A stretch of 64,000 nucleotides of DNA from Flavobacterium urocaniciphilum. Its GTDB lineage: Bacteria > Bacteroidota > Bacteroidia > Flavobacteriales > Flavobacteriaceae. Numbering within the stretch: position 1 is the stretch's first letter; every line of letters begins with the position of its first letter. The notes below the pieces were generated by a model, which was given only the letters and a program-made list of their open reading frames with translations, did not search any database and was not told the origin of the DNA. Positions 1 through 64,000 of this stretch are shown here, piece by piece. Location: contig NZ_FOEI01000006.1 of assembly GCF_900110615.1 (NCBI RefSeq), positions 62,001-126,000 on the forward strand. Reading direction: 5' to 3'. A program made the position numbers and the translations under genes.

Positions 1-638
1 TCTGGAATTTTCGCATAACCATACACTACATAAGGTTTGTTTTTGGTCCAATGCAATTCGTCGCCGTTGGTTGGGTCGGTGTGACTTAAATTGGTTCCTG
101 TTATGTCAATCGGATTTCCATCACCATCCACACCTAAATTAATTTGTTCGTACGTATAATTATTCGGACTACCCGTTCTTTCAGGATAAATGAAAACCGC
201 ATCTTGAATTAAGGTTACTAATTCTACTTTTTGGAAATTTACTGAATTTCCAAATTCAATTCTGTCGGTATATAAAAAATCAGTTGGATTGGCATCCGCT
301 ACATCTGCAGTAACTTCAATAAAAACAAACATGCTGTCTTTAGCTAATAACTCTACGTTTTGAAATTCTTTTCCCGGAACGCCATCTACCATTAATCGGT
401 ATTTTGAGGCTTGTCCTTTTCCTAATCGAACATTAGGAATTGAAATGTTTTTGTCGCTCGTATTATATACTTTTAAGGTGTAAGTACTCGAACCAATATT
501 TGTGAAAACCGTATCTAAATAAACCGTTTCTTTCGAAAAACGAAGTTCTCCAATGCTCGATTCAAAATCAAGCTCGTTTCTACAAGAAGTAACAAAAAGT
601 AAGGTAAATAGACTTAAAATTAAATATAGTTGACGCAT
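1..638 (-). CDS. lipoprotein, 3' end outside window (beta-helix type surface protein?)
   Basis: An open frame runs from an ATG at 638 (minus strand) off the left edge, giving 212 complete codons. The N-terminus is a lipoprotein signal: MRQLYLILSLFTLLFVTSC, with the lipobox Cys at residue 19, so the mature protein should be lipid-anchored in the envelope. The following ~190 residues are rich in beta-forming and Asn/Asp residues, with phrases such as SIGELRFSKETVYLDTVF that resemble N-terminal parts of Flavobacteriaceae lipoproteins ending in a right-handed beta-helix. The C-terminal part is missing, so the beta-helix is an inference from family memory only. It is divergent from the thioesterase gene at 887. 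No function can be assigned. Confidence 0.8.
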   Translation of the reverse strand, partial: MRQLYLILSLFTLLFVTSCRNELDFESSIGELRFSKETVYLDTVFTNIGSSTYTLKVYNTSDKNISIPNVRLGKGQASKYRLMVDGVPGKEFQNVELLAKDSMFVFIEVTADVADANPTDFLYTDRIEFGNSVNFQKVELVTLIQDAVFIYPERTGSPNNYTYEQINLGVDGDGNPIDITGTNLSHTDPTNGDELHWTKNKPYVVYGYAKIP

Positions 639-665
639 TTTTGTGATTTTTTATTTTTTTATTTC

Positions 666-802
666 GCCACGAAATCGAAGATTCAGCAAAGTTAATTGTC
701 GAATTTTTTTAATTTTAAAATTGTGAATTTATTTCGAATTAATTATCTACAAAGTCGATACAAATCAAATTTTGACAAATTTTTAATTCGTGAATTCGTG
801 GC
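666..802. repeat. imperfect inverted-repeat intergenic element
   Basis: The 248-bp gap between the divergent genes holds GCCACGAA at 666-673 and its complement TTCGTGGC at 795-802, with further partial pairing inside the arms (GAATTC-type sequence). It looks like a degenerate dispersed intergenic repeat. No ORF is convincing here. Confidence 0.4.
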
Positions 803-863
803 AACAAAATCTATAACGAAAAAAAGCAGCTTTTCTTATGCTTTTATTCGAAATATTAATTTG

Positions 864-871
864 TAACTTTG
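864..871 (+). promoter_or_regulatory. probable -7 promoter box for the menaquinone pair
   Basis: TAACTTTG fits the Bacteroidota -7 consensus TAnnTTTG and lies 15 bases before the ATG at 887. No TTG is found at the expected -33 distance, so the assignment rests on the -7 box alone. Confidence 0.5.
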
Positions 872-886
872 TAAAAATAACGATTT

Positions 887-1312
887 ATGTTTAATAAAGA
901 AGAATTTTTAAAACTTTGTAACGAGTGGTCTAAAAACACTTTGATGCAAACGCTTGAAATTGAGTATATTGATGCAGGTGAGGATTTTTTAAAAGCTCAA
1001 ATGCCTGTAAATTCTAGAGTACACCAACCAATGGGTTTATTACACGGTGGTGCTACAGTTGCATTAGCAGAAAGTGTGGGTAGTGCAGCTTCTTTAATGT
1101 TTATTAATCCAGAAAAACAAGAAGTACGTGGTATTGAAATTAGCGCCAATCATTTACGAAGTAAGCGTGAAGGTATGGTGTATTGTACGGCGAAAATTAT
1201 CCATAAAGGAGCAAGTATTCATTTGTGGGAAATTAAAATTGTGGATGAAAACGACAAATTAATTTCTTTATGCAAATTGTCTAATATGGTTTTATCTAGA
1301 AGAGATCGATAA
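887..1312 (+). CDS. PaaI-family hotdog thioesterase, probable DHNA-CoA thioesterase
   Basis: The 141-residue protein is a single hotdog-fold acyl-CoA thioesterase of the PaaI/YbgC group. The hallmark is the HQPMGLLHGGATVALAES segment (residues 46-63), where HGG caps the long helix and the acidic residue near its end is catalytic in the family. It shares its last base with the start codon of the next gene, an isochorismate synthase, so the two are translated together. That context suggests hydrolysis of 1,4-dihydroxy-2-naphthoyl-CoA in menaquinone synthesis (MenI role). The family assignment is firm; the substrate is inferred from the neighbour. Other possible substrates are phenylacetyl-CoA-type thioesters, but no phenylacetate genes are seen nearby. 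Confidence 0.85.
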   Translation: MFNKEEFLKLCNEWSKNTLMQTLEIEYIDAGEDFLKAQMPVNSRVHQPMGLLHGGATVALAESVGSAASLMFINPEKQEVRGIEISANHLRSKREGMVYCTAKIIHKGASIHLWEIKIVDENDKLISLCKLSNMVLSRRDR

Positions 1313-2364
1313 TGAAATTATTAGACAAAGCCACTTCAAATTTTAATAAGCAATTGCCTTTTGTTTTGTATGCCAAACCAAATGAGCAGATATTGCATGG
1401 TTTTTTTCAAGAAAATGATGCATTACATGTTTTTGAAAATCAAAGTGGATTTGTTTTTTCGAGTTTTTACAACCAAACGAATGTTGTTTTTCCAGAATCA
1501 GAATCTGAAATTTTTCAAGAAGAAATAAATGTTGAAATTGAAGATGCTTCAGCTTTAATTGAAAATGAATTGGACGAAAATGCCCAGTATTCTTTTAAAA
1601 GTATCGTTCGAAAAGCGGTTGCAGAAATAGAAAAAGGTAGTTTTGAAAAAGTAGTGTTGTCTCGAAAAATTGAAATTTCTCAAACGGTTGATTTTATAAA
1701 ATCGTATCAGAAATTGTTAATCAGCTATCCAACTGCCTTTCGTTATGTATGGTTTCATCCAAAAGTAGGAATGTGGATGGGAGCAACTCCTGAACAATTA
1801 GCTAAAATAAATAATAAGACTTTTGAAACGGTTGCATTAGCCGGAACCCAAGTGTTTTCTGAAAATATACTTTGGCAAGAAAAGGAACAAGTAGAACAGC
1901 AATTAGTTACCGATTATATTAAAAACAGAATAGGAAATTTTGTAGATAATTTAGCAGTTTCTGATACATACACACATAGAGCCGGTAATTTAGTGCATTT
2001 GAAATCGGATATTTCTGGAGAATTAAAACCTTCTTTTTCTGAAATCGAAGTTATACAAGCCATACATCCAACTTCTGCAGTGTGCGGAATGCCTTTGCAA
2101 GCAGCCAGAAATTTCATTTTAGAACATGAAAATTATAATAGAAATTATTATTCCGGATTTTTAGGCGAATTTCAAATACAAGAACAAACCAATTTATTTG
2201 TAAATTTGAGATGTTGCGAAATTTTCAATGACAATATCAAAAATCAAAATAAAGTGAATATTTATGTAGGTTGCGGAATTACAAAAGATAGTAACGCGAA
2301 TAAAGAATTTATTGAAACTGAAAATAAAGCGAAAACAATTTTAAGAGTCTTAGTTTTTAAGTAA
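1312..2364 (+). CDS. menF: isochorismate synthase
   Basis: This 350-residue chorismate-binding enzyme would turn chorismate into isochorismate, the first committed step of menaquinone (or siderophore) synthesis. The C-terminal two thirds carry the family signatures: FEKVVLSRKIEIS, MWMGATPEQLA, TVALAGTQ, HLKSDISGEL, the IHPTSAVCGMP segment, the YSGFLGEF stretch, and YVGCGITKDSNANKEFIETE, which supplies the Mg-binding acidic residues. Length is at the short end for MenF/EntC/DhbC and the N-terminal region is divergent, as usual for this family. The upstream thioesterase overlaps by one base (TAATG). Linkage to a hotdog thioesterase favours MenF over EntC; no siderophore NRPS genes are present. 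The stop codon is also the first unit of an 8-bp tandem array. Confidence 0.9.
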   Translation: MKLLDKATSNFNKQLPFVLYAKPNEQILHGFFQENDALHVFENQSGFVFSSFYNQTNVVFPESESEIFQEEINVEIEDASALIENELDENAQYSFKSIVRKAVAEIEKGSFEKVVLSRKIEISQTVDFIKSYQKLLISYPTAFRYVWFHPKVGMWMGATPEQLAKINNKTFETVALAGTQVFSENILWQEKEQVEQQLVTDYIKNRIGNFVDNLAVSDTYTHRAGNLVHLKSDISGELKPSFSEIEVIQAIHPTSAVCGMPLQAARNFILEHENYNRNYYSGFLGEFQIQEQTNLFVNLRCCEIFNDNIKNQNKVNIYVGCGITKDSNANKEFIETENKAKTILRVLVFK

Positions 2365-2505
2365 CAAAGTAACAAAGAAACAAAGTAACAAAGAAGCAAA
2401 GAAGCAAAGAAACAAAGAAGCAAAGTAACAAAGAAACAAAGAAACAAAGCAACAAAGAAGCAAAGAAACAAAGAAGCAAAGAAACAAAGAAACAAAGAAG
2501 CAAAG
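2362..2505. repeat. 18-copy tandem repeat of an 8-bp unit
   Basis: Eighteen uninterrupted copies of (T/A/C)A(A/G)CAAAG fill 144 bp exactly. Variation is confined to the first and third bases (TAACAAAG, AAACAAAG, AAGCAAAG, CAACAAAG). The first unit starts with the TAA stop codon of menF. On the other strand the array reads as an artificial Leu/Phe/Cys-rich frame, which is not a gene. It is a microsatellite-like tract, probably grown by slippage. Confidence 0.97.
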
Positions 2506-2557
2506 AGATTCAAAAAGAAACACTGAAATTCTGTTTAAACGATTAATAATAACTTAG

Positions 2558-2565
2558 TAACTTTG
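2558..2565 (+). promoter_or_regulatory. probable -7 promoter box for bshB1
   Basis: TAACTTTG matches TAnnTTTG exactly and lies 31 bases before the bshB1 ATG. No TTG is seen at the usual -33 spacing, so this is a partial match. Confidence 0.45.
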
Positions 2566-2596
2566 AAACTATGTTGCTGAGTAACTCAAAATAACT

Positions 2597-3313
2597 ATGA
2601 AACTAGATATATTAGCATTCGGAGCGCATCCAGACGATATTGAATTAGGTTGTGCGGGAACTATTGCCAAAGAAATTTCCTTAGGTAAAAAAGTCGGAAT
2701 TGTCGATTTAACAAGAGGCGAATTAGGTACTCGTGGTACGGCACAAACTCGTGATGCTGAAGCTGCTGATGCCGCTAAAATATTAGGTGTTCATGTTCGT
2801 GAAAATCTAAATTTTAGAGATGGTTTTTTTGTAAATGATGAAGCGCATCAAATTGAAATAATAAAAATGATACGCAAATACCAACCTGAAATTGTATTGT
2901 GTAATGCTATTGCCGACCGTCATATCGATCATGGAAAAGGGAGTAAATTAGTAAGTGATGCTTGTTTTTTATCAGGTTTATCGAAAATTGAAACCGAATT
3001 AAATGGGGAAAAACAATCGCATTACCGACCAAAATTAGTGTATCATTATATACAATGGGTAACTATTGAACCCGACTTTGTTGTAGATATTTCTGGTTTT
3101 ATGGATAAGAAAATGGAGGCGGTTATGGCGTATAAAACGCAATTTTATGATCCGAATTCATCAGAACCGAACACGCCAATTACCTCAAAAAACTTTTTAG
3201 ACAGCATAAATTATCGTGCAATGGACCTTGGAAGGCTAGTAGGAGTCGATCATGCGGAAGGATTTACGGTTGAAAGATATTTGACTGTCAATAGTTTAAG
3301 TAATTTAATGTAA
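2597..3313 (+). CDS. bshB1: bacillithiol biosynthesis deacetylase BshB1
   Basis: The 238-residue protein is a PIG-L/LmbE-family zinc N-deacetylase. It should remove the acetyl group from GlcNAc-malate to give GlcN-malate, step two of bacillithiol synthesis. The zinc site AHPDD is at residues 10-14, the DLTRGELGTRGT segment at about 38-48, and the second metal motif DRHIDH at 107-112. Length is normal for BshB1. It appears monocistronic, followed by tRNA-His. The next enzyme of the pathway, BshC, is encoded 13.6 kb away at 16959-18539, which supports a bacillithiol role over other PIG-L substrates. BshA is not in this window. Confidence 0.92.
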   Translation: MKLDILAFGAHPDDIELGCAGTIAKEISLGKKVGIVDLTRGELGTRGTAQTRDAEAADAAKILGVHVRENLNFRDGFFVNDEAHQIEIIKMIRKYQPEIVLCNAIADRHIDHGKGSKLVSDACFLSGLSKIETELNGEKQSHYRPKLVYHYIQWVTIEPDFVVDISGFMDKKMEAVMAYKTQFYDPNSSEPNTPITSKNFLDSINYRAMDLGRLVGVDHAEGFTVERYLTVNSLSNLM

Positions 3314-3331
3314 AAAAGTAAAAAAATATTT

Positions 3332-3360
3332 TTGCAATATGTAATAAACCACTATATTTG
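3332..3360 (+). promoter_or_regulatory. promoter of tRNA-His
   Basis: TTG at 3332-3334, an 18-base spacer, then TATATTTG at 3353-3360. This is a complete match to the Bacteroidota sigma-A promoter (TTG, N17-23, TAnnTTTG), ending 17 bases before the tRNA. Confidence 0.85.
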
Positions 3361-3377
3361 CACCCGTATTTATACAT

Positions 3378-3452
<75 letters not shown>

Positions 3453-3454
3453 CT

Positions 3455-3484
3455 AAAGCCTCACAGAAATGTGAGGCTTTTTTT
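3455..3484 (+). terminator. rho-independent terminator after tRNA-His
   Basis: An 11-bp perfect stem (AAAGCCTCACA / TGTGAGGCTTT) with a GAAA loop is followed by a T run. It starts three bases after the tRNA end. Confidence 0.93.
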
Positions 3485-3538
3485 ATGTCTATTATTTAAA
3501 ACTAACTTTTTTTCAGTTAATTTGCGTATTATCAATAA

Positions 3539-4447
3539 ATGGAAATGCCAAACTGGAATACCTACATAAAAGAATATCAAAATTATTTGCGATTAGAACG
3601 CGGATTATCTGCGAATACGATTGAAAATTATAGTTTTGATATTGAGAAATTAGTTCATTTTCTTTCTCAAAATAATATTGATGTTTCTCCTGTTGCCATT
3701 TCGGATGAACAAGTCCAACAGTTTATTTATACGATTTCCACACAAGTTAATGCTCGAAGTCAATCGAGAATCATTTCAGGATTAAAAAGCTTTTTCAATT
3801 ACTTAATTTTTGAAGATTACCGAAAAGACACTCCTTTAGAATTAATTGAAGTGCCCAAAACGGGAAGAAAATTACCCGATACACTTTCAGTAGAAGAAAT
3901 TGATTTACTAATTGAAGCTATCGATTTAAGTACACCTGAAGGCGAAAGAAACCGCGCCATGCTCGAAACTTTATACAGTTGTGGTTTGCGTGTTTCAGAA
4001 TTGGTTACGTTAAAAATTTCCGATTTATTTTTCGATGAAGGTTTTATCAAAATAACCGGAAAAGGAAATAAACAACGCTTTGTTCCAATTGGGAATTCTA
4101 CTCAAAAGTTTATTTTAATATATAAAGAAGCCATTCGCTCGCATTTGAATATTCAAAAAGGTCATGAAGACACCTTATTTTTGAACCGTCGTGGTAAACA
4201 ATTAACACGAGCAATGGTATTTACCATCATTAAAGATTTAGCAGTTAAAATTGGGTTGAAAAAGACGATTTCTCCACACACATTCCGACATTCGTTTGCG
4301 ACACATTTACTAGAAAATGGTGCCGATTTACGTTCTATTCAGTTGATGTTAGGTCACGAATCAATTACCACTACAGAAATTTACATGCATTTAGACCGTA
4401 AGTTTTTAGCTGATGTTATGGAGACATTTCATCCTAGAGCGAAATAG
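3539..4447 (+). CDS. xerD: tyrosine recombinase XerD
   Basis: The 302-residue protein has the two-domain form of XerC/XerD chromosome-dimer recombinases: an N-terminal SAM-like DNA-binding domain (about 1-100) and a C-terminal catalytic domain. All six catalytic residues can be placed: R151 (SCGLRVSEL), K175 (GKGNKQR), H247 and R250 (HTFRHSFATH), H273 (LGHESITTTE) and nucleophile Y282 (IYMH). Length is as expected for Xer proteins, and there is no integrase extension or adjacent mobile-element cargo, so a housekeeping role is more likely than a transposon integrase. ATG at 3545 is an alternative start two codons in. Confidence 0.9.
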   Translation: MEMPNWNTYIKEYQNYLRLERGLSANTIENYSFDIEKLVHFLSQNNIDVSPVAISDEQVQQFIYTISTQVNARSQSRIISGLKSFFNYLIFEDYRKDTPLELIEVPKTGRKLPDTLSVEEIDLLIEAIDLSTPEGERNRAMLETLYSCGLRVSELVTLKISDLFFDEGFIKITGKGNKQRFVPIGNSTQKFILIYKEAIRSHLNIQKGHEDTLFLNRRGKQLTRAMVFTIIKDLAVKIGLKKTISPHTFRHSFATHLLENGADLRSIQLMLGHESITTTEIYMHLDRKFLADVMETFHPRAK

Positions 4448-4457
4448 GTTTTGAACT

Positions 4458-4746
4458 AAACATATAAGTCATATAAGTTTTATTTTTAAAGTTTTTCTTA
4501 AAGTAAGTTTAAGTTCACTTAAGTTTAGATTTTTGCTATGTTCATTATTTCAAGCGAAGCGTCTTACTATTTTATCCAATTTATTTTAGCCTATGTGGTA
4601 AAAAGAAAAAACTTAAATGGTTTATATGTTTGAAATTTCACACATTCAAGCTATGTTTGCTATTTTAAGCGAAGCGCATTTATCCACAATCAAAATTATT
4701 TTAGCCTATGTGGTAAAAAGAAAAAACTTATAAGACTTATATGTTT
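4458..4746. repeat. MITE-like intergenic element with inverted ends and an internal tandem duplication
   Basis: The entire gap between xerD and the convergent aminotransferase is one structured unit. Its ends are 23-bp inverted repeats (4458-4480 and 4724-4746) matching at 22 of 23 positions. Inside are two copies of a ~99-bp block at 4535-4633 and 4650-4748, spaced 115 bp; they share a 35-base identical stretch (4581-4615 and 4696-4730) and an AAGCGAAGCG motif. A degenerate third version of the end sequence lies at 4609-4631, at the end of the first block. No coding frame is evident. It resembles a non-autonomous element, but no target duplication was identified. Confidence 0.75.
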
Positions 4747-4750
4747 AAAG

Positions 4751-5878
4751 TTAAATCCTACATAGTTTTTCAGCTGCAGCAATCAATGTTTCGTCTGTTT
4801 TAGCAAAACAAAAACGTAGCATTTGTCTGTCGGTATGATCATTATAAAAAACAGAAATTGGAATAGCTGCTACTCCATGTTTTTGAATTAAAGCTGTAGC
4901 AAAATCAACATCATTTATATCAGAAATCGATTTGTAATTTACTACTTGAAAATACGTTCCATCACAAGGCAATAATTCGAAACGACTCTCTTTTAACAAG
5001 CTTTGAAACAAATCTCTTTTGCGCAAATACATTTTAGAAATTTCACTAAAATCTACAATGTTAAGATATTGAGAAATAACATGTTGTGAAAAACTATTCA
5101 CACTGAAAACCAAAAACTGATGCACTTTTTTCATTTCTTGCATTAGGTTTTCTGGAGCAATTAAATAACCTACTTTCCAACCCGTAACATGTAACGATTT
5201 TCCAAAAGAAGAAGCAATTATGGTACGATGTTTTAATTTATCTCTAGTATTGAAAGAAATATGAGGCTGTGAAAAGGAAATGTATTCATACACTTCATCG
5301 CTTAAAACTAAAATATCGGGGTGTTTTTCTAAAATCGTTTCCAAGTTTTCAAAATCTAGTGCTTTCCAAACTTTTCCTGTCGGATTGTGAGGATTATTGA
5401 CCACAATCATTTTAGTTTTTGGACTAATTGCCGCTTCAATTTTGTTGAAATTTGGCGTATAATCATCATTTAAAGAAACTCGAATGGGTGTGCCACTTGC
5501 CACTAAAACAGAAGGTTCGTAACTATCATAACTTGGATCTAAAATTAGCACTTCATCACCATGTGAAATAAACGTATTTATGGCTGTATAAATTCCTTGA
5601 GTAGCTCCTGCAGTAATTAAAATCTCGGTATTCGGATTGACTTTTCTAGCATATTCTTTTTCCGTTTGTCGTGCAATTTTCTCCAATAATGAAGGTAAAC
5701 CCGCCATCGGAGTATATTGATGAATGTTCTCTTTTAAAATGTTTTCAGAGATTTTTATAAGTCTTTCATCTTCTGGAAAATTTGGAAATCCTTGAGATAA
5801 ATTAATTGCTCCGTATTGATTGGCTAACTGCGACATCACAGAGAAAATGCTAGTTGTTATGTTGGGTAATTTTGACAT
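4751..5878 (-). CDS. PLP-dependent methionine aminotransferase (YbdL-like)
   Basis: The 375-residue protein is a class I/II (fold type I) aminotransferase. Visible marks are INLSQGFPNFP near residue 30, the cofactor-binding NNPHNPTGKVW (161-171), SDEVYEY (193-199), and the PLP lysine K227 in IASSFGKSLHVTGWKVGY. The SFGK-x4-TGWKVGY form with the GFPNF start is typical of the methionine/kynurenine aminotransferase group (YbdL, KAT). The likely reaction is transamination of methionine or aromatic amino acids with a keto acid in the cytoplasm. Substrate preference cannot be read from sequence alone. It is a single gene on the minus strand, convergent with xerD. Confidence 0.85.
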   Translation of the reverse strand: MSKLPNITTSIFSVMSQLANQYGAINLSQGFPNFPEDERLIKISENILKENIHQYTPMAGLPSLLEKIARQTEKEYARKVNPNTEILITAGATQGIYTAINTFISHGDEVLILDPSYDSYEPSVLVASGTPIRVSLNDDYTPNFNKIEAAISPKTKMIVVNNPHNPTGKVWKALDFENLETILEKHPDILVLSDEVYEYISFSQPHISFNTRDKLKHRTIIASSFGKSLHVTGWKVGYLIAPENLMQEMKKVHQFLVFSVNSFSQHVISQYLNIVDFSEISKMYLRKRDLFQSLLKESRFELLPCDGTYFQVVNYKSISDINDVDFATALIQKHGVAAIPISVFYNDHTDRQMLRFCFAKTDETLIAAAEKLCRI

Positions 5879-5927
5879 GTTGTAAAGGTACTAAAATGGA
5901 AGTTTTTTAAAAAATATTAAATTTTAT

Positions 5928-5959
5928 TTGGAAAATTAAAAAAATAAGATAAATCTTTG
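5928..5959 (+). promoter_or_regulatory. probable promoter of the small transcript
   Basis: TTG at 5928-5930, a 21-base spacer, then AATCTTTG at 5952-5959, differing from TAnnTTTG in the first base. Transcription would begin roughly 30 bases before the small ORF. Confidence 0.55.
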
Positions 5960-5995
5960 TGTCAGAAAATTAATAACCTTTTAAACGAAGAAAAA

Positions 5996-6079
5996 ATGTT
6001 TGTATTTAAATCATTACCTCAAAGCTATGCATCAGTTGGAACTGATGAGGCTCTTCTTCGTGGCTATACGCAATCATAG
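5996..6079 (+). CDS. possible 27-residue peptide or small RNA gene
   Basis: An ATG ORF of 27 codons (it begins MFVFKSLPQSYASVG and ends LLRGYTQS) sits alone between its own promoter and a strong terminator. The bases before the ATG are A-rich (ACGAAGAAAAA), as common for translated Flavobacteriaceae genes. The ORF contains the palindrome CATCAGTT-GG-AACTGATG (6030-6047), and the sequence GCTAT(G/A)C recurs on both sides of it, so the unit may act as a structured RNA instead. I recognise no family. Peptide coding, leader RNA and regulatory RNA are all possible. Confidence 0.4.
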   Translation: MFVFKSLPQSYASVGTDEALLRGYTQS

Positions 6080-6096
6080 ATAAAACAAAATATATG

Positions 6097-6133
6097 AAAA
6101 AGCCCGAAGACAATTAGTTTCGGGCTTTTTTTT
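6097..6133 (+). terminator. rho-independent terminator of the small transcript
   Basis: Stem AAGCCCGAA / TTCGGGCTT with a ~10-base loop followed by a run of T. It closes the small transcription unit 18 bases after the 27-codon ORF, well before rtcB. Confidence 0.9.
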
Positions 6134-6249
6134 GTCAATTCTAGATCCTTCAAAAAATTTCCCGAAACGTTTCAAAGTTATGCAATGTGCTAAAACAATG
6201 CCTTTTTGGTTGGTTTAGTTCAATGTTATGAATCATTTTTAAAATAATC

Positions 6250-7641
6250 ATGGGAAATAAACTATCTGGGAAAGACTTAATCAAATTAGGCTTCCCAAAA
6301 AATAATGCTATAAACATTGCCTTAGGGCAAATTAATAGATATCGAAAAAGAGAAAAAAAGGAAAGAATATTAAACGAAGCCAAACAAGTATTATTAAATC
6401 CGGAGCAATACAAAGGCGATGGGACTTGGGGAAAAGTGGTGGAAGGTTTAATCAATCCCGTTCAAGTGAAATTCAACGAATTGAAAACCACTCGAGCACC
6501 TTTTTCCATCTTTGGAGAAAACGAAATTGATGATCAAGCAAAGTTTCAATTGTATGATGCTCTAAAATTGCCAATTTCAGTTAAAGGGGCTTTAATGCCC
6601 GATGCACATTCTGGTTATGGATTGCCAATTGGCGGGGTTTTAGCCACAGATAATGCGGTAATTCCATATGGAGTAGGAGTAGATATCGGTTGTAGAATGA
6701 GCTTGTCGATTTTCGATTTGCCAGCGTCTTTTTTCAAAGGGAAAGACCATCAATTGCAAGCGATTTTGAAAGACAATACCAAATTCGGAATGACTGAAAC
6801 GCATAAAGTAAAAGCGGATCATGAGGTTTTTTATCGAGACGAATTTAAAACGATTCCATTGGTAAAACAATTGTTAGACAAAGCATACAAGCAATTAGGT
6901 TCATCTGGAGGAGGCAATCATTTTGTAGAATTCGGAATTGTGAAATTAGACAATCCGTTGCCAGAATGGAAATTAGAAGCTAAAGAATACGTTGCGGTTT
7001 TATCACACAGCGGTTCACGTGGATTGGGTGCAAATATTGCAAAACATTACACGTATTTAGCTAGTAAACAATGTCCGTTACCGAAGAATGTTCAGCATTT
7101 AGCATGGCTCGATTTGAACACACATGACGGTCAAGAATATTGGATGGCTATGAATTTAGCTGGTGATTATGCAAAGGCTTGTCACGAAGATATTCATAGA
7201 AGAATTGCTAAAGCGTTAGGAAAACGAATTGTGGTTACGATTGAAAATCATCACAATTTTGCTTGGAAAGAACAAGTAGATGGTAAAGAATGTATTGTGC
7301 ACCGAAAAGGAGCTACGCCAGCGGCAAAAGGACAATTGGGAATTATTCCAGGTTCAATGACGGCGCCAGGATTTATCGTTATGGGTAAAGGAAACGAAGA
7401 CAGTTTACAATCGGCTTCTCATGGAGCTGGACGTTTGTTTTCGAGAGCGAAATGCAAAGCTACTTTTACTCAAAGTCAGATTAAAAAAGTCTTGTCAGAT
7501 AACGAGGTAACGTTAATTGGAGGAAATATTGATGAAGCACCAATGGCGTATAAAAACATTCATACGGTAATGAATTTGCAAACAGAATTAGTAGACGTGT
7601 TGGGAACTTTCACGCCGAAAATTGTTAGAATGGACCGATAG
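6250..7641 (+). CDS. rtcB: RNA-splicing ligase RtcB (RtcB2-type, paired with PrfH)
   Basis: The 463-residue protein is a GTP- and Mn-dependent RNA ligase that joins 2',3'-cyclic phosphate or 3'-phosphate ends to 5'-OH ends. Core motifs are present: [21 protein letters not shown] with the metal ligand C148, [41 protein letters not shown] and SASHGAGR, where H391 corresponds to the guanylylated histidine. The N-terminus has an extra basic segment (to about residue 60) not found in short RtcB proteins. The gene directly precedes prfH with a single base between stop and ATG, which identifies the RtcB-PrfH repair module rather than a tRNA-splicing role. No archease or RtcR gene is seen. Confidence 0.95.
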
Positions 7642-7642
7642 T

Positions 7643-8335
7643 ATGGAGAAGATCATTCAAATTACCTCAGGAAGAGGACCTGCAGAATGTACATGGGTTG
7701 TGGCTCAAGTATTGAAAAAAGTGTTGCAAGAAGTAGAATCTTTTGGTTTAGAAGCGACTGTCTTGCAACGCGAAGCAGGTTCGGAAAATGGAACGGTAGC
7801 ATCAGCTATGGTTCAAATTAAAGGAAAAGATGCTAAAGAGTTTACGAATTCATGGGTTGGAACCATTCAATGGATTGGAAAAAGTACTTTTAGGAAATTT
7901 CACAAACGCAGTAATTGGTTTATTGGAATTTTTGAAGTAGATGCAATAAGTACTAAAGCATTTTCTGAAAAAGACATTCAATATCAAGCGATGCGAAGTT
8001 CGGGAGCTGGCGGACAACATGTTAATAAAGTGAGTTCGGCAATTCGGGCGACACATTTGCCAACGGGAATTAGTGTGGTGAGTATGGATTCGCGTTCGCA
8101 ACATCAGAATAAGAAATTGGCAACTGAACGCTTGTTAGTGAAGCTAAACGAAGCGCAATTAGATCTTTTAAAGCAACAATTTCAAAGTCAGTGGATGAAT
8201 CAAATGGCAGTGGAACGTGGCAATCCGATTCGAACTTTTGAAGGTTCCGATTTTAAGAAACTCAAAATAGAAAAGAAATTTAAACAGGAGCGACAGCGCC
8301 TTAAAAACGAATTAAATAAATTTAAAAACACATAG
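7643..8335 (+). CDS. prfH: peptide chain release factor H
   Basis: The 230-residue protein is a short class I release-factor homologue with a GGQ loop ([12 protein letters not shown]123-G124-Q125) for hydrolysing peptidyl-tRNA. It lacks the N-terminal domain of RF1/RF2, as PrfH does, and begins with the typical [16 protein letters not shown]. The C-terminus is Lys/Arg-rich. I chose the ATG at 7643, one base after the rtcB stop; an upstream TTG at 7622 would overlap rtcB and add seven unrelated residues. In the known module, PrfH releases peptides from ribosomes with a broken 16S decoding centre so that RtcB can reseal the rRNA. The two genes are clearly co-translated. Confidence 0.93.
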
Positions 8336-8442
8336 GTACTTAGGTTTAAATCATAAAACTATTTGAAAATAGGAACGCAGATTTAACTGATTTTGCTGAT
8401 TTTGGTAAGTTGATATGCTTTGCATATTCTGATTTACACGGA

Positions 8443-8468
8443 TTAAAAACTTTGCGAAACTCTGTGGA
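8443..8468. repeat. dispersed repeat, copy 1 (26 bp)
   Basis: A 26-base stretch containing ACTTTGCGAAACTCTGTGGA is repeated without a mismatch at 41755-41780. It lies in the 198-bp gap between prfH and the TPR gene, next to other low-complexity text. Confidence 0.9.
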
Positions 8469-8472
8469 GTCA

Positions 8473-8491
8473 CCCTGAGCTTGTCGAAGGG
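8473..8491. repeat. REP-like palindrome CCCTGAGCTTGTCGAAGGG
   Basis: This 19-base sequence (CCCT...AGGG arms) is a widespread bacterial intergenic repeat, known as CCTTCGACAAGCTCAGG on the other strand. A variant with matching arms occurs at 36351-36373. Confidence 0.85.
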
Positions 8492-8533
8492 TATTGTGAA
8501 ACTTTGTGTAATTAAATTTTAAAAAGAAATATT

Positions 8534-9082
8534 ATGAAAAACATAGATAAATACTTGTTTCAAGCGTTGGATAACTATCCGTATTCGTTGGAAGAAACAA
8601 CGGAAGCGTTAGATTATGCCTTGTCTTATGACGCGAAAAATGTCACTGCTTTGTGTTTATATGCGCGTATTGAAGCAGAGCAATTGTATAATTATGATGC
8701 TGCGAAAAATTATTTCGAAGAAGCATTAGCTATTAATATGGAAGCTGTTGCAGTGTATCCACATTATATAGATACCTTACTTTTGAATGAAGATTACGAC
8801 GAAGCATCTAAATTAATCGATTTTGCATTAACGGTTAAAGGAATCAACAAAATGGCAATTTTACTAAAGAAAGTTCATTTGTTAGAACGTCAACTAAAAC
8901 TTAAAGAAGCTTTAAAACTGATTAAAGAAGTAAAACTAGTTGTGTATAACAATGATACTTACGATTTAGAAGAAACACAAAAACGTTTAGAAGCCAAAAA
9001 AGAATTGTTGAAACCGAAAAAAAAATCGAAGGATAAGAAATCCGAGAAAAAAGACAAGAAGTCAAAAAAGAAAAATGATTAA
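8534..9082 (+). CDS. TPR-like protein with lysine-rich tail
   Basis: The 182-residue cytoplasmic protein begins with helical repeats that look like two to three tetratricopeptide units (for example NVTALCLYARIEAEQLYNYD and YDAAKNYFEEALAINMEAVA between residues 38 and 75). The last ~30 residues are almost entirely Lys, Ser, Asp and Glu (KPKKKSKDKKSEKKDKK), probably disordered and able to bind nucleic acid or acidic partners. No catalytic motif is visible. It sits 38 bases before the exonuclease gene on the same strand, so the two may be co-transcribed. The function is unknown; TPR is a fold call only. Confidence 0.75.
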   Translation: MKNIDKYLFQALDNYPYSLEETTEALDYALSYDAKNVTALCLYARIEAEQLYNYDAAKNYFEEALAINMEAVAVYPHYIDTLLLNEDYDEASKLIDFALTVKGINKMAILLKKVHLLERQLKLKEALKLIKEVKLVVYNNDTYDLEETQKRLEAKKELLKPKKKSKDKKSEKKDKKSKKKND

Positions 9083-9120
9083 TAAAACTGCAGATTTATT
9101 TGTAGAAAAAAATTGATAAA

Positions 9121-9666
9121 ATGGCAAAATTATTAGATAAAATTATTGTTGTAGATATTGAAGCAACATGTTGGGAGGGTAAATTACCTGAAGGTATGAT
9201 TAGTGATATTATTGAAGTGGGTGTTTGTTTACTTGATGTTGAAACAGGAGAAATTAGTGATAATCGGGGTATTTTGATTAAACCAGAACGTTCCACTATA
9301 AGTTCGTTTTGTACAGAGTTAACAACAATAACTCCCGAATTAATTGAACAAGAAGGTGTTTCTTTTGACGATGCTTTACATATTTTGAAAAAAGATTATA
9401 AAAGTCAAAGCCGAGCATGGGCAAGTTTTGGTGCGTACGATTTGAGACAGTTTCAAAAACAATGTCTGTCGTTAAGTAAAACGTATCCTTTTGGTCCATC
9501 GCATATTAACGTGAAATCCTTATTTGCACTTAAAAATAAACTAGGACACGAATTAGGTATGGACGGCGCTTTAAAATTTCTAAATATTCCGCTAGAAGGC
9601 ACGCACCACAGAGGTGTTGATGATGCTAAAAATATTGCGAAGATTTTAAGAGAGATTTTAAAATAA
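9121..9666 (+). CDS. DEDDh 3'-5' exonuclease
   Basis: The 181-residue protein is a single-domain DEDDh exonuclease of the DnaQ/ERI-1/KapD type. ExoI motif: VVDIEATCW with D12 and E14. ExoII: ASFGAYDLRQF with its Asp. ExoIII: HRGVDDAKNIA near residues 163-173, giving the catalytic His and last Asp. The compact size and ATCWEG text match the KapD/ERI-1-like group, which acts on RNA or small single-stranded ends, more than the polymerase III epsilon subunit. The exact substrate is unknown. A terminator follows the stop codon. Confidence 0.85.
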   Translation: MAKLLDKIIVVDIEATCWEGKLPEGMISDIIEVGVCLLDVETGEISDNRGILIKPERSTISSFCTELTTITPELIEQEGVSFDDALHILKKDYKSQSRAWASFGAYDLRQFQKQCLSLSKTYPFGPSHINVKSLFALKNKLGHELGMDGALKFLNIPLEGTHHRGVDDAKNIAKILREILK

Positions 9667-9694
9667 AAAAACCAGCTGATAAGCTGGTTTTTTG
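9666..9694. terminator. bidirectional terminator between the exonuclease and mutB
   Basis: A stem AAACCAGCT / AGCTGGTTT with loop GATA, flanked by A and T runs, lies between convergent genes and can serve both strands. Confidence 0.9.
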
Positions 9695-9710
9695 TTTATT
9701 AGTATGAATT

Positions 9711-11834
9711 TTAATCCTGAATCAATACCTCTAAAATACTAATTGCCGCTTCACTAATTTTAGTTCCAGGACCAAAAACAGCTACAGCACCAGCGTCGAA
9801 TAAATATTGGTAATCTTGTGCTGGGATAACCCCACCCACAATAACCATAATGTCTTCACGGCCATATTTTTTAAGTTCTTCAATAACTTGTGGGACTAAC
9901 GTTTTATGTCCAGCCGCTAACGAAGAAACCCCTAAAATATGTACGTCATTTTCCACGGCTTGTTTCGCTGCTTCGGCAGGTGTTTGAAATAACGGACCAA
10001 TATCCACATCAAAACCTACATCGGCATAACCAGTTGCAACAACTTTCGCACCACGGTCGTGTCCGTCTTGACCCATTTTAGCAATCATAATTCTTGGTCG
10101 ACGACCCTCTTTTTTAGCGAAGTCGTTGGCTAATTGTTTAGCTTTTTCAAAACTTTCGTCACTTTTTATTGCATTACTATACACGCCACTAATCGATTTA
10201 ATTTGAGCTTTATGACGTCCGAAAACTACTTCTAAAGCATCACTAATTTCTCCTAAAGTTACTCTATTTCTAGCAGCTTCAACAGCTAAATCTAATAAAT
10301 TTCCATTACCCGTTTTTGCACATTCAGTAAGTGCTTCAATACTTTTCTTGGCTTTATCGTTATCTCTGTTCGCTTTAATTTCAGTTAATCGTGCAACTTG
10401 TTGCTTACGAACCATATCGTTATCAACATCTAAAATGTGTAACGGATCTTCTTTTTCTAAACGGTATTTGTTTACTCCAACAATAATATCTTGTGTACTA
10501 TCAATACGAGCTTGTTTACGCGCTGCCGCTTCTTCAATACGCAATTTCGGTATTCCAGCTTCAATCGCTTTGGTCATTCCACCTAAAGATTCCACTTCTT
10601 CAATTAAAGCCCATGCTTTTTCAGTGATTTCAGCCGTTAAACTTTCTACATAATAACTTCCTGCCCAAGGATCTACCGTTTTGCAAATTTTGGTTTCTTC
10701 TTGTAAAAAGATTTGAGTATTACGAGCAATACGCGCTGAAAAATCTGTTGGTAAAGCAATCGCTTCATCTAAGGCATTTGTATGTAACGATTGTGTTCCT
10801 CCAAATGCTGCAGCTGCAGCTTCAATGGCAGTACGAGCTACATTATTAAATGGATCTTGTTCCGTTAAACTCCAACCAGAAGTCTGACAATGCGTACGTA
10901 ACGCTAACGATTTTTCGTCTTTCGGATTGAATTGTTTCAATAGTTTTGCCCAAAGCATACGAGCTGCACGCATTTTGGCAATTTCCATAAAATGATTCAT
11001 ACCAATAGCCCAGAAAAACGAAAGGCGAGGAGCAAAGGTGTCAATATCCATTCCGGCCGCTAAACCAGTTCGAATGTATTCTAAACCATCGGCTAAAGTG
11101 TACGCTAATTCAATATCGGCAGTGGCACCCGCTTCTTGCATATGGTATCCCGAAATTGATATCGAGTTGAATTTCGGCATATTATTACTCGTATATTCGA
11201 AAATATCCGCAATAATTTTCATAGAAGGCGTTGGTGGATAAATATATGTATTTCGCACCATAAATTCCTTCAGAATATCGTTTTGGATGGTTCCTGATAA
11301 TTGTTTTGGAGCTACACCTTGTTCTTCTGCAGCCACAATATAAAAGGCCATAATTGGTAAAACCGCACCATTCATCGTCATCGAAACTGACATTTCATCT
11401 AAAGGAATTTGATCGAAAAGAATTTTCATATCTTCCACAGAATCAATGGCAACTCCTGCTTTTCCTACATCACCTTGCACACGATCATGATCTGAATCGT
11501 AACCACGATGTGTCGCTAAATCGAAAGCAACCGATAAACCTTTTTGTCCGGCAGCTAAATTTCTTCTGTAGAAAGCATTACTTTCCTCAGCTGTTGAAAA
11601 TCCAGCGTATTGACGGATTGTCCAAGGTCGGCGAACGTACATGGTTGCGTAAGGTCCGCGTAAATTGGGTGCAAAACCAGCTCCAAAACCAAGATGTTCT
11701 ACATCTGCAATATCTTCTTTGGTATAGGTTGGTTTTACCTCAATTTTTTCAGCTGTTTGAAACGTATTTTCGTTAGTCATTTCTGACTTCTGACTTCCAG
11801 TTTCTAACGTAATATGTTGTATGTTCTTTCTCAT
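9711..11834 (-). CDS. mutB: methylmalonyl-CoA mutase, large (catalytic) subunit
   Basis: The 707-residue protein has the full MutB layout: a TIM-barrel substrate domain ([18 protein letters not shown] at about 69-86, with catalytic Tyr and His regions) and a C-terminal B12-binding domain with the base-off signature DGHDRG at residues 590-595 followed by GVSSLAAGH and VIVGGVIP. It interconverts (R)-methylmalonyl-CoA and succinyl-CoA using adenosylcobalamin. Length is normal for the large subunit. It lies two bases downstream of mutA and is surely co-transcribed. With the propionyl-CoA carboxylase at 26454-30148 it completes the propionyl-CoA route except for the epimerase, which is not in the window. 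Confidence 0.96.
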
Positions 11835-11836
11835 TT

Positions 11837-13204
11837 TTATTCTTCTTGAGATAAACGTTCTTGTTCTAATTTTTCAGATAGTCTTTTCTCGATAATTGGA
11901 GAAATTAATGTTTTTCTATCTTTTGTTTTAACAAAAGGAAACAATTCTAAATCGTGTTTCATTTTATCGTTTGGATTCGGATATTTATTGGTTCCTAATA
12001 AAATTTCTTTGCCTGAATCGAATAATTCTTGTTCTTTTTGAGCGCTTTCCGAAATTTTACGTTGAATGGTTCCTTCAATCAATTGCGTAATTAAACCACC
12101 ATTTGCTTCAATGTCTTTGAATAATTCTAGGGCTTTTTCTGCTAATTGTTCTGTTAAGGTTTCAATATAATACGCTCCGTCTGCAGGATTGTTCACTTTA
12201 TCAAAATAGCTTTCTTCTTTTAAAACTAACAATTGATTACGCGAAATTCTATCGCCAAATTCGTTGTCTTTATGGTAAATCGCATCGTAGGCTAAATTCG
12301 AAACCGAATTTGCACCACCTAAAATAGCCGACATGCATTCAGTTGTAGTACGTAACATGTTTACGTTATAATCGTACAACGTTTTGTTACGTTTGGTTGG
12401 AATGGCAACGATTTGACAATCGAAAGTATGATTGTATTCTTTTGCTAAAGTTGAAAATAACAAACGTAAAGCACGAAGTTTAGCAATTTCGAAGAAATAA
12501 TTCGTTCCAACGGCAACTTCTATTGAAATTTGTTGATTTATAGCTGAAATTCTATTAAAATATTCATTAACATGTGCTAAAGTATAAGCTAGTTGCTGTA
12601 CCATATTAGCACCTGCATTTTGATAGGTTCCAGATTGAATATTTAAAAATGCATTTGCTGAATTTTTTGCGATTTCGTTTAGTTTATCAAAATCGGCATT
12701 TAAATTTTCAAACCAATTTCCTTCTTTACATAATTGTCCGATTGGATCAATCTGAATAATGAACGAAGCATTATTTTTAGAAGCGAAATCGTTTACTGAT
12801 TTTATATATTCTGTAGAAAGGAATGGTAAATTGAAATAGTATGTTACATTTTCTAATGGTAAGTTTTCCATTAGTTTTGCTAACTCAATTTTATCCGATT
12901 CAATGGTGAAACGAATACTTTCTGCACCACGATTTAAGCTGTCTTTTGCTTTTTTGTTTGACATTTGAATATCATGAACAAAAATGTTTTGCAAAATGTT
13001 AAATTCTGTGGCTTTTGTATTGGTGTTGAATGTTTTTACTTCTTCATCAGAATGATAAAAGGGTTTAACTTTTATTCCTTCTGGCGATTCCCAAACCAAT
13101 GTTTCATTATAATCGGCTCCTTTTAATTCAAATTGAATTTGTTGCTTCCATTGTTTAGAAGTAACAGATTCAAAGTCTTGGAATAGGTTTGTTTTCATTG
13201 TCAT
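11837..13204 (-). CDS. mutA: methylmalonyl-CoA mutase, small subunit
   Basis: The 455-residue protein is homologous to MutB over the barrel domain ([74 protein letters not shown]) but lacks a B12 domain. That is the expected structure of the non-catalytic small subunit in heterodimeric mutases; Bacteroidota versions are shorter than the ~620-residue actinobacterial ones because the C-terminal B12-like domain is missing. It is the first gene of the mutA-mutB pair. No strong promoter was found; TAAGTTTT upstream is a 7/8 match only. Confidence 0.93.
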
Positions 13205-13295
13205 GTATTTTGTTTTGAAAACTTATATTGTTTTATAGCCCTGATAGCAGCGGTATCATGTTATTGCGATGGAAATGAGAAGTTCATTATTAGAA

Positions 13296-13317
13296 TGCTT
13301 CGTTCCTCGCAATGACA
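13296..13317. repeat. dispersed repeat, copy 1 (TGCTTCGTTCCTCGCAATGA)
   Basis: A 22-base sequence identical at 41087-41108. Its complement (TCATTGCGAGGAACGAAGCA) is a well-known intergenic repeat in many bacteria. Here a degenerate inverted partner starts at 13261 (TTATTGCGATGG), so the pair could form a hairpin in the gap before mutA. Confidence 0.85.
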
Positions 13318-13355
13318 TATTTAGCGAATAGCAGGAAGATAGTTGATTTGAAATA

Positions 13356-13709
13356 TTATTTTTTTGCTTCTAATAAACTATCTTTTATTTTATCTTCTTC
13401 GAATTCAATGATGTAAATATCTTCGCTATCTTTCTTCATGAAATACTTTTCGCGTGCATATTTTTCAATCATATTATCGTTTTTTAAATGCTTGATTTTG
13501 ATACTATCTTTCGTGATTTCCGATTGATAATACTTTTTGTTATCGTTTAATTCGTCAATTTGTTTGTCGAGAAAACGATGTTCGAAATACGAATAGTTGT
13601 CGAAAAAAAGCATCCAAACTATAAATGCAATTAGAATCAAATAGTACTTGTTTCCTAAAAAACTTAGAAAAGGAATTTTTTGTACTAATATTTGAAATCT
13701 TTTGAACAT
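13356..13709 (-). CDS. septum-formation initiator, FtsB/DivIC family
   Basis: The 117-residue protein has the small bitopic architecture of FtsB/DivIC: a short cytoplasmic start, one membrane segment (about residues 24-40, YLILIAFIVWMLFFD) and an extracytoplasmic coiled coil (about 47-85) ending in the conserved AREKYFMKKDSEDIYIIEF region. These proteins link FtsL and FtsQ in the divisome. Its start codon overlaps the stop of udk by one base (TAATG), so it is the second gene of a udk-ftsB operon, an arrangement common in Flavobacteriia. Confidence 0.85.
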   Translation of the reverse strand: MFKRFQILVQKIPFLSFLGNKYYLILIAFIVWMLFFDNYSYFEHRFLDKQIDELNDNKKYYQSEITKDSIKIKHLKNDNMIEKYAREKYFMKKDSEDIYIIEFEEDKIKDSLLEAKK

Positions 13710-14320
13710 TATTTTTCGATACGTTGGTTAATTACGGCACGAACTACATCGATAGCAACCGTATTGTATTTGTCGTTAGGAATAATGATATCTGCGTAAG
13801 CTTTTGTAGGCTCAATAAATTGCTCGTGCATTGGTTTTAAGGTCGTTTGATAACGATTTAAAACTTCTTCCATATCTCTACCGCGCTCTGCAATATCACG
13901 TTTTAAACGACGAATTAATCTTTCATCTGAATCGGCATGAACGAATACTTTAATATCGAAAAGTTCTCTAATTTCTGGATTTGTGAAAATTAAAATACCT
14001 TCCACAATCATTACTTTTCTTGGATGCGTAACAACAGTATCGTCTGTTCTATTGTGTGTTACGAAAGAATAAACTGGTTGTTCGATAACATTTCCAGCTT
14101 TTAATTCTTTTAAATGATGCACTAATAATTCGAAATCAATTGCACGAGGATGATCGAAATTTATTTTTGTTCTTTCGTCGTAGCTTAAATTGTGTGTTTC
14201 TTTGTAATATGAATCTTGAGAAATAATTCCGACTTCAGTTTCTGGTAATTCATTCATAATTTGATGAACTACAGTGGTTTTACCACTTCCTGTACCGCCT
14301 GCAATGCCTATAATTAACAT
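13709..14320 (-). CDS. udk: uridine kinase
   Basis: The 203-residue P-loop kinase phosphorylates uridine and cytidine with ATP or GTP in pyrimidine salvage. The Walker A GGTGSGKT is at residues 8-15. Family-specific text follows: SQDSYYKETHNLSYDERTKI, NFDHPRAIDFELL, QPVYSFVTHNRTDDT and VMIVEGILIFTNPEIRELFD. Length agrees with bacterial Udk. It is the first gene of a two-gene unit with the divisome protein. CAAATATA at 14348-14355 (TATATTTG on the minus strand) is a likely -7 box, without a clear -33 TTG. Confidence 0.95.
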   Translation of the reverse strand: MLIIGIAGGTGSGKTTVVHQIMNELPETEVGIISQDSYYKETHNLSYDERTKINFDHPRAIDFELLVHHLKELKAGNVIEQPVYSFVTHNRTDDTVVTHPRKVMIVEGILIFTNPEIRELFDIKVFVHADSDERLIRRLKRDIAERGRDMEEVLNRYQTTLKPMHEQFIEPTKAYADIIIPNDKYNTVAIDVVRAVINQRIEK

Positions 14321-14435
14321 AAATTATTGTGTTGATTTATTGAGTAGCAAATATAGAAATAATATTGATTTTAATTTATAGTCACTACTTTAAAATATTA
14401 AAGAATAAACCTTAATAAAAAACTTTAAATTAGTT

Positions 14436-14464
14436 TTGTTTATATAAAAATAGTTATATATTTG
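14436..14464 (+). promoter_or_regulatory. promoter of tRNA-Pro
   Basis: TTG at 14436-14438, an 18-base spacer and TATATTTG at 14457-14464: the same arrangement and spacing as in front of tRNA-His. Confidence 0.87.
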
Positions 14465-14476
14465 CACTCGCTAATA

Positions 14477-14551
14477 CGGGGTGTAGCGTAGCCCGGTTAT
14501 CGCGCCTGCTTTGGGAGCAGGAGGCCGCAGGTTCGAATCCTGCCACCCCGA
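14477..14551 (+). tRNA. tRNA-Pro (TGG)
   Basis: Acceptor stem CGGGGTG/CACCCCG is perfect, anticodon stem CCTGC/GCAGG encloses loop TTTGGGA (anticodon TGG), T-stem GCAGG/CCTGC with TTCGAAT loop, discriminator A at 14551, CCA not encoded. Confidence 0.97.
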
Positions 14552-14552
14552 C

Positions 14553-14586
14553 AAAAGAGATTTTCGAAAGAGAGTCTCTTTTTTCA
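14553..14586 (+). terminator. terminator after tRNA-Pro
   Basis: AAAAGAGA (14553-14560) pairs with TCTCTTTT (14575-14582), followed by more T residues. Confidence 0.75.
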
Positions 14587-14639
14587 TTTTAATTAGTTAC
14601 TGATTTTGTATCTTTGAGTTTTACAATTTAATCCTTATC

Positions 14640-15062
14640 ATGAAAAACTTTTTTTACTGTTTATTTATCGCATCCACTTTGTTTTCTTGTACTTCTAAAC
14701 CTAAAAAAGAAGATATTTCTAAGTTAAATGGATATTGGGAAATTGAAAAAGTGGAATTTCCAGATGGTAATAGTAAAGAATATAAAGTAAATGAATTTAT
14801 AGATTTCATTGTTTTAAAAGACAATAAAGGAACTCGAGAGAAAGTTGCACCACAATTAGATGGAACGTACTTAAAAGGAAATTTAAAAGATAAAATTTCG
14901 GTTGTAGATAGTGCGAATTGTTATTATTTGAAAACCAAATCGGAATATACGAAATGGGAAGAAAAGTTAGTTTCAGTTTCTAAAGATGAATTCGTGTTGG
15001 AAAATGAAGCAAAAATTGTTTATCATTTTAAAAAATTTATACCATACGATAAAAGAAAATAA
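14640..15062 (+). CDS. small lipoprotein, lipocalin-like
   Basis: The 140-residue protein starts with a lipoprotein signal (MKNFFYCLFIASTLFSC, lipobox Cys at 17). The mature part opens with ISKLNGYWEIEKVEFPDG, the kind of start seen in lipocalin-like domains, followed by alternating beta-rich sequence. It is one base upstream of the dciA start and so is probably co-transcribed with it. No function is known to me. Confidence 0.75.
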   Translation: MKNFFYCLFIASTLFSCTSKPKKEDISKLNGYWEIEKVEFPDGNSKEYKVNEFIDFIVLKDNKGTREKVAPQLDGTYLKGNLKDKISVVDSANCYYLKTKSEYTKWEEKLVSVSKDEFVLENEAKIVYHFKKFIPYDKRK

Positions 15063-15063
15063 G

Positions 15064-15357
15064 ATGAAGCGATTTAATGATGATTATTCTATAAGTGATG
15101 TCATGAAGGAATTTATGAAAACAAATAAACTCGAATCGGGTTTAGATATTGTTAACGTAAAGGAAACATGGAATAAAATGATGGGACCAGCCATTAAAAA
15201 TTATACTTCGGCCATTGAATTAAAAAAGAATACACTTTATATTCAGTTGAGTTCTTCTGTGGTAAAACAAGAATTAGAATACGGTAAATCTAAAATCATT
15301 ACCATGCTAAACGAAGAATTGGGAAAAGAATTGATAAAGGAAATTGTGTTTAGGTAA
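15064..15357 (+). CDS. DciA-like DUF721 protein
   Basis: The 97-residue protein has the DUF721 pattern: SISDVMKEFMKTNKLESGLD, a WNKMMGPAIKNYT motif around residues 36-48, and LYIQLSSSVVKQELEYGKS. DciA proteins of this family load the replicative helicase DnaB in bacteria without DnaC/DnaI. I chose the ATG at 15064, immediately after the preceding stop; a longer in-frame start at 14986 lies inside the lipoprotein gene and gives unrelated residues. Confidence 0.85.
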   Translation: MKRFNDDYSISDVMKEFMKTNKLESGLDIVNVKETWNKMMGPAIKNYTSAIELKKNTLYIQLSSSVVKQELEYGKSKIITMLNEELGKELIKEIVFR

Positions 15358-15485
15358 GTAGTGAGTAGTGAAAGGTGAGTGGTGAATAGTATTTAGATAT
15401 CCATATTTATTAAATAAAAAAGCGTTCCGATATCGGAACGCTTTTTTTATATCTAATCACTAATCACTAGTGACTATTCACTATT
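15356..15485. repeat. low-complexity inverted flanks around a terminator
   Basis: AGTAGTGAGTAGTGAAAGGT-type sequence at about 15356-15390 and CTAATCACTAATCACTAGTG-type sequence at about 15452-15485 are imperfect reverse complements placed either side of the terminator, so the whole 130-bp gap can fold as one long hairpin. Confidence 0.65.
15415..15448. terminator. bidirectional terminator between dciA and ndk
   Basis: A perfect palindrome AAAAAGCGTTCCGAT / ATCGGAACGCTTTTT with A and T runs at its ends, located between convergent genes. Confidence 0.93.
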
Positions 15486-15488
15486 TTA

Positions 15489-15908
15489 TTAGAATTGCTC
15501 TCTTCCAGCGAAGTGGAAAGCACTTTCAATTGCAGCATTTTCATCAGAATCTGAACCGTGAACTGCATTTTCTCCAATAGAAGTAGCATATTTTTTACGG
15601 ATAGTTCCTTCAGCAGCATCTGCAGGGTTTGTAGCACCAATTAAAGTTCTGAAATCTTCAACAGCGTTATCTTTTTCTAAGATAGCAGCAACGATTGGTC
15701 CACGTGTCATAAATTCTACTAATTCACCAAAGAAAGGTCTTTCAGCGTGAACAGCGTAAAATTTTTGAGCATCAGCAACTGTTAATTGCGTTAATTTCAT
15801 TGATACGATTCTGAATCCACCTTCAGTAATCATGTTTAAAATACCACCGATGTGTCCGTTTTCAACACCATCAGGCTTAATCATTGTAAAAGTTCTATTA
15901 CTAGCCAT
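15489..15908 (-). CDS. ndk: nucleoside diphosphate kinase
   Basis: The 139-residue enzyme transfers the gamma phosphate among nucleoside triphosphates through a phosphohistidine. The start ([21 protein letters not shown]), the substrate segment [16 protein letters not shown], and the catalytic H117 in [13 protein letters not shown] are clear. Length is standard. CAAAGGTA at 15925-15932 (TACCTTTG on the minus strand) is a good -7 promoter box 17 bases upstream. It appears monocistronic. Confidence 0.97.
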
Positions 15909-15969
15909 TTTTTTAAATTTTTTGCAAAGGTAGTATTTAATTTAATTATTCTTATATAATATGTGAAAA

Positions 15970-16794
15970 TTATTGAGTAACTGTTCTAACTAAACGGAAA
16001 CCGTAAAATTCATGTGTTTTTTCAGGAGCTGTAGAAATTCTATTTGCAGGTCTGATATAGTTTGGTTGACTATCCCAAGAACCACCTCTAACACTTTTCT
16101 TTTCCCCATTTTCTGGACCTTTTGGATTATTACTATTTTCAATTTTGTAATAATCTTTATTGTACCAATCCCAACACCATTCCCAAACATTTCCTGACAT
16201 ATCGTAAATACCTAATTCGTTTTGTAATTTAGTTCCAACTGCATGTGGAGTACCATTACTATTTCCTTTATGCCAAGCGATTTCATCTAAAGTATTACTT
16301 CCAGAATATTTATATCCTTTTGAAGATTTTCCTCCTTTTGCAGCAAATTCCCATTCTGCTTCAGTAGGTAAACGGTAACCATTTGCTTGGAAATTACAAG
16401 TGTAAAAAGGTCCGTTTTTACCATAAACTTGAGTTAAACCTTCTTTTTTGCTTAACCAATTACAATAAGCGATAGCTTCTTCCCAAGTAATATTGTTCAT
16501 TGGATATTTATCTTTCCAACCCCATTTTGGAGCTTTAGGCATTTTTAACCCTTTTGCTTTTACGAATTGTTTCCATTCCCATACAGTAACTTCAAACTTG
16601 CTGATTTCAAAATTACTAACCGTTACTTCATGCTTTTTTTGTTCATCGATATCTGCAGAACCATCTCCGTCTTCAGAACCCATGAAAAATTTACTTCCTT
16701 CAACTTTAATCATTGGGAAAGGTAAAGTCGTAAATGATACAAGTGTAATAGAGATAAGTAGTGTTGTTGCTAGTAAAATTGTTATTTTTTTCAT
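15970..16794 (-). CDS. exported SUMF1/FGE-fold protein without the active-site cysteines
   Basis: The 274-residue protein has a signal peptide (about 1-24) and one formylglycine-generating-enzyme fold domain: MIKVEGSKFFMGSEDGD, FEISKFEVTVWEWKQFV, YPMNNITWEEAIAYCNWLS, GYRLPTEAEWEFAAKGG, DMSGNVWEWCWDWY, SVRGGSWDS and HEFYGFRLVR. Catalytic FGE enzymes carry two Cys just after the RGGSW motif; here the segment is DSQPNYIRPANR without Cys, so sulfatase activation is unlikely. T9SS proteins GldJ and GldK share the fold, but this one is shorter and has no lipobox. No sulfatase is nearby. A structural or binding role in the envelope is the reasonable guess. Confidence 0.88.
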   Translation of the reverse strand: MKKITILLATTLLISITLVSFTTLPFPMIKVEGSKFFMGSEDGDGSADIDEQKKHEVTVSNFEISKFEVTVWEWKQFVKAKGLKMPKAPKWGWKDKYPMNNITWEEAIAYCNWLSKKEGLTQVYGKNGPFYTCNFQANGYRLPTEAEWEFAAKGGKSSKGYKYSGSNTLDEIAWHKGNSNGTPHAVGTKLQNELGIYDMSGNVWEWCWDWYNKDYYKIENSNNPKGPENGEKKSVRGGSWDSQPNYIRPANRISTAPEKTHEFYGFRLVRTVTQ

Positions 16795-16837
16795 GTTTTA
16801 TTAGTTAAATGTTAAATTTGGGTCATTTTTCCGATCA

Positions 16838-16867
16838 CAAATATATAATTACAACAAAATAAAACAA
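16838..16867 (-). promoter_or_regulatory. promoter of the SUMF1-fold gene
   Basis: On the minus strand: TTG (16867-16865), a 19-base spacer, then TATATTTG (16845-16838), 43 bases before the start codon. Confidence 0.75.
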
Positions 16868-16958
16868 GAAATATTAGATGAATTTTAATTAAAATCGATG
16901 AAATGCAGTTTTTGGGTCAAACTACAACGTTAAAATCATGTTAATTATTGCGAATCTT

Positions 16959-18539
16959 CTAAATTTCGATGATTCTAAATTCGCTTTTTAATGGATTTGA
17001 CAATAAAATAGCCTTATTTATGAAGTTTTTTGAATAAAACTCGCTAAAGTTGTTTTTTCTCTCTTGTAAGCTCCCTTTTGTAAACAATTGATTTTGAATA
17101 TCTGAAATTCGATTCAGTTGTTCTGCTAAAACTCTTTTTTCAGCTTTAAGCAAACGTTTTTCTAGGTTTTCTAGGCCTTTTAGTTGTTTTTTCTCTTGAG
17201 CTATTACAGCGCCTACAAATGATTTGTCTGTTTGTTCAGCAATTTTATACAATTCAGAAAATTGTTTTTGTAAAAACTCTCTTTGTTTAGTAAAATCAAT
17301 AGTATGATTTGAAAGTTCTTTTGTTTTTCGATTTATCAATTCTAAATTCGATAAAAATAAATCTGACCAAGTTAAACCTAATGCATCAATCTTTTTTAAT
17401 TGTTTTTCAGTAGCAACTACAAAAGAATTTCTCAAAATTAATATTGGAAAAGTAACTTTTTGGTTTTCAAAATTACTTTTCAATTCTAACCAATAGGCCA
17501 TTTCACCACCACCACCTATATAGGCTAAGTTGGGCAAAATAACTTCTTGATATAAAGGTCGCAAAATTACATTTGGACTGAATTTTTCTGGTGATTTTTC
17601 AAGTACTTCTAAAATTTCAGATTTTGAAAATTGAAGTTTGGTATTGTTTACTTTATAAACATTGTCTTCAAAAATTATTCTTTCACGTAAATTGTCTTCT
17701 ATATAAAATAGATTAATTTCTCTTGGATTTACTTGAACCGTATAGTCTTTGAATTGCTGAATGGTTTCAGTGACTTCTTTATATGAGTTTTGGTTGAATA
17801 ATTCGTCTTTAATAAAAGGAGTAAACAAGTTTTTCAATTTACTATCGTCACCATCAATAATCACTAAACCTTCTTCAGAAAATAATTTATTAACTAAATA
17901 TCGAGTTGCATCCGTTAAATTGGAATGTTCTAAATATGCTTTTTGAAAAATTTCTTTTAGATATGTAGCGTTTTCTCCAACACCAATAGTATTTGAAAAA
18001 TCTTTAAATACGTCTTCTAAGCCAACTGTTGAAAGTCGACCAACCGGACCAAAGCTCTCTTTATTCCATGTAATTTTTTTTCCGTTTACATAAAAATGAT
18101 TGATTTCTTCAAAATCATGATCTTCAGTTGCCATCCAATATACAGGGACAAAGTTGTAATCTGGATACTTTTCTTTTAATTGCTTACACAAATTAATAGT
18201 CGAAGCAATTTTATAAATGAAATACACCGGACCAGTAAAAATATTCAATTGATGGCCTGTGGTAATTGTAAATGTTTTATCTGATTGTAATAACTCAATA
18301 TTTGTTTGAGTTTGTTCAGAAAGTACAATCTTTTGATTTTGATTCACTAAGGCATCAATTAAAGTGAATCGGTTAGTTGTGCTAAAATTTTTTGCTTTTT
18401 CACCAATTTGTAAAGCAAAATTTTCTAATGTCGGAAAACGATGATAAAATGATTGTATTTCAGGTTTTTGATCTAAATAATCAACAATTAGTTTAGAAAA
18501 ATAACCCGATTTTTGATACGAAACACAATCTGTTGGCAT
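16959..18539 (-). CDS. bshC: bacillithiol biosynthesis cysteine-adding enzyme BshC
   Basis: The 526-residue protein matches BshC, which adds cysteine to GlcN-malate in the last step of bacillithiol synthesis. Recognisable segments are the Rossmann-like core TITTGHQLNIFTGPVYFIYK, FVPVYWMATEDHDFEEINHF, ILRPLYQEVILPNLAYIGGG with GEMAYWLELK, and a long coiled-coil region (about 400-495). Length is typical. Together with BshB1 at 2597-3313 this indicates that the organism makes bacillithiol. It lies 51 bases after the T9SS cargo gene on the same strand, so read-through from that gene is possible. Confidence 0.93.
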   Translation of the reverse strand: MPTDCVSYQKSGYFSKLIVDYLDQKPEIQSFYHRFPTLENFALQIGEKAKNFSTTNRFTLIDALVNQNQKIVLSEQTQTNIELLQSDKTFTITTGHQLNIFTGPVYFIYKIASTINLCKQLKEKYPDYNFVPVYWMATEDHDFEEINHFYVNGKKITWNKESFGPVGRLSTVGLEDVFKDFSNTIGVGENATYLKEIFQKAYLEHSNLTDATRYLVNKLFSEEGLVIIDGDDSKLKNLFTPFIKDELFNQNSYKEVTETIQQFKDYTVQVNPREINLFYIEDNLRERIIFEDNVYKVNNTKLQFSKSEILEVLEKSPEKFSPNVILRPLYQEVILPNLAYIGGGGEMAYWLELKSNFENQKVTFPILILRNSFVVATEKQLKKIDALGLTWSDLFLSNLELINRKTKELSNHTIDFTKQREFLQKQFSELYKIAEQTDKSFVGAVIAQEKKQLKGLENLEKRLLKAEKRVLAEQLNRISDIQNQLFTKGSLQERKNNFSEFYSKNFINKAILLSNPLKSEFRIIEI

Positions 18540-18589
18540 AGTTTTTTTTGTAAAAATAAATAAAAATTCAGTTGCGGAATTATCTTTTA

Positions 18590-21500
18590 TTATCTTTTTA
18601 ACGAAAAATGCCCTTTGTATTCTTTACCATTTTCACGAATAACAACAAACCAATAATCTGATGACGGTAGATCTTTACCTAAATAAGTTCCATCCCAACC
18701 AATTGAATTGCTACCTAATTGTTTGATGAATTTACCATATCGGTCAAATATTTTTATGGTTAAATTAGGTTCGTTTTCAGAGAATTTAATTTTCCAATAA
18801 TCGTTATAGCCATCACCATTTGGAGTGAAAAATTTTGGATACATCAATAAATAAATTTCTTCTGAAACCATACCACAACCATTTTTATCTCTTACATAAA
18901 CAGTGTATTCACCTGGATCTAAATTGTCAAAATTGTTACTATTTTGAAAATCAATTCCGTTTAATGAATATTCATAATCACCTTGACTATTGCTATTTAA
19001 TTGTACTGTAATCGTATTGTTATTATCTGTCCAATCGGCGCTAATAATTTCTTGAATTGTAGCAACATTAGAATTAACAACTGAGAAATTTTTAGTTGAA
19101 GTACAAGTGGTAGTGCCATGATTTTCTGTAACAACTACTGAATAATTTCCAGGTTGTGTAACAGTAATTTGTTGTGAAGTTTCACCTGTCGACCAAGTAT
19201 ATGTGTCATAATTGTTTCCTCCATTTAATGTAATGAAACTGCCTTCACAAATTGGCGCAATATCATTAATTGGAATATTTGGTTTTGAGACTAATTCAAG
19301 TGTTAGAGTTACTATTTGAAAACAAGTATTTGGAGAGTCAATACGAACATAAAATGTATTTGTTCCTATTGTTAAATTGTAATTAGAAAAATTAATTATT
19401 TGTCCAGCAGAATTCTGACTTAAAGCATTATTGTAGCTATCGTAATAACTAAATGTATTTCCGGATGATGCAATTAAATTAGTGTTATAGCTCGATAAGT
19501 TTATTATTTCTGAATTGTTGTTTAAGTTGTCACATAAAATTTCAGAATAATTTGTTGCATTTAATGTGTTTATTATACTAATTGAAACTACTAAACGATT
19601 TTGACTAACACATCCATTAATAGATTGAGTTGCATAATAAATTGAGTTGTTTGTTAGTAAAGTTGTACTAGGTAATGGAGTTGTGCCTGTTGCAGAATTA
19701 TACCAAATAAGATTGATTCCGTTTGTAATAATATCAGCAACTGTTGCATTTTGAGTAATACAAAAACTTTGATTTGCATTTCCAGTAGGAACAGGAGTAT
19801 TCTGAATTTGAATTAATACAGGCACTCTATTACTTTCACATCCATTAATAGTTTGAGAAGCATAATAAGTTGTACCGTTTACTAATGCTGTTGTGTTTGG
19901 TAATAAATTGCCATTTGTAGCGGCATCATACCATTTTATGTTTTGCCCAGTGATAACAATGTCATTAATAGTTGAATTATATTGTATACAGAAGGTTTGT
20001 GGTGAGATTAATGTAGGTAAAGTATTTGGAATTATTGTAATAAGTATTGGTGTTTTTGTGCTTTCACATCCATTTACTGTTTGTGAAGCATAATAAGTTG
20101 TATTGTTTTGTAAAAGTGTATTATTAGGTAAAACAGTTGTTGCTGTATTTGAAATATACCATTTAATATTTTGACCAGTAATAACTATATCATTTAAATC
20201 TGCATTTTCGTTTTCACAAAAAGTTTGATTGTTTAATATTAGAGCATTTGGACTCGGGTTTATTGTAACTATAACTGGAATTCTAGAGCTTTCTGGGCAA
20301 TTTCCCTTTTGTTTGGAAACATAATATGCATGACCGTTTATTAATGGTGTTGAATTGTTTAGTTCTGTAGTGCTATTTAAATTAAGATACCAATTATAAT
20401 CATTTGAATTTGGAGTTAAACTTGAAACCGTTGGATTTTCAGCAGAACAAAAAGTTTGGTTGTTAGCTGTAGAAGGTGTTGTTGAGTCACATGGACCAAG
20501 TTTTAAAGTAAATCGAGAACCAAATATACCGCTAGTAGATAATATATAAGTACCTATAGTTGGGTCAAAATCTGCAGTAGGACTAAAATTACCTACATAA
20601 TATTGATTGTCATTTTTTATTTTAAAATCAGTAAAATAAAAATTTATACAATTATTGTTATGATCTCCTAGTTTAAAAGCGCTAACAAAATCTCTATTGT
20701 TGTTAAATTTGATATAAAATGCATCTCTAGTATTGGGATTGCCACAAGAATATGAAAGTGGGTAATAGTTAATTGTAGGATCTGCATCAAAAACACTATT
20801 AAATTGACCAACTAAATATGTGTTATTATTGTTGTCAAATTCAATTTTAGTAAACGCAAAATAATTAAATGGATTTACTGCTGGATATTTTTTTACATCT
20901 AAAAAGTCTCCATTATTTGTTAGCCAAAGTAAATATCGTGTTGGGTTAATAAGAAATGTGTTAGAACTAGGATCTACGTCTATGTCACTTCCGTATGGGT
21001 CTTTCCCGTTGCCAGCTATGATTATATTGTTTAGATGATCTATATTAAAAGTTGAAGGATTTTGTTTATCAAGAATTTTTTGCCATACTGTAGTTCCGTC
21101 ATTTGAGTTAATCTTAAATATATTGTAACCAAAATTATTATAACTTTGATTTTCCTCATTTGAAACAATTACAATTGGGTTTTGATTATTATCAATCTTA
21201 ACACTTTCATAATGTGAATTTAAAAAATACATATTAAATTTTCTACCCCAAACTATATTTCCCAGAGTATTTATTTTTAATAAAAAAGAATCTGATCCTG
21301 TATTAAAATATAATTGCGGATTTGTTGGGTCAATTTTTAAATCATCTTTAAATGAACCAGTAATAAAAATATTATTTTGATTATCTAAAGCTAATGAGGA
21401 TGAAGAATAAGTGTCATATGGATTAGGATTGGCAAGATTAGTTATTTTTTTTGTCATTAATATATTTCCTAAAGGATCAATTTTAAAAATAGTAATGAAT

Positions 21501-21910
21501 TTTTGAATAAAAGTTGTTTGTTCACGTATATCAGCTAGTAAATAGATATTACCATCTGTTCCTATTTCTATATCAATTACCTTATCACCAAAACCAAATA
21601 TACTTCCAAAAGTTTTGCCCCAAATGAAATTACCATCTGTATCAAGTTTTGTTAAAAATAAACTACATTTTGGTGATGTGCTTTGAGAAGTATTATCTAT
21701 TATTTGAGTTCCAGATGTCGGGTCTAAATCAAAAAGTTCTTCGAATATTATACCAAAAGTATAGTTGTTTCCACTATTATCGACTTCAATTGCACTTTCA
21801 TTTTCATTGGAAAAATAACTTCCTTCAAATTGTCTTACCCATTGAAAATCTTGCCCTAAGCTAAATTGTGAAAATAAGAATGTTATAAAAAGTAAAATAT
21901 TCTTTAACAT
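18590..21910 (-). CDS. large T9SS-exported surface protein with Ig-like repeats and type B sorting domain
   Basis: The 1106-residue protein begins with a signal peptide (MLKNILLFITFLFSQFSLGQ). I placed the start at 21910 because the promoter -7 box at 21927-21934 excludes the longer frame starting at 21955. The N-terminal ~460 residues contain propeller-like units of the SBBP kind (LTKLDTDGNFIWGKTFGS, LLKINTLGNIVWGRKF). About residues 480-780 hold four Ig-like repeats of ~75 residues, each with NQ(T/S)FC, a WY core and YYASQ..NGC. A further domain follows, then a ~90-residue C-terminal gliding-type sorting domain (FFTPNGDGYNDYW ... GWDGTYLGKDLPSSDYWFVV). It should be secreted by the type IX system and attached to the cell surface or released. 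Confidence 0.9.
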   Translation of the reverse strand: MLKNILLFITFLFSQFSLGQDFQWVRQFEGSYFSNENESAIEVDNSGNNYTFGIIFEELFDLDPTSGTQIIDNTSQSTSPKCSLFLTKLDTDGNFIWGKTFGSIFGFGDKVIDIEIGTDGNIYLLADIREQTTFIQKFITIFKIDPLGNILMTKKITNLANPNPYDTYSSSSLALDNQNNIFITGSFKDDLKIDPTNPQLYFNTGSDSFLLKINTLGNIVWGRKFNMYFLNSHYESVKIDNNQNPIVIVSNEENQSYNNFGYNIFKINSNDGTTVWQKILDKQNPSTFNIDHLNNIIIAGNGKDPYGSDIDVDPSSNTFLINPTRYLLWLTNNGDFLDVKKYPAVNPFNYFAFTKIEFDNNNNTYLVGQFNSVFDADPTINYYPLSYSCGNPNTRDAFYIKFNNNRDFVSAFKLGDHNNNCINFYFTDFKIKNDNQYYVGNFSPTADFDPTIGTYILSTSGIFGSRFTLKLGPCDSTTPSTANNQTFCSAENPTVSSLTPNSNDYNWYLNLNSTTELNNSTPLINGHAYYVSKQKGNCPESSRIPVIVTINPSPNALILNNQTFCENENADLNDIVITGQNIKWYISNTATTVLPNNTLLQNNTTYYASQTVNGCESTKTPILITIIPNTLPTLISPQTFCIQYNSTINDIVITGQNIKWYDAATNGNLLPNTTALVNGTTYYASQTINGCESNRVPVLIQIQNTPVPTGNANQSFCITQNATVADIITNGINLIWYNSATGTTPLPSTTLLTNNSIYYATQSINGCVSQNRLVVSISIINTLNATNYSEILCDNLNNNSEIINLSSYNTNLIASSGNTFSYYDSYNNALSQNSAGQIINFSNYNLTIGTNTFYVRIDSPNTCFQIVTLTLELVSKPNIPINDIAPICEGSFITLNGGNNYDTYTWSTGETSQQITVTQPGNYSVVVTENHGTTTCTSTKNFSVVNSNVATIQEIISADWTDNNNTITVQLNSNSQGDYEYSLNGIDFQNSNNFDNLDPGEYTVYVRDKNGCGMVSEEIYLLMYPKFFTPNGDGYNDYWKIKFSENEPNLTIKIFDRYGKFIKQLGSNSIGWDGTYLGKDLPSSDYWFVVIRENGKEYKGHFSLKR

Positions 21911-21926
21911 GTAGTAAATTTTCGTA

Positions 21927-21955
21927 CAAAAATAAACATTTTTCGCCATCCACAA
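21927..21955 (-). promoter_or_regulatory. promoter of the T9SS cargo gene
   Basis: On the minus strand: TTG (21955-21953), an 18-base spacer, TATTTTTG (21934-21927). It lies 16 bases before the ATG at 21910 and decides that start. Confidence 0.8.
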
Positions 21956-21963
21956 TTAATTTT

Positions 21964-21971
21964 TATCTTTG
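21964..21971 (+). promoter_or_regulatory. -7 promoter box of the radical SAM gene
   Basis: TATCTTTG is an exact TAnnTTTG match. Because transcription must start after it, the gene cannot begin at the TTG at 21969; the TTG at 21987 becomes the likely start. No TTG is seen at -33. Confidence 0.6.
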
Positions 21972-21986
21972 TCAAAACAATTTCCC

Positions 21987-24164
21987 TTGAAAAAAGATAT
22001 TTTATTAATCACTCCGCCATTTACGCAATTAAACACTCCTTATCCGGCAACGGCATATATTAAAGGGTTTTTAAATACGAAAAACATTTCCGCTTTTCAA
22101 ATGGATTTGGGTATTGAAGTGATTTTAGAATTGTTTTCAAAAACTGGTTTAGAGCAAATTTTCCAATCCATTGAATCAACAGAACTTCTTTCTGAAAATA
22201 CACAACGTATTTATAGTTTAAAAGCTGATTATATCCGAACTATCGATGCTGTAATAGCTTTTCTTCAAGGTAATAATCCCACATTAGCAAGACAAATTTG
22301 TAGTGGAAATTTCTTACCAGAAGCTTCTCGTTTCAATCAATTAGATGATATGGAATGGGCTTTTGGAAATATGGGAATGCAGGATAAAGCGAAGCATTTG
22401 GCGACTTTGTATTTAGAAGATTTATCTGATTTTATCGTTGAATGTGTCGATGAAAACTTCGGATTCAGTCGCTACGCAGAACGTTTAGGAAGAAGTGCCA
22501 ATTCGTTTGATGAATTATATACTGAATTACAAAACGAAACTACATTTATTGATTCAATTACACTAAAAATTTTAGACGAACGAATTAAAACTGTTCAACC
22601 TAAATTAGTGTTGATTTCTGTACCTTTTCCTGGGAATTTATATAGTGCTTTTCGTTGTGCGCAATATTTTAAAACCAATTTTCCAGAAATTAAAATTTCA
22701 ATGGGTGGTGGTTTTCCAAATACCGAATTACGTAGTTTAAAAGATACTAGAGTTTTTGAGTTTTTCGATTTCATCACTTTAGATGATGGCGAATTGCCTG
22801 TGGAACTTTTAAATTCCAATATTCAAAATCCAAATTCCAATGAGTTTAAACGTACTTTCCTTTTAGAGAATAACGAAGTCGTTTATAAAAACAATACTAC
22901 CAAACAAGATTATAAACAATCGGAAGTCGGAACACCTGATTATTCGGATTTATTATTAGATAAATACATTTCAGTAATTGAAATCGCCAATCCAATGCAC
23001 AGTTTGTGGAGCGATGGTCGTTGGAATAAGCTAACTATGGCTCATGGTTGTTATTGGGGGAAATGTACTTTTTGTGATGTTTCTTTAGATTATATTAAAA
23101 TTTACGAGCCAATTGCGGCGAAAATTTTGGTTGATCGAATGGAAGAACTAATAGCGCAAACGGGTGAAAATGGTTTTCATTTTGTTGATGAAGCAGCACC
23201 ACCAGCATTAATGCGTGAAGTAGCTTTGGAGATAATACATAGGAAATTAGTAGTTACGTGGTGGACCAACATTCGATTTGAAAAGAGTTTTACACAAGAT
23301 TTGTGTTTGCTTTTGAAAGCTTCTGGTTGTATAGCTGTTTCGGGCGGATTAGAAGTGGCTTCAGATCGTTTGTTAGAATTAATTAAAAAAGGAGTAACTG
23401 TTGAACAAGTTGCTAAAGTTACCCATCATTTTACCGAAGCTGGAATTATGGTTCATGCATATTTAATGTACGGATATCCAACTCAAACGATTCAGGAAAC
23501 AGTAGATAGTTTGGAAATGGTGCGTCAATTGTTTCAATTAGGTGTTATTCAATCCGGATTTTGGCATCAATTTGCCATGACAGCTCATTCACCAGTTGGG
23601 TTACATCCTGAAGCATTTGGAGTCATTCCGCAACAAAATGAAATAACTTTTGCAAACAACGATATTCAATTTACCGATAAAACCGGAATCAATCATGATA
23701 AATTTAGTTTCGGATTAAAGAAGTCTTTGTTTAATTATATGCATGGCATTTGCTTCGATTATGATCTACAAGATTGGTTCGATTTTAAAATTCCAAGAAC
23801 TAAAATTCAGCCCGATTTTATAGAAAATGCTATTTACGACACTTCCGATTTTTCTGTAAAACCCAATTCGAAAATACTTTGGATTGGAAATCAGCCTATC
23901 ATTGAGTTTTTTACCAAATCGAAAAAAGGAAATTCATGGGAAATGGCAAAACTTTCTTTTCATACTAAATCAGATTTTGTTGAAATTTCATTAGAAAAAG
24001 ATAAAGCCCAATGGTTGAATGAAATCTTATCTAAACTTTCTGATAAACCAATGTTACTAAAAGATTTAAAACTCGATTTTGAATCTCATTTTGAAGATTT
24101 TGAATTATTTTGGTTTTCAAAACAAGTTACTTCCTTACGTGAAAGTGGATTGTTAATTTTATAG
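21987..24164 (+). CDS. B12-binding-type radical SAM protein
   Basis: The ~725-residue protein begins LKKDILLITPPFTQLNTPYP, the usual opening of radical SAM enzymes with an N-terminal cobalamin-binding-like domain. The iron-sulfur motif is HGCYWGKCTFCDV (about residue 365), a CX4CX2C variant of the standard CX3CX2C. SGGLEVASDRLLELIKKGV and HAYLMYGYPTQT are typical of the radical SAM barrel. A ~150-residue C-terminal region follows with no recognised domain. No ATG is available near the N-terminus; TTG at 21987 is the best start. The substrate is unknown and neighbours give no hint. Confidence 0.85.
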   Translation: MKKDILLITPPFTQLNTPYPATAYIKGFLNTKNISAFQMDLGIEVILELFSKTGLEQIFQSIESTELLSENTQRIYSLKADYIRTIDAVIAFLQGNNPTLARQICSGNFLPEASRFNQLDDMEWAFGNMGMQDKAKHLATLYLEDLSDFIVECVDENFGFSRYAERLGRSANSFDELYTELQNETTFIDSITLKILDERIKTVQPKLVLISVPFPGNLYSAFRCAQYFKTNFPEIKISMGGGFPNTELRSLKDTRVFEFFDFITLDDGELPVELLNSNIQNPNSNEFKRTFLLENNEVVYKNNTTKQDYKQSEVGTPDYSDLLLDKYISVIEIANPMHSLWSDGRWNKLTMAHGCYWGKCTFCDVSLDYIKIYEPIAAKILVDRMEELIAQTGENGFHFVDEAAPPALMREVALEIIHRKLVVTWWTNIRFEKSFTQDLCLLLKASGCIAVSGGLEVASDRLLELIKKGVTVEQVAKVTHHFTEAGIMVHAYLMYGYPTQTIQETVDSLEMVRQLFQLGVIQSGFWHQFAMTAHSPVGLHPEAFGVIPQQNEITFANNDIQFTDKTGINHDKFSFGLKKSLFNYMHGICFDYDLQDWFDFKIPRTKIQPDFIENAIYDTSDFSVKPNSKILWIGNQPIIEFFTKSKKGNSWEMAKLSFHTKSDFVEISLEKDKAQWLNEILSKLSDKPMLLKDLKLDFESHFEDFELFWFSKQVTSLRESGLLIL

Positions 24165-24276
24165 TAAAAAAAGTTAATAATATTTACATTTTGCGATTTA
24201 TTTGTTGTTTTATTGTAATTTTTGTGTAAAATTATAATTTCTATTGATTTTTTCCTATATTTATGCTTGTAGAGAA

Positions 24277-26385
24277 ATGTCAATGAATTCACTTATACAT
24301 AAATTTAGAAATTCAACTTACTTCAAAGTTGTATCTTTAGTTTCGCTAGTATCATTTGGATTGCTATTAATTGTAGTGTTCCTCTATTTTTACATGCGTG
24401 TTCAGGAAAAAGCAATTTTTAAAAGCAGTAGAGAATTGTATGATAATGAAATTCATTCTCTTTTAAAATTGAATTCAGAATCTTATGAAGCGGTTGTAAA
24501 TGACGCTACGTATTGGGATGAATTTGTAACCTTTACAGAAACCAAAAATTTAAAATGGTTTAATACTTCCATAGCCGTTTTGATTGATACTTATAATGTA
24601 GAATATTTATCTGCATATTCAGCAAATGGCGAATTCATAACAAAAGTTTCTACCTTAAAAATTCAGACTAAAGATTTTATTCCTAAAGATGTTTTTGAAA
24701 AGCTTAGAGATAAAAAATTCGAAAAATTTTATTTAAGTATTCCAGAAGGGATTGTTGAGGTCTATGGCGCTTCAATACATCCTTCAAGTGATCCATTTAA
24801 AAATAAAACAAAAGCTTCGGGTTTCTTTATAATGGCAAGACTATTAGATAGAGAGTATTTTGCCAATATTGAAGAAATATGTAGTTCCAAGATTAAGTTT
24901 TATACAGGAAAAGAAAAGGCATTAAAAACGGTTTATACTACTATTCCTTTATTAGATATTAATGGAAGAGAAGTTTCTAAATTATATTGCAAAAGAGCTT
25001 ACGATATCGATTTTTATATTACCAAAAGTATATTATGTGTAATGGCAATTGCTATTATTATTTCATGGATCATATTTATATTTTTTGCTAATAAATGGTC
25101 GCGAGTGCCTTTGAATTTGATAAAAAGAATTCTGAAAAAGAATGATACTGCAGCAATTGAAAATCTAAAAAATATAAAAGGTGAATTCCGTTATATGGGT
25201 AAGCTTTTTGAAGAGAATTTTAGACAAAAAGCAGAATTAATTCATTCCAAACAAAAAGCAGAAGAAAGCGATAAGTTGAAATCTGCCTTTTTGATGAATT
25301 TATCTCATGAAATTAGAACACCAATGAATGCTATAGTTGGGTTTTCTGATTTATTGTTGGATGAAAAAATTACACCAGAAGAAAAACAAGAATTTGTTAG
25401 AATCGTGCAATACAATAGTCGAAACCTATTAAGTATTGTTGATGATTTAATAGAAATGTCTAAAATAGATTCCGATTTAATCAAACCAAATTTTAGTAGT
25501 GTTAATTTAAATCAATTATTACAGGCAACGTTTGAATCAGCACAGTTTTCAAATAAGAATCCGAATGTAGAAGTTAAACTTCAAAAACCTTCAGTTGAAT
25601 TAAGAAAAAACATCGTAACCGATGCAATTAAATTGAATCAAATTATCATCAATCTTTTAAATAATGCCTTAAAATTTACAGATGAAGGTTTTGTAATTTT
25701 AGATTGTGATGTAGATACCAATAAAAATTTAATTGTATTTCAAGTGAAAGATTCTGGAGTGGGTATTCCAGATACTTTTAAAGACAAAATTTTCAAACGA
25801 TTTAATAAAATAAATTCTAAAAATATTACCGCAAATGATGGTTTAGGTTTAGGTTTGGCCATTTCAAAATCGTATGTAGAAATGTTAAGTGGTTCTATTT
25901 CAGTTGAATCTAAAGAAGGATTAGGATCTACTTTTACCATTACAATTCCATTAATTTATGCGGATGATGAAACCGGAGAATTAGTAAAAACCGAATTAAT
26001 TGAAAATTACAGTTTAGGTAATGAAGAAATTGTTTTAGTTGCAGAAGATGATAATATCAATTTTAAATTGATTGAAAAGCTATTGAAGATATTCAATTTT
26101 AAAGTTATTCGCGCTAAAGACGGTTTAGAAGCTGTTGAAATTTGTAAAACGAATCATGAAATTGATTTAGTTTTTATGGACATTAAAATGCCTAATTTAG
26201 ATGGTTATGGTGCTTTCGAAAAGATTAGAGAATTCAATAAAGAAATACCAATAATTGCACAAACTTCTTATTCATTTCCAGAAGAAGTTCAGAAAATTCA
26301 GAAATTAGGTTTCAACGATTTTATATCTAAACCTTTAGATAAAGAATTACTCTACGATTTAATCAAAAAATACTTTAATAAGTAA
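24277..26385 (+). CDS. hybrid sensor histidine kinase with CHASE4-like sensor and receiver domain
   Basis: The 702-residue membrane protein has a first membrane segment at about 18-40, an extracytoplasmic CHASE4-like sensor (YEAVVNDATYWDEFVTF near 74-90), a second membrane segment near 250-270, a HisKA domain with phospho-acceptor H344 (NLSHEIRTPMNAIVGFSD), an HATPase domain (NLLNNALKFTDEG, VKDSGVGIP, GLGLGLAIS) and a C-terminal receiver domain with D635 (FMDIKMPNLDGY). It relays phosphate from His to its own Asp. A longer frame starting with TTG at 24244 exists; ATG at 24277 gives a conventional N-terminus. No separate output regulator is adjacent, so the partner is unknown. Confidence 0.92.
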   Translation: MSMNSLIHKFRNSTYFKVVSLVSLVSFGLLLIVVFLYFYMRVQEKAIFKSSRELYDNEIHSLLKLNSESYEAVVNDATYWDEFVTFTETKNLKWFNTSIAVLIDTYNVEYLSAYSANGEFITKVSTLKIQTKDFIPKDVFEKLRDKKFEKFYLSIPEGIVEVYGASIHPSSDPFKNKTKASGFFIMARLLDREYFANIEEICSSKIKFYTGKEKALKTVYTTIPLLDINGREVSKLYCKRAYDIDFYITKSILCVMAIAIIISWIIFIFFANKWSRVPLNLIKRILKKNDTAAIENLKNIKGEFRYMGKLFEENFRQKAELIHSKQKAEESDKLKSAFLMNLSHEIRTPMNAIVGFSDLLLDEKITPEEKQEFVRIVQYNSRNLLSIVDDLIEMSKIDSDLIKPNFSSVNLNQLLQATFESAQFSNKNPNVEVKLQKPSVELRKNIVTDAIKLNQIIINLLNNALKFTDEGFVILDCDVDTNKNLIVFQVKDSGVGIPDTFKDKIFKRFNKINSKNITANDGLGLGLAISKSYVEMLSGSISVESKEGLGSTFTITIPLIYADDETGELVKTELIENYSLGNEEIVLVAEDDNINFKLIEKLLKIFNFKVIRAKDGLEAVEICKTNHEIDLVFMDIKMPNLDGYGAFEKIREFNKEIPIIAQTSYSFPEEVQKIQKLGFNDFISKPLDKELLYDLIKKYFNK

Positions 26386-26453
26386 AAAACTTCCAAATTC
26401 ATTTAACGAAAAGGTTTACTTTCCCTATTTTTACACTCAAATTTAAATAGACT

Positions 26454-26939
26454 ATGAGTAAACCTTATAAAATATTTGTAAACAAGGTTAATACCTTCGA
26501 TTTTACAGATAATGATTTGTCAAAATTAGATGCTGTAAGTGTAGAAAATAACCATTTTCATGTACTTAAAGAAAATGCACCTTATCAAGCTGAAATTGTT
26601 TCTTCAGATTTTAATTCAAGAAAATATTCTGTAAAAGTTAATGGAAATACTTATGATGTTTCTATTGCAAACGAATTAGATTTATTAATTGAATCGATGG
26701 GAATTTCTGTTGGTGCAGGAAAAGTAGTAAACGAAATTAAAGCACCAATGCCAGGATTAATCTTGGAAGTTTGTGTAGCTGTCGGACAAGAAGTTTCAGA
26801 AAATGATCCTTTATTAATTTTAGAAGCTATGAAAATGGAAAATACATTAGTATCTCCACGTAGCGGAAAAATTAAGTCTATTGCTGTAGAAAAAAGTAAT
26901 GCTGTAGAAAAAGGACAATTGTTAATTGAGTTTGAATAG
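26454..26939 (+). CDS. biotin carboxyl carrier subunit of acyl-CoA carboxylase
   Basis: The 161-residue protein ends in a biotinyl domain (about 92-161) with the biotin-accepting K127 in LEAMKMENTLVSP. The N-terminal half is a linker region of the type found in propionyl-CoA or other acyl-CoA carboxylase carrier proteins, not the Ala/Pro-rich AccB of fatty acid synthesis. It is the first gene of a three-gene unit with a biotin carboxylase (27069) and a carboxyltransferase (28607). CCTATTTTTAC about 30 bases upstream could be a variant -7 box; similar text occurs before yicC. Confidence 0.92.
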   Translation: MSKPYKIFVNKVNTFDFTDNDLSKLDAVSVENNHFHVLKENAPYQAEIVSSDFNSRKYSVKVNGNTYDVSIANELDLLIESMGISVGAGKVVNEIKAPMPGLILEVCVAVGQEVSENDPLLILEAMKMENTLVSPRSGKIKSIAVEKSNAVEKGQLLIEFE

Positions 26940-26940
26940 A

Positions 26941-27063
26941 AGCCTCCCTTAATCCCTCCAAAGGAGGGACTTTTAAAATTGGGAGTAATAACAAAAATAA
27001 TATATAACCATAAAACTTTGAAGCAAAGTTTTTCAATTCCCCCACTTTGGGGGCTAGGGGGCT
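26941..27063. repeat. large imperfect inverted repeat inside the carboxylase operon
   Basis: Two G/C-rich palindromes, TCCCTCCAAAGGAGGGA (26953-26969) and CCCCCACTTTGGGGG (27039-27053), flank an AT-rich centre with its own hairpin (AAAACTTTG / CAAAGTTTT, about 27012-27032). The two outer parts are diverged inverted copies of each other (AGCCTCCCT at the left edge, AGGGGGCT at the right edge). Confidence 0.85.
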
Positions 27064-27068
27064 AACAT

Positions 27069-28508
27069 ATGAAAAAAATATTAGTTGCAAATAGAGGTGA
27101 AATTGCACTACGTGTAATGAAAACCGCAAAGAAAATGGGAATTAAAACAGTTGCTGTTTATTCAACTGTTGATAGAAATTCTCCACATGTAAAATTTGCT
27201 GATGAAGCGGTTTGTATTGGTGAAGCACCATCCAATCAATCGTATTTATTAGGAGATAAAATTATTGAAGTTTGTAAACAATTAGGGGTAGATGGAATTC
27301 ATCCAGGTTACGGATTTTTAAGTGAAAACTCTGATTTCTCTGAATTAGCAGAAAAAAATAATATTACGTTTATCGGACCAAAATCGCATGCGATGAAAAT
27401 CATGGGAAGTAAATTAGCCGCTAAAGATGCGGTTAAAGCTTTCAATATTCCTATGGTTCCAGGTTTAGATGAAGCGATTACTGATATCGCATTAGCTAAA
27501 AAAGTAGCTTCAGAAATTGGTTTTCCAATTTTAATTAAAGCTTCTGCTGGTGGTGGTGGAAAAGGTATGCGTATTGTAGAAAACGAAGCAGAATTTGAAT
27601 CACAAATGAATAGAGCTATTTCAGAAGCAACAAATGCCTTTGGTGATGGGTCGGTTTTCATTGAAAAATATGTAGGTTCTCCACGTCATATCGAAATTCA
27701 AGTCATGGCCGATAGTCATGGAAATATTTTATACCTTTTTGAAAGAGAATGTAGTATTCAACGTCGTCATCAAAAAGTAGTTGAAGAAGCACCATCTTCA
27801 GTATTAACTCCAGAAATCCGTAAAGCAATGGGTGAAGCTGCTGTTCGTGTAGCGCAATCATGTGATTATTTAGGTGCTGGAACAGTTGAATTTTTATTAG
27901 ACGAAAATAAAAACTTCTATTTCTTAGAAATGAATACGCGTTTACAAGTAGAACATCCTGTTACTGAAATGATTACAGGGATGGATTTAGTTGAAATGCA
28001 AATTCGTGTAGCAAGAGGTGAAGCGTTACCAATTAAGCAAGAAGATTTAGTTATTAATGGTCATGCTATGGAATTACGTGTTTATGCAGAAGATCCATTA
28101 AACGACTTTTTACCAAGTGTTGGACATTTAGATGTGTACCAAATTCCGGTAGGTGAAGGAATCCGTGTTGATAATGGTTTCGAACAAGGAATGGATGTGC
28201 CAATATATTACGATCCAATGTTGGCTAAATTAATTACGTACGGAAAAACGCGTGAGGAATCAATTGAATTAATGATTAAAGCCATTGAGCAATACAAAGT
28301 GGAAGGCGTAAGCACAACTTTACCTTTTGGTACTTTCGTAATGGAGCATGAAGCATTCCGTTCTGGAAATTTTGACACGAATTTCGTTAAGAAATATTAC
28401 GATAGCGATAAATTAAAAGCGCAATTCGATAAAGAAGCAGAAATTGCTGCTTTAGTAGCTTTGAAAAAGTATTTAGAAGATAAAGATATAGTTAGAGTTC
28501 CGAATTAA
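27069..28508 (+). CDS. biotin carboxylase subunit of acyl-CoA carboxylase
   Basis: The 479-residue ATP-grasp enzyme carboxylates biotin with bicarbonate and ATP. Motifs include MKKILVANRGEIALRVM at the start, HPGYGFLSEN, the glycine-rich ATP loop KASAGGGGKGMRIV, FIEKYVGSPRHIEIQV, ERECSIQRRHQKVVEEAPS, FLEMNTRLQVEHPVTE, and the C-terminal DNGFEQGMDVPIYYDPMLAK. Length is a little over AccC. Its place between a carrier protein and a propionyl-type carboxyltransferase shows it serves the same complex. The 129 bases before it are the inverted repeat described separately. Confidence 0.93.
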   Translation: MKKILVANRGEIALRVMKTAKKMGIKTVAVYSTVDRNSPHVKFADEAVCIGEAPSNQSYLLGDKIIEVCKQLGVDGIHPGYGFLSENSDFSELAEKNNITFIGPKSHAMKIMGSKLAAKDAVKAFNIPMVPGLDEAITDIALAKKVASEIGFPILIKASAGGGGKGMRIVENEAEFESQMNRAISEATNAFGDGSVFIEKYVGSPRHIEIQVMADSHGNILYLFERECSIQRRHQKVVEEAPSSVLTPEIRKAMGEAAVRVAQSCDYLGAGTVEFLLDENKNFYFLEMNTRLQVEHPVTEMITGMDLVEMQIRVARGEALPIKQEDLVINGHAMELRVYAEDPLNDFLPSVGHLDVYQIPVGEGIRVDNGFEQGMDVPIYYDPMLAKLITYGKTREESIELMIKAIEQYKVEGVSTTLPFGTFVMEHEAFRSGNFDTNFVKKYYDSDKLKAQFDKEAEIAALVALKKYLEDKDIVRVPN

Positions 28509-28600
28509 GAAGAACCAAGTAAAAAGGTAAAAGTAAAAAGGGATAAGCAAAAGAGTCAAGTAAAAAAGCTAAAGGCTAATTGCTAATCGCTAAAAGCTAA
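28509..28600. repeat. low-complexity intergenic tract
   Basis: The 98-bp gap between two operon genes is built from variants of AAGTAAAAAG and GCTAAA (for example GCTAATTGCTAATCGCTAAA). It begins directly after the stop codon, like the tracts after menF and gpsA. Confidence 0.7.
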
Positions 28601-28606
28601 AAAACT

Positions 28607-30148
28607 ATGCAAGACAAAATAAAAATATTAGAAGATAAAATTGCTTTAGCCAAATTAGGCGGTGGCGAAAAAAGAATTGCTTCTCATCATGCTAAAAAGA
28701 AATTAACAGCAAGAGAACGAATTGAATATTTATTAGATGAAGGTTCTTTTGAAGAAATTGGGATGTTGGTTACACATCGTACAACTGATTTCGGAATGGA
28801 AAAAGAACAATATTACGGAGATGGTGTTGTAACCGGTTACGGAACTATAAATGGAAGAGCTGTGTACATTTTTGCACAAGATTTTACTGTTTTTGGTGGT
28901 TCGTTATCGGAAACACATGCTGAAAAAATCTGTAAAGTAATGGATATGGCCTTGAAAAATGGCGTGCCTATGATTGGTTTAAACGATTCTGGTGGAGCGC
29001 GTATTCAAGAAGGTGTACGTTCATTAGGTGGTTATGCTGATATTTTTTACAGAAACGTTCAGGCATCTGGAGTAATTCCACAAATTTCTGCGATTATGGG
29101 ACCATGTGCGGGTGGTGCGGTTTATTCTCCTGCAATGACCGATTTTACGATGATGGTAGAAAATACAAGTTATATGTTTGTAACGGGACCAAACGTTGTG
29201 AAAACAGTTACGAATGAAGATGTAACTTCAGAAGAATTAGGTGGTGCCAGTACGCATTCATCTAAATCGGGAGTAGCACATATCACTTCAGAAAATGGAA
29301 TTGAATGTTTAGAAGACATCAAACGTTTATTGAGTTATATTCCTCAAAATAATAGAGAAACAACGCCTAGAATTCCTTTTGAATTAAAAGATGAAATTAG
29401 AGAGCAATTGAGTACTATTGTTCCAGATTCGGCTAATAAACCGTACGATATGCACGATGTTATCAAAGGAATTATTGACGAAGATTCTTTCTTTGAAATT
29501 CATAAAAACTTTGCCGAAAATATCATCGTAGGTTTTGCTCGTTTAGGAGGTAGAAGTATTGGTGTAGTGGCGAATCAACCTATGTTTTTAGCTGGATGTT
29601 TAGATGTAAACAGTTCAATTAAAGCAGCACGTTTTGTGCGTTTTTGCGATTGTTTCAATATTCCTTTATTAGTATTAGAAGATGTACCAGGATTTTTACC
29701 AGGAACAGATCAAGAATGGAACGGAATTATCACGCATGGAGCGAAATTATTATATGCTTTTAGTGAAGCGACAGTACCTAGAATTACGGTAATTACACGT
29801 AAAGCTTATGGTGGTGCATACGATGTAATGAACTCGAAACACATTGGTGCCGATATGAATTTTGCTTGGCCAAGTGCAGAAATTGCGGTAATGGGAGCAA
29901 AAGGAGCTTCGGAAATTATCTTTAAGAAAGAAATTAGTGAAGCCGCCGATCCTGCAGCGAAATTATTAGAAAAAGAACAAGAATACGCCGATTTATTCGC
30001 GAATCCATATACAGCAGCGCAACGTGGATTTATCGATGAGGTTATTTTACCAAAAGATACGCGTAAGAAACTAATAAAAGCGTACAGCATGCTAGAAAAC
30101 AAACAGGTGTTAACGCCAGCAAGAAAACACGGTAACATTCCTTTATAA
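28607..30148 (+). CDS. pccB: propionyl-CoA carboxylase beta subunit (carboxyltransferase)
   Basis: The 513-residue protein is an acyl-CoA carboxyltransferase. Characteristic segments are the start ([19 protein letters not shown]), [67 protein letters not shown] and [15 protein letters not shown]. The 510-residue length and the [11 protein letters not shown] text point to propionyl-CoA (or short acyl-CoA) rather than acetyl-CoA as substrate. Product (S)-methylmalonyl-CoA would feed MutAB after epimerisation. It is the last gene of the unit and is followed by a terminator. Confidence 0.93.
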
Positions 30149-30153
30149 AAATA

Positions 30154-30187
30154 AAAAACTCCCAATGTAAGTTGGGAGTTTTTTTTT
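30154..30187. terminator. bidirectional terminator after pccB
   Basis: Stem AAAACTCCCAA / TTGGGAGTTTT with a 6-base loop and T run, between convergent genes. Confidence 0.93.
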
Positions 30188-30203
30188 ATTGTATTAAAAT
30201 GGT

Positions 30204-30554
30204 CTATTCTAAATCTAATTCTTTTTTAATTTTATTGGGAAGTTTTGCTTTTACTAATTCAAACGATTGTTGAATAAAATTCTCCCAATCGGAACGATTC
30301 ATTTTGCTAATGTCTTCAATTAAAACCCATTTGTATCTCGCTACATAAGGCGCAGGTTTAAAATAGGGTAGCGCAATTAATTCTTCAAATTGTTCTTCAG
30401 TGACTTTAAAAGAAGCACTTGTAGGAACTTCATCTAACCCCACTACACAAAACATTTTATCTCCAATACAAAAACACAAATCATGTCCCCATTTTATATC
30501 TTGTGTCACTTTTGGTAAGGAAATACAAATCTGAGTTATTTCTTCAATGTTCAT
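30204..30554 (-). CDS. MmcQ/YjbR family protein
   Basis: The 116-residue protein is a CyaY-like fold protein of the MmcQ/YjbR family, identified by the start ITQICISLPKVTQDIKWGHDL, the FCVVGL and SFKVTEEQFEEL segments, and the end YKWVLIEDISKMNRSDWENFI. These proteins are described as putative DNA-binding proteins but their role is not established. It is the last of three closely spaced minus-strand genes (gaps of 11 bases and a one-base overlap). The fold is shared with domains of the first gene of the set. Confidence 0.85.
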   Translation of the reverse strand: MNIEEITQICISLPKVTQDIKWGHDLCFCIGDKMFCVVGLDEVPTSASFKVTEEQFEELIALPYFKPAPYVARYKWVLIEDISKMNRSDWENFIQQSFELVKAKLPNKIKKELDLE

Positions 30555-30565
30555 GGTGTTTGTAT

Positions 30566-31063
30566 TTATGGTTCAATAAATCGCCAATTATCTAATACTA
30601 ATGTAATGATAGAATGTCCCCAAGTTTCATAAGCCATTAATTTGGATCTAACTGGAATGATGCTCGTTTTAACCCAATCTTGACTTCTAGGTGTATACAT
30701 GTGTGCATCATAAATTAGATCTTTTTGAAACGGATTAGTAACACTCAGCATAGTTATAATGTTTTTTCTGTCTTCCGCATTTTGAATGAAATCGATTTCA
30801 ATGGTTTTAGTCGGATTTTCATTTTTCTCAACAACTTTCATGGATGAAATTGTGTCGTTACTAATTTCACATTCTATAAAAAGTTTTTCACCACAATAAA
30901 TTTGCAAAATTTTCTCTTTTACAAAATAAGGAGTTTCCGGCACATCCATTTTGTATTGATGTGTTTCGTCTGCAGCAATTTCTAATGTAAATGCTTTTCT
31001 TTTTTCTTGACTAAATGAAAGTGTAAAAAAGAATACACTTAAAAGGATTAATATTTTTCTCAT
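30566..31063 (-). CDS. exported hypothetical protein
   Basis: The 165-residue protein has a signal peptide, MRKILILLSVFFFTLSFSQ, of the type common in Flavobacteriaceae, followed by a beta-rich domain of about 145 residues with no motif I recognise. The start codon overlaps the previous stop by one base. Nothing in the sequence suggests an enzyme. Confidence 0.7.
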   Translation of the reverse strand: MRKILILLSVFFFTLSFSQEKRKAFTLEIAADETHQYKMDVPETPYFVKEKILQIYCGEKLFIECEISNDTISSMKVVEKNENPTKTIEIDFIQNAEDRKNIITMLSVTNPFQKDLIYDAHMYTPRSQDWVKTSIIPVRSKLMAYETWGHSIITLVLDNWRFIEP

Positions 31064-31623
31064 TATTTGTATTTATCGTTTAAACCCATGCCTTGTAAAA
31101 TCATAGGTACAATCTTTTCAACACGTTTTAATTTGGTTGCTTCTTGTTTGGCTTCGTTAATGTACAAATTGTATTCTTTTTGCTTTCCTGGCGTTAGTTT
31201 ATCAAAAGCATTTTTTAAATTAATATTGTTTTTAAATTCTAATTCTAAGAATTCTGAAACTGGAATGGCTGTAAACTTCTCAGGAGCAATTTTTAAGCCT
31301 TTTTTTTCGATTTCTATGGCTTCATAAATATATTCCGTAATTTTCTTTTCATCAATTTCTGAAATAGAAGTAAAGCGCCATTGACGCAACGATTTGGTTT
31401 TACCTTCTTGTGCATTTACCAATACATTATATTTGTCCGTTAAGAAAACACCGTTATAAAACCAAAGGGTAAAAAAGTTTTTAAAACCGCCATAACTCAC
31501 CACATTTTTTCCATTATAAGTAAAAACTTCAGTGCCCCATTTTATTGTTTTTTCTAAAGGAAGTTTGTTAATGATAGAAGCAATAACATCTAATTCTTCC
31601 GACCATTGAGTATTGTTTTGCAT
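31063..31623 (-). CDS. DUF1801/YdeI-like protein
   Basis: The 186-residue cytoplasmic protein starts with a DUF1801 (YdhG-like) domain (LDVIASIINKLPLEKTIKWGTEVFTYNGKNVVSYGGF ... in part) and ends with a YdeI/OmpD-associated C-terminal helix region (FDKLTPGKQKEYNLYINEAK, then TKLKRVEKIVPMILQGMG). Proteins with this pair of domains are common but uncharacterised. It is first in the three-gene minus-strand set ending with the MmcQ/YjbR gene. Confidence 0.8.
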   Translation of the reverse strand: MQNNTQWSEELDVIASIINKLPLEKTIKWGTEVFTYNGKNVVSYGGFKNFFTLWFYNGVFLTDKYNVLVNAQEGKTKSLRQWRFTSISEIDEKKITEYIYEAIEIEKKGLKIAPEKFTAIPVSEFLELEFKNNINLKNAFDKLTPGKQKEYNLYINEAKQEATKLKRVEKIVPMILQGMGLNDKYK

Positions 31624-31649
31624 AGATATTGTTTTATGGTAAATCTAAA

Positions 31650-31687
31650 AAAAAAATCCCCAATTATCGCTAATTGAGGAGTTTTTT
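31650..31687 (-). terminator. terminator downstream of the nucleoid-associated protein gene
   Basis: On the minus strand the imperfect stem around TCCTCAATTA / TAATTGGGGA is followed by a T run. One base pair is mismatched. Confidence 0.7.
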
Positions 31688-31693
31688 AATTTT

Positions 31694-31749
31694 GTCTAAA
31701 GTCTAAAGTCTAAAGTCTAAAGTCTAAAGTCTAAAGTCTAAATTCTAAA
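31694..31749. repeat. tandem heptamer array (GTCTAAA x7 plus one variant)
   Basis: Seven perfect GTCTAAA units (31694-31742) and one TTCTAAA unit (31743-31749). It lies immediately after the stop codon of the minus-strand nucleoid-associated protein gene. Confidence 0.97.
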
Positions 31750-31753
31750 TTTA

Positions 31754-32812
31754 TTACGATTTATTCTCTTTGTTGAAGTACACTAAGTAATAATACATTT
31801 GTTTTTCTTCGTCCCAACCTTTTTCAACAAATTTTTCAGCACTTTCAGGGTTAATGAAATCTAATTTAATTTGAATGTTGGTATCTAATTCAATTGTGTT
31901 TTTTAATTTCCTACGAACATCTGTTACTGCTGCATTAGCAATAGGGAAGTCGGAAACATCTTCAATGCTGTATTTTGCACCACGATCAACTTTATAATTT
32001 TTAAATTCTGGGATTAAATCCGGATTTACAATTACGTCATTTAAGAAAGCTGTTTCTTCAAAGTTATCGTTTTTAGCAAAGTGATTTACCGCACGATTCA
32101 TGAATAAAACTTCTTCTTTTTTATCTTCAGCAGGTAAAACAACTTCTTTAGCAAAATCTTTACAAAATTGTAAGTATTTTTTAGTCATAAATGTTTCATC
32201 TTGAAATACATCTACACTTAAAAAATGCTCTAACCAATAACGTGCATCATAACGGTTGCTATCTACGGTTAATATTTTGTAACCTTCTTCTTTTTTGTAG
32301 TTAAAAATTAAACAACCTTTATCTAACTTGTTTAAGTTGATTCCGTCTTGTAAAATCATTTCTAAATCGCTTCCTTTTTCTTCAAATTGTAAGAAGTCGG
32401 TTTTGATTTCACTTTTGAAAACTCCAATAGCGTCAACAACATTATTATCAATAGAAATGTTCGTTAAATATGCTACATAAACTTCTCCATTTTTAATATG
32501 TGGATGATTCGATTGCTCGAATAAATGTTGCGTGATTTTTTTAGAAACATTATGAATTTCACTTGGTTTATTGAAAACTTCCGTAACCAAATTGAACATT
32601 TCATTGTATTCTAAATCTACATCGTGTGCAAACTGATAGTAGTTTTCTTCTTTTTCACGAAAAGCCTTAAAAAAGTATTCCTTTAACAAAGGCATAATCT
32701 CATCATTTAAGGTATATGGATTTTCAGATAAGAAAATAGCTTCGTTTCTACTTTTATTTCCTACTCGGTGAATAGAAAGGTTTTCGATATGTGTATTAAA
32801 TAAGTTTATCAT
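31754..32812 (-). CDS. nucleoid-associated protein (NdpA family)
   Basis: The 352-residue protein matches the 37-kDa nucleoid-associated family: start MINLFNTHIENLSIHRVGN, the VYVAYLTNISIDNNVVDAIG segment, IFNYKKEEGYKILTVDS, RYWLEHFLSVDVFQD and a C-terminal IKLDFINPESAEKFVEKGWD. I chose the ATG at 32812; the longer frame to 32842 only adds ten residues encoded by intergenic repeat text (TGTCAATTAGTC-like). These proteins bind DNA and are found with the nucleoid, but the molecular role is poorly defined. It ends against the heptamer array. Confidence 0.85.
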   Translation of the reverse strand: MINLFNTHIENLSIHRVGNKSRNEAIFLSENPYTLNDEIMPLLKEYFFKAFREKEENYYQFAHDVDLEYNEMFNLVTEVFNKPSEIHNVSKKITQHLFEQSNHPHIKNGEVYVAYLTNISIDNNVVDAIGVFKSEIKTDFLQFEEKGSDLEMILQDGINLNKLDKGCLIFNYKKEEGYKILTVDSNRYDARYWLEHFLSVDVFQDETFMTKKYLQFCKDFAKEVVLPAEDKKEEVLFMNRAVNHFAKNDNFEETAFLNDVIVNPDLIPEFKNYKVDRGAKYSIEDVSDFPIANAAVTDVRRKLKNTIELDTNIQIKLDFINPESAEKFVEKGWDEEKQMYYYLVYFNKENKS

Positions 32813-32923
32813 TTTTAATGTGTCAATTAGTCTATTTGACAATTAGTCAATTAACTGTGATTATTAATATTTATTTAGTATTTCAATTGGCACATCGCCG
32901 TATTCGCACATTGACTAATTGAA

Positions 32924-33475
32924 TTAGTTCCAGTTTTCATCAAATCCCATGTCTTCGAAGCTATCGTCGCCATCAAACATATCGAAGTCTTCTTCATCAT
33001 AATCGTCTTCATGTTCGCCATATAAGTCTTCCTCATTGAAATCGGCACCTCTAAATCCGCTTGTTGTAGCTTCATCTGGTAAAACACCGTGAGAAAATAA
33101 TAAAGTAGGGTAATCTACATCGTCTTTTTTCTCTTCAACAGCTCCTAATTCTACAAAGAATGTCCACATTGAGAAGAAATCATATACGTAAACGATTTTA
33201 GTATTTTGCTCATGTACTAAATCTTCAATTTTATATTCGGCCATCGTTTTAATTTCACCAGGAACATCACCCGTATCAAACATCGGAATTCCGTCTTCTT
33301 CATGCCAAGCCCAATCGTCTGAACAAGTAAAAAAAGATCCTGTTTCTGTTCCGTCAAAACCGAAAGCATTAACTAAAGCATTGTGTAAATCTTCAAGTGT
33401 ATTGTCACTTTCTATAGCAATATCTCTAAAAATATCGTCTTCAGCATCAAGAATTGCTCTAAACTTGTAAATCAT
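32924..33475 (-). CDS. plasmid pRiA4b ORF-3-like protein with acidic tail
   Basis: The 183-residue protein belongs to the pRiA4b ORF-3 family, seen in MIYKFRAILDAEDDIFRDI, LEDLHNALVNAFGFDGTE, SDDWAWHEEDG, IVYVYDFFSMWTFFVELG. These short proteins are often found in mobile elements as passengers, but here there is no transposase and the gene seems to be chromosomal. The last ~40 residues are mostly Asp, Glu and Phe/Met and are probably disordered. CAAAAGTA at 33495-33502 (TACTTTTG on the minus strand) is a probable -7 box. Function unknown. Confidence 0.85.
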   Translation of the reverse strand: MIYKFRAILDAEDDIFRDIAIESDNTLEDLHNALVNAFGFDGTETGSFFTCSDDWAWHEEDGIPMFDTGDVPGEIKTMAEYKIEDLVHEQNTKIVYVYDFFSMWTFFVELGAVEEKKDDVDYPTLLFSHGVLPDEATTSGFRGADFNEEDLYGEHEDDYDEEDFDMFDGDDSFEDMGFDENWN

Positions 33476-33576
33476 AATTTGTAATTTTAAGGTGCAAAAG
33501 TAAGTAATATTTAAAAGGTTTTTTACTCAAAAACACGATTGTTGATAAATAGTTTTATCGTATAGGAATCAATAAT

Positions 33577-34032
33577 TTAAATTTTAGTTTTCGCTATTTT
33601 TTCATGCATTTCCTTAATTAAACCTAAAGAAGCACTACTGTACCAAACCGTTAAATCGGCTTCAAAAATTTTAGCTTGAACTGCTGGATCAGAGTTTACT
33701 AGCTTTTCGGCTTCTTCAATGGTACTGCAATTGAAAATAAAAATTCCTCTATAGTTTTTATCGTTCTTCATAAATGGTCCCGCAACAACTAATTTATTTT
33801 CATCGGCCAATTTATTAATATTTGCCATGTGACCTTCAAAAAGTTTTTTTCTTTCTTCTGGAGTTGCCGTTGTATTTGAACCCGTTTTTAAAATGCAAAA
33901 CACATAGGTTTTCATGCCGTATTCATCAGCGCCTAATTTTTTAGCTAATTCTTCATCGTAACTACTTTTTTCTTGTGAAAAACCTAAAGTACTCAGACTT
34001 ATAAATAATGCAAATGCTATAATTTTCTTCAT
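33577..34032 (-). CDS. exported YciI-like protein
   Basis: The ~151-residue protein starts with a signal peptide (MKKIIAFALFISLSTLGFSQ) and continues with a YCII-type ferredoxin-like domain: YVFCILKTG, FEGHMANINKLADENKLVVAGPF, NYRGIFIFNCSTIEEAEKLVNSDPAVQAKIFEADL. The family is normally cytoplasmic; export here is unusual. The ATG at 34032 was chosen over the one three codons upstream because it gives a standard signal peptide. No partner gene is adjacent. Confidence 0.8.
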   Translation of the reverse strand: MKKIIAFALFISLSTLGFSQEKSSYDEELAKKLGADEYGMKTYVFCILKTGSNTTATPEERKKLFEGHMANINKLADENKLVVAGPFMKNDKNYRGIFIFNCSTIEEAEKLVNSDPAVQAKIFEADLTVWYSSASLGLIKEMHEKIAKTKI

Positions 34033-34159
34033 AATTTCCAATATTTAAAAGTATAAAGATACTCGATTTACAATTCAGATGCAAAAATCAACAATTGGGT
34101 AATTCCTTTTTTCTTTCCAACTACTTTCGAAGCAACTTTGTGGTATCAAATTATATAAA

Positions 34160-36307
34160 ATGAAAAGTATCGTATTTTTTTTAATGTTTAGTGTCGGATT
34201 AATGGCACAAACTACAATTTCAGGAAAAGTGGTTGATAAATCGGATAAACCAATTGTAGGCGTTAATGTGTTTATTGAAGGAAGTTATGATGGCGCTTTA
34301 ACGGATGATAAAGGTGAATTTACATTTACAACTTCAGAAAAAGGAACGCAAACGTTGAAATTTACTAAAGTAGGTTTAGATGACCGTTTAGAAATTATTG
34401 AAATTGAAAATTATAGGTATCGAATTTTTAATTTGATGAAAAATAAAAACAATATTGAAGCGGTTACCATTACTGCAGGGACTATAAAAGCGGGCGATAA
34501 TAGTAAAGTTTCCACTTTAAAAGCATTGGATATTGTTACAACTGCTGGTTCTATGGGTGATATTGTTTCTGCATTGGAAACTATGCCAGGAGTACAGTCG
34601 GTTGGTGAAAGTGGCCGTTTATTTGTTCGTGGTGGAGAAGCGGGTGAAACACAAACGTATGTTGATGGCATTCGAGTAGCTCAGCCATATGGTGTGAGTC
34701 CCGCTAATGTGCCAACCAGAACCCGATTTTCTCCATTTTTATTTAAAGGAATTACTTTTTCTACTGGTGGTTATAGTGCCGAATTTGGCGATGCTTTATC
34801 GAGTGTATTATTGTTGAATACTATTGATGATCCTGCTCAAAATCAAACGGATGTTTCTATAATGACAGTCGGAGTAGGTTTAGGAAAATCGAAAAAATGG
34901 AATAAAAGTTCAGTAACCTTTAATACGAGTTATATCAATTTAAAACCATATTATTTCTTAGTACCACAAAGCTTAGATTGGAATAAAGCGCCGGAAACTT
35001 TTGGTGGTGAAATGGTATATAGAACAAAAATTAAAAATGGATTATTCAAATGGTATGCAGCTTTAGATCATTCATCAATGGATATCAATCAAAAGGATGT
35101 TAATTATGCTGAAAAAGTAAACTTTAAGCAAAACAATACCAATTTCTATAGTAATTCTTCATTTAAAGGGAAACTTACAGATAATTTACAATTACAAACG
35201 GGATTGAGTTATGGTTATTCAATTAATAAAATAGGAATTAATGCAGATAAATTAAATAATGATGAAAACGCTTTACATTACAAATTGAAATTGCGTCAAT
35301 CGTTTGGAAGTGTTTTTAAATGGAATGCTGGTAGCGAATATTTTTATATGAAATTCAATGAGAAATATACTGAATTTACTCAAAATCCATTTGCTTATGG
35401 TTATGAAAACAATACAATTGCTTTCTTTTCAGAAGCTGAATTATATTTTTCAAACAAATTAGCTTTTAATATCGGTTTACGTTCTTCTAAATCAACTTTA
35501 ATGGAAGATTTTACTTTGGAACCACGACTATCGATGGCTTATAAATTGTCTGAAAACTCACAAATTTCTGTCGCTTATGGAAATTTCAATCAAATGCCTA
35601 ATCAAGATTATTTAAAATTTACTACGAAATTAGATTACGAAAAAACAAATCATTATATTTTTAATTATTTATACAATAAAAATGGAAAGATGTTACGTTT
35701 GGAAGGATATTTTAAAGATTATAACAACTTGATAAAATACGATACGAATTCTTCATTTTATAACTCCAATTTTACTAATAATGGATTTGGTTATGCTAAA
35801 GGAATTGATGTGTTTTGGAGAGATAATAAATCGGTTAAATATTTAGACTATTGGATTTCGTATTCATATATCGATACAGAAAGAAATTTTAAAAATTATA
35901 CGAGTCAAGTTACACCAAGTTTTGTGGCTAATCATAATTTTTCAATCGTAACGAAATATTGGATTAATACATTGAAATCGCAATTAAGTACCACGTACTC
36001 TTTTAATTCTGGAAGACCGTACAATAATCCGAATCAATCCGAATTTATGAGCGAGAAAACAAAATCGTATAATAATTTCAGTTTAAGTTGGTCGTACTTA
36101 CTTTCACAACAAAAAATATTATTCTTTTCAGTTTCAAATGTGTTAGGTGCTGATAATATTTTTGGATATCAATATGCAAATTCGGCGGATAGTAATGGTG
36201 TTTTTCAACGACAAGCGATAACTCAACCTGCGAGCAGATTTTTCTTTGTTGGTTTCTTTTGGACAATTTCCGACAATAAAAAAACAAATCAATTGGATAA
36301 TCTTTAA
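34160..36307 (+). CDS. TonB-dependent outer-membrane receptor
   Basis: The 715-residue protein has a signal peptide (to about residue 17), a carboxypeptidase-D regulatory-like domain (about 18-95; TISGKVVDKSDKPIVGVNVF), a plug domain (about 115-230; LETMPGVQSVGESGRLFVRGGEAGETQTYVDG) and a beta-barrel to the C-terminus. It should take up a large substrate through the outer membrane using TonB energy. No SusD partner follows, so it is not a typical polysaccharide locus; siderophore, cobalamin or metal uptake are possible. The substrate cannot be read from the sequence. CAACTTTG at 34133-34140 is a near match to the -7 box. Confidence 0.92.
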   Translation: MKSIVFFLMFSVGLMAQTTISGKVVDKSDKPIVGVNVFIEGSYDGALTDDKGEFTFTTSEKGTQTLKFTKVGLDDRLEIIEIENYRYRIFNLMKNKNNIEAVTITAGTIKAGDNSKVSTLKALDIVTTAGSMGDIVSALETMPGVQSVGESGRLFVRGGEAGETQTYVDGIRVAQPYGVSPANVPTRTRFSPFLFKGITFSTGGYSAEFGDALSSVLLLNTIDDPAQNQTDVSIMTVGVGLGKSKKWNKSSVTFNTSYINLKPYYFLVPQSLDWNKAPETFGGEMVYRTKIKNGLFKWYAALDHSSMDINQKDVNYAEKVNFKQNNTNFYSNSSFKGKLTDNLQLQTGLSYGYSINKIGINADKLNNDENALHYKLKLRQSFGSVFKWNAGSEYFYMKFNEKYTEFTQNPFAYGYENNTIAFFSEAELYFSNKLAFNIGLRSSKSTLMEDFTLEPRLSMAYKLSENSQISVAYGNFNQMPNQDYLKFTTKLDYEKTNHYIFNYLYNKNGKMLRLEGYFKDYNNLIKYDTNSSFYNSNFTNNGFGYAKGIDVFWRDNKSVKYLDYWISYSYIDTERNFKNYTSQVTPSFVANHNFSIVTKYWINTLKSQLSTTYSFNSGRPYNNPNQSEFMSEKTKSYNNFSLSWSYLLSQQKILFFSVSNVLGADNIFGYQYANSADSNGVFQRQAITQPASRFFFVGFFWTISDNKKTNQLDNL

Positions 36308-36350
36308 TTTAATGGTTTATTGTTGGAAGTTAATTGTTGACTGAAGCTGT

Positions 36351-36373
36351 AACGCTGAGCTTGTCGAAGTGTT
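36351..36373. repeat. REP-like palindrome, variant of the one at 8473
   Basis: The core CTGAGCTTGTCGAAG is identical to 8473-8491, but the arms are AACG.../...TGTT; the arm pair changes together so that a stem (with one G-U pair in RNA) is kept. Confidence 0.8.
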
Positions 36374-36454
36374 AAAGCTAAAATTTAGTTTATAGTTTTG
36401 ATCAATATTGCATCGAAAACATTTATGATGTAATAATTAAAAATGTAACAATTA

Positions 36455-36487
36455 TTGCATTAAAAAGTATTTGATTTTATATTTTTG
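36455..36487 (+). promoter_or_regulatory. promoter of trxB
   Basis: TTG at 36455-36457, a 22-base spacer, then TATTTTTG at 36480-36487, 25 bases before the ATG. Confidence 0.75.
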
Positions 36488-36512
36488 CCACACAAAATTA
36501 AAATAAACAACC

Positions 36513-37460
36513 ATGTCAAACGAAATAGAAAGAGTAAAATGTCTTATTATAGGTTCTGGTCCTGCGGGTTATACTGCAGCAATTTATGCAGCTAGAGCCA
36601 ACATGAATCCAGTTTTATACCAAGGAACACAACCAGGAGGTCAATTAACTACAACTAATGAAGTAGAAAATTTCCCTGGATATCCTGATGGTGTTACTGG
36701 ACCAGAAATGATGGTACAATTACAAAGTCAAGCTCAACGCTTCGGAACTGATGTTCGTGATGGTTGGGCAACTAAAGTTGATTTTAGTGCAGAACCACAT
36801 AAAGTTTGGATTAACGATACAAAAGAAATTCATGCCGATACAGTAATTATTTCTACTGGAGCTGCTGCAAAATATTTAGGTTTACCTTCAGAACAACATT
36901 ATTTACAAACAGGTGGTGGAGTTTCTGCTTGTGCGGTTTGTGACGGATTTTTCTATAGAAATCAGGAAGTTGTTATTGTTGGAGCAGGAGATAGTGCTTG
37001 TGAAGAAGCACATTATTTGTCTAAATTATGTAAAAAAGTTACGATGTTAGTGCGTACAGATAAATTTAGAGCTTCTAAAATTATGGCTGAGCGTGTTCAA
37101 AAAACAGAAAACATTGAAATTTTATTAAATACTTCTACGGTTGAGGTTTTAGGTGATGGTCAGGTTGTTAATGCTGTTAGAGTGAAGAATAATGTAACAG
37201 GTGCAGAACATGATATTCCTGCAACTGGTTTCTTCGTAGCTATTGGTCATAAACCAAATACAGATATTTTTGCCGACTACTTAACTTTAGACGAAACAGG
37301 TTATATTGTTAATGAACCAGGAACTGCTAAAACTAACGTTCCAGGAGTATTTGTTGGTGGAGATGCTGCCGATCATGTATACAGACAAGCTATTACTGCT
37401 GCTGGAACAGGATGTATGGCTGCTTTAGATGCAGAAAGATATTTAGCAAGTAAACACTAA
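36513..37460 (+). CDS. trxB: thioredoxin-disulfide reductase
   Basis: The 315-residue flavoenzyme reduces thioredoxin with NADPH. The FAD-binding GSGPAGYTAAIYAARA is at 14-29, the redox pair C140/C143 in SACAVCDGFF, the NADPH-binding GAGDSACEEA follows, and the C-terminal FAD motif VFVGGDAADHVYRQAITAAGTGCMAALDAE is intact. Length is standard for bacterial TrxB. It is monocistronic: a good promoter precedes and a terminator follows. Bacilliredoxin-type reductases (YpdA) are different in the redox motif. Confidence 0.97.
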   Translation: MSNEIERVKCLIIGSGPAGYTAAIYAARANMNPVLYQGTQPGGQLTTTNEVENFPGYPDGVTGPEMMVQLQSQAQRFGTDVRDGWATKVDFSAEPHKVWINDTKEIHADTVIISTGAAAKYLGLPSEQHYLQTGGGVSACAVCDGFFYRNQEVVIVGAGDSACEEAHYLSKLCKKVTMLVRTDKFRASKIMAERVQKTENIEILLNTSTVEVLGDGQVVNAVRVKNNVTGAEHDIPATGFFVAIGHKPNTDIFADYLTLDETGYIVNEPGTAKTNVPGVFVGGDAADHVYRQAITAAGTGCMAALDAERYLASKH

Positions 37461-37479
37461 AATAAGTTTATATAAGTTG

Positions 37480-37510
37480 AAAAATCGGAATTTATTTTCC
37501 GATTTTTTTT
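37480..37510 (+). terminator. terminator after trxB
   Basis: Stem AAAAATCGGAA / TTCCGATTTTT with a 6-base loop and a T run. Confidence 0.93.
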
Positions 37511-37582
37511 GCTTATCGTCTTTAATGGCTCGATTTTTGAGGCAATATTAAAAAAAATCTAAAAAATAGATTTATAATACGA

Positions 37583-38323
37583 ATGAAAAAACTTTTACCC
37601 ATATTTCTCTTATTACTTCTTACAAGTTGTTCGCAACAACTAGTGTTTGAAAGAAAGCAATACAATTCATCCTATCAGAATAATATGGCTTCAGGATATA
37701 ATTCTGCCAATATTAAAATGGAAGTTGTAGAAGCTAAAAATGACGAGAATATTAATAAAATAATTTTTGAAAATATTAAAGAACTTTCGGTTTTTATTGA
37801 AAACGAAAACTTAAATATTAAAAACTACGATCAATTAACTAAAGGCTTTGTTTCTACTTATAAAAAAGCTAAAAATGAAGTTCCGAATAGCAGTGTAAAA
37901 AGTTGGGAATTCCAATTAGAATCTAATGTTGAATACGAAACAGAAGAATTTGTAAACATTGGAATTAATTATTTTTCATCTTATGGTGATAAAGACGGAT
38001 TTGGTGGAAAAAGATCATTGATATTTAATAAAATAACAGGGAATCAGTTAAAAAATAAAGATATTTTTTCAAATCTTCCAGTAGTAGAAAAAATTGTTGA
38101 GAATAAATTTAGAACCAAATACAAAGTAAAAAATAATCTGTCGTTAAACGATCAAGGGTATTGTTTTGAAAACAATAAGTTCTATCTAACTAATAATGTG
38201 TTTTTTACGATTGAAGGAATTACCTTTTTATACAACATCAATGAAATTTCATCGTACGAAAAAGGTACTTTTGAAGTACATTTCACATACGATGAATTAG
38301 ATAAGTATTTGATGATTAAATAA
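37583..38323 (+). CDS. lipoprotein with DUF4163/DUF3298-like domains
   Basis: The 246-residue protein has a lipoprotein signal (MKKLLPIFLLLLLTSC, Cys 16). The mature part resembles proteins with DUF4163 followed by DUF3298 (RsiV-like): SWEFQLESNVEYETEEFVNIGINYFSSYGD ... in part, IFNKITGNQLKNKDIF, and a C-terminal VHFTYDELDKYL. It would be anchored in the envelope facing the periplasm. In other bacteria the fold binds small ligands or lysozyme; the ligand here is unknown. Its 3' end overlaps the convergent DinB-like gene by 8 bases. Confidence 0.8.
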   Translation: MKKLLPIFLLLLLTSCSQQLVFERKQYNSSYQNNMASGYNSANIKMEVVEAKNDENINKIIFENIKELSVFIENENLNIKNYDQLTKGFVSTYKKAKNEVPNSSVKSWEFQLESNVEYETEEFVNIGINYFSSYGDKDGFGGKRSLIFNKITGNQLKNKDIFSNLPVVEKIVENKFRTKYKVKNNLSLNDQGYCFENNKFYLTNNVFFTIEGITFLYNINEISSYEKGTFEVHFTYDELDKYLMIK

Positions 38324-38771
38324 AACGTTTGATTTTCATCATAAATCCTAAATGAATGCCTTCGTGGTAATTATTAAATTCAATTGCATCGTTTAAATTC
38401 TGCAACGAAAATCCCGTTTTGGTTTCATAAGGAGTATATTCCTTAAAAATTCCCTTTTCATAATCTGAAATGGTTTGATTCATGGTTGAAATCAATAAGT
38501 TTTTAATTTCGTCAACTTCTTCTTGAGTTGTGTTTCCTGTTGGAACAGAGCCATTTTGGTATTTAGCCGTCATTTCATCTGATACATATCTAGGTAAACC
38601 AGATAATCGGTATACTAATCCTTGTTGTGAAACGATAATATGGCCAATATTCCAAATTAAATTATTGCTCATTCCTTCCGGAATTTTATTCAATTGCTCT
38701 AAAGAATAATTTTCCAAGAATTTCAAATACGTAGCTCTACTTGTTTTCCAAATATTAAAAGTTGCGTTCAT
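38316..38771 (-). CDS. DinB-family protein
   Basis: The 151-residue protein is a DinB-like four-helix metal-binding protein: start MNATFNIWKTSRATYLKFLENY, then LIWNIGHIIVSQQGLVYRLSG with a metal-ligand His, and a C-terminal NNYHEGIHLGFMMKIKRF with the second and third His. Such proteins include bacillithiol-dependent S-transferases (BstA-type), which would fit a bacillithiol-producing organism, but this is inference only. Tail overlaps the lipoprotein gene. Confidence 0.85.
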   Translation of the reverse strand: MNATFNIWKTSRATYLKFLENYSLEQLNKIPEGMSNNLIWNIGHIIVSQQGLVYRLSGLPRYVSDEMTAKYQNGSVPTGNTTQEEVDEIKNLLISTMNQTISDYEKGIFKEYTPYETKTGFSLQNLNDAIEFNNYHEGIHLGFMMKIKRFI

Positions 38772-38842
38772 AATTGTTTATTTGTTTCCGTAAATTTATT
38801 ATAAAAAAATAACTTTCATACCTTTGCGCTTTTAAATTTATT

Positions 38843-39199
38843 ATGCGAAAAATATATTACTTAGCTTCTTGCGATACGTGTAGAAAAATAATAAAGTCGT
38901 TACCACAATCGGCAAATTTAGAATTCCACGATATTCGTCAGAATCCCATAACTATTGAAGAATTAGAATTGATGCATAAACTTGCTGGAAGTTACGAAGC
39001 TCTTTTCAGTAGAAAAGCACAATTGTATAAGGAAAAAGGATTAAAAAATCTGACTTTAACAGAAGAAGACTTTAAAAACTATATCTTAGATCATTATACC
39101 TTTTTAAGCCGACCAGTTGTGATTTTAGACAATGAAATCTTTATTGGAAATAGTCAGCCTAATATTTTAAAATTGCAAAAAGCATTGAATAATGAATAG
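38843..39199 (+). CDS. ArsC/Spx-family thioredoxin-fold protein
   Basis: The 118-residue protein has the ArsC fold with a CX2C pair (C10/C13, ASCDTCRKIIKSL), the central ARKAQLYKEKGL-like region (here SRKAQLYKEKGLKNL) and the C-terminal FLSRPVVILDNEIFIGNS motif. This matches YffB/ArsC-related reductases; real arsenate reductase activity is doubtful without an ars operon. TACCTTTG at 38819-38826 is an exact -7 box. It overlaps the EamA transporter gene by 8 bases, so the two are translationally coupled. Confidence 0.87.
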   Translation: MRKIYYLASCDTCRKIIKSLPQSANLEFHDIRQNPITIEELELMHKLAGSYEALFSRKAQLYKEKGLKNLTLTEEDFKNYILDHYTFLSRPVVILDNEIFIGNSQPNILKLQKALNNE

Positions 39200-40115
39200 T
39201 CGTGCTTGGGCTTTAGTTTGCGCTTGGATTGTAGCAATTATTTACGGAGTAACGTTCACTATTGCTAAAGATGTAATGCCAAAGTATATTGATGCTTTCG
39301 GATTTATTGTTTTACGTGTTGGTGGAGCTACATTGTTATTTTGGTTGTTTTCCTTTCTCGGACCGAAAGAAAAAATTGCTAAAAAAGATTTTCTTCGAAT
39401 TGCTGTTTGTGCTTTTTTTGGAGTAGCTTTTAACATGCTTACTTTTTTCAAAGGATTAAGTTATACGTCGCCAATTATGGGAGCCGTTTTAATGGTAACT
39501 ACGCCAATGATTGTACTAATTCTTTCTTCTATTTTGATGAAAGAAAAAATGAAGTCGAAGAAAGTATTAGGAATCCTTTTAGGGTTAGCCGGAACGGTAA
39601 CCTTAATTTTATACGGGAAAGCTTTAAGTAATGCTTCTAATGCCACTTTAGGAAATTTATTGGTATTTGTAAATGCTGTTTCTTATGGTTTTTACTTAAT
39701 TTTCGTAAAGAAATTAATGGATCGATACAATGCGTTTACGTTTGTGAAATACATTTATTTATTCGGTTTCTTTATGGTTTTACCTTTCGGGTTTAATGAA
39801 TTGAAAGTAGTAAACTGGAACGAAATTCCGTTGGAAATTGGACTGAAAATTGGCTTTGTAGTAGTGTTTTCTACCTTTTTAACCTATTTGTTAAATTTGG
39901 TTTCGATGCGTAATTTAAAACCAACTACTGTTGCCGTTTTCATTTATTTACAACCGTTTTTCGCAACTGTATTTGCTATTTATTTGGAAAAGGATAATTT
40001 GAATATGGTTAAGATAGTTTCGGCTTTATTGATATTTGTGGGAGTTTATTTGGTAATTATGAAAGAATCAAATAAAAAAAATCAAGTAAAAAGTATCAAT
40101 TCTTCTGAGAACTAA
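39192..40115 (+). CDS. EamA-family (DMT) transporter
   Basis: The 307-residue protein has about ten hydrophobic segments in two EamA repeats (about 8-135 and 150-290; PIMGAVLMVTTPMIVLILSS and PTTVAVFIYLQPFFATVFAI end the respective halves). It is an inner-membrane drug/metabolite-type exporter of unknown substrate. The gene overlaps the ArsC-like gene; whether they work together is unclear. Confidence 0.87.
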   Translation: MNSRAWALVCAWIVAIIYGVTFTIAKDVMPKYIDAFGFIVLRVGGATLLFWLFSFLGPKEKIAKKDFLRIAVCAFFGVAFNMLTFFKGLSYTSPIMGAVLMVTTPMIVLILSSILMKEKMKSKKVLGILLGLAGTVTLILYGKALSNASNATLGNLLVFVNAVSYGFYLIFVKKLMDRYNAFTFVKYIYLFGFFMVLPFGFNELKVVNWNEIPLEIGLKIGFVVVFSTFLTYLLNLVSMRNLKPTTVAVFIYLQPFFATVFAIYLEKDNLNMVKIVSALLIFVGVYLVIMKESNKKNQVKSINSSEN

Positions 40116-40167
40116 CAACTAAACACTGAACACTTTTTCCTATATTTACACTCTTTTATAAAAATAT

Positions 40168-41028
40168 ATGATATTATCAATGACTGGCTTTGGTAAAGCA
40201 AGTTTGCAATTACCAACCAAAAAAATTACCGTTGAAGTAAAATCGTTGAACAGTAAGGGGCTCGACTTAAACACTCGTATGCCTTCTGTTTATAGAGAAA
40301 ATGAATTAACATTAAGAAATCTTTTAGCTCAAAAGTTAGAAAGAGGTAAAGTCGATTTTTCTTTATTTGTTGAGGTAACTGGAGAAGAAACTTCTTCAAA
40401 AATTAATGCGCCAATTGTAAAAGCATATATTTCTCAAATGAAGGAAATATTACCCAATGCAGATGAAACGGAATTAATGAAAATGGCTGTTCGTATGCCA
40501 GACGCATTAAAAACGGAGCGTGAAGAAATTGATGAAAATGAATGGAAACAAATTCAAGAAGTAATTGATGAAGCTATTGAAAATATGTTGTCATTTCGTG
40601 TTTCTGAAGGAGCTTCTTTAGAAAAAGAATTTACATTACGTATTGAAAATATTAGAAATTTTATGAATCAGGCGTTGGCTTTAGATCCAGAACGAATTGC
40701 TAATATTAAAGAACGATTACAAACGGCTATAGACGAATTAAAAGTTAATGTAGATACCAATCGTTTCGAACAAGAATTGATTTATTATTTAGAGAAATTA
40801 GATATTACAGAAGAAAAAGTTCGTTTAACCAATCATTTAGATTATTTCTTGCAAACCTTACAAGGTAATGAAGCTAACGGTAGAAAATTAGGATTTATTA
40901 CTCAAGAAATGGGTAGAGAAATCAATACTATGGGTTCAAAATCAAATCATGCCGAAATGCAAAAATTGGTGGTGATGATGAAAGACGAATTGGAAAAAAT
41001 AAAAGAACAAGTACTTAACGTATTATAA
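40168..41028 (+). CDS. yicC: YicC-family endoribonuclease-like protein
   Basis: The 286-residue protein begins MILSMTGFGKASLQ and ends with the DUF1732 region (NHLDYFLQTL, ANGRKLGFITQEMGREINTMGSKSNHAEMQ), both invariant in YicC. The E. coli member cleaves small RNAs and is stress-linked. The gene heads the yicC-gmk-nadD cluster, a conserved neighbourhood in many bacteria. CCTATATTTACAC just upstream is similar to the sequence before the carrier protein gene at 26454 and may be a variant -7 box. Confidence 0.93.
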   Translation: MILSMTGFGKASLQLPTKKITVEVKSLNSKGLDLNTRMPSVYRENELTLRNLLAQKLERGKVDFSLFVEVTGEETSSKINAPIVKAYISQMKEILPNADETELMKMAVRMPDALKTEREEIDENEWKQIQEVIDEAIENMLSFRVSEGASLEKEFTLRIENIRNFMNQALALDPERIANIKERLQTAIDELKVNVDTNRFEQELIYYLEKLDITEEKVRLTNHLDYFLQTLQGNEANGRKLGFITQEMGREINTMGSKSNHAEMQKLVVMMKDELEKIKEQVLNVL

Positions 41029-41037
41029 AATTCCTGC

Positions 41038-41054
41038 AAGGTTTCCGAAACCTT
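41038..41054. repeat. perfect palindrome AAGGTTTCCGAAACCTT
   Basis: A 17-base near-perfect palindrome just after the yicC stop; a common type of intergenic repeat in Flavobacteriaceae. Without a T run it is not a normal terminator. Confidence 0.75.
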
Positions 41055-41086
41055 AAAGGTATGAAATTAATTATATGAGGAAAGAT

Positions 41087-41108
41087 TGCTTCGTTCCTCG
41101 CAATGACA
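41087..41108. repeat. dispersed repeat, copy 2 (see 13296)
   Basis: All 22 bases are identical to 13296-13317. It ends 7 bases before the gmk start codon, so it forms the 5' leader of gmk. Confidence 0.9.
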
Positions 41109-41115
41109 CAACACA

Positions 41116-41688
41116 ATGAACAAAGGAAAATTATTAGTATTCTCAGCGCCTTCAGGTTCGGGAAAAACCACTATAGTAAGACATTTATTAAAACAAGAAG
41201 ATTTAAATTTAGAATTCTCTATTTCTTGCACTACTCGTGCGCCTAGAGGTGAAGAAGTAAATGGCAAAGATTATTATTTTATTTCTTGGGACGAATTCAA
41301 ACAACATATTAAAGCTGAAGATTTCGTAGAATGGGAAGAAGTGTATACAGACAATTTCTACGGAACGTTGAAAACAGAAGTAGAACGTATTTGGGCTCAA
41401 GGTAAACATGTAATTTTCGATATTGATGTAGCAGGTGGATTACGTATTAAAAGAAAATTCCCAGAAGAAACCTTAGCAGTTTTTGTAAAACCACCAAGTG
41501 TAGACGAATTAAAACGTCGTTTGAAAGAGCGTTCTACAGAAAGTGATGATAAAATCAACATGCGTATTGCTAAAGCACACGTTGAATTAGCTACCGCACC
41601 ACAGTTTGATACGATTATTAAAAATTACGATTTAGATACAGCTAAAGAAGAAGCCTATCAATTGGTGAAAGAATTTATTAATAAATAG
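41116..41688 (+). CDS. gmk: guanylate kinase
   Basis: The 190-residue enzyme phosphorylates GMP to GDP. The P-loop SAPSGSGKTT is at 10-19, GMP-binding residues lie in SCTTRAPRGEEVNGKDYYF, and the VIFDIDVAGGLRIK and FVKPPSVDELKRRLKER segments follow. Length is standard. The leader is made up largely of intergenic repeat sequence, including a copy of the dispersed 22-mer. It sits between yicC and nadD. Confidence 0.97.
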   Translation: MNKGKLLVFSAPSGSGKTTIVRHLLKQEDLNLEFSISCTTRAPRGEEVNGKDYYFISWDEFKQHIKAEDFVEWEEVYTDNFYGTLKTEVERIWAQGKHVIFDIDVAGGLRIKRKFPEETLAVFVKPPSVDELKRRLKERSTESDDKINMRIAKAHVELATAPQFDTIIKNYDLDTAKEEAYQLVKEFINK

Positions 41689-41754
41689 TTATTACGCAGA
41701 GATTCACAAACCTTCACAAAGAGCCACAAAATTTTTATTTTTTGCGAAACTTTG

Positions 41755-41780
41755 TTAAAAACTTTGCGAAACTCTGTGGA
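41755..41780. repeat. dispersed repeat, copy 2 (see 8443)
   Basis: 26 bases identical to 8443-8468, in the gmk-nadD gap. An upstream degenerate relative (TTTGCGAAACTTTGTT) begins at about 41741. Confidence 0.9.
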
Positions 41781-41793
41781 AGAAAAACAAACA

Positions 41794-42375
41794 ATGAAAA
41801 TAGGTTTATATTTCGGAACATTTAATCCCATTCATATTGGGCATTTAATTATTGCCAATCATATGGCAGAGCATTCTGATTTGGATCAAATTTGGATGGT
41901 GGTTACGCCACACAATCCGCATAAACAAAAAAACACTTTGTTAGATGATTACCATCGTTTACACATGGTACATTTGGCAACAGAAGATTTCCCGAAAATT
42001 AAACCTTCAGATGTAGAATTCAAATTACCACAACCGAATTTTACAATCAATACATTAGTGCATTTACAAGAGAAACATCCTAATTACGAATTCTCTTTAA
42101 TTATGGGTGAAGACAATTTAAATTCACTTCATAAATGGAAAAACTACGAAGTGATTTTACAACATCATCATATATACGTATATCCACGTTTAAACTCAGG
42201 TGAAATGGACGAGCAATTTGTCAATCATCCCAAAATTCACAGAGTAGGCGCACCAGTAGTAGAATTATCCTCGACTTTCATTCGCGAAAGCATTAAAAAC
42301 AATAAAAATGTCATCCCAATGTTGCCTCACAAAGTTTGGGAATATGTAGAGCATAATTTGTTTTATAAGAAGTAA
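41794..42375 (+). CDS. nadD: nicotinate-nucleotide adenylyltransferase
   Basis: The 193-residue enzyme adenylates nicotinate mononucleotide for NAD synthesis. The nucleotidyltransferase motif GTFNPIHIGH is at 8-17, WMVVTPHNPHKQK and the C-terminal VELSSTFIRESIKN (the ISSTxIR motif) are present. I chose the ATG at 41794; the frame extends upstream to 41752 but only through the dispersed repeat. Confidence 0.96.
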   Translation: MKIGLYFGTFNPIHIGHLIIANHMAEHSDLDQIWMVVTPHNPHKQKNTLLDDYHRLHMVHLATEDFPKIKPSDVEFKLPQPNFTINTLVHLQEKHPNYEFSLIMGEDNLNSLHKWKNYEVILQHHHIYVYPRLNSGEMDEQFVNHPKIHRVGAPVVELSSTFIRESIKNNKNVIPMLPHKVWEYVEHNLFYKK

Positions 42376-42378
42376 TTC

Positions 42379-42927
42379 ATGATTAATCAAGAAATTGAAA
42401 ATCTGATAGAAAGTCAGCCTAAACAAAAAAATATGTTAATCGATTTTTTATTTGATTCACCATATTTCGTTAGGTCTAAAGAATATGGTTCTTTCATTGA
42501 AAAATATAAGGAAGAAATTATATTTAATAATAAAGAATCCAACAAATTTATTTATGTAGTATTTGGTTTTATAACTTTTATTTTTGGATTACGAGCTATT
42601 GAAGATGTTTTCAGTAGATATATTGCCTTTGGTTTACTACTTTTTTTGATACTTTTTACTTGGTATAATAAAACAAGAAAATTAGAAGAAATTAAAATCT
42701 CTGAAGAAGGAATTGAAATTCATAAAACCAAATATTATTGGGATCAAATTTATGATTATGGATTTACAATAGTGCCAAGAAACAAAACATCTGATTATTA
42801 TTTGGAAATTTTCACATCAAACGGAGTAAAATTGAGTTTTGGTTTATATAATTATATCAATCCCGAAAGAATTATTGAAACTATGAATTTTTTTAGGAAT
42901 AGATATAATTCTAATTTAAATAATTAA
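42379..42927 (+). CDS. membrane protein with PH-like C-terminal domain
   Basis: The 182-residue protein has a hydrophilic N-terminus (about 60 residues), two membrane segments (about 58-72 and 80-98) and a ~80-residue cytoplasmic C-terminal part starting EEIKISEEGIEIHKTKYYWDQIYDY, which is like the beta-strand pattern of bacterial PH domains. It begins three bases after nadD and is followed one base later by a second protein of similar design. The function is unknown. The two may be distant paralogues that work together. Confidence 0.65.
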   Translation: MINQEIENLIESQPKQKNMLIDFLFDSPYFVRSKEYGSFIEKYKEEIIFNNKESNKFIYVVFGFITFIFGLRAIEDVFSRYIAFGLLLFLILFTWYNKTRKLEEIKISEEGIEIHKTKYYWDQIYDYGFTIVPRNKTSDYYLEIFTSNGVKLSFGLYNYINPERIIETMNFFRNRYNSNLNN

Positions 42928-42928
42928 A

Positions 42929-43567
42929 ATGAAATTTAAAGCTAGGGTATTTATACCAAGAAAATTAAATTATTGGAAAAGAAATACTTTGTCTGAAAAA
43001 ATATCCGATTTTAGTGGATTGTTTTTATTAATAGTTGCATTGATATATTATCTTTTTTTAAGAAATATAAATAGTGAATCGTTGATAATTAAAATTTTTG
43101 GAATTACAATTTTTTTGCCAATTTTTGGATTATTGATATCTAGTTTTATTCGTTTTAAGGAATATGAAATTGCAAAAGGTGATTTAATCAATAGTATTTC
43201 ATTCGAAAATAAAGGAATTCAAATTTTAGATAAATTGTATTTATTTTCAGAAATTCAAAATTTACGAATTAGTTATGGAAATGTAGTTGGTGATTCAACA
43301 AATAACTCTAAATACGGGCCAATGTTTTCAATTGGTGTAAATAATTATGTGGAATTTACTTTTGAAAATAAAAAAATAAGAACTTATTTTCAAATTCAAT
43401 CAAGATCTCAAATTGAAGCTATAAAAGAAGATTTGTATCATTATGTGATCCATGAAGTTTTTCCATTTAAAGCTAAAAACCTAAGTTTTGTGGATAGTCA
43501 GTATCATCATTATACAGATTACAAGAACTTTATCGAAAAAATGAAAAGAGAAGGGAAATTATCTTAA
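42929..43567 (+). CDS. membrane protein with PH-like C-terminal domain, second of a pair
   Basis: The 212-residue protein has two membrane segments (about 29-45 and 54-74) and a C-terminal domain opening with SISFENKGIQILDKLYLFSEIQNLRI, comparable in layout to the preceding gene's EEGIEIHKTKYYWDQIYDYG region. It shares no catalytic motif. Start and end positions fit tightly with the upstream gene (one base between). Function unknown. Confidence 0.65.
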   Translation: MKFKARVFIPRKLNYWKRNTLSEKISDFSGLFLLIVALIYYLFLRNINSESLIIKIFGITIFLPIFGLLISSFIRFKEYEIAKGDLINSISFENKGIQILDKLYLFSEIQNLRISYGNVVGDSTNNSKYGPMFSIGVNNYVEFTFENKKIRTYFQIQSRSQIEAIKEDLYHYVIHEVFPFKAKNLSFVDSQYHHYTDYKNFIEKMKREGKLS

Positions 43568-43581
43568 CATTCCTTTATCAT

Positions 43582-43609
43582 TTGTACATACAAACATTTA
43601 GTAACTTTG
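43582..43609 (+). promoter_or_regulatory. promoter of the iron alcohol dehydrogenase gene
   Basis: TTG at 43582-43584, a 17-base spacer, TAACTTTG at 43602-43609, 21 bases before the ATG. Confidence 0.8.
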
Positions 43610-43630
43610 TGCTTCTAAATAAAATGTACT

Positions 43631-44797
43631 ATGTTAAACTTCGAATTATACAATCCGACCAATTATGTTTTTGGTCAAAATCAAATAGAAAAATTAGCCT
43701 CTTTAGTTCCTGCCAATGCGAAAATCATGTTGGCTTATGGTGGTGGAAGTATTTTTAAAAACGGTGTTCATGCTCAAGTTACTGAAAACTTAAAAGGTTT
43801 TGAGGTGATAGAGTTTGGTGGAATAGAACCGAATCCGCGTTTTGAAACGTTAATGAAAGCTGTTGAAATTATTCGTACCGAGAAAATCAATTTTATTTTA
43901 GCCGTTGGTGGCGGTAGTGTAATTGATGGTGTGAAATTTATTTCTGGAGCAGTAAATTACGAAGGCGATGCAGTTGATATTCTTAAAAAGAGAATCCTGT
44001 TTAAAGATGTTTCGAAAGTGATTCCTTTTGGAACGGTTTTAACGTTACCAGCAACAGGTTCTGAAATGAATTCGGGTGCAGTAATTACAATTGATGCCAC
44101 ACATGAAAAACTAACGTTAGGTGGAAGTGCATTGTTTCCTCAATTTTCTATTTGTGATCCAACGGTAATTCAATCGTTACCAAAAAGACAAATTCAAAAT
44201 GGAGTAGTAGATGCTTTCACACATGTTTTAGAACAATATTTAACGTTTCCACAAGATGCATTATTACAAGACCGTATTTCAGAAGGTATTTTACAAACCT
44301 TAGTAGAAATTGGTCCGAAAGTAGTAGAAAACCCAACCGATTACAAATTAGCATCTAACTTTATGTGGTGTGCAACTATGGCATTAAACGGATTAATCCA
44401 AAAAGGTGTAGCTTCCGATTGGGCAACTCACATGATTGGGCACGAGTTAACTGCATTATACGAAATTGATCATGCCAGAACATTGGCTATTATTGGTCCG
44501 AATTTATATCGCGTAATGTTCGAAACCAAAAAAGAAAAACTGGCTCAATTTGGAGAAAGAGTGTTTCAAGTTTCAGGAAATACAATTGAAGAAAAAGCAC
44601 AAAACGCTATTTCAAAATTAGTAGCATTCTTAGAAGAAATGGGAATGGAAACTAAATTATCTCAAGCTACAACAAATTACGAAGATACCGCTAATTTTAT
44701 TGTCAATCGTTTTGAAGAAAGAGGTTGGAAAGCAATGGGAGAAAAACAAAACATCACATTAGAGAAAGTGAGAGAAATTGTAGAATTGAGTTATTAG
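43631..44797 (+). CDS. iron-containing alcohol dehydrogenase (YqhD/BdhA-like)
   Basis: The 388-residue enzyme has the group III alcohol dehydrogenase layout. The N-terminal half carries the NAD(P)-binding GGGSVIDGVKFI and TLPATGSEMNSGAVIT. The metal site is formed by residues in DAFTHVLEQYLT and HMIGHELTALYEIDHARTLAI. The MLNFELYNPTNYVFGQNQI start and the GGGSIFKNG text match the YqhD/butanol dehydrogenase branch, which reduces aldehydes with NADPH. Likely role: detoxifying short or oxidised aldehydes. It is a single gene with its own promoter. Confidence 0.93.
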   Translation: MLNFELYNPTNYVFGQNQIEKLASLVPANAKIMLAYGGGSIFKNGVHAQVTENLKGFEVIEFGGIEPNPRFETLMKAVEIIRTEKINFILAVGGGSVIDGVKFISGAVNYEGDAVDILKKRILFKDVSKVIPFGTVLTLPATGSEMNSGAVITIDATHEKLTLGGSALFPQFSICDPTVIQSLPKRQIQNGVVDAFTHVLEQYLTFPQDALLQDRISEGILQTLVEIGPKVVENPTDYKLASNFMWCATMALNGLIQKGVASDWATHMIGHELTALYEIDHARTLAIIGPNLYRVMFETKKEKLAQFGERVFQVSGNTIEEKAQNAISKLVAFLEEMGMETKLSQATTNYEDTANFIVNRFEERGWKAMGEKQNITLEKVREIVELSY

Positions 44798-44834
44798 ATA
44801 AGTGTTTTAAAATAGTTTTTTAAATAGATTTTCG

Positions 44835-44941
44835 TCAGTTCGAGTGTACCAATGTAATTGGGATGTATCGAGAATTAGAAAATTTTTTAAAACTATTCTC
44901 GATACATTCTGATTCATTCTTCATCAGAACACTCAAACTGA
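44835..44941. repeat. 107-bp nested hairpin element
   Basis: The outer arms TCAGTTCGAGTGT (44835-44847) and ACACTCAAACTGA (44929-44941) pair at 12 of 13 positions; the inner arms ATGTATCGAGAA (44863-44874) and TTCTCGATACAT (44896-44907) pair perfectly. Nothing coding is present. It resembles a dispersed repeat class common in Bacteroidota and other bacteria. Confidence 0.88.
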
Positions 44942-44976
44942 GGTTTTAAAAATTCATTAAAGACTCACCATAAAAT

Positions 44977-45015
44977 AAAAAAGCGTCGGAGAAAAAATTC
45001 TACCGACGCTTTTAC
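44977..45015. terminator. bidirectional terminator
   Basis: Stem AAAAGCGTCGG / CCGACGCTTTT around a 13-base A/T-rich loop, with A and T runs, between convergent genes. Confidence 0.88.
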
Positions 45016-45034
45016 TAACAAACTAAACTACTAA

Positions 45035-45913
45035 CTATTTTTTAAATTCCAAATTTGTTTTGGTTCTTGAAGCTGCATTTCTCATTATTGGAATGAAACC
45101 TCTACCAACAAATTCATATGTTGTGCCACTTGATAAGTGATATAATCTTATTCTTCCATCGTTTAATACTGTGATATTAAATCCTTCATAATCATTTGTG
45201 TTATAATATAGATTTAATTTTTTAGTATAATAATTACCAGGAACATTTTGAATGTTGTAGTTTCCTGTATAATCCCAATAAATATTATTCAAATTACTTA
45301 TCATATAATCTTGAGATGAACGAAACGTGTCGTTACTTCCAATTACAAATTTTAAGTAGTTTTCCGCATCAAATACATTCGGAGTTCCAGTAGAACTTGT
45401 GTACACTTTTTCCCAAGCTACATATTCTTGTAAGAAGTAATGCATGTTATCGTAAAACACTCTATCATAATCAAAAGAACTTCTTTGGTAGCCAATCAAA
45501 TAGTATGCCGTATTTTGATAATGGTCAATTAATTTGATTTCATTAGGCGCAATTTGAACTACTTCAAGCTCATAAAATCCATTTATATTATGATGAAAAC
45601 GAATAGTATGATAGGTAAAATCGTAATAGCCAATATTAACACCATATCCACCGCCTGTACTACCAATCCCTACTAAATTGTTATTAGCATATAAATTTCC
45701 ATTTAGAAAAGACATGGTAAAAGCTTTTGATAAAAACGGAACATCACCATTTCCAGTTGTTCTGTTGTAATCTATGTACCATAAATCGTAACCTTCTATT
45801 AATTCTGGTAAAGTAACTTCATCATGGTAATCGTTTATAAATACATCTGTTGTACAAGATGATAAGCTTAATGCTGCAATAAACGTAACGAATAGTAATT
45901 TTAAAGTTTTCAT
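45035..45913 (-). CDS. lipoprotein of a Flavobacteriaceae-specific family
   Basis: The 292-residue protein has a lipoprotein signal (MKTLKLLFVTFIAALSLSSC, Cys 20) and a Tyr/Asn-rich, beta-rich mature region (YDLWYIDYNRTTGNGDVPFL, MSFLNGNLYANNNLVGIG, HYFLQEYVAWEKVY, NIYWDYTGNYNIQ). I recall relatives in Flavobacterium that are sometimes named nicotinic acid mononucleotide adenyltransferase; no nucleotidyltransferase motif is present and that name should not be used. Anchored in the envelope; function unknown. Confidence 0.8.
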   Translation of the reverse strand: MKTLKLLFVTFIAALSLSSCTTDVFINDYHDEVTLPELIEGYDLWYIDYNRTTGNGDVPFLSKAFTMSFLNGNLYANNNLVGIGSTGGGYGVNIGYYDFTYHTIRFHHNINGFYELEVVQIAPNEIKLIDHYQNTAYYLIGYQRSSFDYDRVFYDNMHYFLQEYVAWEKVYTSSTGTPNVFDAENYLKFVIGSNDTFRSSQDYMISNLNNIYWDYTGNYNIQNVPGNYYTKKLNLYYNTNDYEGFNITVLNDGRIRLYHLSSGTTYEFVGRGFIPIMRNAASRTKTNLEFKK

Positions 45914-46064
45914 AGGCTTAATATTTTGGTTTCTTAGTTTATTTCAATAGCCGTGCCAAAAAATGGCTATTCACAAGTCGTTAACAAAAACACGATTTTT
46001 ATTATGAAGTAGGAATTAATTTGTTATTTGTTTACGATTTTTGACTTGATATTGTATTACTATT

Positions 46065-46095
46065 TTGATATTGCCATTGAAAAGTGTATTTTTGA
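46065..46095 (+). promoter_or_regulatory. promoter of gpsA
   Basis: TTG at 46065-46067, a 20-base spacer, TATTTTTG at 46088-46095, 18 bases before the ATG. Confidence 0.78.
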
Positions 46096-46113
46096 GGTTC
46101 ATTTTTTTAGAAC

Positions 46114-47109
46114 ATGGAAAACAATAAAAAATTTGCTGTAATTGGTGGAGGAAGCTGGGCAACAGCTATCGCTAAAATGTTATGTGAAAACCAAGAGAAA
46201 ATCGCTTGGTATATGAGAAGTACATATGCGTTAGAACATTTAAAACACCAAAAACACAATCCAAATTATTTAAGTTCAGTAGCTTTTGATATAAATAAAT
46301 TACAACTTACTAACGATATTAATGAAGCAGTAGCATTTGCTGATGTTGTAATTTTTGCTATTCCATCTGCCTTTTTAAAAGATGAATTGGAAAAAATGAC
46401 GGTTTCTTTAGAAGGAAAAATTATTTTTTCAGCAATTAAAGGTATTGTTCCAGAAACCAGTTTAATTGTTGGGGAGCATTTTCATAAAATGTATTCTATT
46501 CCATACGAAAATATCGGAGTAATTACGGGGCCTTGTCATGCAGAAGAAGTAGCGATGGAAAGACTTTCTTATCTTACTATTGCTTGTGCTGATAAAGAAA
46601 AAGCAAAATATGTAGCTAAAAATTTATCGAGCTATTATATCAAAGCAAAAACTTCCGACGATATTATTGGAACAGAATATGCAGCTGTATTGAAAAATAT
46701 TTATTCTATTGCAGCTGGTATTGCACATGGATTAGGTTATGGAGATAACTTTCAAGCGGTTTTAATGAGTAATGCTATTCGTGAAATGAAACGTTTTATA
46801 AAGAAAGTTCATAGAATGAAACGTAATATTAATAATTCAGCTTATTTAGGAGATTTATTGGTTACAGGTTATTCGGTGTTTTCTAGAAATAGAATGTTTG
46901 GGAATATGATTGGAAAAGGCTACACAGTAAAATCAGCTCAAATGGAAATGAGTATGGTTGCCGAAGGGTATTATGCGAGTAAAAGTGCTTATAATTTAAA
47001 TTTAGATTATAAGGCTAAAACACCAATCATTAATGCGGTTTACGAAATTTTATACGAAGGAAAAGAAGCTAAAGAAGTATTTAAAAAATTAACGGAGAAG
47101 TTAGATTAG
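46114..47109 (+). CDS. gpsA: glycerol-3-phosphate dehydrogenase [NAD(P)+]
   Basis: The 331-residue enzyme makes sn-glycerol 3-phosphate from dihydroxyacetone phosphate for phospholipid synthesis. The Rossmann motif GGGSWATA is at 11-18, K109 in SAIKG and the catalytic K194 in EYAAVLKNIYSIAAG are in place, and the GPCHAEEVAMER segment (139-150) matches the family (usually GPSFA). The GPC variation is common in Bacteroidota. Length is normal. Confidence 0.95.
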   Translation: MENNKKFAVIGGGSWATAIAKMLCENQEKIAWYMRSTYALEHLKHQKHNPNYLSSVAFDINKLQLTNDINEAVAFADVVIFAIPSAFLKDELEKMTVSLEGKIIFSAIKGIVPETSLIVGEHFHKMYSIPYENIGVITGPCHAEEVAMERLSYLTIACADKEKAKYVAKNLSSYYIKAKTSDDIIGTEYAAVLKNIYSIAAGIAHGLGYGDNFQAVLMSNAIREMKRFIKKVHRMKRNINNSAYLGDLLVTGYSVFSRNRMFGNMIGKGYTVKSAQMEMSMVAEGYYASKSAYNLNLDYKAKTPIINAVYEILYEGKEAKEVFKKLTEKLD

Positions 47110-47165
47110 TAAAGAGCCAAGTAAAAAGAGCCAAGTTAAAAGGGAAAAGTAAAAAGTCCAAATTG
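47110..47165. repeat. low-complexity tract after gpsA
   Basis: Variants of AGAGCCAAGTAAAAAG are repeated directly behind the gpsA stop codon, much like the tract at 28509. Confidence 0.65.
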
Positions 47166-47213
47166 ACATTTCAATTTATGTTGGAAAGTAAGATGGAAAG
47201 TTAATTTTTTTAT

Positions 47214-47471
47214 ATGAATAATAATAGAGGTGTTGTAGTAGGAATACTCTTTTCAGTTATAATTACTTTTTTAGAAGGTAATTTAGTAATTGAAAATTTT
47301 TTTGAATCAATTGGTGCAATTATAGGAGTTTTAGTTATTAATGCCTTCATTTCTATACTTATTTGTGTATTCAAGAGTTTCGATAATTTCGGAAAAATAT
47401 TTGGTCAAGTTTCAATTGTTATATGTTTAATTACATTAATTTCATTTGTAATTACGGTTAGTCACAAATAA
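47214..47471 (+). CDS. small membrane protein
   Basis: The 85-residue ORF encodes three hydrophobic segments (about 7-22, 33-53, 63-80) with short polar turns. It starts at an ATG preceded by a T-rich stretch. I recognise no family. The hydrophobic pattern and lack of an alternative frame make it a plausible gene, but with modest confidence. Confidence 0.5.
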   Translation: MNNNRGVVVGILFSVIITFLEGNLVIENFFESIGAIIGVLVINAFISILICVFKSFDNFGKIFGQVSIVICLITLISFVITVSHK

Positions 47472-47558
47472 CTTCAAAATTTTAAAAATTTAGTTTATCA
47501 TTTACTAATTGTGAAATGATATTATTGTAAAACTTTAATTCGAAATTTTCATTTTTTA

Positions 47559-50000
47559 ATGCATTTCATCAACGTTATTCTTCCTCTCAATCTTGATAAA
47601 ACATTTACGTATTCGGTAAATGCGGAAGAATACAAGTTTTTGCAACCTGGAATGCGTGTTACAGTTCCGTTTGGAAAATCGAAAATTTTTACAGCTTTAG
47701 TAGTAGAAAAACATACCACGCCACCACAATTATACGAAGCGAAAGATATCAGTCAAATTATTGATGAAACGCCTATTGTAAATGACATTCAATTACGTCA
47801 TTGGCAATGGATTGCATCGTATTATATGTGTTCGATTGGCGAAGTTTTTAAATCGGCTTTGCCTTCTGGATTGATTCTAGAAAGCGAAACGATTATTTCT
47901 TCTTCTCATTCAGAAGCAGATAAAAGCGAGGCAACCGATGAAGAATTCTTAGTGTTGGAAGCTTTAGAAAATAAATCTTCGATTACGATTTCTGAAATTT
48001 CTCAAATCTTAAATAAGAAAAATGTAATTCCAATCATTCAAAGCTTATTAGCGAAAGGTTTGCTAATCATGCAGGAAGAAGTTCAGGAAAATTACAAACC
48101 GAAATTGGTAAAATACATCAAACTACATGATGAATTTTTACAACAAGAACAATTACAAGAATTACTTGAAATCTTAGGTAAGGCGAAAAAGCAAAAAGAA
48201 ATTGTTCTGCATTATTTTCAATTGCAAGCTACAGAGAAAAAACCAATTGCCTCTAAATTATTGATGGAAACTTCTGGCGTGAGTGCTGCAGTAATTAAAT
48301 CGTTAGTGGAAAAAGGTATTTTTGAAGAATATTATATTAATACCGATAGAGTTTCTTTTGAAAAAGAAGAGGATTACGAAATTCATTTGAGCAATCCTCA
48401 AGCCAAAGCATTAGAAAATATTAAAGAAAACTTCCAAAATTTTGATGTGAATTTATTTCATGGTGTAACCGCTTCTGGAAAAACAGAAGTGTACATTAAA
48501 CTTATTGAAGAATATTTACAACAAGATAAACAAGTTTTGTTTTTATTACCAGAAATTGCTTTAACGACACAATTAGTACAACGTTTATCGGCCTATTTTG
48601 GAAATCAAATTGCGGTTTTCCATTCGAAATATAATTCTAACGAACGCGTTGAAGTATATAATCACGTATTGCAAAATTCCGACAAAGCTAAAGTGGTTTT
48701 AGGAGTTCGAAGTGCTTTGTTTTTACCCTTTTCCAATTTAGGTTTGATTGTAGTTGATGAAGAACATGAAGCTACCTATAAACAACAAGATCCAGCACCA
48801 AGATATCATGCCAGAGACGCCGCTATTGTATTAGCCAAATTTCATGACGCCAAAGTGTTGTTAGGTAGTGCTACGCCAAGTATAGAATCTTATTATAATG
48901 CGAAATCAAATAAGTACGGATTAATTGAATTGTTTGAGCGATTCAATAATGTGGTATTGCCGGAAATTCATCTTATTGATTTAAAAGATAAATACTTCCG
49001 TAAACGAATGGATGGTCATTTTTCGGATGAATTATTAGAAAGAATGCATGAAACACTTGCGAATAACGAACAAATCATGTTGTTTCAAAATCGTAGAGGA
49101 TATTCTCCATATATAGAATGCTCAACATGTGGACATGTACCTCAATGTCCGAGTTGCGATGTGAGTTTAACCTACTATAAATATAAAAGTGTACTGAAAT
49201 GTCATTATTGCGGACATAGCATGGCGAAACCAACGCATTGTCATCAATGTAATTCGTTAGATATTTCGGCAAAAGGTTTTGGTACTGAGCAGGTAGAATT
49301 AGAGTTAGTCAAATTATTTCCGAATAAGAAAATTGCTCGTATGGATCAAGACACGACTCGAGGAAAATTTGCTTTCGAAAAAATGATTGATGCGTTTAAA
49401 AATCAAGAAATTGATATTTTAGTGGGAACCCAAATGCTTGCGAAAGGATTGGATTTTGAGAATGTTACGTTAGTCGGAATTTTAAATGCAGATAATTTAT
49501 TGAATCAACCGTATTATCGTGCTTATGAACGCGCGTATCAAATGATGGTTCAAGTGGCTGGTCGTTCAGGAAGAAAATCTAAAAAGGGTAGTGTGGTTAT
49601 ACAAACCTACAACCCAATGCATAATACTATTCAGCAAGTGGTAAACAATAATTATGTTGCGATGTTTAATGAGCAATTGTACGAAAGACGTAATTTTCAA
49701 TATCCACCGTATTTCAGATTGTTGCAAATTAAATTGAAACATCGTGATTTTGAAAAATTACGTGAAGGTTCAACATGGTTATATAATGTATTGAAACAAA
49801 ATCTTCAAATACCTATTCTTGGTCCGGAAGAACCTGCAATTAACAGAATTAGAAATGAGTACATCAGAACCATTTTGATTAAAATTCCAAATAATGCCGA
49901 CCTTATAAATACAAAAAAACTTATCAAAAAAGTATTGATAAGTTTTGAGGCTACTTCACAATATCGTTCTATAAAGACGACATTAAATGTAGATTATTAA
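47559..50000 (+). CDS. priA: primosomal protein N' (replication restart helicase PriA)
   Basis: The 813-residue helicase restarts stalled replication forks. The N-terminal DNA-binding domain (about 1-110) is followed by a winged-helix part, helicase motif I in HGVTASGKTEVYIK (about 302-315), motif II VVDEEHEATYKQQDPAPRYHARD, a cysteine-rich zinc region (CSTCGHVPQCPSC and CHYCGHSMAKPTHCHQC) and C-terminal motifs GTQMLAKGLDFENV and QVAGRSGR. Length is normal. Its 3' end overlaps the convergent regulator gene by 4 bases. Confidence 0.97.
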   Translation: MHFINVILPLNLDKTFTYSVNAEEYKFLQPGMRVTVPFGKSKIFTALVVEKHTTPPQLYEAKDISQIIDETPIVNDIQLRHWQWIASYYMCSIGEVFKSALPSGLILESETIISSSHSEADKSEATDEEFLVLEALENKSSITISEISQILNKKNVIPIIQSLLAKGLLIMQEEVQENYKPKLVKYIKLHDEFLQQEQLQELLEILGKAKKQKEIVLHYFQLQATEKKPIASKLLMETSGVSAAVIKSLVEKGIFEEYYINTDRVSFEKEEDYEIHLSNPQAKALENIKENFQNFDVNLFHGVTASGKTEVYIKLIEEYLQQDKQVLFLLPEIALTTQLVQRLSAYFGNQIAVFHSKYNSNERVEVYNHVLQNSDKAKVVLGVRSALFLPFSNLGLIVVDEEHEATYKQQDPAPRYHARDAAIVLAKFHDAKVLLGSATPSIESYYNAKSNKYGLIELFERFNNVVLPEIHLIDLKDKYFRKRMDGHFSDELLERMHETLANNEQIMLFQNRRGYSPYIECSTCGHVPQCPSCDVSLTYYKYKSVLKCHYCGHSMAKPTHCHQCNSLDISAKGFGTEQVELELVKLFPNKKIARMDQDTTRGKFAFEKMIDAFKNQEIDILVGTQMLAKGLDFENVTLVGILNADNLLNQPYYRAYERAYQMMVQVAGRSGRKSKKGSVVIQTYNPMHNTIQQVVNNNYVAMFNEQLYERRNFQYPPYFRLLQIKLKHRDFEKLREGSTWLYNVLKQNLQIPILGPEEPAINRIRNEYIRTILIKIPNNADLINTKKLIKKVLISFEATSQYRSIKTTLNVDY

Positions 50001-50695
50001 TAATTTTCAAGAATGGTAATAATTTCTTCTTTTTTGTTTCGACTTAAAGGAATTTTTTCACCATCAATTTCAACTTGTTTACTGTTAAATCGTTCTACTT
50101 TATCTAAATTGATAATATAGGATTTATGAATTCTTAAGAAATGATTATTTGGTAATTCATTTTCAAAAGCTTTCATAGTTGATAATACTAAGTGTGTATC
50201 TTCATAAGTTACTACTTTAATATAATCGCCAAATGCTTCAACCCATTTAATATGAGAAGTGTAAATTTTAATTTTCTTTAAATTACTCTTAATAATAAGA
50301 TGAGGTCCGTGGTCGTCATGAATGTGTTCATGTTTCAATTGGTACATTTCCAAAGCCTTTTTAACCGAAGTTAAAAAACGTTCCTTTTTAATAGGTTTCT
50401 GAAGAAAGTCTAATGCAGAATATTCGAAAGCCTTTACCGCATAATCAGCTTTTGATGTTATAAAAACAATCTGTGGTTTTATTTTTAAACCATCAAGTAA
50501 ATCAAAGCCTGTAATGTGTGGCATTTCAATATCTAAAAAAATTAAATCGACCGGATGATTGGAGATGTAATTTTTGGCTTCTAATGCATTTGAAAAATCC
50601 CCGCCTAGTTTTAAATTTGGATGTTCAGAAATCAATTTTGCTATAGTAATTCTTTGGATAGAGCTATCGTCTACAACAATTGTGTTTAACTTCAT
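49997..50695 (-). CDS. LytTR-type response regulator
   Basis: The 232-residue protein has an N-terminal receiver domain (phospho-acceptor D55 in LIFLDIEMPHITG, with K105-region TSKADYAVKAFEYSALDFLQKP) and a C-terminal LytTR DNA-binding domain (about 130-230; IKIYTSHIKWVEAFGDYIKV, FLRIHKSYIINLDKVERF). It would regulate genes in answer to a LytS-type histidine kinase, none of which is adjacent. The kinase at 24277 is a hybrid of another type and far away. Confidence 0.93.
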   Translation of the reverse strand: MKLNTIVVDDSSIQRITIAKLISEHPNLKLGGDFSNALEAKNYISNHPVDLIFLDIEMPHITGFDLLDGLKIKPQIVFITSKADYAVKAFEYSALDFLQKPIKKERFLTSVKKALEMYQLKHEHIHDDHGPHLIIKSNLKKIKIYTSHIKWVEAFGDYIKVVTYEDTHLVLSTMKAFENELPNNHFLRIHKSYIINLDKVERFNSKQVEIDGEKIPLSRNKKEEIITILENY

Positions 50696-50785
50696 AGTTT
50701 AAGTAGTTAGTTTTTACACCATAAAAATAAGTAAAAAATTCTCACAATACTAATATTCAACTAAAAAAAATATGTTTTTTCAAAT

Positions 50786-50815
50786 TTGGAGATTAAATAA
50801 TAATGATTATCTTTG
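50786..50815 (+). promoter_or_regulatory. promoter of the rpsF-rpsR-rplI operon
   Basis: TTG at 50786-50788, a 19-base spacer, TATCTTTG at 50808-50815, followed by the ATG of rpsF 25 bases later. Confidence 0.87.
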
Positions 50816-50839
50816 CACCCAATTTAAAAATAAACATAG

Positions 50840-51178
50840 ATGAAAAATTATGAAACTGTTTTCATTTTGAATCCCGTTTTATCTGAAGTTCAGGTAAAGG
50901 AAACAGTAAGCAAATTCGAAGATTTTCTTACTTCTAAGGGTGCAAAAATGGTATCGAAAGAGGATTGGGGCTTAAAAAAATTAGCTTATGAAATCCAACA
51001 CAAGAAAAGTGGTTTTTACCATTTATTTGAGTACCAAGCTCCAGCTGAATTAATCATTTCTTTAGAAACTGAATTCAGAAGAGACGAAAGAATTATGAGA
51101 TTCTTAACTGTTGCATTAGACAAACATGCAGTAGCTTGGGCTGAAAGAAGAAGAGAAAAATTAAAAACTAAAGCTTAA
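50840..51178 (+). CDS. rpsF: 30S ribosomal protein S6
   Basis: The 112-residue protein has the S6 pattern: start [18 protein letters not shown], then [21 protein letters not shown] and the C-terminal [22 protein letters not shown]. It binds S18 and 16S rRNA in the platform of the small subunit. It is the first gene of the rpsF-rpsR-rplI operon, with the stop codon 5 bases before rpsR. Confidence 0.98.
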
Positions 51179-51183
51179 TCATC

Positions 51184-51468
51184 ATGTCAATAGCTAGCGG
51201 AAAAAAAGAAGGAGATATCAGATATCTTACTCCTTTAAATATCGATACTAACAAACAAAAAAAATATTGTCGTTTCAAAAAATCTGGTATCAAGTATATC
51301 GATTATAAAGATGCTGATTTTTTATTAAAATTCGTTAACGAGCAAGGTAAAATTTTACCAAGACGTTTAACAGGTACTTCTTTAAAATACCAAAGAAAAG
51401 TTTCTGTTGCTGTAAAAAGAGCTCGTCATTTAGCTTTAATGCCTTACGTGGCGGATTTATTAAAATAA
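51184..51468 (+). CDS. rpsR: 30S ribosomal protein S18
   Basis: The 94-residue protein carries the S18 core [37 protein letters not shown] and [20 protein letters not shown]. The second gene in the operon. Between it and rplI is a 66-bp gap in which GTTGTTG (51481-51487) and CAACAAC (51528-51534) are inverted, enclosing a small hairpin (CTTCGATT/AATCGGAG), possibly an mRNA structure. Confidence 0.98.
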
Positions 51469-51534
51469 TAATTTAATCTAGTTGTTGCTTCGATTAATCG
51501 GAGCTAACTTCTAAAATAAAAAAAGGACAACAAC

Positions 51535-51978
51535 ATGGAACTTATATTAAAACAAGACGTTCAAAATTTAGGATTTAAAGATGATGTAGTAACTGTAAAA
51601 AACGGTTATGGTCGTAACTATTTAATTCCTCAAGGATTTGCTATTTTAGCAACTTCTTCTGCTAAAAAAGTTTTAGCTGAAAATTTAAAACAAAAAGCTC
51701 ACAAAGAAGCTAAAATTGTTGCTGATGCTAAATCTTTAGCTGAAGCATTAAAAGCTTTAGAGATCAAAATTACTGCAAAAGCAGGTGGTGAGAAATTATT
51801 CGGATCTATTTCAAATGTTGATATTGCTCAAGCTTTAGAGTCAAATGGACATTCAGTAGACAGAAAATTCATCACTTCTGGAATTGTTAAAAGAATTGGT
51901 AAATATAACGCTACTGTACGTTTACACAGAGAAGTTATCATTGAATTACCATACGAAATCGTTGCTGAAAAAGCATAA
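51535..51978 (+). CDS. rplI: 50S ribosomal protein L9
   Basis: The 147-residue protein has the N-terminal L9 domain (MELILKQDVQNLGFKDDVVTV, VKNGYGRNYLIPQGFA), a central helix and the C-terminal domain (SNVDIAQALESNG, VKRIGKYNATVRLHREV). It is the last gene of the operon; a strong terminator follows. Confidence 0.98.
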   Translation: MELILKQDVQNLGFKDDVVTVKNGYGRNYLIPQGFAILATSSAKKVLAENLKQKAHKEAKIVADAKSLAEALKALEIKITAKAGGEKLFGSISNVDIAQALESNGHSVDRKFITSGIVKRIGKYNATVRLHREVIIELPYEIVAEKA

Positions 51979-51998
51979 TTTCGAAAAAAATATTTCAT

Positions 51999-52029
51999 TA
52001 AAAAGCGTTGCATTTGCAACGCTTTTTTT
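51999..52029 (+). terminator. terminator after rplI
   Basis: Stem AAAAGCGTTGCA / TGCAACGCTTTT with a 2-base apex and a T run. Confidence 0.95.
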
Positions 52030-52080
52030 ATTTTTACTATTCCTTACATTCGGAAATTATAAAAATATAAAATCGCACCA

Positions 52081-55227
<3,147 letters not shown>

Positions 55228-55235
<8 letters not shown>

Positions 55236-55952
55236 TAGAAAAAATCAAATATTAAAGAAAGAATTGGTAAAAGTGCCTCTAATAGTGTACTTTGTGGCCT
55301 TTGCACTATACTTATTTTTGGAAAATATTGTAGAGCTTAAAGATTATGCTTTATTGGTTAAGCCAATCATTATTCCTGCAATTGCCTTTTTATATTTAAC
55401 TGGTAGAAAAAGTAAAAGAACCCTTTTGAATTTAACCATGTTGGTTTTTATTTTCATTGCCGACAATTGTACTTTATTAGAAGATAAAAGTTTATATCTG
55501 TATGCAACTATGTTATATATGGGTGTAATTTATATTATTCTGTATTATGCTATATTGGATTTCAAATACGTGAATAAAAAGTCGCCATTTGCACGATATT
55601 TAGGCTTTGGGATTTTACTTTTATGTTTTCTTTATTGTTTTATTGGGTGTTTTGTTTTGATCACGCCGATAAATCTTCTCAAGTATTTATAGTGTTTAAT
55701 TATATTGTAGTTTTTATAATTACTTTACTATTGAGTATAGTTAATTATTTTTTGAATAAAAGAAATAGGAGAGATTTGTATTTAATGCTTACTTTAATTA
55801 CAATGTTTTTTGCAGGATTATTTACTTCTATAAATCATTATTATATGAGTCATTTATGGTTAGTAATAATTGCATGTATTGTTGAAATTCCAGTTTATTA
55901 TTTTTTACTTAGATATTTACTTGCACGAGATCAAAAAAACCTTAGAGCGTAA
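55228..55952 (+). pseudogene. frameshifted second YhhN-like membrane protein
   Basis: The region encodes a paralogue of the previous gene in two frames. Frame 1 (55228-55692, 154 residues) has ALLVKPIIIPAIAFLYL aligned with LLTKPLFLPILLYYYL of the upstream gene. Frame 2 (its ATG is at 55623 but homology starts at about 55660, DKSSQVFIVFNYIVVFIITL) continues with a plausible C-terminal half to 55952. Joined near 55660-55670 the two would give ~240 residues, the length of the upstream gene. A one-base loss would account for it. No standard slippery heptamer is present. It may be a decayed gene, or a sequencing error. Confidence 0.6.
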
Positions 55953-56856
55953 TATTTTTTTCTTGTCCAATGTATTTCGAATTATCGCTTAAATAGAAAT
56001 CAATTCTGCCTAAATTAATTCCATAGGCGCCCACTTGATTCACGATAACTTTTTTTCCAACTTTATTTATTTTTACAATTGGTTTGTCTAAAAATGTATG
56101 CGTGTGACCACCAATGATTAAATCGATATGTTGTGTTGCTGCAGCTAATTTCACATCACATACTTTTTCTGGTTCGTTTTTATAATCAAATCCTAAATGC
56201 GATAAACAAATTATTAAATCACATTTTTCGATTTCTTTAAGTTGTTTTGCAATATCAGTGGCTACTTCAATAGGATTGTTGTAAACAGTTTCTTTGTATA
56301 ATTTCTTGTCTACTAATCCGTTTAATTCCACTCCTAAACCAAATATTCCTATTTTAATTCCGTCTTTAATGATGATTTTATAAGGTTTTACAATTCCATC
56401 TAGGACAGTGTTTTTGAAATCATAATTAGCAGAAACGAAATCAAAATTGGCATGAGGAAGCATGGCATTAAATCCATCAATTCCATTATCGAAATCATGG
56501 TTACCCATTGTTGCAACATCATATTGCATCATGCTCATTAATTTGAATTCTAATTCACCACCATAATAATTGAAATAGGGTGTACCTTGAAAAATATCTC
56601 CAGCATCTAAAAGTAACACATTGTTTTCTTCTTTTCTGATTTTTTCAATAACATTAGCTCTTCTAGCCACACCACCCATACCTGGATTTTTTGGATGGTC
56701 TTTTGGAAAAGGATCAATATGACTGTGTACATCATTAGTGTGTAAAATAGTTATCTTCTTTTCTTTAACGGTTGTAAAACTAGATAATGAAAAATCACCA
56801 AGAGTAACTAATGCTGTTGTTGCAGCTGTGTTTTTTAAAAATGTTCTTCTTTTCAT
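55942..56856 (-). CDS. 5'-nucleotidase family, N-terminal metallophosphoesterase protein
   Basis: The 304-residue protein has a twin-arginine-like start (MKRRTFLKNTAATTALVTLG) and the full N-terminal metallophosphatase domain of UshA-type nucleotidases: ILHTNDVHSHIDPFP, LLLDAGDIFQGTPYF, ATMGNHDFDNGID, LSHLGFDYKN, DLIIGGHTHTFLDKP. The C-terminal substrate domain of 5'-nucleotidases is absent and is instead encoded by the gene just upstream. Periplasmic or membrane-attached after Tat export. The 3' end overlaps the convergent frameshifted gene by 11 bases. Confidence 0.9.
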   Translation of the reverse strand: MKRRTFLKNTAATTALVTLGDFSLSSFTTVKEKKITILHTNDVHSHIDPFPKDHPKNPGMGGVARRANVIEKIRKEENNVLLLDAGDIFQGTPYFNYYGGELEFKLMSMMQYDVATMGNHDFDNGIDGFNAMLPHANFDFVSANYDFKNTVLDGIVKPYKIIIKDGIKIGIFGLGVELNGLVDKKLYKETVYNNPIEVATDIAKQLKEIEKCDLIICLSHLGFDYKNEPEKVCDVKLAAATQHIDLIIGGHTHTFLDKPIVKINKVGKKVIVNQVGAYGINLGRIDFYLSDNSKYIGQEKNITL

Positions 56857-56882
56857 GTGTTCCTGCAGAATTTGATCCGTAC

Positions 56883-57665
56883 TTATTCTTTAATAATTCT
56901 TGGTGTATTTGATGCTTCAATCGATTTATGATTGTAAAAATAATCAATTAAAACATTTCTAATTTTATAATTCAAATCGTAAGTTCCTTCATTTTTTAAG
57001 AAAAAAGTCATGTTATCTCCACCATTCGATAAATAATCAGACGTTAAAACATAATATATTTTAGTTTCATCTATATGCTTTTCATTAAATAAGATATTGG
57101 TAATCTCATTGTTTTTATTCAGATATATCGTAAGGCCATTTAATGGGTGAGGTTTTTTTTCAGTGATGATGTGTTGTGCCATTGCTTTAATTTTATCTCC
57201 TTTTAAAGCCACAACAATTAAACTATTTTCAAAAGGCATCACTTCAAAAGCATTTCTTTTGGTGATGTTTCCTTTCGGAATTATTGAACGAATTCCACCA
57301 TGATTGAATAAAGTAATGTCAATTTTTTTGTTTTCTCTTTTGAAAAAAATAGGATTAGCTAATTCTAAACAAGCATCAGCCATAAAGTTTCCAATATTAG
57401 TTTGCCATTCGCCTTTGTTTTTGTCTAATGTTTCTGGGCAAAAAGAAATAATACTGTCTAAATCTTTATTAATATGATTTCTGTATGGCGCAATATAGGA
57501 TTCAATTTTTTGATTAGAAGTATAGCTTTCATTGATTTCAATTTTCTTGCCTTCAACGGAATAATTCGTATAAGGTTTTGATTTGCAAGCGTTAAAAACT
57601 ATTAATGTTAAAATTGTAACAAAAATTGTGTAAAGATGATTAGTATTTTTACTTTTGAACATCAT
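56883..57665 (-). CDS. 5'-nucleotidase family, C-terminal-domain lipoprotein
   Basis: The ~260-residue protein is a lipoprotein (membrane segment with LIVFNAC) that has the C-terminal 5'-nucleotidase domain: NIGNFMADACLELANP, ITLFNHGGIRSIIPKGNITKRNAFEVMPFENSLIVVALKG ... in part, and YYVLTSDYLSNGGDNMTFF near the end. It binds the nucleotide base in intact enzymes. It is 26 bases upstream of the metallophosphoesterase gene, so the two halves could assemble into one nucleotidase. I placed the start at the ATG at 57665; ATG at 57662 and TTG at 57674 are alternatives. Confidence 0.88.
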   Translation of the reverse strand: MMFKSKNTNHLYTIFVTILTLIVFNACKSKPYTNYSVEGKKIEINESYTSNQKIESYIAPYRNHINKDLDSIISFCPETLDKNKGEWQTNIGNFMADACLELANPIFFKRENKKIDITLFNHGGIRSIIPKGNITKRNAFEVMPFENSLIVVALKGDKIKAMAQHIITEKKPHPLNGLTIYLNKNNEITNILFNEKHIDETKIYYVLTSDYLSNGGDNMTFFLKNEGTYDLNYKIRNVLIDYFYNHKSIEASNTPRIIKE

Positions 57666-57711
57666 AAATTCCAATAGATTACTTTAATTTTGTAAAAGAA
57701 GTAAATTTACA

Positions 57712-58230
57712 ATGATTTCTAAAATAATTAAAGATTTTTTCCTTAAAAGAAAAGTAAATAAAAAGTTAAGAGAGTATTCTCTACAGGAGCCTCCAAATAA
57801 AATTGAGAAAGTTGGAGTTTTAATTGACGGTAATTATTTTCAAAATCAGGAAGTACTTATAGACGAAATTGCAAAACACGGAATTGATAAAAATAATATT
57901 GAAATTTTATCGTTTGTAAATAAAAACAAAAAATCACTTTTAGATTCTTTCGATTATTTTTTTGGGAAAGATATCTCCTTTGGAGGTTTGTTTAAGAGTG
58001 AAAGAGTTACTAATTTTACCAACCAAAATTTTGATATGCTTATTAGTTATTATGATGTTCAAAAACCAACATTATTATTAGTAACTAAAAGTTCAAAAGC
58101 TAAATTTAAAGTGGGGTTTTATACTATTGATAAAAGAATTAATCATTTGTCTATCAATACAGTTGCGGAAAAGCACGAAGAATTTATTACGGAATTATTC
58201 AAATATTTAAAAATACTTAAAAAAATATAA
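57712..58230 (+). CDS. conserved hypothetical protein (DUF6913-like)
   Basis: The 172-residue protein has a basic N-terminus ([20 protein letters not shown]) and an alpha/beta region with [49 protein letters not shown] ... in part. I recall a Bacteroidota family of this type (DUF6913) but am not sure of the number. It lies one base before dapA and so is probably co-transcribed. No motif gives a function. Confidence 0.75.
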
Positions 58231-58231
58231 T

Positions 58232-59110
58232 ATGCAATCATTTTTAGGAACTGGTGTTGCACTAGTTACGCCATTTAAAAAAGATTTTTCAGTAGATACT
58301 GAAGCTTTAACAAGAATTGTAAACTTTGTAATTGAAGGAGGGGTAGAATATTTAGTTGTTCTTGGTACAACAGCAGAAACGGCTACTTTAACAAATGATG
58401 AAAAAGAATTAGTAATTGCTACAATTGCTGCTGCAAATAATGGAAGAGTTCCTATGGTTTTAGGAGTTGGAGGAAACAATACTGCAAAAGTTGTTGAAGA
58501 ATTAAAAACTAGAAATTTTGCTGGTTTTTCTGCTATTTTATCAGTATCACCATATTATAATAAACCAACTCAAGAAGGTATTTACCAACATTTTAAAGCG
58601 GTTGCTGAAGCGTCTCCAATTCCAGTAATTATTTATAATGTACCTGGAAGAACAGCTAGTAACATGTTACCAAATACAGTTTTAAGATTAGCTAAAGATT
58701 TCAAAAACATTATCGGAATTAAAGAAGCGGCTGGAGATATCGTTCAAGCAATGAAAATCATTCAAGATAAACCAGAAGATTTCTTAGTAATTTCAGGTGA
58801 TGATATGATTACATTACCAATGGTTTTAGCGGGTGGAGCAGGAGTTATTTCAGTAATTGGAGAAGGTTTTCCTAAAGAATTTTCTGAAATGGTTCGTTTA
58901 GGATTGAATAAGAAAGTAAAAGAAGCTTATCATTTACATTATAAATTAGCAGATTCAATTGATATGATTTTCGAACAAGGAAATCCTGCTGGTATAAAAG
59001 AAGTATTTAAACACTTAGGTTTATCAGAAAATACGGTTCGTTTGCCTTTAGTAAATGTAGATGAAAACTTATCAGAAAGATTGGCAAATTTTATAAAAAA
59101 TTTAGGTTAA
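58232..59110 (+). CDS. dapA: 4-hydroxy-tetrahydrodipicolinate synthase
   Basis: The 292-residue aldolase condenses pyruvate with aspartate semialdehyde in the lysine/diaminopimelate pathway. Signature parts are [20 protein letters not shown] (T46-T47), [11 protein letters not shown], the catalytic Y135 and the Schiff-base K164 in IGIKEAAGD, and [21 protein letters not shown]. Length is standard. Confidence 0.97.
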
Positions 59111-59120
59111 AAAATCTTTT

Positions 59121-59150
59121 TTGTAAAACATAAAAATATATCTACCTTTG
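59121..59150 (+). promoter_or_regulatory. promoter of the bamD-rpoZ-coaBC-porD-recN cluster
   Basis: TTG at 59121-59123, a 19-base spacer, TACCTTTG at 59143-59150, 46 bases before the bamD ATG. Because transcription starts near 59157, the longer TTG-start frame at 59161 is unlikely. Confidence 0.82.
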
Positions 59151-59196
59151 CAGTTGCTTTTTGAATTGCTCAAAGGGTAAAACATTTATAATAAAT

Positions 59197-60003
59197 ATGA
59201 ATAAATTTATATATATTCTTTTTGGAGTTTTAGTACTTTCTTCTTGTAGTGAATATCAAAAGGCTTTAAAATCAGACGATGTAGAGTATAAGACAACCGT
59301 TTTTTTAAAGCAAGTAGAAAAGAAAAAATATTCAAAAGCAACGCGTTTGTTTGAACAATATGCTGCTTCTTATAGAGGTAAAGCTCAATCTGAAAATGCA
59401 TTTTTCAATTATGCACATGCGCTGTATATGAATAAACAGTATATATCTGCAGCTTACCAATTTGAAAGTTTTGCATCTAGTTATCCTAAAAGTCCAAAAG
59501 CAGAAGAAGCTGCATTTTTAGGAGCTGAATGTTATTCTAAAACTTCACCAATGTATAGTTTAGATCAGGTAGATACTGAAAAAGGATTAAATAAAATTCA
59601 AGCTTTTATTAATAAGTATCCTAATTCTACACTTTTGCCTAAAGCAAATGAAGTTGTTAAACAATTGACAGAGAAGTTAGAATTAAAAGCATACGAAATT
59701 GCTAAACAATATAATACAATTGGAGAATTTACAAGAGATTATAATGCAGCTGTTAAGGCTTTAGATAATTTTATGTTTAATTATCCAGGTTCTAAATACA
59801 AAGAAGATGCTTTGTTTTACAAATACGATTCTATGTATAAATTAGCTGTAAATAGTGTTCCAGCTAAAAAAGAAGAAAGATTAAATACAACAAAAGTATA
59901 CTATCAAAATTTAGTAAAATTTAAAGCGGATACTAAGTATTTAGAAAAAGCAAATAAAATGCTTGAAAAAGTAGATAAAGAATTGAAACAATATACAAAT
60001 TAA
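59197..60003 (+). CDS. bamD: outer membrane protein assembly factor BamD
   Basis: The 268-residue lipoprotein (MNKFIYILFGVLVLSSC, Cys 17) has TPR-like repeats typical of BamD: EYKTTVFLKQVEKKKYSKAT, LFEQYAASYRGKAQSENAFF, HALYMNKQYISAAYQFESFA, YPKSPKAEEAAFLGAECY. BamD is part of the BAM complex that folds beta-barrel proteins in the outer membrane. The ATG at 59197 is chosen over a TTG frame at 59161 by the promoter position. It starts the cluster that ends with recN, an order conserved in Bacteroidota. Confidence 0.93.
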   Translation: MNKFIYILFGVLVLSSCSEYQKALKSDDVEYKTTVFLKQVEKKKYSKATRLFEQYAASYRGKAQSENAFFNYAHALYMNKQYISAAYQFESFASSYPKSPKAEEAAFLGAECYSKTSPMYSLDQVDTEKGLNKIQAFINKYPNSTLLPKANEVVKQLTEKLELKAYEIAKQYNTIGEFTRDYNAAVKALDNFMFNYPGSKYKEDALFYKYDSMYKLAVNSVPAKKEERLNTTKVYYQNLVKFKADTKYLEKANKMLEKVDKELKQYTN

Positions 60004-60011
60004 TCATTATT

Positions 60012-60326
60012 ATGGATTTAAAGAAGACGAATGCTCCAGTTAATACTGTAACTTACAACAAAAGTGCTATTGAAGAACCAACTGGGAATGTATATGAAGC
60101 AATTACTATAATAGCAAGAAGAGCGAATCAAATTAATTCTGAAATTAAAAAAGAATTATTAGATAAGTTAGATGAATTTGCTACTTATAATGATAGTTTA
60201 GAGGAAGTTTTCGAAAACAAAGAACAAATCGAAGTTTCTAAATATTACGAAAAATTACCAAAACCACATGCTTTAGCAGTACAAGAATGGTTAGATGGTA
60301 AAATTTATCATAGAGATACTAAATAA
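60012..60326 (+). CDS. rpoZ: DNA-directed RNA polymerase subunit omega
   Basis: The 104-residue protein has the Bacteroidota omega pattern: EEPTGNVYEAITIIARRANQ (about 21-40), INSEIKKELLDKLDEFATYN and a C-terminal PKPHALAVQEWLDGKIYHRD. Omega helps assemble the polymerase. It lies 8 bases after bamD and 15 bases before coaBC. Confidence 0.9.
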   Translation: MDLKKTNAPVNTVTYNKSAIEEPTGNVYEAITIIARRANQINSEIKKELLDKLDEFATYNDSLEEVFENKEQIEVSKYYEKLPKPHALAVQEWLDGKIYHRDTK

Positions 60327-60341
60327 TTTAAAATTACTTTA

Positions 60342-61553
60342 ATGTCTGTTTTAAACGGGAAAAAAGTTTTGCTAGGAATTTCTGGTGGAATTGCAGCTTA
60401 TAAAACAGCCTCATTAGTAAGACTTCTTATAAAAGCAGGTGCACATGTACAAGTTGTCATGACACCTGCTTCTAAAGATTTTGTTACTCCCTTAACATTA
60501 TCTACTCTTTCTAAAAACCCAGTTTACTCTAATTTTTATAACGAAGAAGACGAGAATGCTTCATGGAATAACCATGTAGAATTAGCTCTTTGGGCAGATT
60601 ATATGCTTATTGCGCCTGCAACAGCAAATACCCTGTCGAAAATGGCTTCAGGCACTTGCGACAATCTTCTTATGGCTACTTATTTATCTGCGAAATGCCC
60701 TGTGTATTTTGCGCCAGCAATGGATTTAGATATGTACATTCATCCAACAACAAAGATGAATTTTGATAAATTAGCAAGTTTTGGAAATACTATTATTCCG
60801 GCTGAAAGTGGTGAATTGGCAAGTGGTTTAAGTGGTGAGGGTAGAATGGCTGAACCTGAAAATATTATTGCTTTTCTGGAAAAAGATATCGAAAATAAAT
60901 TGCCTTTAAAAGGTAAAAAGATTTTGATAACTGCTGGGCCAACATATGAAGCAATTGATCCAGTTCGTTTCATCGGAAATCATTCTACAGGTAAAATGGG
61001 CTTCGATATTGCCTTAGCAGCTGCAAATTTAGGTGCTGAAGTTATTTTAGTTTCTGGTCCAACACATCTTCAAATTAAGCACAGTTTAATAAATTTAATA
61101 AGAGTCAATTCTGCAGATGAAATGTATGATGCTTGTCATCAGTATTTTGACCACGTTGATGTAGCTATTGCAGCAGCAGCGGTTGCCGATTATAAACCAA
61201 AAAATGTGGCATCACAGAAAATAAAAAAGACTGAAGCTACGTTTACTATAGAATTAGAAAAAAATAAAGATATTTTATTATCTTTAGGTCAAATAAAAAA
61301 GCAACAATTTTTAATCGGTTTTGCATTGGAAACGGAAAATGAAATTGAAAATGCGAAATATAAAATTGAAAAAAAGAATTTAGATTTAATTGTGTTAAAT
61401 TCTTTAAACGATAAAGGTGCAGGTTTTGGTCATCCAACCAATAAAGTGACTTTTATTGATAAAGATTTTAATATATTTGAAAACCCGTTAAAATCGAAAG
61501 AATTAGTAGCGGTAGATATTGTTAATCTAATTGTAAAAAAATATGCGAATTAA
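60342..61553 (+). CDS. coaBC: bifunctional phosphopantothenoylcysteine decarboxylase / phosphopantothenate-cysteine ligase
   Basis: The 403-residue protein has CoaC (about 1-180; start GKKVLLGISGGIAAYKTASL, ASWNNHVELALWADYMLIAPATANT, FAPAMDLDMY) and CoaB (about 190-400; GKKILITAGPTYEAIDPVRFI, NHSTGKMGFDIALAAANLGAEV, AAVADYKPKN). It adds cysteine to phosphopantothenate and then decarboxylates the product on the way to coenzyme A. Length is standard. Its stop overlaps porD by 11 bases. Confidence 0.96.
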   Translation: MSVLNGKKVLLGISGGIAAYKTASLVRLLIKAGAHVQVVMTPASKDFVTPLTLSTLSKNPVYSNFYNEEDENASWNNHVELALWADYMLIAPATANTLSKMASGTCDNLLMATYLSAKCPVYFAPAMDLDMYIHPTTKMNFDKLASFGNTIIPAESGELASGLSGEGRMAEPENIIAFLEKDIENKLPLKGKKILITAGPTYEAIDPVRFIGNHSTGKMGFDIALAAANLGAEVILVSGPTHLQIKHSLINLIRVNSADEMYDACHQYFDHVDVAIAAAAVADYKPKNVASQKIKKTEATFTIELEKNKDILLSLGQIKKQQFLIGFALETENEIENAKYKIEKKNLDLIVLNSLNDKGAGFGHPTNKVTFIDKDFNIFENPLKSKELVAVDIVNLIVKKYAN

Positions 61554-62427
61554 ATTTTTAATACTATTTGTTTTAAGTGCTTTCTATGCTAATTCGCAAG
61601 AGTTAAATGCAGTTGTGTCTATTAATACAGCTCAGGTAACGAATGTGAATCCACAAATATTTAAAAATTTAGAAAAACAAATTTATGATTTTCTAAACAA
61701 TACACGATTTTCTGATAAATTAGTAAAGCCAAATGAAAAGGTAAATTGCTCCTTTTTTATGATTATCAATAAATTTGAAAGCAATAATTTCGAGGCTACG
61801 TTACAAGTTAATTCAACTCGACCAATTTTTAATTCAAGTTATACTTCTCCAATTGTAAATATAAACGATAAAGAGGTTTCTTTTAAATATGTTGAATTTG
61901 AGAATTTAATTTACGATCAAAATTCATTTACCTCTAATTTAGTATCTGTTTTAGCTTTTTATGCAAACATTGTTTTGGCTTCAGATGCCGATACTTTTCA
62001 AGATAAAGGAGGAACAGAATATTTAGAAAATGCCTTAAGTATTACTAATGTAGCACAATCGAGTGCTTATCCAGGTTGGGTACAAACAGGTAAAAAAACA
62101 AATCGTTTTAATTTAATTTCAGATTTAATGTCGAATACTTTCGATGCCTATAGAGAAGCTATGTATTTCTACCATATTAAAGGATTAGATATTATGGCTG
62201 ATGAATTAAAACAAGGTAAATTAGAAATTATTAATGCAATTGATGTACTATATAAAGTTCATAAAACTAGACCGAATTCATTATTAGCAAGAACTTTTTT
62301 TGATGCTAAAACAGATGAAATTGTAAATATTTTTACAGCTGGTCCGGTGGTAGATATTGCACAATTAAAAGATAATTTAGGTTCAATTTCTCCATTAAAT
62401 TCTTCTAAATGGAATAAAATAAGGTAA
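61543..62427 (+). CDS. porD: type IX secretion system protein PorD (DUF4835)
   Basis: The 294-residue protein has a signal peptide (MRIKFLILFVLSAFYANSQ) and the DUF4835 features: LNAVVSINTAQVTNVNPQIFKNLEKQIYDFLNNTRFSD ... in part, EGAF-free text NSFTSNLVSVLAFYANIVLASDADTF, YPGWVQTGKKTNRFNLISDL, FREAMYFYHIKGLDIM (here AYREAMYFYH). PorD is needed for T9SS in Porphyromonas gingivalis, and here it is in the usual bamD-rpoZ-coaBC-porD-recN order. It would support export of cargo such as the protein at 18590-21910. Confidence 0.9.
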   Translation: MRIKFLILFVLSAFYANSQELNAVVSINTAQVTNVNPQIFKNLEKQIYDFLNNTRFSDKLVKPNEKVNCSFFMIINKFESNNFEATLQVNSTRPIFNSSYTSPIVNINDKEVSFKYVEFENLIYDQNSFTSNLVSVLAFYANIVLASDADTFQDKGGTEYLENALSITNVAQSSAYPGWVQTGKKTNRFNLISDLMSNTFDAYREAMYFYHIKGLDIMADELKQGKLEIINAIDVLYKVHKTRPNSLLARTFFDAKTDEIVNIFTAGPVVDIAQLKDNLGSISPLNSSKWNKIR

Positions 62428-62428
62428 T

Positions 62429-64000
62429 ATGCTTTTATCTTTATCAGTTCAAAATTACGCTTTAATTGAACATCTTAATATAAATTTTACCAATCAATTT
62501 GCTACAATTACAGGTGAAACTGGAGCAGGAAAATCTATTCTTCTAGGTGCTTTAGGATTAATTATGGGTAATCGTGCCGATTTATCTTCATTAAAAGATA
62601 AAGAAAAAAAGTGCGTGATTGAAGCAAGTTTTGAAGTTTCAAAATACAATCTACAATCATTATTTGAAGAGAATGATTTAGATTATGAAAATACTACAAT
62701 TATTAGAAGAGAAATTTTGCCTTCTGGAAAATCTCGTGCTTTTATTAATGATACACCCGTTAACTTAACGGAACTACAGCTTTTAGCAGAAAGTTTAATT
62801 GATATACATTCTCAAAATCAAACGCGAGAATTAGAACAAGAAAATTACCAAATTTCTATTTTAGATGCGATTGGTAAAAATGCTGAAAACTTAAAAGAAT
62901 ATGCAGTTTTATTATCTGATTTTAAACAGAAAACTAAAGAATTAGATCAAATTATTGCAGAAAAAAATACCTTGTTTACGGCTCAAGAATATAATGCCTA
63001 TTTGTTAAATGAGTTAGAACAAGTTGGTTTGCAATCTAATGAACAAGCCGATTTAGAAGAAGAATTATTGAGTTTAAATAATTCGGAATTAATTAGTGAA
63101 ACCTTATCTAAAATAGTTTCAACAGCTAATGAAGAGCAATTCGGATTTGTAAATTCTTTAAAAGATTGTAGAAATGCACTTCAAAAAATAGCCAATTTTT
63201 CTACTGCCTATTCCGATTTGTTTGAAAGATTAAACTCTTCTTTAATCGAAATTGAAGATATCGCAGAAACAGCCTATCAATTAGGTGAGAAAAATGTTTA
63301 TAATCCAGAACGATTGGAATTTATTTCAAGTAGGTTACAAACGATTTACGATTTACAGAAAAAACATCAAGTTGCAACAATTGATGAGTTGCTTGAAATT
63401 AAAAATCAATTATCGGAAAAAGTATTATTAGTAGATAATTTAGAAGATAAAATCATCGCTTTAAATCAATATCTTAAAGATAAAAAGGAAGAATTAAATA
63501 CTAAAGCCGCTTCAATTACAACTAATAGGAGAGAAGCAATTCCGGTTTTTATTGATAAAATTTCTTCTATATTATTCCAATTAGGAATGCCCGATTCACA
63601 ATTTAAAATGGAATTGAATGCTGCTAATCAATTTTTATCAAATGGTAAAGATGAATTAGAATTGTTGTTTTCAGCAAACAAAGGAACAAGTTTAGGATCG
63701 TTTAAAAAAGTGGCTTCAGGTGGTGAAATGTCGAGAATAATGTTGGCAATTAAATCAGTTTTAGCCGATTTTTCTAAACTACCAACTATTATTTTTGATG
63801 AGATTGATACTGGAGTTTCAGGTGAAATTGCCTTAAAAATGGGTGAAATCATGAAAAAGATGAGTGAAAATCGTCAAGTATTTGCTATTACTCATTTGCC
63901 GCAAATTGCTTCTAAAGGAGATGCCCAATTTAAGGTATCTAAAGAAACTATAGCAGAAAATACAATTTCTAAAATTGTAAAACTAAATGCTGAAGAACGT
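62429..64000 (+). CDS. recN: DNA repair protein RecN, C-terminus outside window
   Basis: The frame starts at ATG 62429 and is open for 524 codons to the window edge. The N-terminus LLSLSVQNYALIEHLNINF, Walker A GETGAGKS at residues 29-36, RREILPSGKSRAFINDTPVN, the hinge coiled coil, and near the right end the ABC signature KKVASGGEMSRIMLAIK and Walker B IIFDEIDTGVSGE followed by ITHLPQIASKGD are all present. RecN is an SMC-like protein that acts in double-strand break repair. Probably about 550 residues in full, so only a few tens are missing. Confidence 0.96.
   Translation, partial: MLLSLSVQNYALIEHLNINFTNQFATITGETGAGKSILLGALGLIMGNRADLSSLKDKEKKCVIEASFEVSKYNLQSLFEENDLDYENTTIIRREILPSGKSRAFINDTPVNLTELQLLAESLIDIHSQNQTRELEQENYQISILDAIGKNAENLKEYAVLLSDFKQKTKELDQIIAEKNTLFTAQEYNAYLLNELEQVGLQSNEQADLEEELLSLNNSELISETLSKIVSTANEEQFGFVNSLKDCRNALQKIANFSTAYSDLFERLNSSLIEIEDIAETAYQLGEKNVYNPERLEFISSRLQTIYDLQKKHQVATIDELLEIKNQLSEKVLLVDNLEDKIIALNQYLKDKKEELNTKAASITTNRREAIPVFIDKISSILFQLGMPDSQFKMELNAANQFLSNGKDELELLFSANKGTSLGSFKKVASGGEMSRIMLAIKSVLADFSKLPTIIFDEIDTGVSGEIALKMGEIMKKMSENRQVFAITHLPQIASKGDAQFKVSKETIAENTISKIVKLNAEER

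Follow-up and report, generated by a model that had tools for sequence, protein, structure and literature searches.

A predicted ribosome-mediated transcription attenuator upstream of rtcB-prfH in Flavobacterium and related genera

In the leader-peptide attenuators of trp and his operons, four RNA segments compete for partners and the position of the ribosome selects which helices form. The macrolide leaders of erm and msr genes have a conserved arrest motif, such as +x+. The Bacillus subtilis vmlR leader is reported to respond to ribosome stalling on its ORF with transcriptional read-through; initiation on the ORF is needed, and defects in ribosome assembly also induce (PMC9226507). Escherichia coli toiL, a multipurpose uORF, is described as sensing ribosome inhibitors of several classes, and tetracycline stalls ribosomes at its start codon (PMC12121999). 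The RNA repair operon rsr-yrlBA-rtcBA is reported to be activated by RtcR, a CARF-domain activator that binds tRNA fragments (PMC7790460). In the PrfH-associated system, PrfH releases fMet from fMet-tRNA on colicin-E3-cleaved 70S ribosomes (PMC9223846, citing other work), RtcB2 reseals 16S rRNA, and E. coli ATCC25922 owes protection against colicin E3 to the operon (PMC9223846). Transcriptome reports describe clues to leader-peptide attenuation at amino acid operons in F. psychrophilum (PMC9723704) and small ORFs in long 5' UTRs in B. thetaiotaomicron (PMC7366714); the word rtcB is absent from the main texts of both. In the mostly open-access literature that we searched on PrfH/RtcB, leader peptides, and flavobacterial attenuation, no title or abstract opening dealt with such regulation of rtcB-prfH, and there the control of PrfH production, and of RtcB with it, is apparently undescribed. 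Here we present a conserved leader that is probably a ribosome-mediated transcription attenuator controlling rtcB-prfH.

Anatomy and distribution of the leader unit

The leader lies in a 64,000-nucleotide stretch of Flavobacterium urocaniciphilum DNA that was analysed as a whole (the window). Its parts are listed in Table 1.

Table 1. Features of the leader unit and of the genes behind it, in window positions
Feature	Position	Strand	Remarks
Leader promoter	5928..5959	+	TTG 5928-5930, N21, AATCTTTG 5952-5959
Segment 1 (ACGAAGAA)	5985..5992	+	Inside ribosome footprint of leader start codon; partner is segment 2
Leader ORF, 27 codons, MFVFKSLPQSYASVGTDEALLRGYTQS	5996..6079	+	ATG 5996 to TAG 6079
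Inner hairpin, CATCAGTT-GG-AACTGATG	6030..6047	+	The palindrome of the earlier note; sits in loop of helix 1:2
Segment 2 (TTCTTCGTGGCT)	6054..6065	+	6054-6061 with segment 1; 6056-6065 (T6061 bulged) with segment 3
Segment 3 (AAGCCCGAAG)	6100..6109	+	Terminator 5' arm; also antiterminator partner of segment 2
Segment 4 (TTTCGGGCTT)	6118..6127	+	Terminator 3' arm
T run, eight T	6126-6133	+	Part of terminator
Segment 5 (TTTCCCGAAAC)	6158..6168	+	Complementary to segment 4
rtcB (RNA ligase)	6250..7641	+	First gene of operon behind leader; PF01139, 278.5 bits
prfH (release factor H)	7643..8335	+	TIGR03072, 236 bits (cut-off, 166.65)
TPR-like protein gene	8534..9082	+	3' of prfH; Pfam TPR matches sub-threshold only

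An earlier note, made from this DNA alone, had described a TTG-N21-box promoter, the 27-codon ORF, an 8-bp palindrome, and a terminator, and all of these are present where it placed them. The flavobacterial -7 consensus is reported to be TAnnTTTG (PMC9723704); the window's box deviates from it in the first base and fits only the relaxed form [TA]AnnTTTG. In Rfam 15, no family reached its gathering score over 5928-6133, and a permissive scan gave only sub-gathering matches. (Elsewhere in the window, Flavo-1 RNA [RF01705] was found at 13233-13342 with 46.9 bits.) A scan of the window for consensus terminators did not list the terminator at 6100-6127, the stem of which can extend into the T run. 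The unit folds at -39.2 kcal/mol (z -3.2) with its terminator, and z is -1.3 when the terminator stretch is left out, so single-sequence folding alone is weak evidence.

Comparative evidence was obtained at several distances. The DNA search for conservation outside this strain, which the earlier note had proposed, covered 60 relatives and found seven additional copies in the genus (E values of 4.8e-78 to 1.0e-16), all of which retain the ATG, the frame, and the TAG and have 27 or 28 codons. In this the earlier note, which had seen a small transcription unit with a possible peptide, is supported: the transcription unit is real and conserved, with a small ORF that looks translated. Counting the window's own genome, rtcB starts 247 to 284 nt past the leader ATG in seven of the eight genomes of the genus, and the gene preceding the leader varies. 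The eighth (L040) has a 258-aa ORF between leader and rtcB.

RtcB loci were taken as the best 80 of at least 587 GTDB stretches encoding RtcB relatives. We searched 88 sources (these 80 loci, the seven genus neighbours, and the window) for the pattern of segments, and 71 carry the arrangement; a 72nd, L094, was removed because its segment 2 was misregistered. A covariance model was trained on 41 sequences (40 loci and the window). An ATG is part of it and the ORFs used for training were open; the model has no frame rule. At 61 bits or more, it matches upstream of rtcB in the window and in 71 of these best 80 loci (31 outside the training set and 40 inside it), among them L103, which is under the pattern score yet was found by the model; the next match has 46.9 bits. 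Because there are both copies in seven further genus genomes and these model matches, we do not consider the unit a chance arrangement, and the tie to rtcB-prfH that the earlier note had thought possible is borne out. The conservation of rtcB as the downstream gene was missed by that note; judged by synteny, the rtcB-prfH operon is the conserved gene set behind the leader.

Among the 63 model-positive loci that were also pattern-found, the distance from unit to rtcB is at most 550 nt in 36 and 0.8 to 1.8 kb in 27, and the longer gaps contain other genes, in some cases the 258-aa ORF. This ORF encodes a basic protein without a Pfam match and occurs between leader and rtcB in L040, L046, L048, L052, and others. 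Genera with the unit include Flavobacterium, Myroides, Algoriella, Aquimarina, Polaribacter, Tenacibaculum, Chryseobacterium, Epilithonimonas, Kaistella, and Sphingobacterium. Nine of the 80 loci have no 61-bit match (L082, L092, L095, L098 to L102, and L115). Nothing was seen in L082, and L092 offers only 142 nt of upstream sequence. L095 reaches 32.9 bits and by eye holds a unit with a long insertion 5' of the terminator, and in L115 prfH lies upstream of rtcB. L098 to L102 encode divergent RtcB (L098, 45.4 bits), and L098 to L101 were inspected by eye. In this divergent group (L098 1038-1204, L101 1110-1272) there is a different leader ORF (e.g., MRFIKSTYQLHDAGENILALAPGFIAQFSFK) with a terminator, ~2 kb before rtcB.

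The unit is also linked to prfH. Searching with the window's PrfH by tblastn, we found a PrfH-like ORF in 69 of the 71 loci that bear the leader; L093 and L114 gave none, and the ORF of L105, counted among the 69, is a fragment that lies at the contig end. In an evenly drawn sample of 296 genomes of the class, the unit (E < 1e-11) occurs in 9 of 25 prfH genomes and in none of the 271 others. In a sample of 249 genomes of the window's family (E <= 1e-8), it occurs in 18 of 19 prfH genomes and in 5 of 230 without prfH, and in all 18 it lies 0.4 to 3.8 kb 5' of prfH on the same strand. In the class sample, the presence of prfH was scored above the TIGR03072 cut-off; G000 and G120 belong to both samples, and stricter filters lose weak matches in both searches. 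Class-search matches with E values of 4e-5 and weaker, among the matches listed, were taken as terminator noise.

The unit was not found in 16 of the 25 class-sample prfH genomes or in the family genome G385, which was inspected for gene order. Fifteen of the 16 have readable upstream sequence, and by eye 12 have other short ORFs with a terminator or hairpin; L173, L174, and L180 gave no clear leader picture. Leader-ORF control may be a wider habit of rtcB-prfH operons.

Two further kinds of leader were distinguished by eye. A second type precedes rtcB-prfH in L177, L178, L179, L182, L185, and L186, with short ORFs (e.g., MFKMQHTYIKLVGRS and MLMKVVKYKNWSGGNYK) and, in or just past the ORF, a stretch resembling GGTCGGG or GATCAG whose possible partner is the 5' arm of a GATCGGG terminator. 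A third type, before rtcB-prfH or a prfH operon in L172, L175, L176, L181, L183, and L184, has ORFs of 14 to 19 codons with the stop codon within or next to a hairpin, such as CTGGAG-TTAGA-CTCCAG in L184. In E. coli K-12 (NC_000913; L192 740-787), an unannotated 15-codon ORF, MTNPLSMTLCRPFQD, with a GGAGG site lies ~180 nt before ykfJ, a pseudogene beside prfH.

The five family genomes that have the unit without prfH are G394, G492, G578, G411, and G372. In G394, G492, and G578, it stands before a TPR-like gene, and a distant RtcB (28 to 29% identical) follows in G394 and G578, with none in the stretch fetched from G492. In G411, it stands before a PcfJ-like gene, rtcB, and TPR. In G372 (L221, unit at 595-741 of the locus, 68.7 bits), the gene that starts ~175 nt behind it encodes a GNAT protein related to AAC(3)-I, which scores 87 bits and is thus below the curated AAC(3)-I cut-off of 200. 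Second copies occur in G481, before a gene that by eye resembles the PcfJ-like one, and in G369, before a TPR gene with a distant RtcB. The position of the unannotated genes behind the leader (TPR-like, PcfJ-like, and 258-aa) suggests that they belong to RNA repair. The TPR-like gene of the window has a cassette copy of its own in L222, L224, L225, and L227 (three genomes without prfH and G369, in which prfH is present), and near some of these gene copies there is a metallophosphatase, an SPFH protein, or a distant RtcB.

Alternative helices in the leader RNA

Segment 1 (CGAAG) ends 2 to 6 nt 5' of the ATG and pairs with segment 2 (CTTCG), which lies 51 to 63 nt past the ATG. Segment 2 together with the next, GGCTT-like bases, with one base bulged, pairs with segment 3, the 5' arm of the terminator, and segment 3 pairs alternatively with segment 4. 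The helices are mutually exclusive: 1:2 corresponds to an anti-antiterminator, 2:3 to an antiterminator, and 3:4 to the terminator. In the window, it is ACGAAGAA 5' of the ATG that pairs with TTCTTCGT at the ORF end, and TTCTTCGT alternatively pairs with the terminator 5' arm; the earlier note had missed both pairings.

The CGAAG and CTTCG cores hardly vary, and the core pairs are therefore uninformative. Outside the cores, each helix has covarying pairs of its own. In helix 1:2, column pair 15:83 (n = 41) is AU in 18 sequences, UG in 10, CG in 8, UA in 4, and other in 1, with 22 of 41 changed on both sides. In helix 2:3, pair 91:145 (n = 41) is GC in 20, AU in 13, and other in 8, with a two-sided change in 13 of 41, and pair 92:144 (n = 41) is CG in 19, UA in 14, UG in 6, and other in 2, with a two-sided change in 14 of 41. 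In helix 3:4, pair 144:174 (n = 41) is GC in 19, AU in 14, GU in 7, and other in 1, and pair 145:173 (n = 41) is CG in 27, UA in 13, and UG in 1, counts that are partly selected for because the pattern search scored 3:4 complementarity.

In these counts, and in the comparisons with slid and shuffled columns that follow, related sequences are taken as independent. For helix 2:3, 94.4% of cells are paired, versus 22 to 62% when slid, and three of five covariation measures beat the shuffles: there are 28 doubly changed cells versus a shuffle mean of 8.8 and a covariation score of 0.179 versus 0.103, and 0 of 500 shuffles reach either value. The number of pairs with a two-sided change is 3 versus 1.7 (reached by 67 of 500 shuffles), and that of further pair types is 7 versus 7.3 (reached by 497 of 500). 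Helices 1:2 and 3:4, taken jointly, are 95.5% paired versus 31 to 56% when slid, with 57 doubly changed cells versus 20.7; none of the 500 shuffles matches them on any of the five measures, an excess that the scoring of 3:4 in the pattern search has in part selected for.

Pair changes were also placed by parsimony on a FastTree tree of RtcB proteins (64 sequences). In helix 1:2, pair 5 changes nine times, always ending paired and once on both sides; pair -1 changes fifteen times, nine ending paired; and pair 6 changes fourteen times, three ending paired. In helix 2:3, pair 6 has eight changes, five ending paired; pair 7 has nine, five of them two-sided and six ending paired; and pair 9 has seven, one ending paired. 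Pairs 3 and 6 of helix 3:4 have eight changes, seven of them two-sided and all ending paired. The RNAalifold consensus fold recovers helices 1:2 and 3:4 unaided. On these alignments, mutually exclusive helices, one of which is a terminator, have evolutionary support.

This covariation bears on a simpler explanation, in which a constitutive terminator is followed by an independent rtcB promoter and the pairing of segments 1, 2, and 3 reflects mere shared CGAAG/CTTCG repeats. CGAAG does occur twice and CTTCG once, with little variation in the core pairs, but the non-core pairs covary in every helix. The distribution of -7 boxes is also relevant. Within 110 nt 3' of the terminator, the relaxed box is found in 6 of 71 units and the strict box in only 1 of 71, and in the window neither form is found between the terminator and rtcB. 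Upstream of the leader ATG, in contrast, the strict box is found in 24 of 71 units (1.9 expected from shuffles) and the relaxed box, 43 to 65 nt 5' of the ATG, in 60 of 71. We consider this explanation highly improbable.

Two further pairings were analysed. The inner hairpin is absent from the RNAalifold consensus fold; its site has a mean z of -1.91 over 61 distinct units, with 28 of 61 at p <= 0.05, versus means of -0.03, -0.08, and +0.43 for control stretches, and it is formed from different sequences in different genera. Such a hairpin is a candidate binding site in a leader that is bound by RtcB, PrfH, or another protein as a form of autoregulation, with the ORF as an accessory. However, the hairpin is kept more as a shape than as a sequence, and the ORF frame, which such a model does not need, is kept open; autoregulation of this kind seems very improbable to us. 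Segment 4:5 pairing is singly below p 0.05 in 31 of 71 units, with a median p of 0.065, which is suggestive only; segment 5 may hold segment 4 once the antiterminator forms.

Predicted translation of the leader ORF and its peptide

The pattern search demands an open ORF, and so we discarded the openness of the 71 pattern-found ORFs (0 of 71 stopped) as evidence. Instead, we used units found by the covariance model: 30 of the 32 counted class and family hits, with the window's own unit and that of G120 left out and with two (L193 and L198) that are identical to training units. From the ATG to segment 2, frame 0 is open in all 30, whereas stops interrupt the other two frames in 23 and 13 units. 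Of the 71 pattern-found units, 70 have a spacing from the ATG to segment 2 that is divisible by three (the exception is L079, with 59), as do 28 of the 30 model-found units (L207 has 59, and L206, which is perhaps misregistered, has 67).

The peptide itself is weakly constrained, with pN/pS values of 0.63 for 20 Flavobacterium ORFs, 0.61 for 15 ORFs of the Chryseobacterium group, and 1.31 for 12 ORFs of a Tenacibaculum-like set. Near the C terminus, 70 of 71 peptides have LR. In L079 and L207, the frame over CTTCG is changed and LR is gone, yet CTTCG is kept and the ORF still passes segment 2; LR thus seems to be a consequence of the RNA pairing. We ruled out peptide conservation as the driver on the basis of pN/pS and of this loss of LR. 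The leader ORF looks like one whose translation, rather than its product, matters.

The peptide data are pertinent to whether the attenuator could answer a specific stall, caused by a drug together with the nascent peptide as in erm leaders, or an aminoacyl-tRNA as in amino acid operons. Besides LR, F is at position 2 in 58 of 71 peptides, and R/K-x-R/K occurs in 16 of 71 (RLR in 13), mostly in the Chryseobacterium group; the unit of G372 stands before an AAC(3)-I-like acetyltransferase gene. On the other hand, R/K-x-R/K is absent from 55 of 71 peptides, so that no conserved arrest motif of the +x+ type was found, and there is no codon run as in amino-acid leaders, the longest single-residue run being 1 to 2 in 69 of 71. 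LR can be lost with CTTCG kept, and a ribosome arrested near LR would sit over segment 2 and so promote termination. A specific stall of this sort is unlikely.

The earlier note had viewed the unit as free-standing and not simply the rtcB leader, that is, as a small RNA or small-peptide gene. Such a gene might act in trans and merely be near rtcB. In its favour, the unit has a promoter of its own and ends in a strong terminator, and the terminated leader RNA (~165 nt) would accumulate; a leader peptide, peTrpL, is reported to act in trans elsewhere (PMC7298713). However, rtcB is kept downstream while the gene before the leader varies, the antiterminator helix covaries, and the constraint on the peptide is weak (pN/pS, 0.6 to 1.3). 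We rejected a free-standing small RNA or peptide gene on the rtcB synteny and the antiterminator, which contradict the earlier view; the terminator is better read as the regulated element, and an action in trans is quite improbable.

Proposed mechanism and comparison with known systems

The attenuator that we favour is built on a promoter, a short ORF that is kept open, three exclusive helices, and a conserved rtcB-prfH behind them. With no ribosome loaded, helix 1:2 would form first and then the terminator. Healthy ribosomes would reach the stop codon and cover segment 2, and the terminator would form again. A ribosome that initiates and stalls within the first four codons or so would cover segment 1 only; segment 2 would then take segment 3, and polymerase would read through into rtcB-prfH. 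Because the ORF has no shared stall motif or codon run, the signal is expected to be a general failure of early elongation, and its natural cause would be decoding-centre damage, the substrate of PrfH/RtcB.

The geometry of the units was modelled with an assumed ribosome footprint of +-15 nt. With the P site on codons 1 to 3, segment 1 is masked in all 71 units; the number falls to 69 for codon 4, 16 for codon 5, and 0 for codon 6. Segment 2 is reached from codon 13 (1 of 71 units) to codon 17 (71 of 71). Only a ribosome at about codons 1 to 4 masks segment 1 and leaves segment 2 free, and the expected signal is therefore a ribosome that has initiated and fails to elongate. In masked folding of pre-terminator transcripts, helix 2:3 has a probability of >0.5 in 71 of 71 units when the start region is masked and in 4 of 71 when the stop region is masked, with 1:2 formed instead in 57. 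Since 2:3 already beats 1:2 in 60 of 71 unmasked pre-terminator RNAs, the start mask adds little at equilibrium. In full-length RNA, helix 3:4 exceeds 0.5 in 64 of 71 units when free, in 58 when start-masked, and in 71 when stop-masked. As the free pre-terminator RNA prefers 2:3 and the full-length RNA prefers the terminator, we infer that the order of transcription must decide, as in classical attenuators.

We tentatively propose, with slightly less than even confidence, that the damaged ribosome itself is the inducer. It would initiate on the leader ORF, become stuck at the start region, and thereby induce both its release by PrfH and its repair by RtcB; copies of the same cassette would have come to stand before further genes found with RtcB and, in one case, before a gene resembling those of aminoglycoside acetyltransferases. 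Under this hypothesis, the inducer and the substrate of the operon would be the same particle. A leader that reads initiation-competent, elongation-dead ribosomes would, if the proposal is true, sense ribosome damage directly and in a way open to test, and would offer a ready-made reporter of attack on the decoding centre by rRNA-cleaving bacteriocins and drugs.

Compared with trp and his attenuators, the proposed leader has the same four segments and the same choice of helices by ribosome position. It differs in having no codon run for a single amino acid and in that segment 1 is upstream of the ORF start, not within the ORF.

An RtcB repair operon turned on by damaged translation machinery, as we propose here, would resemble the RtcR system described in PMC7790460, although a cis leader with a small ORF takes the place of a protein activator. 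As reported for toiL, arrest at a start codon can be a signal; in the account of that system, however, control runs through exposure of the topAI ribosome-binding site and Rho-dependent termination rather than through an intrinsic terminator switch (PMC12121999). The nearest working analogue appears to be the vmlR leader, which is described as having an upstream ORF, an anti-antiterminator, an antiterminator, and an intrinsic terminator (PMC9226507), a likeness of anatomy. That leader belongs to another phylum and controls an antibiotic-resistance ABCF, whereas RtcB (RNA repair) and PrfH (ribosome rescue) are encoded here. Unlike in vmlR, segment 1 is at the start codon, and therefore only initiation or very early stalls should induce the rtcB-prfH leader.
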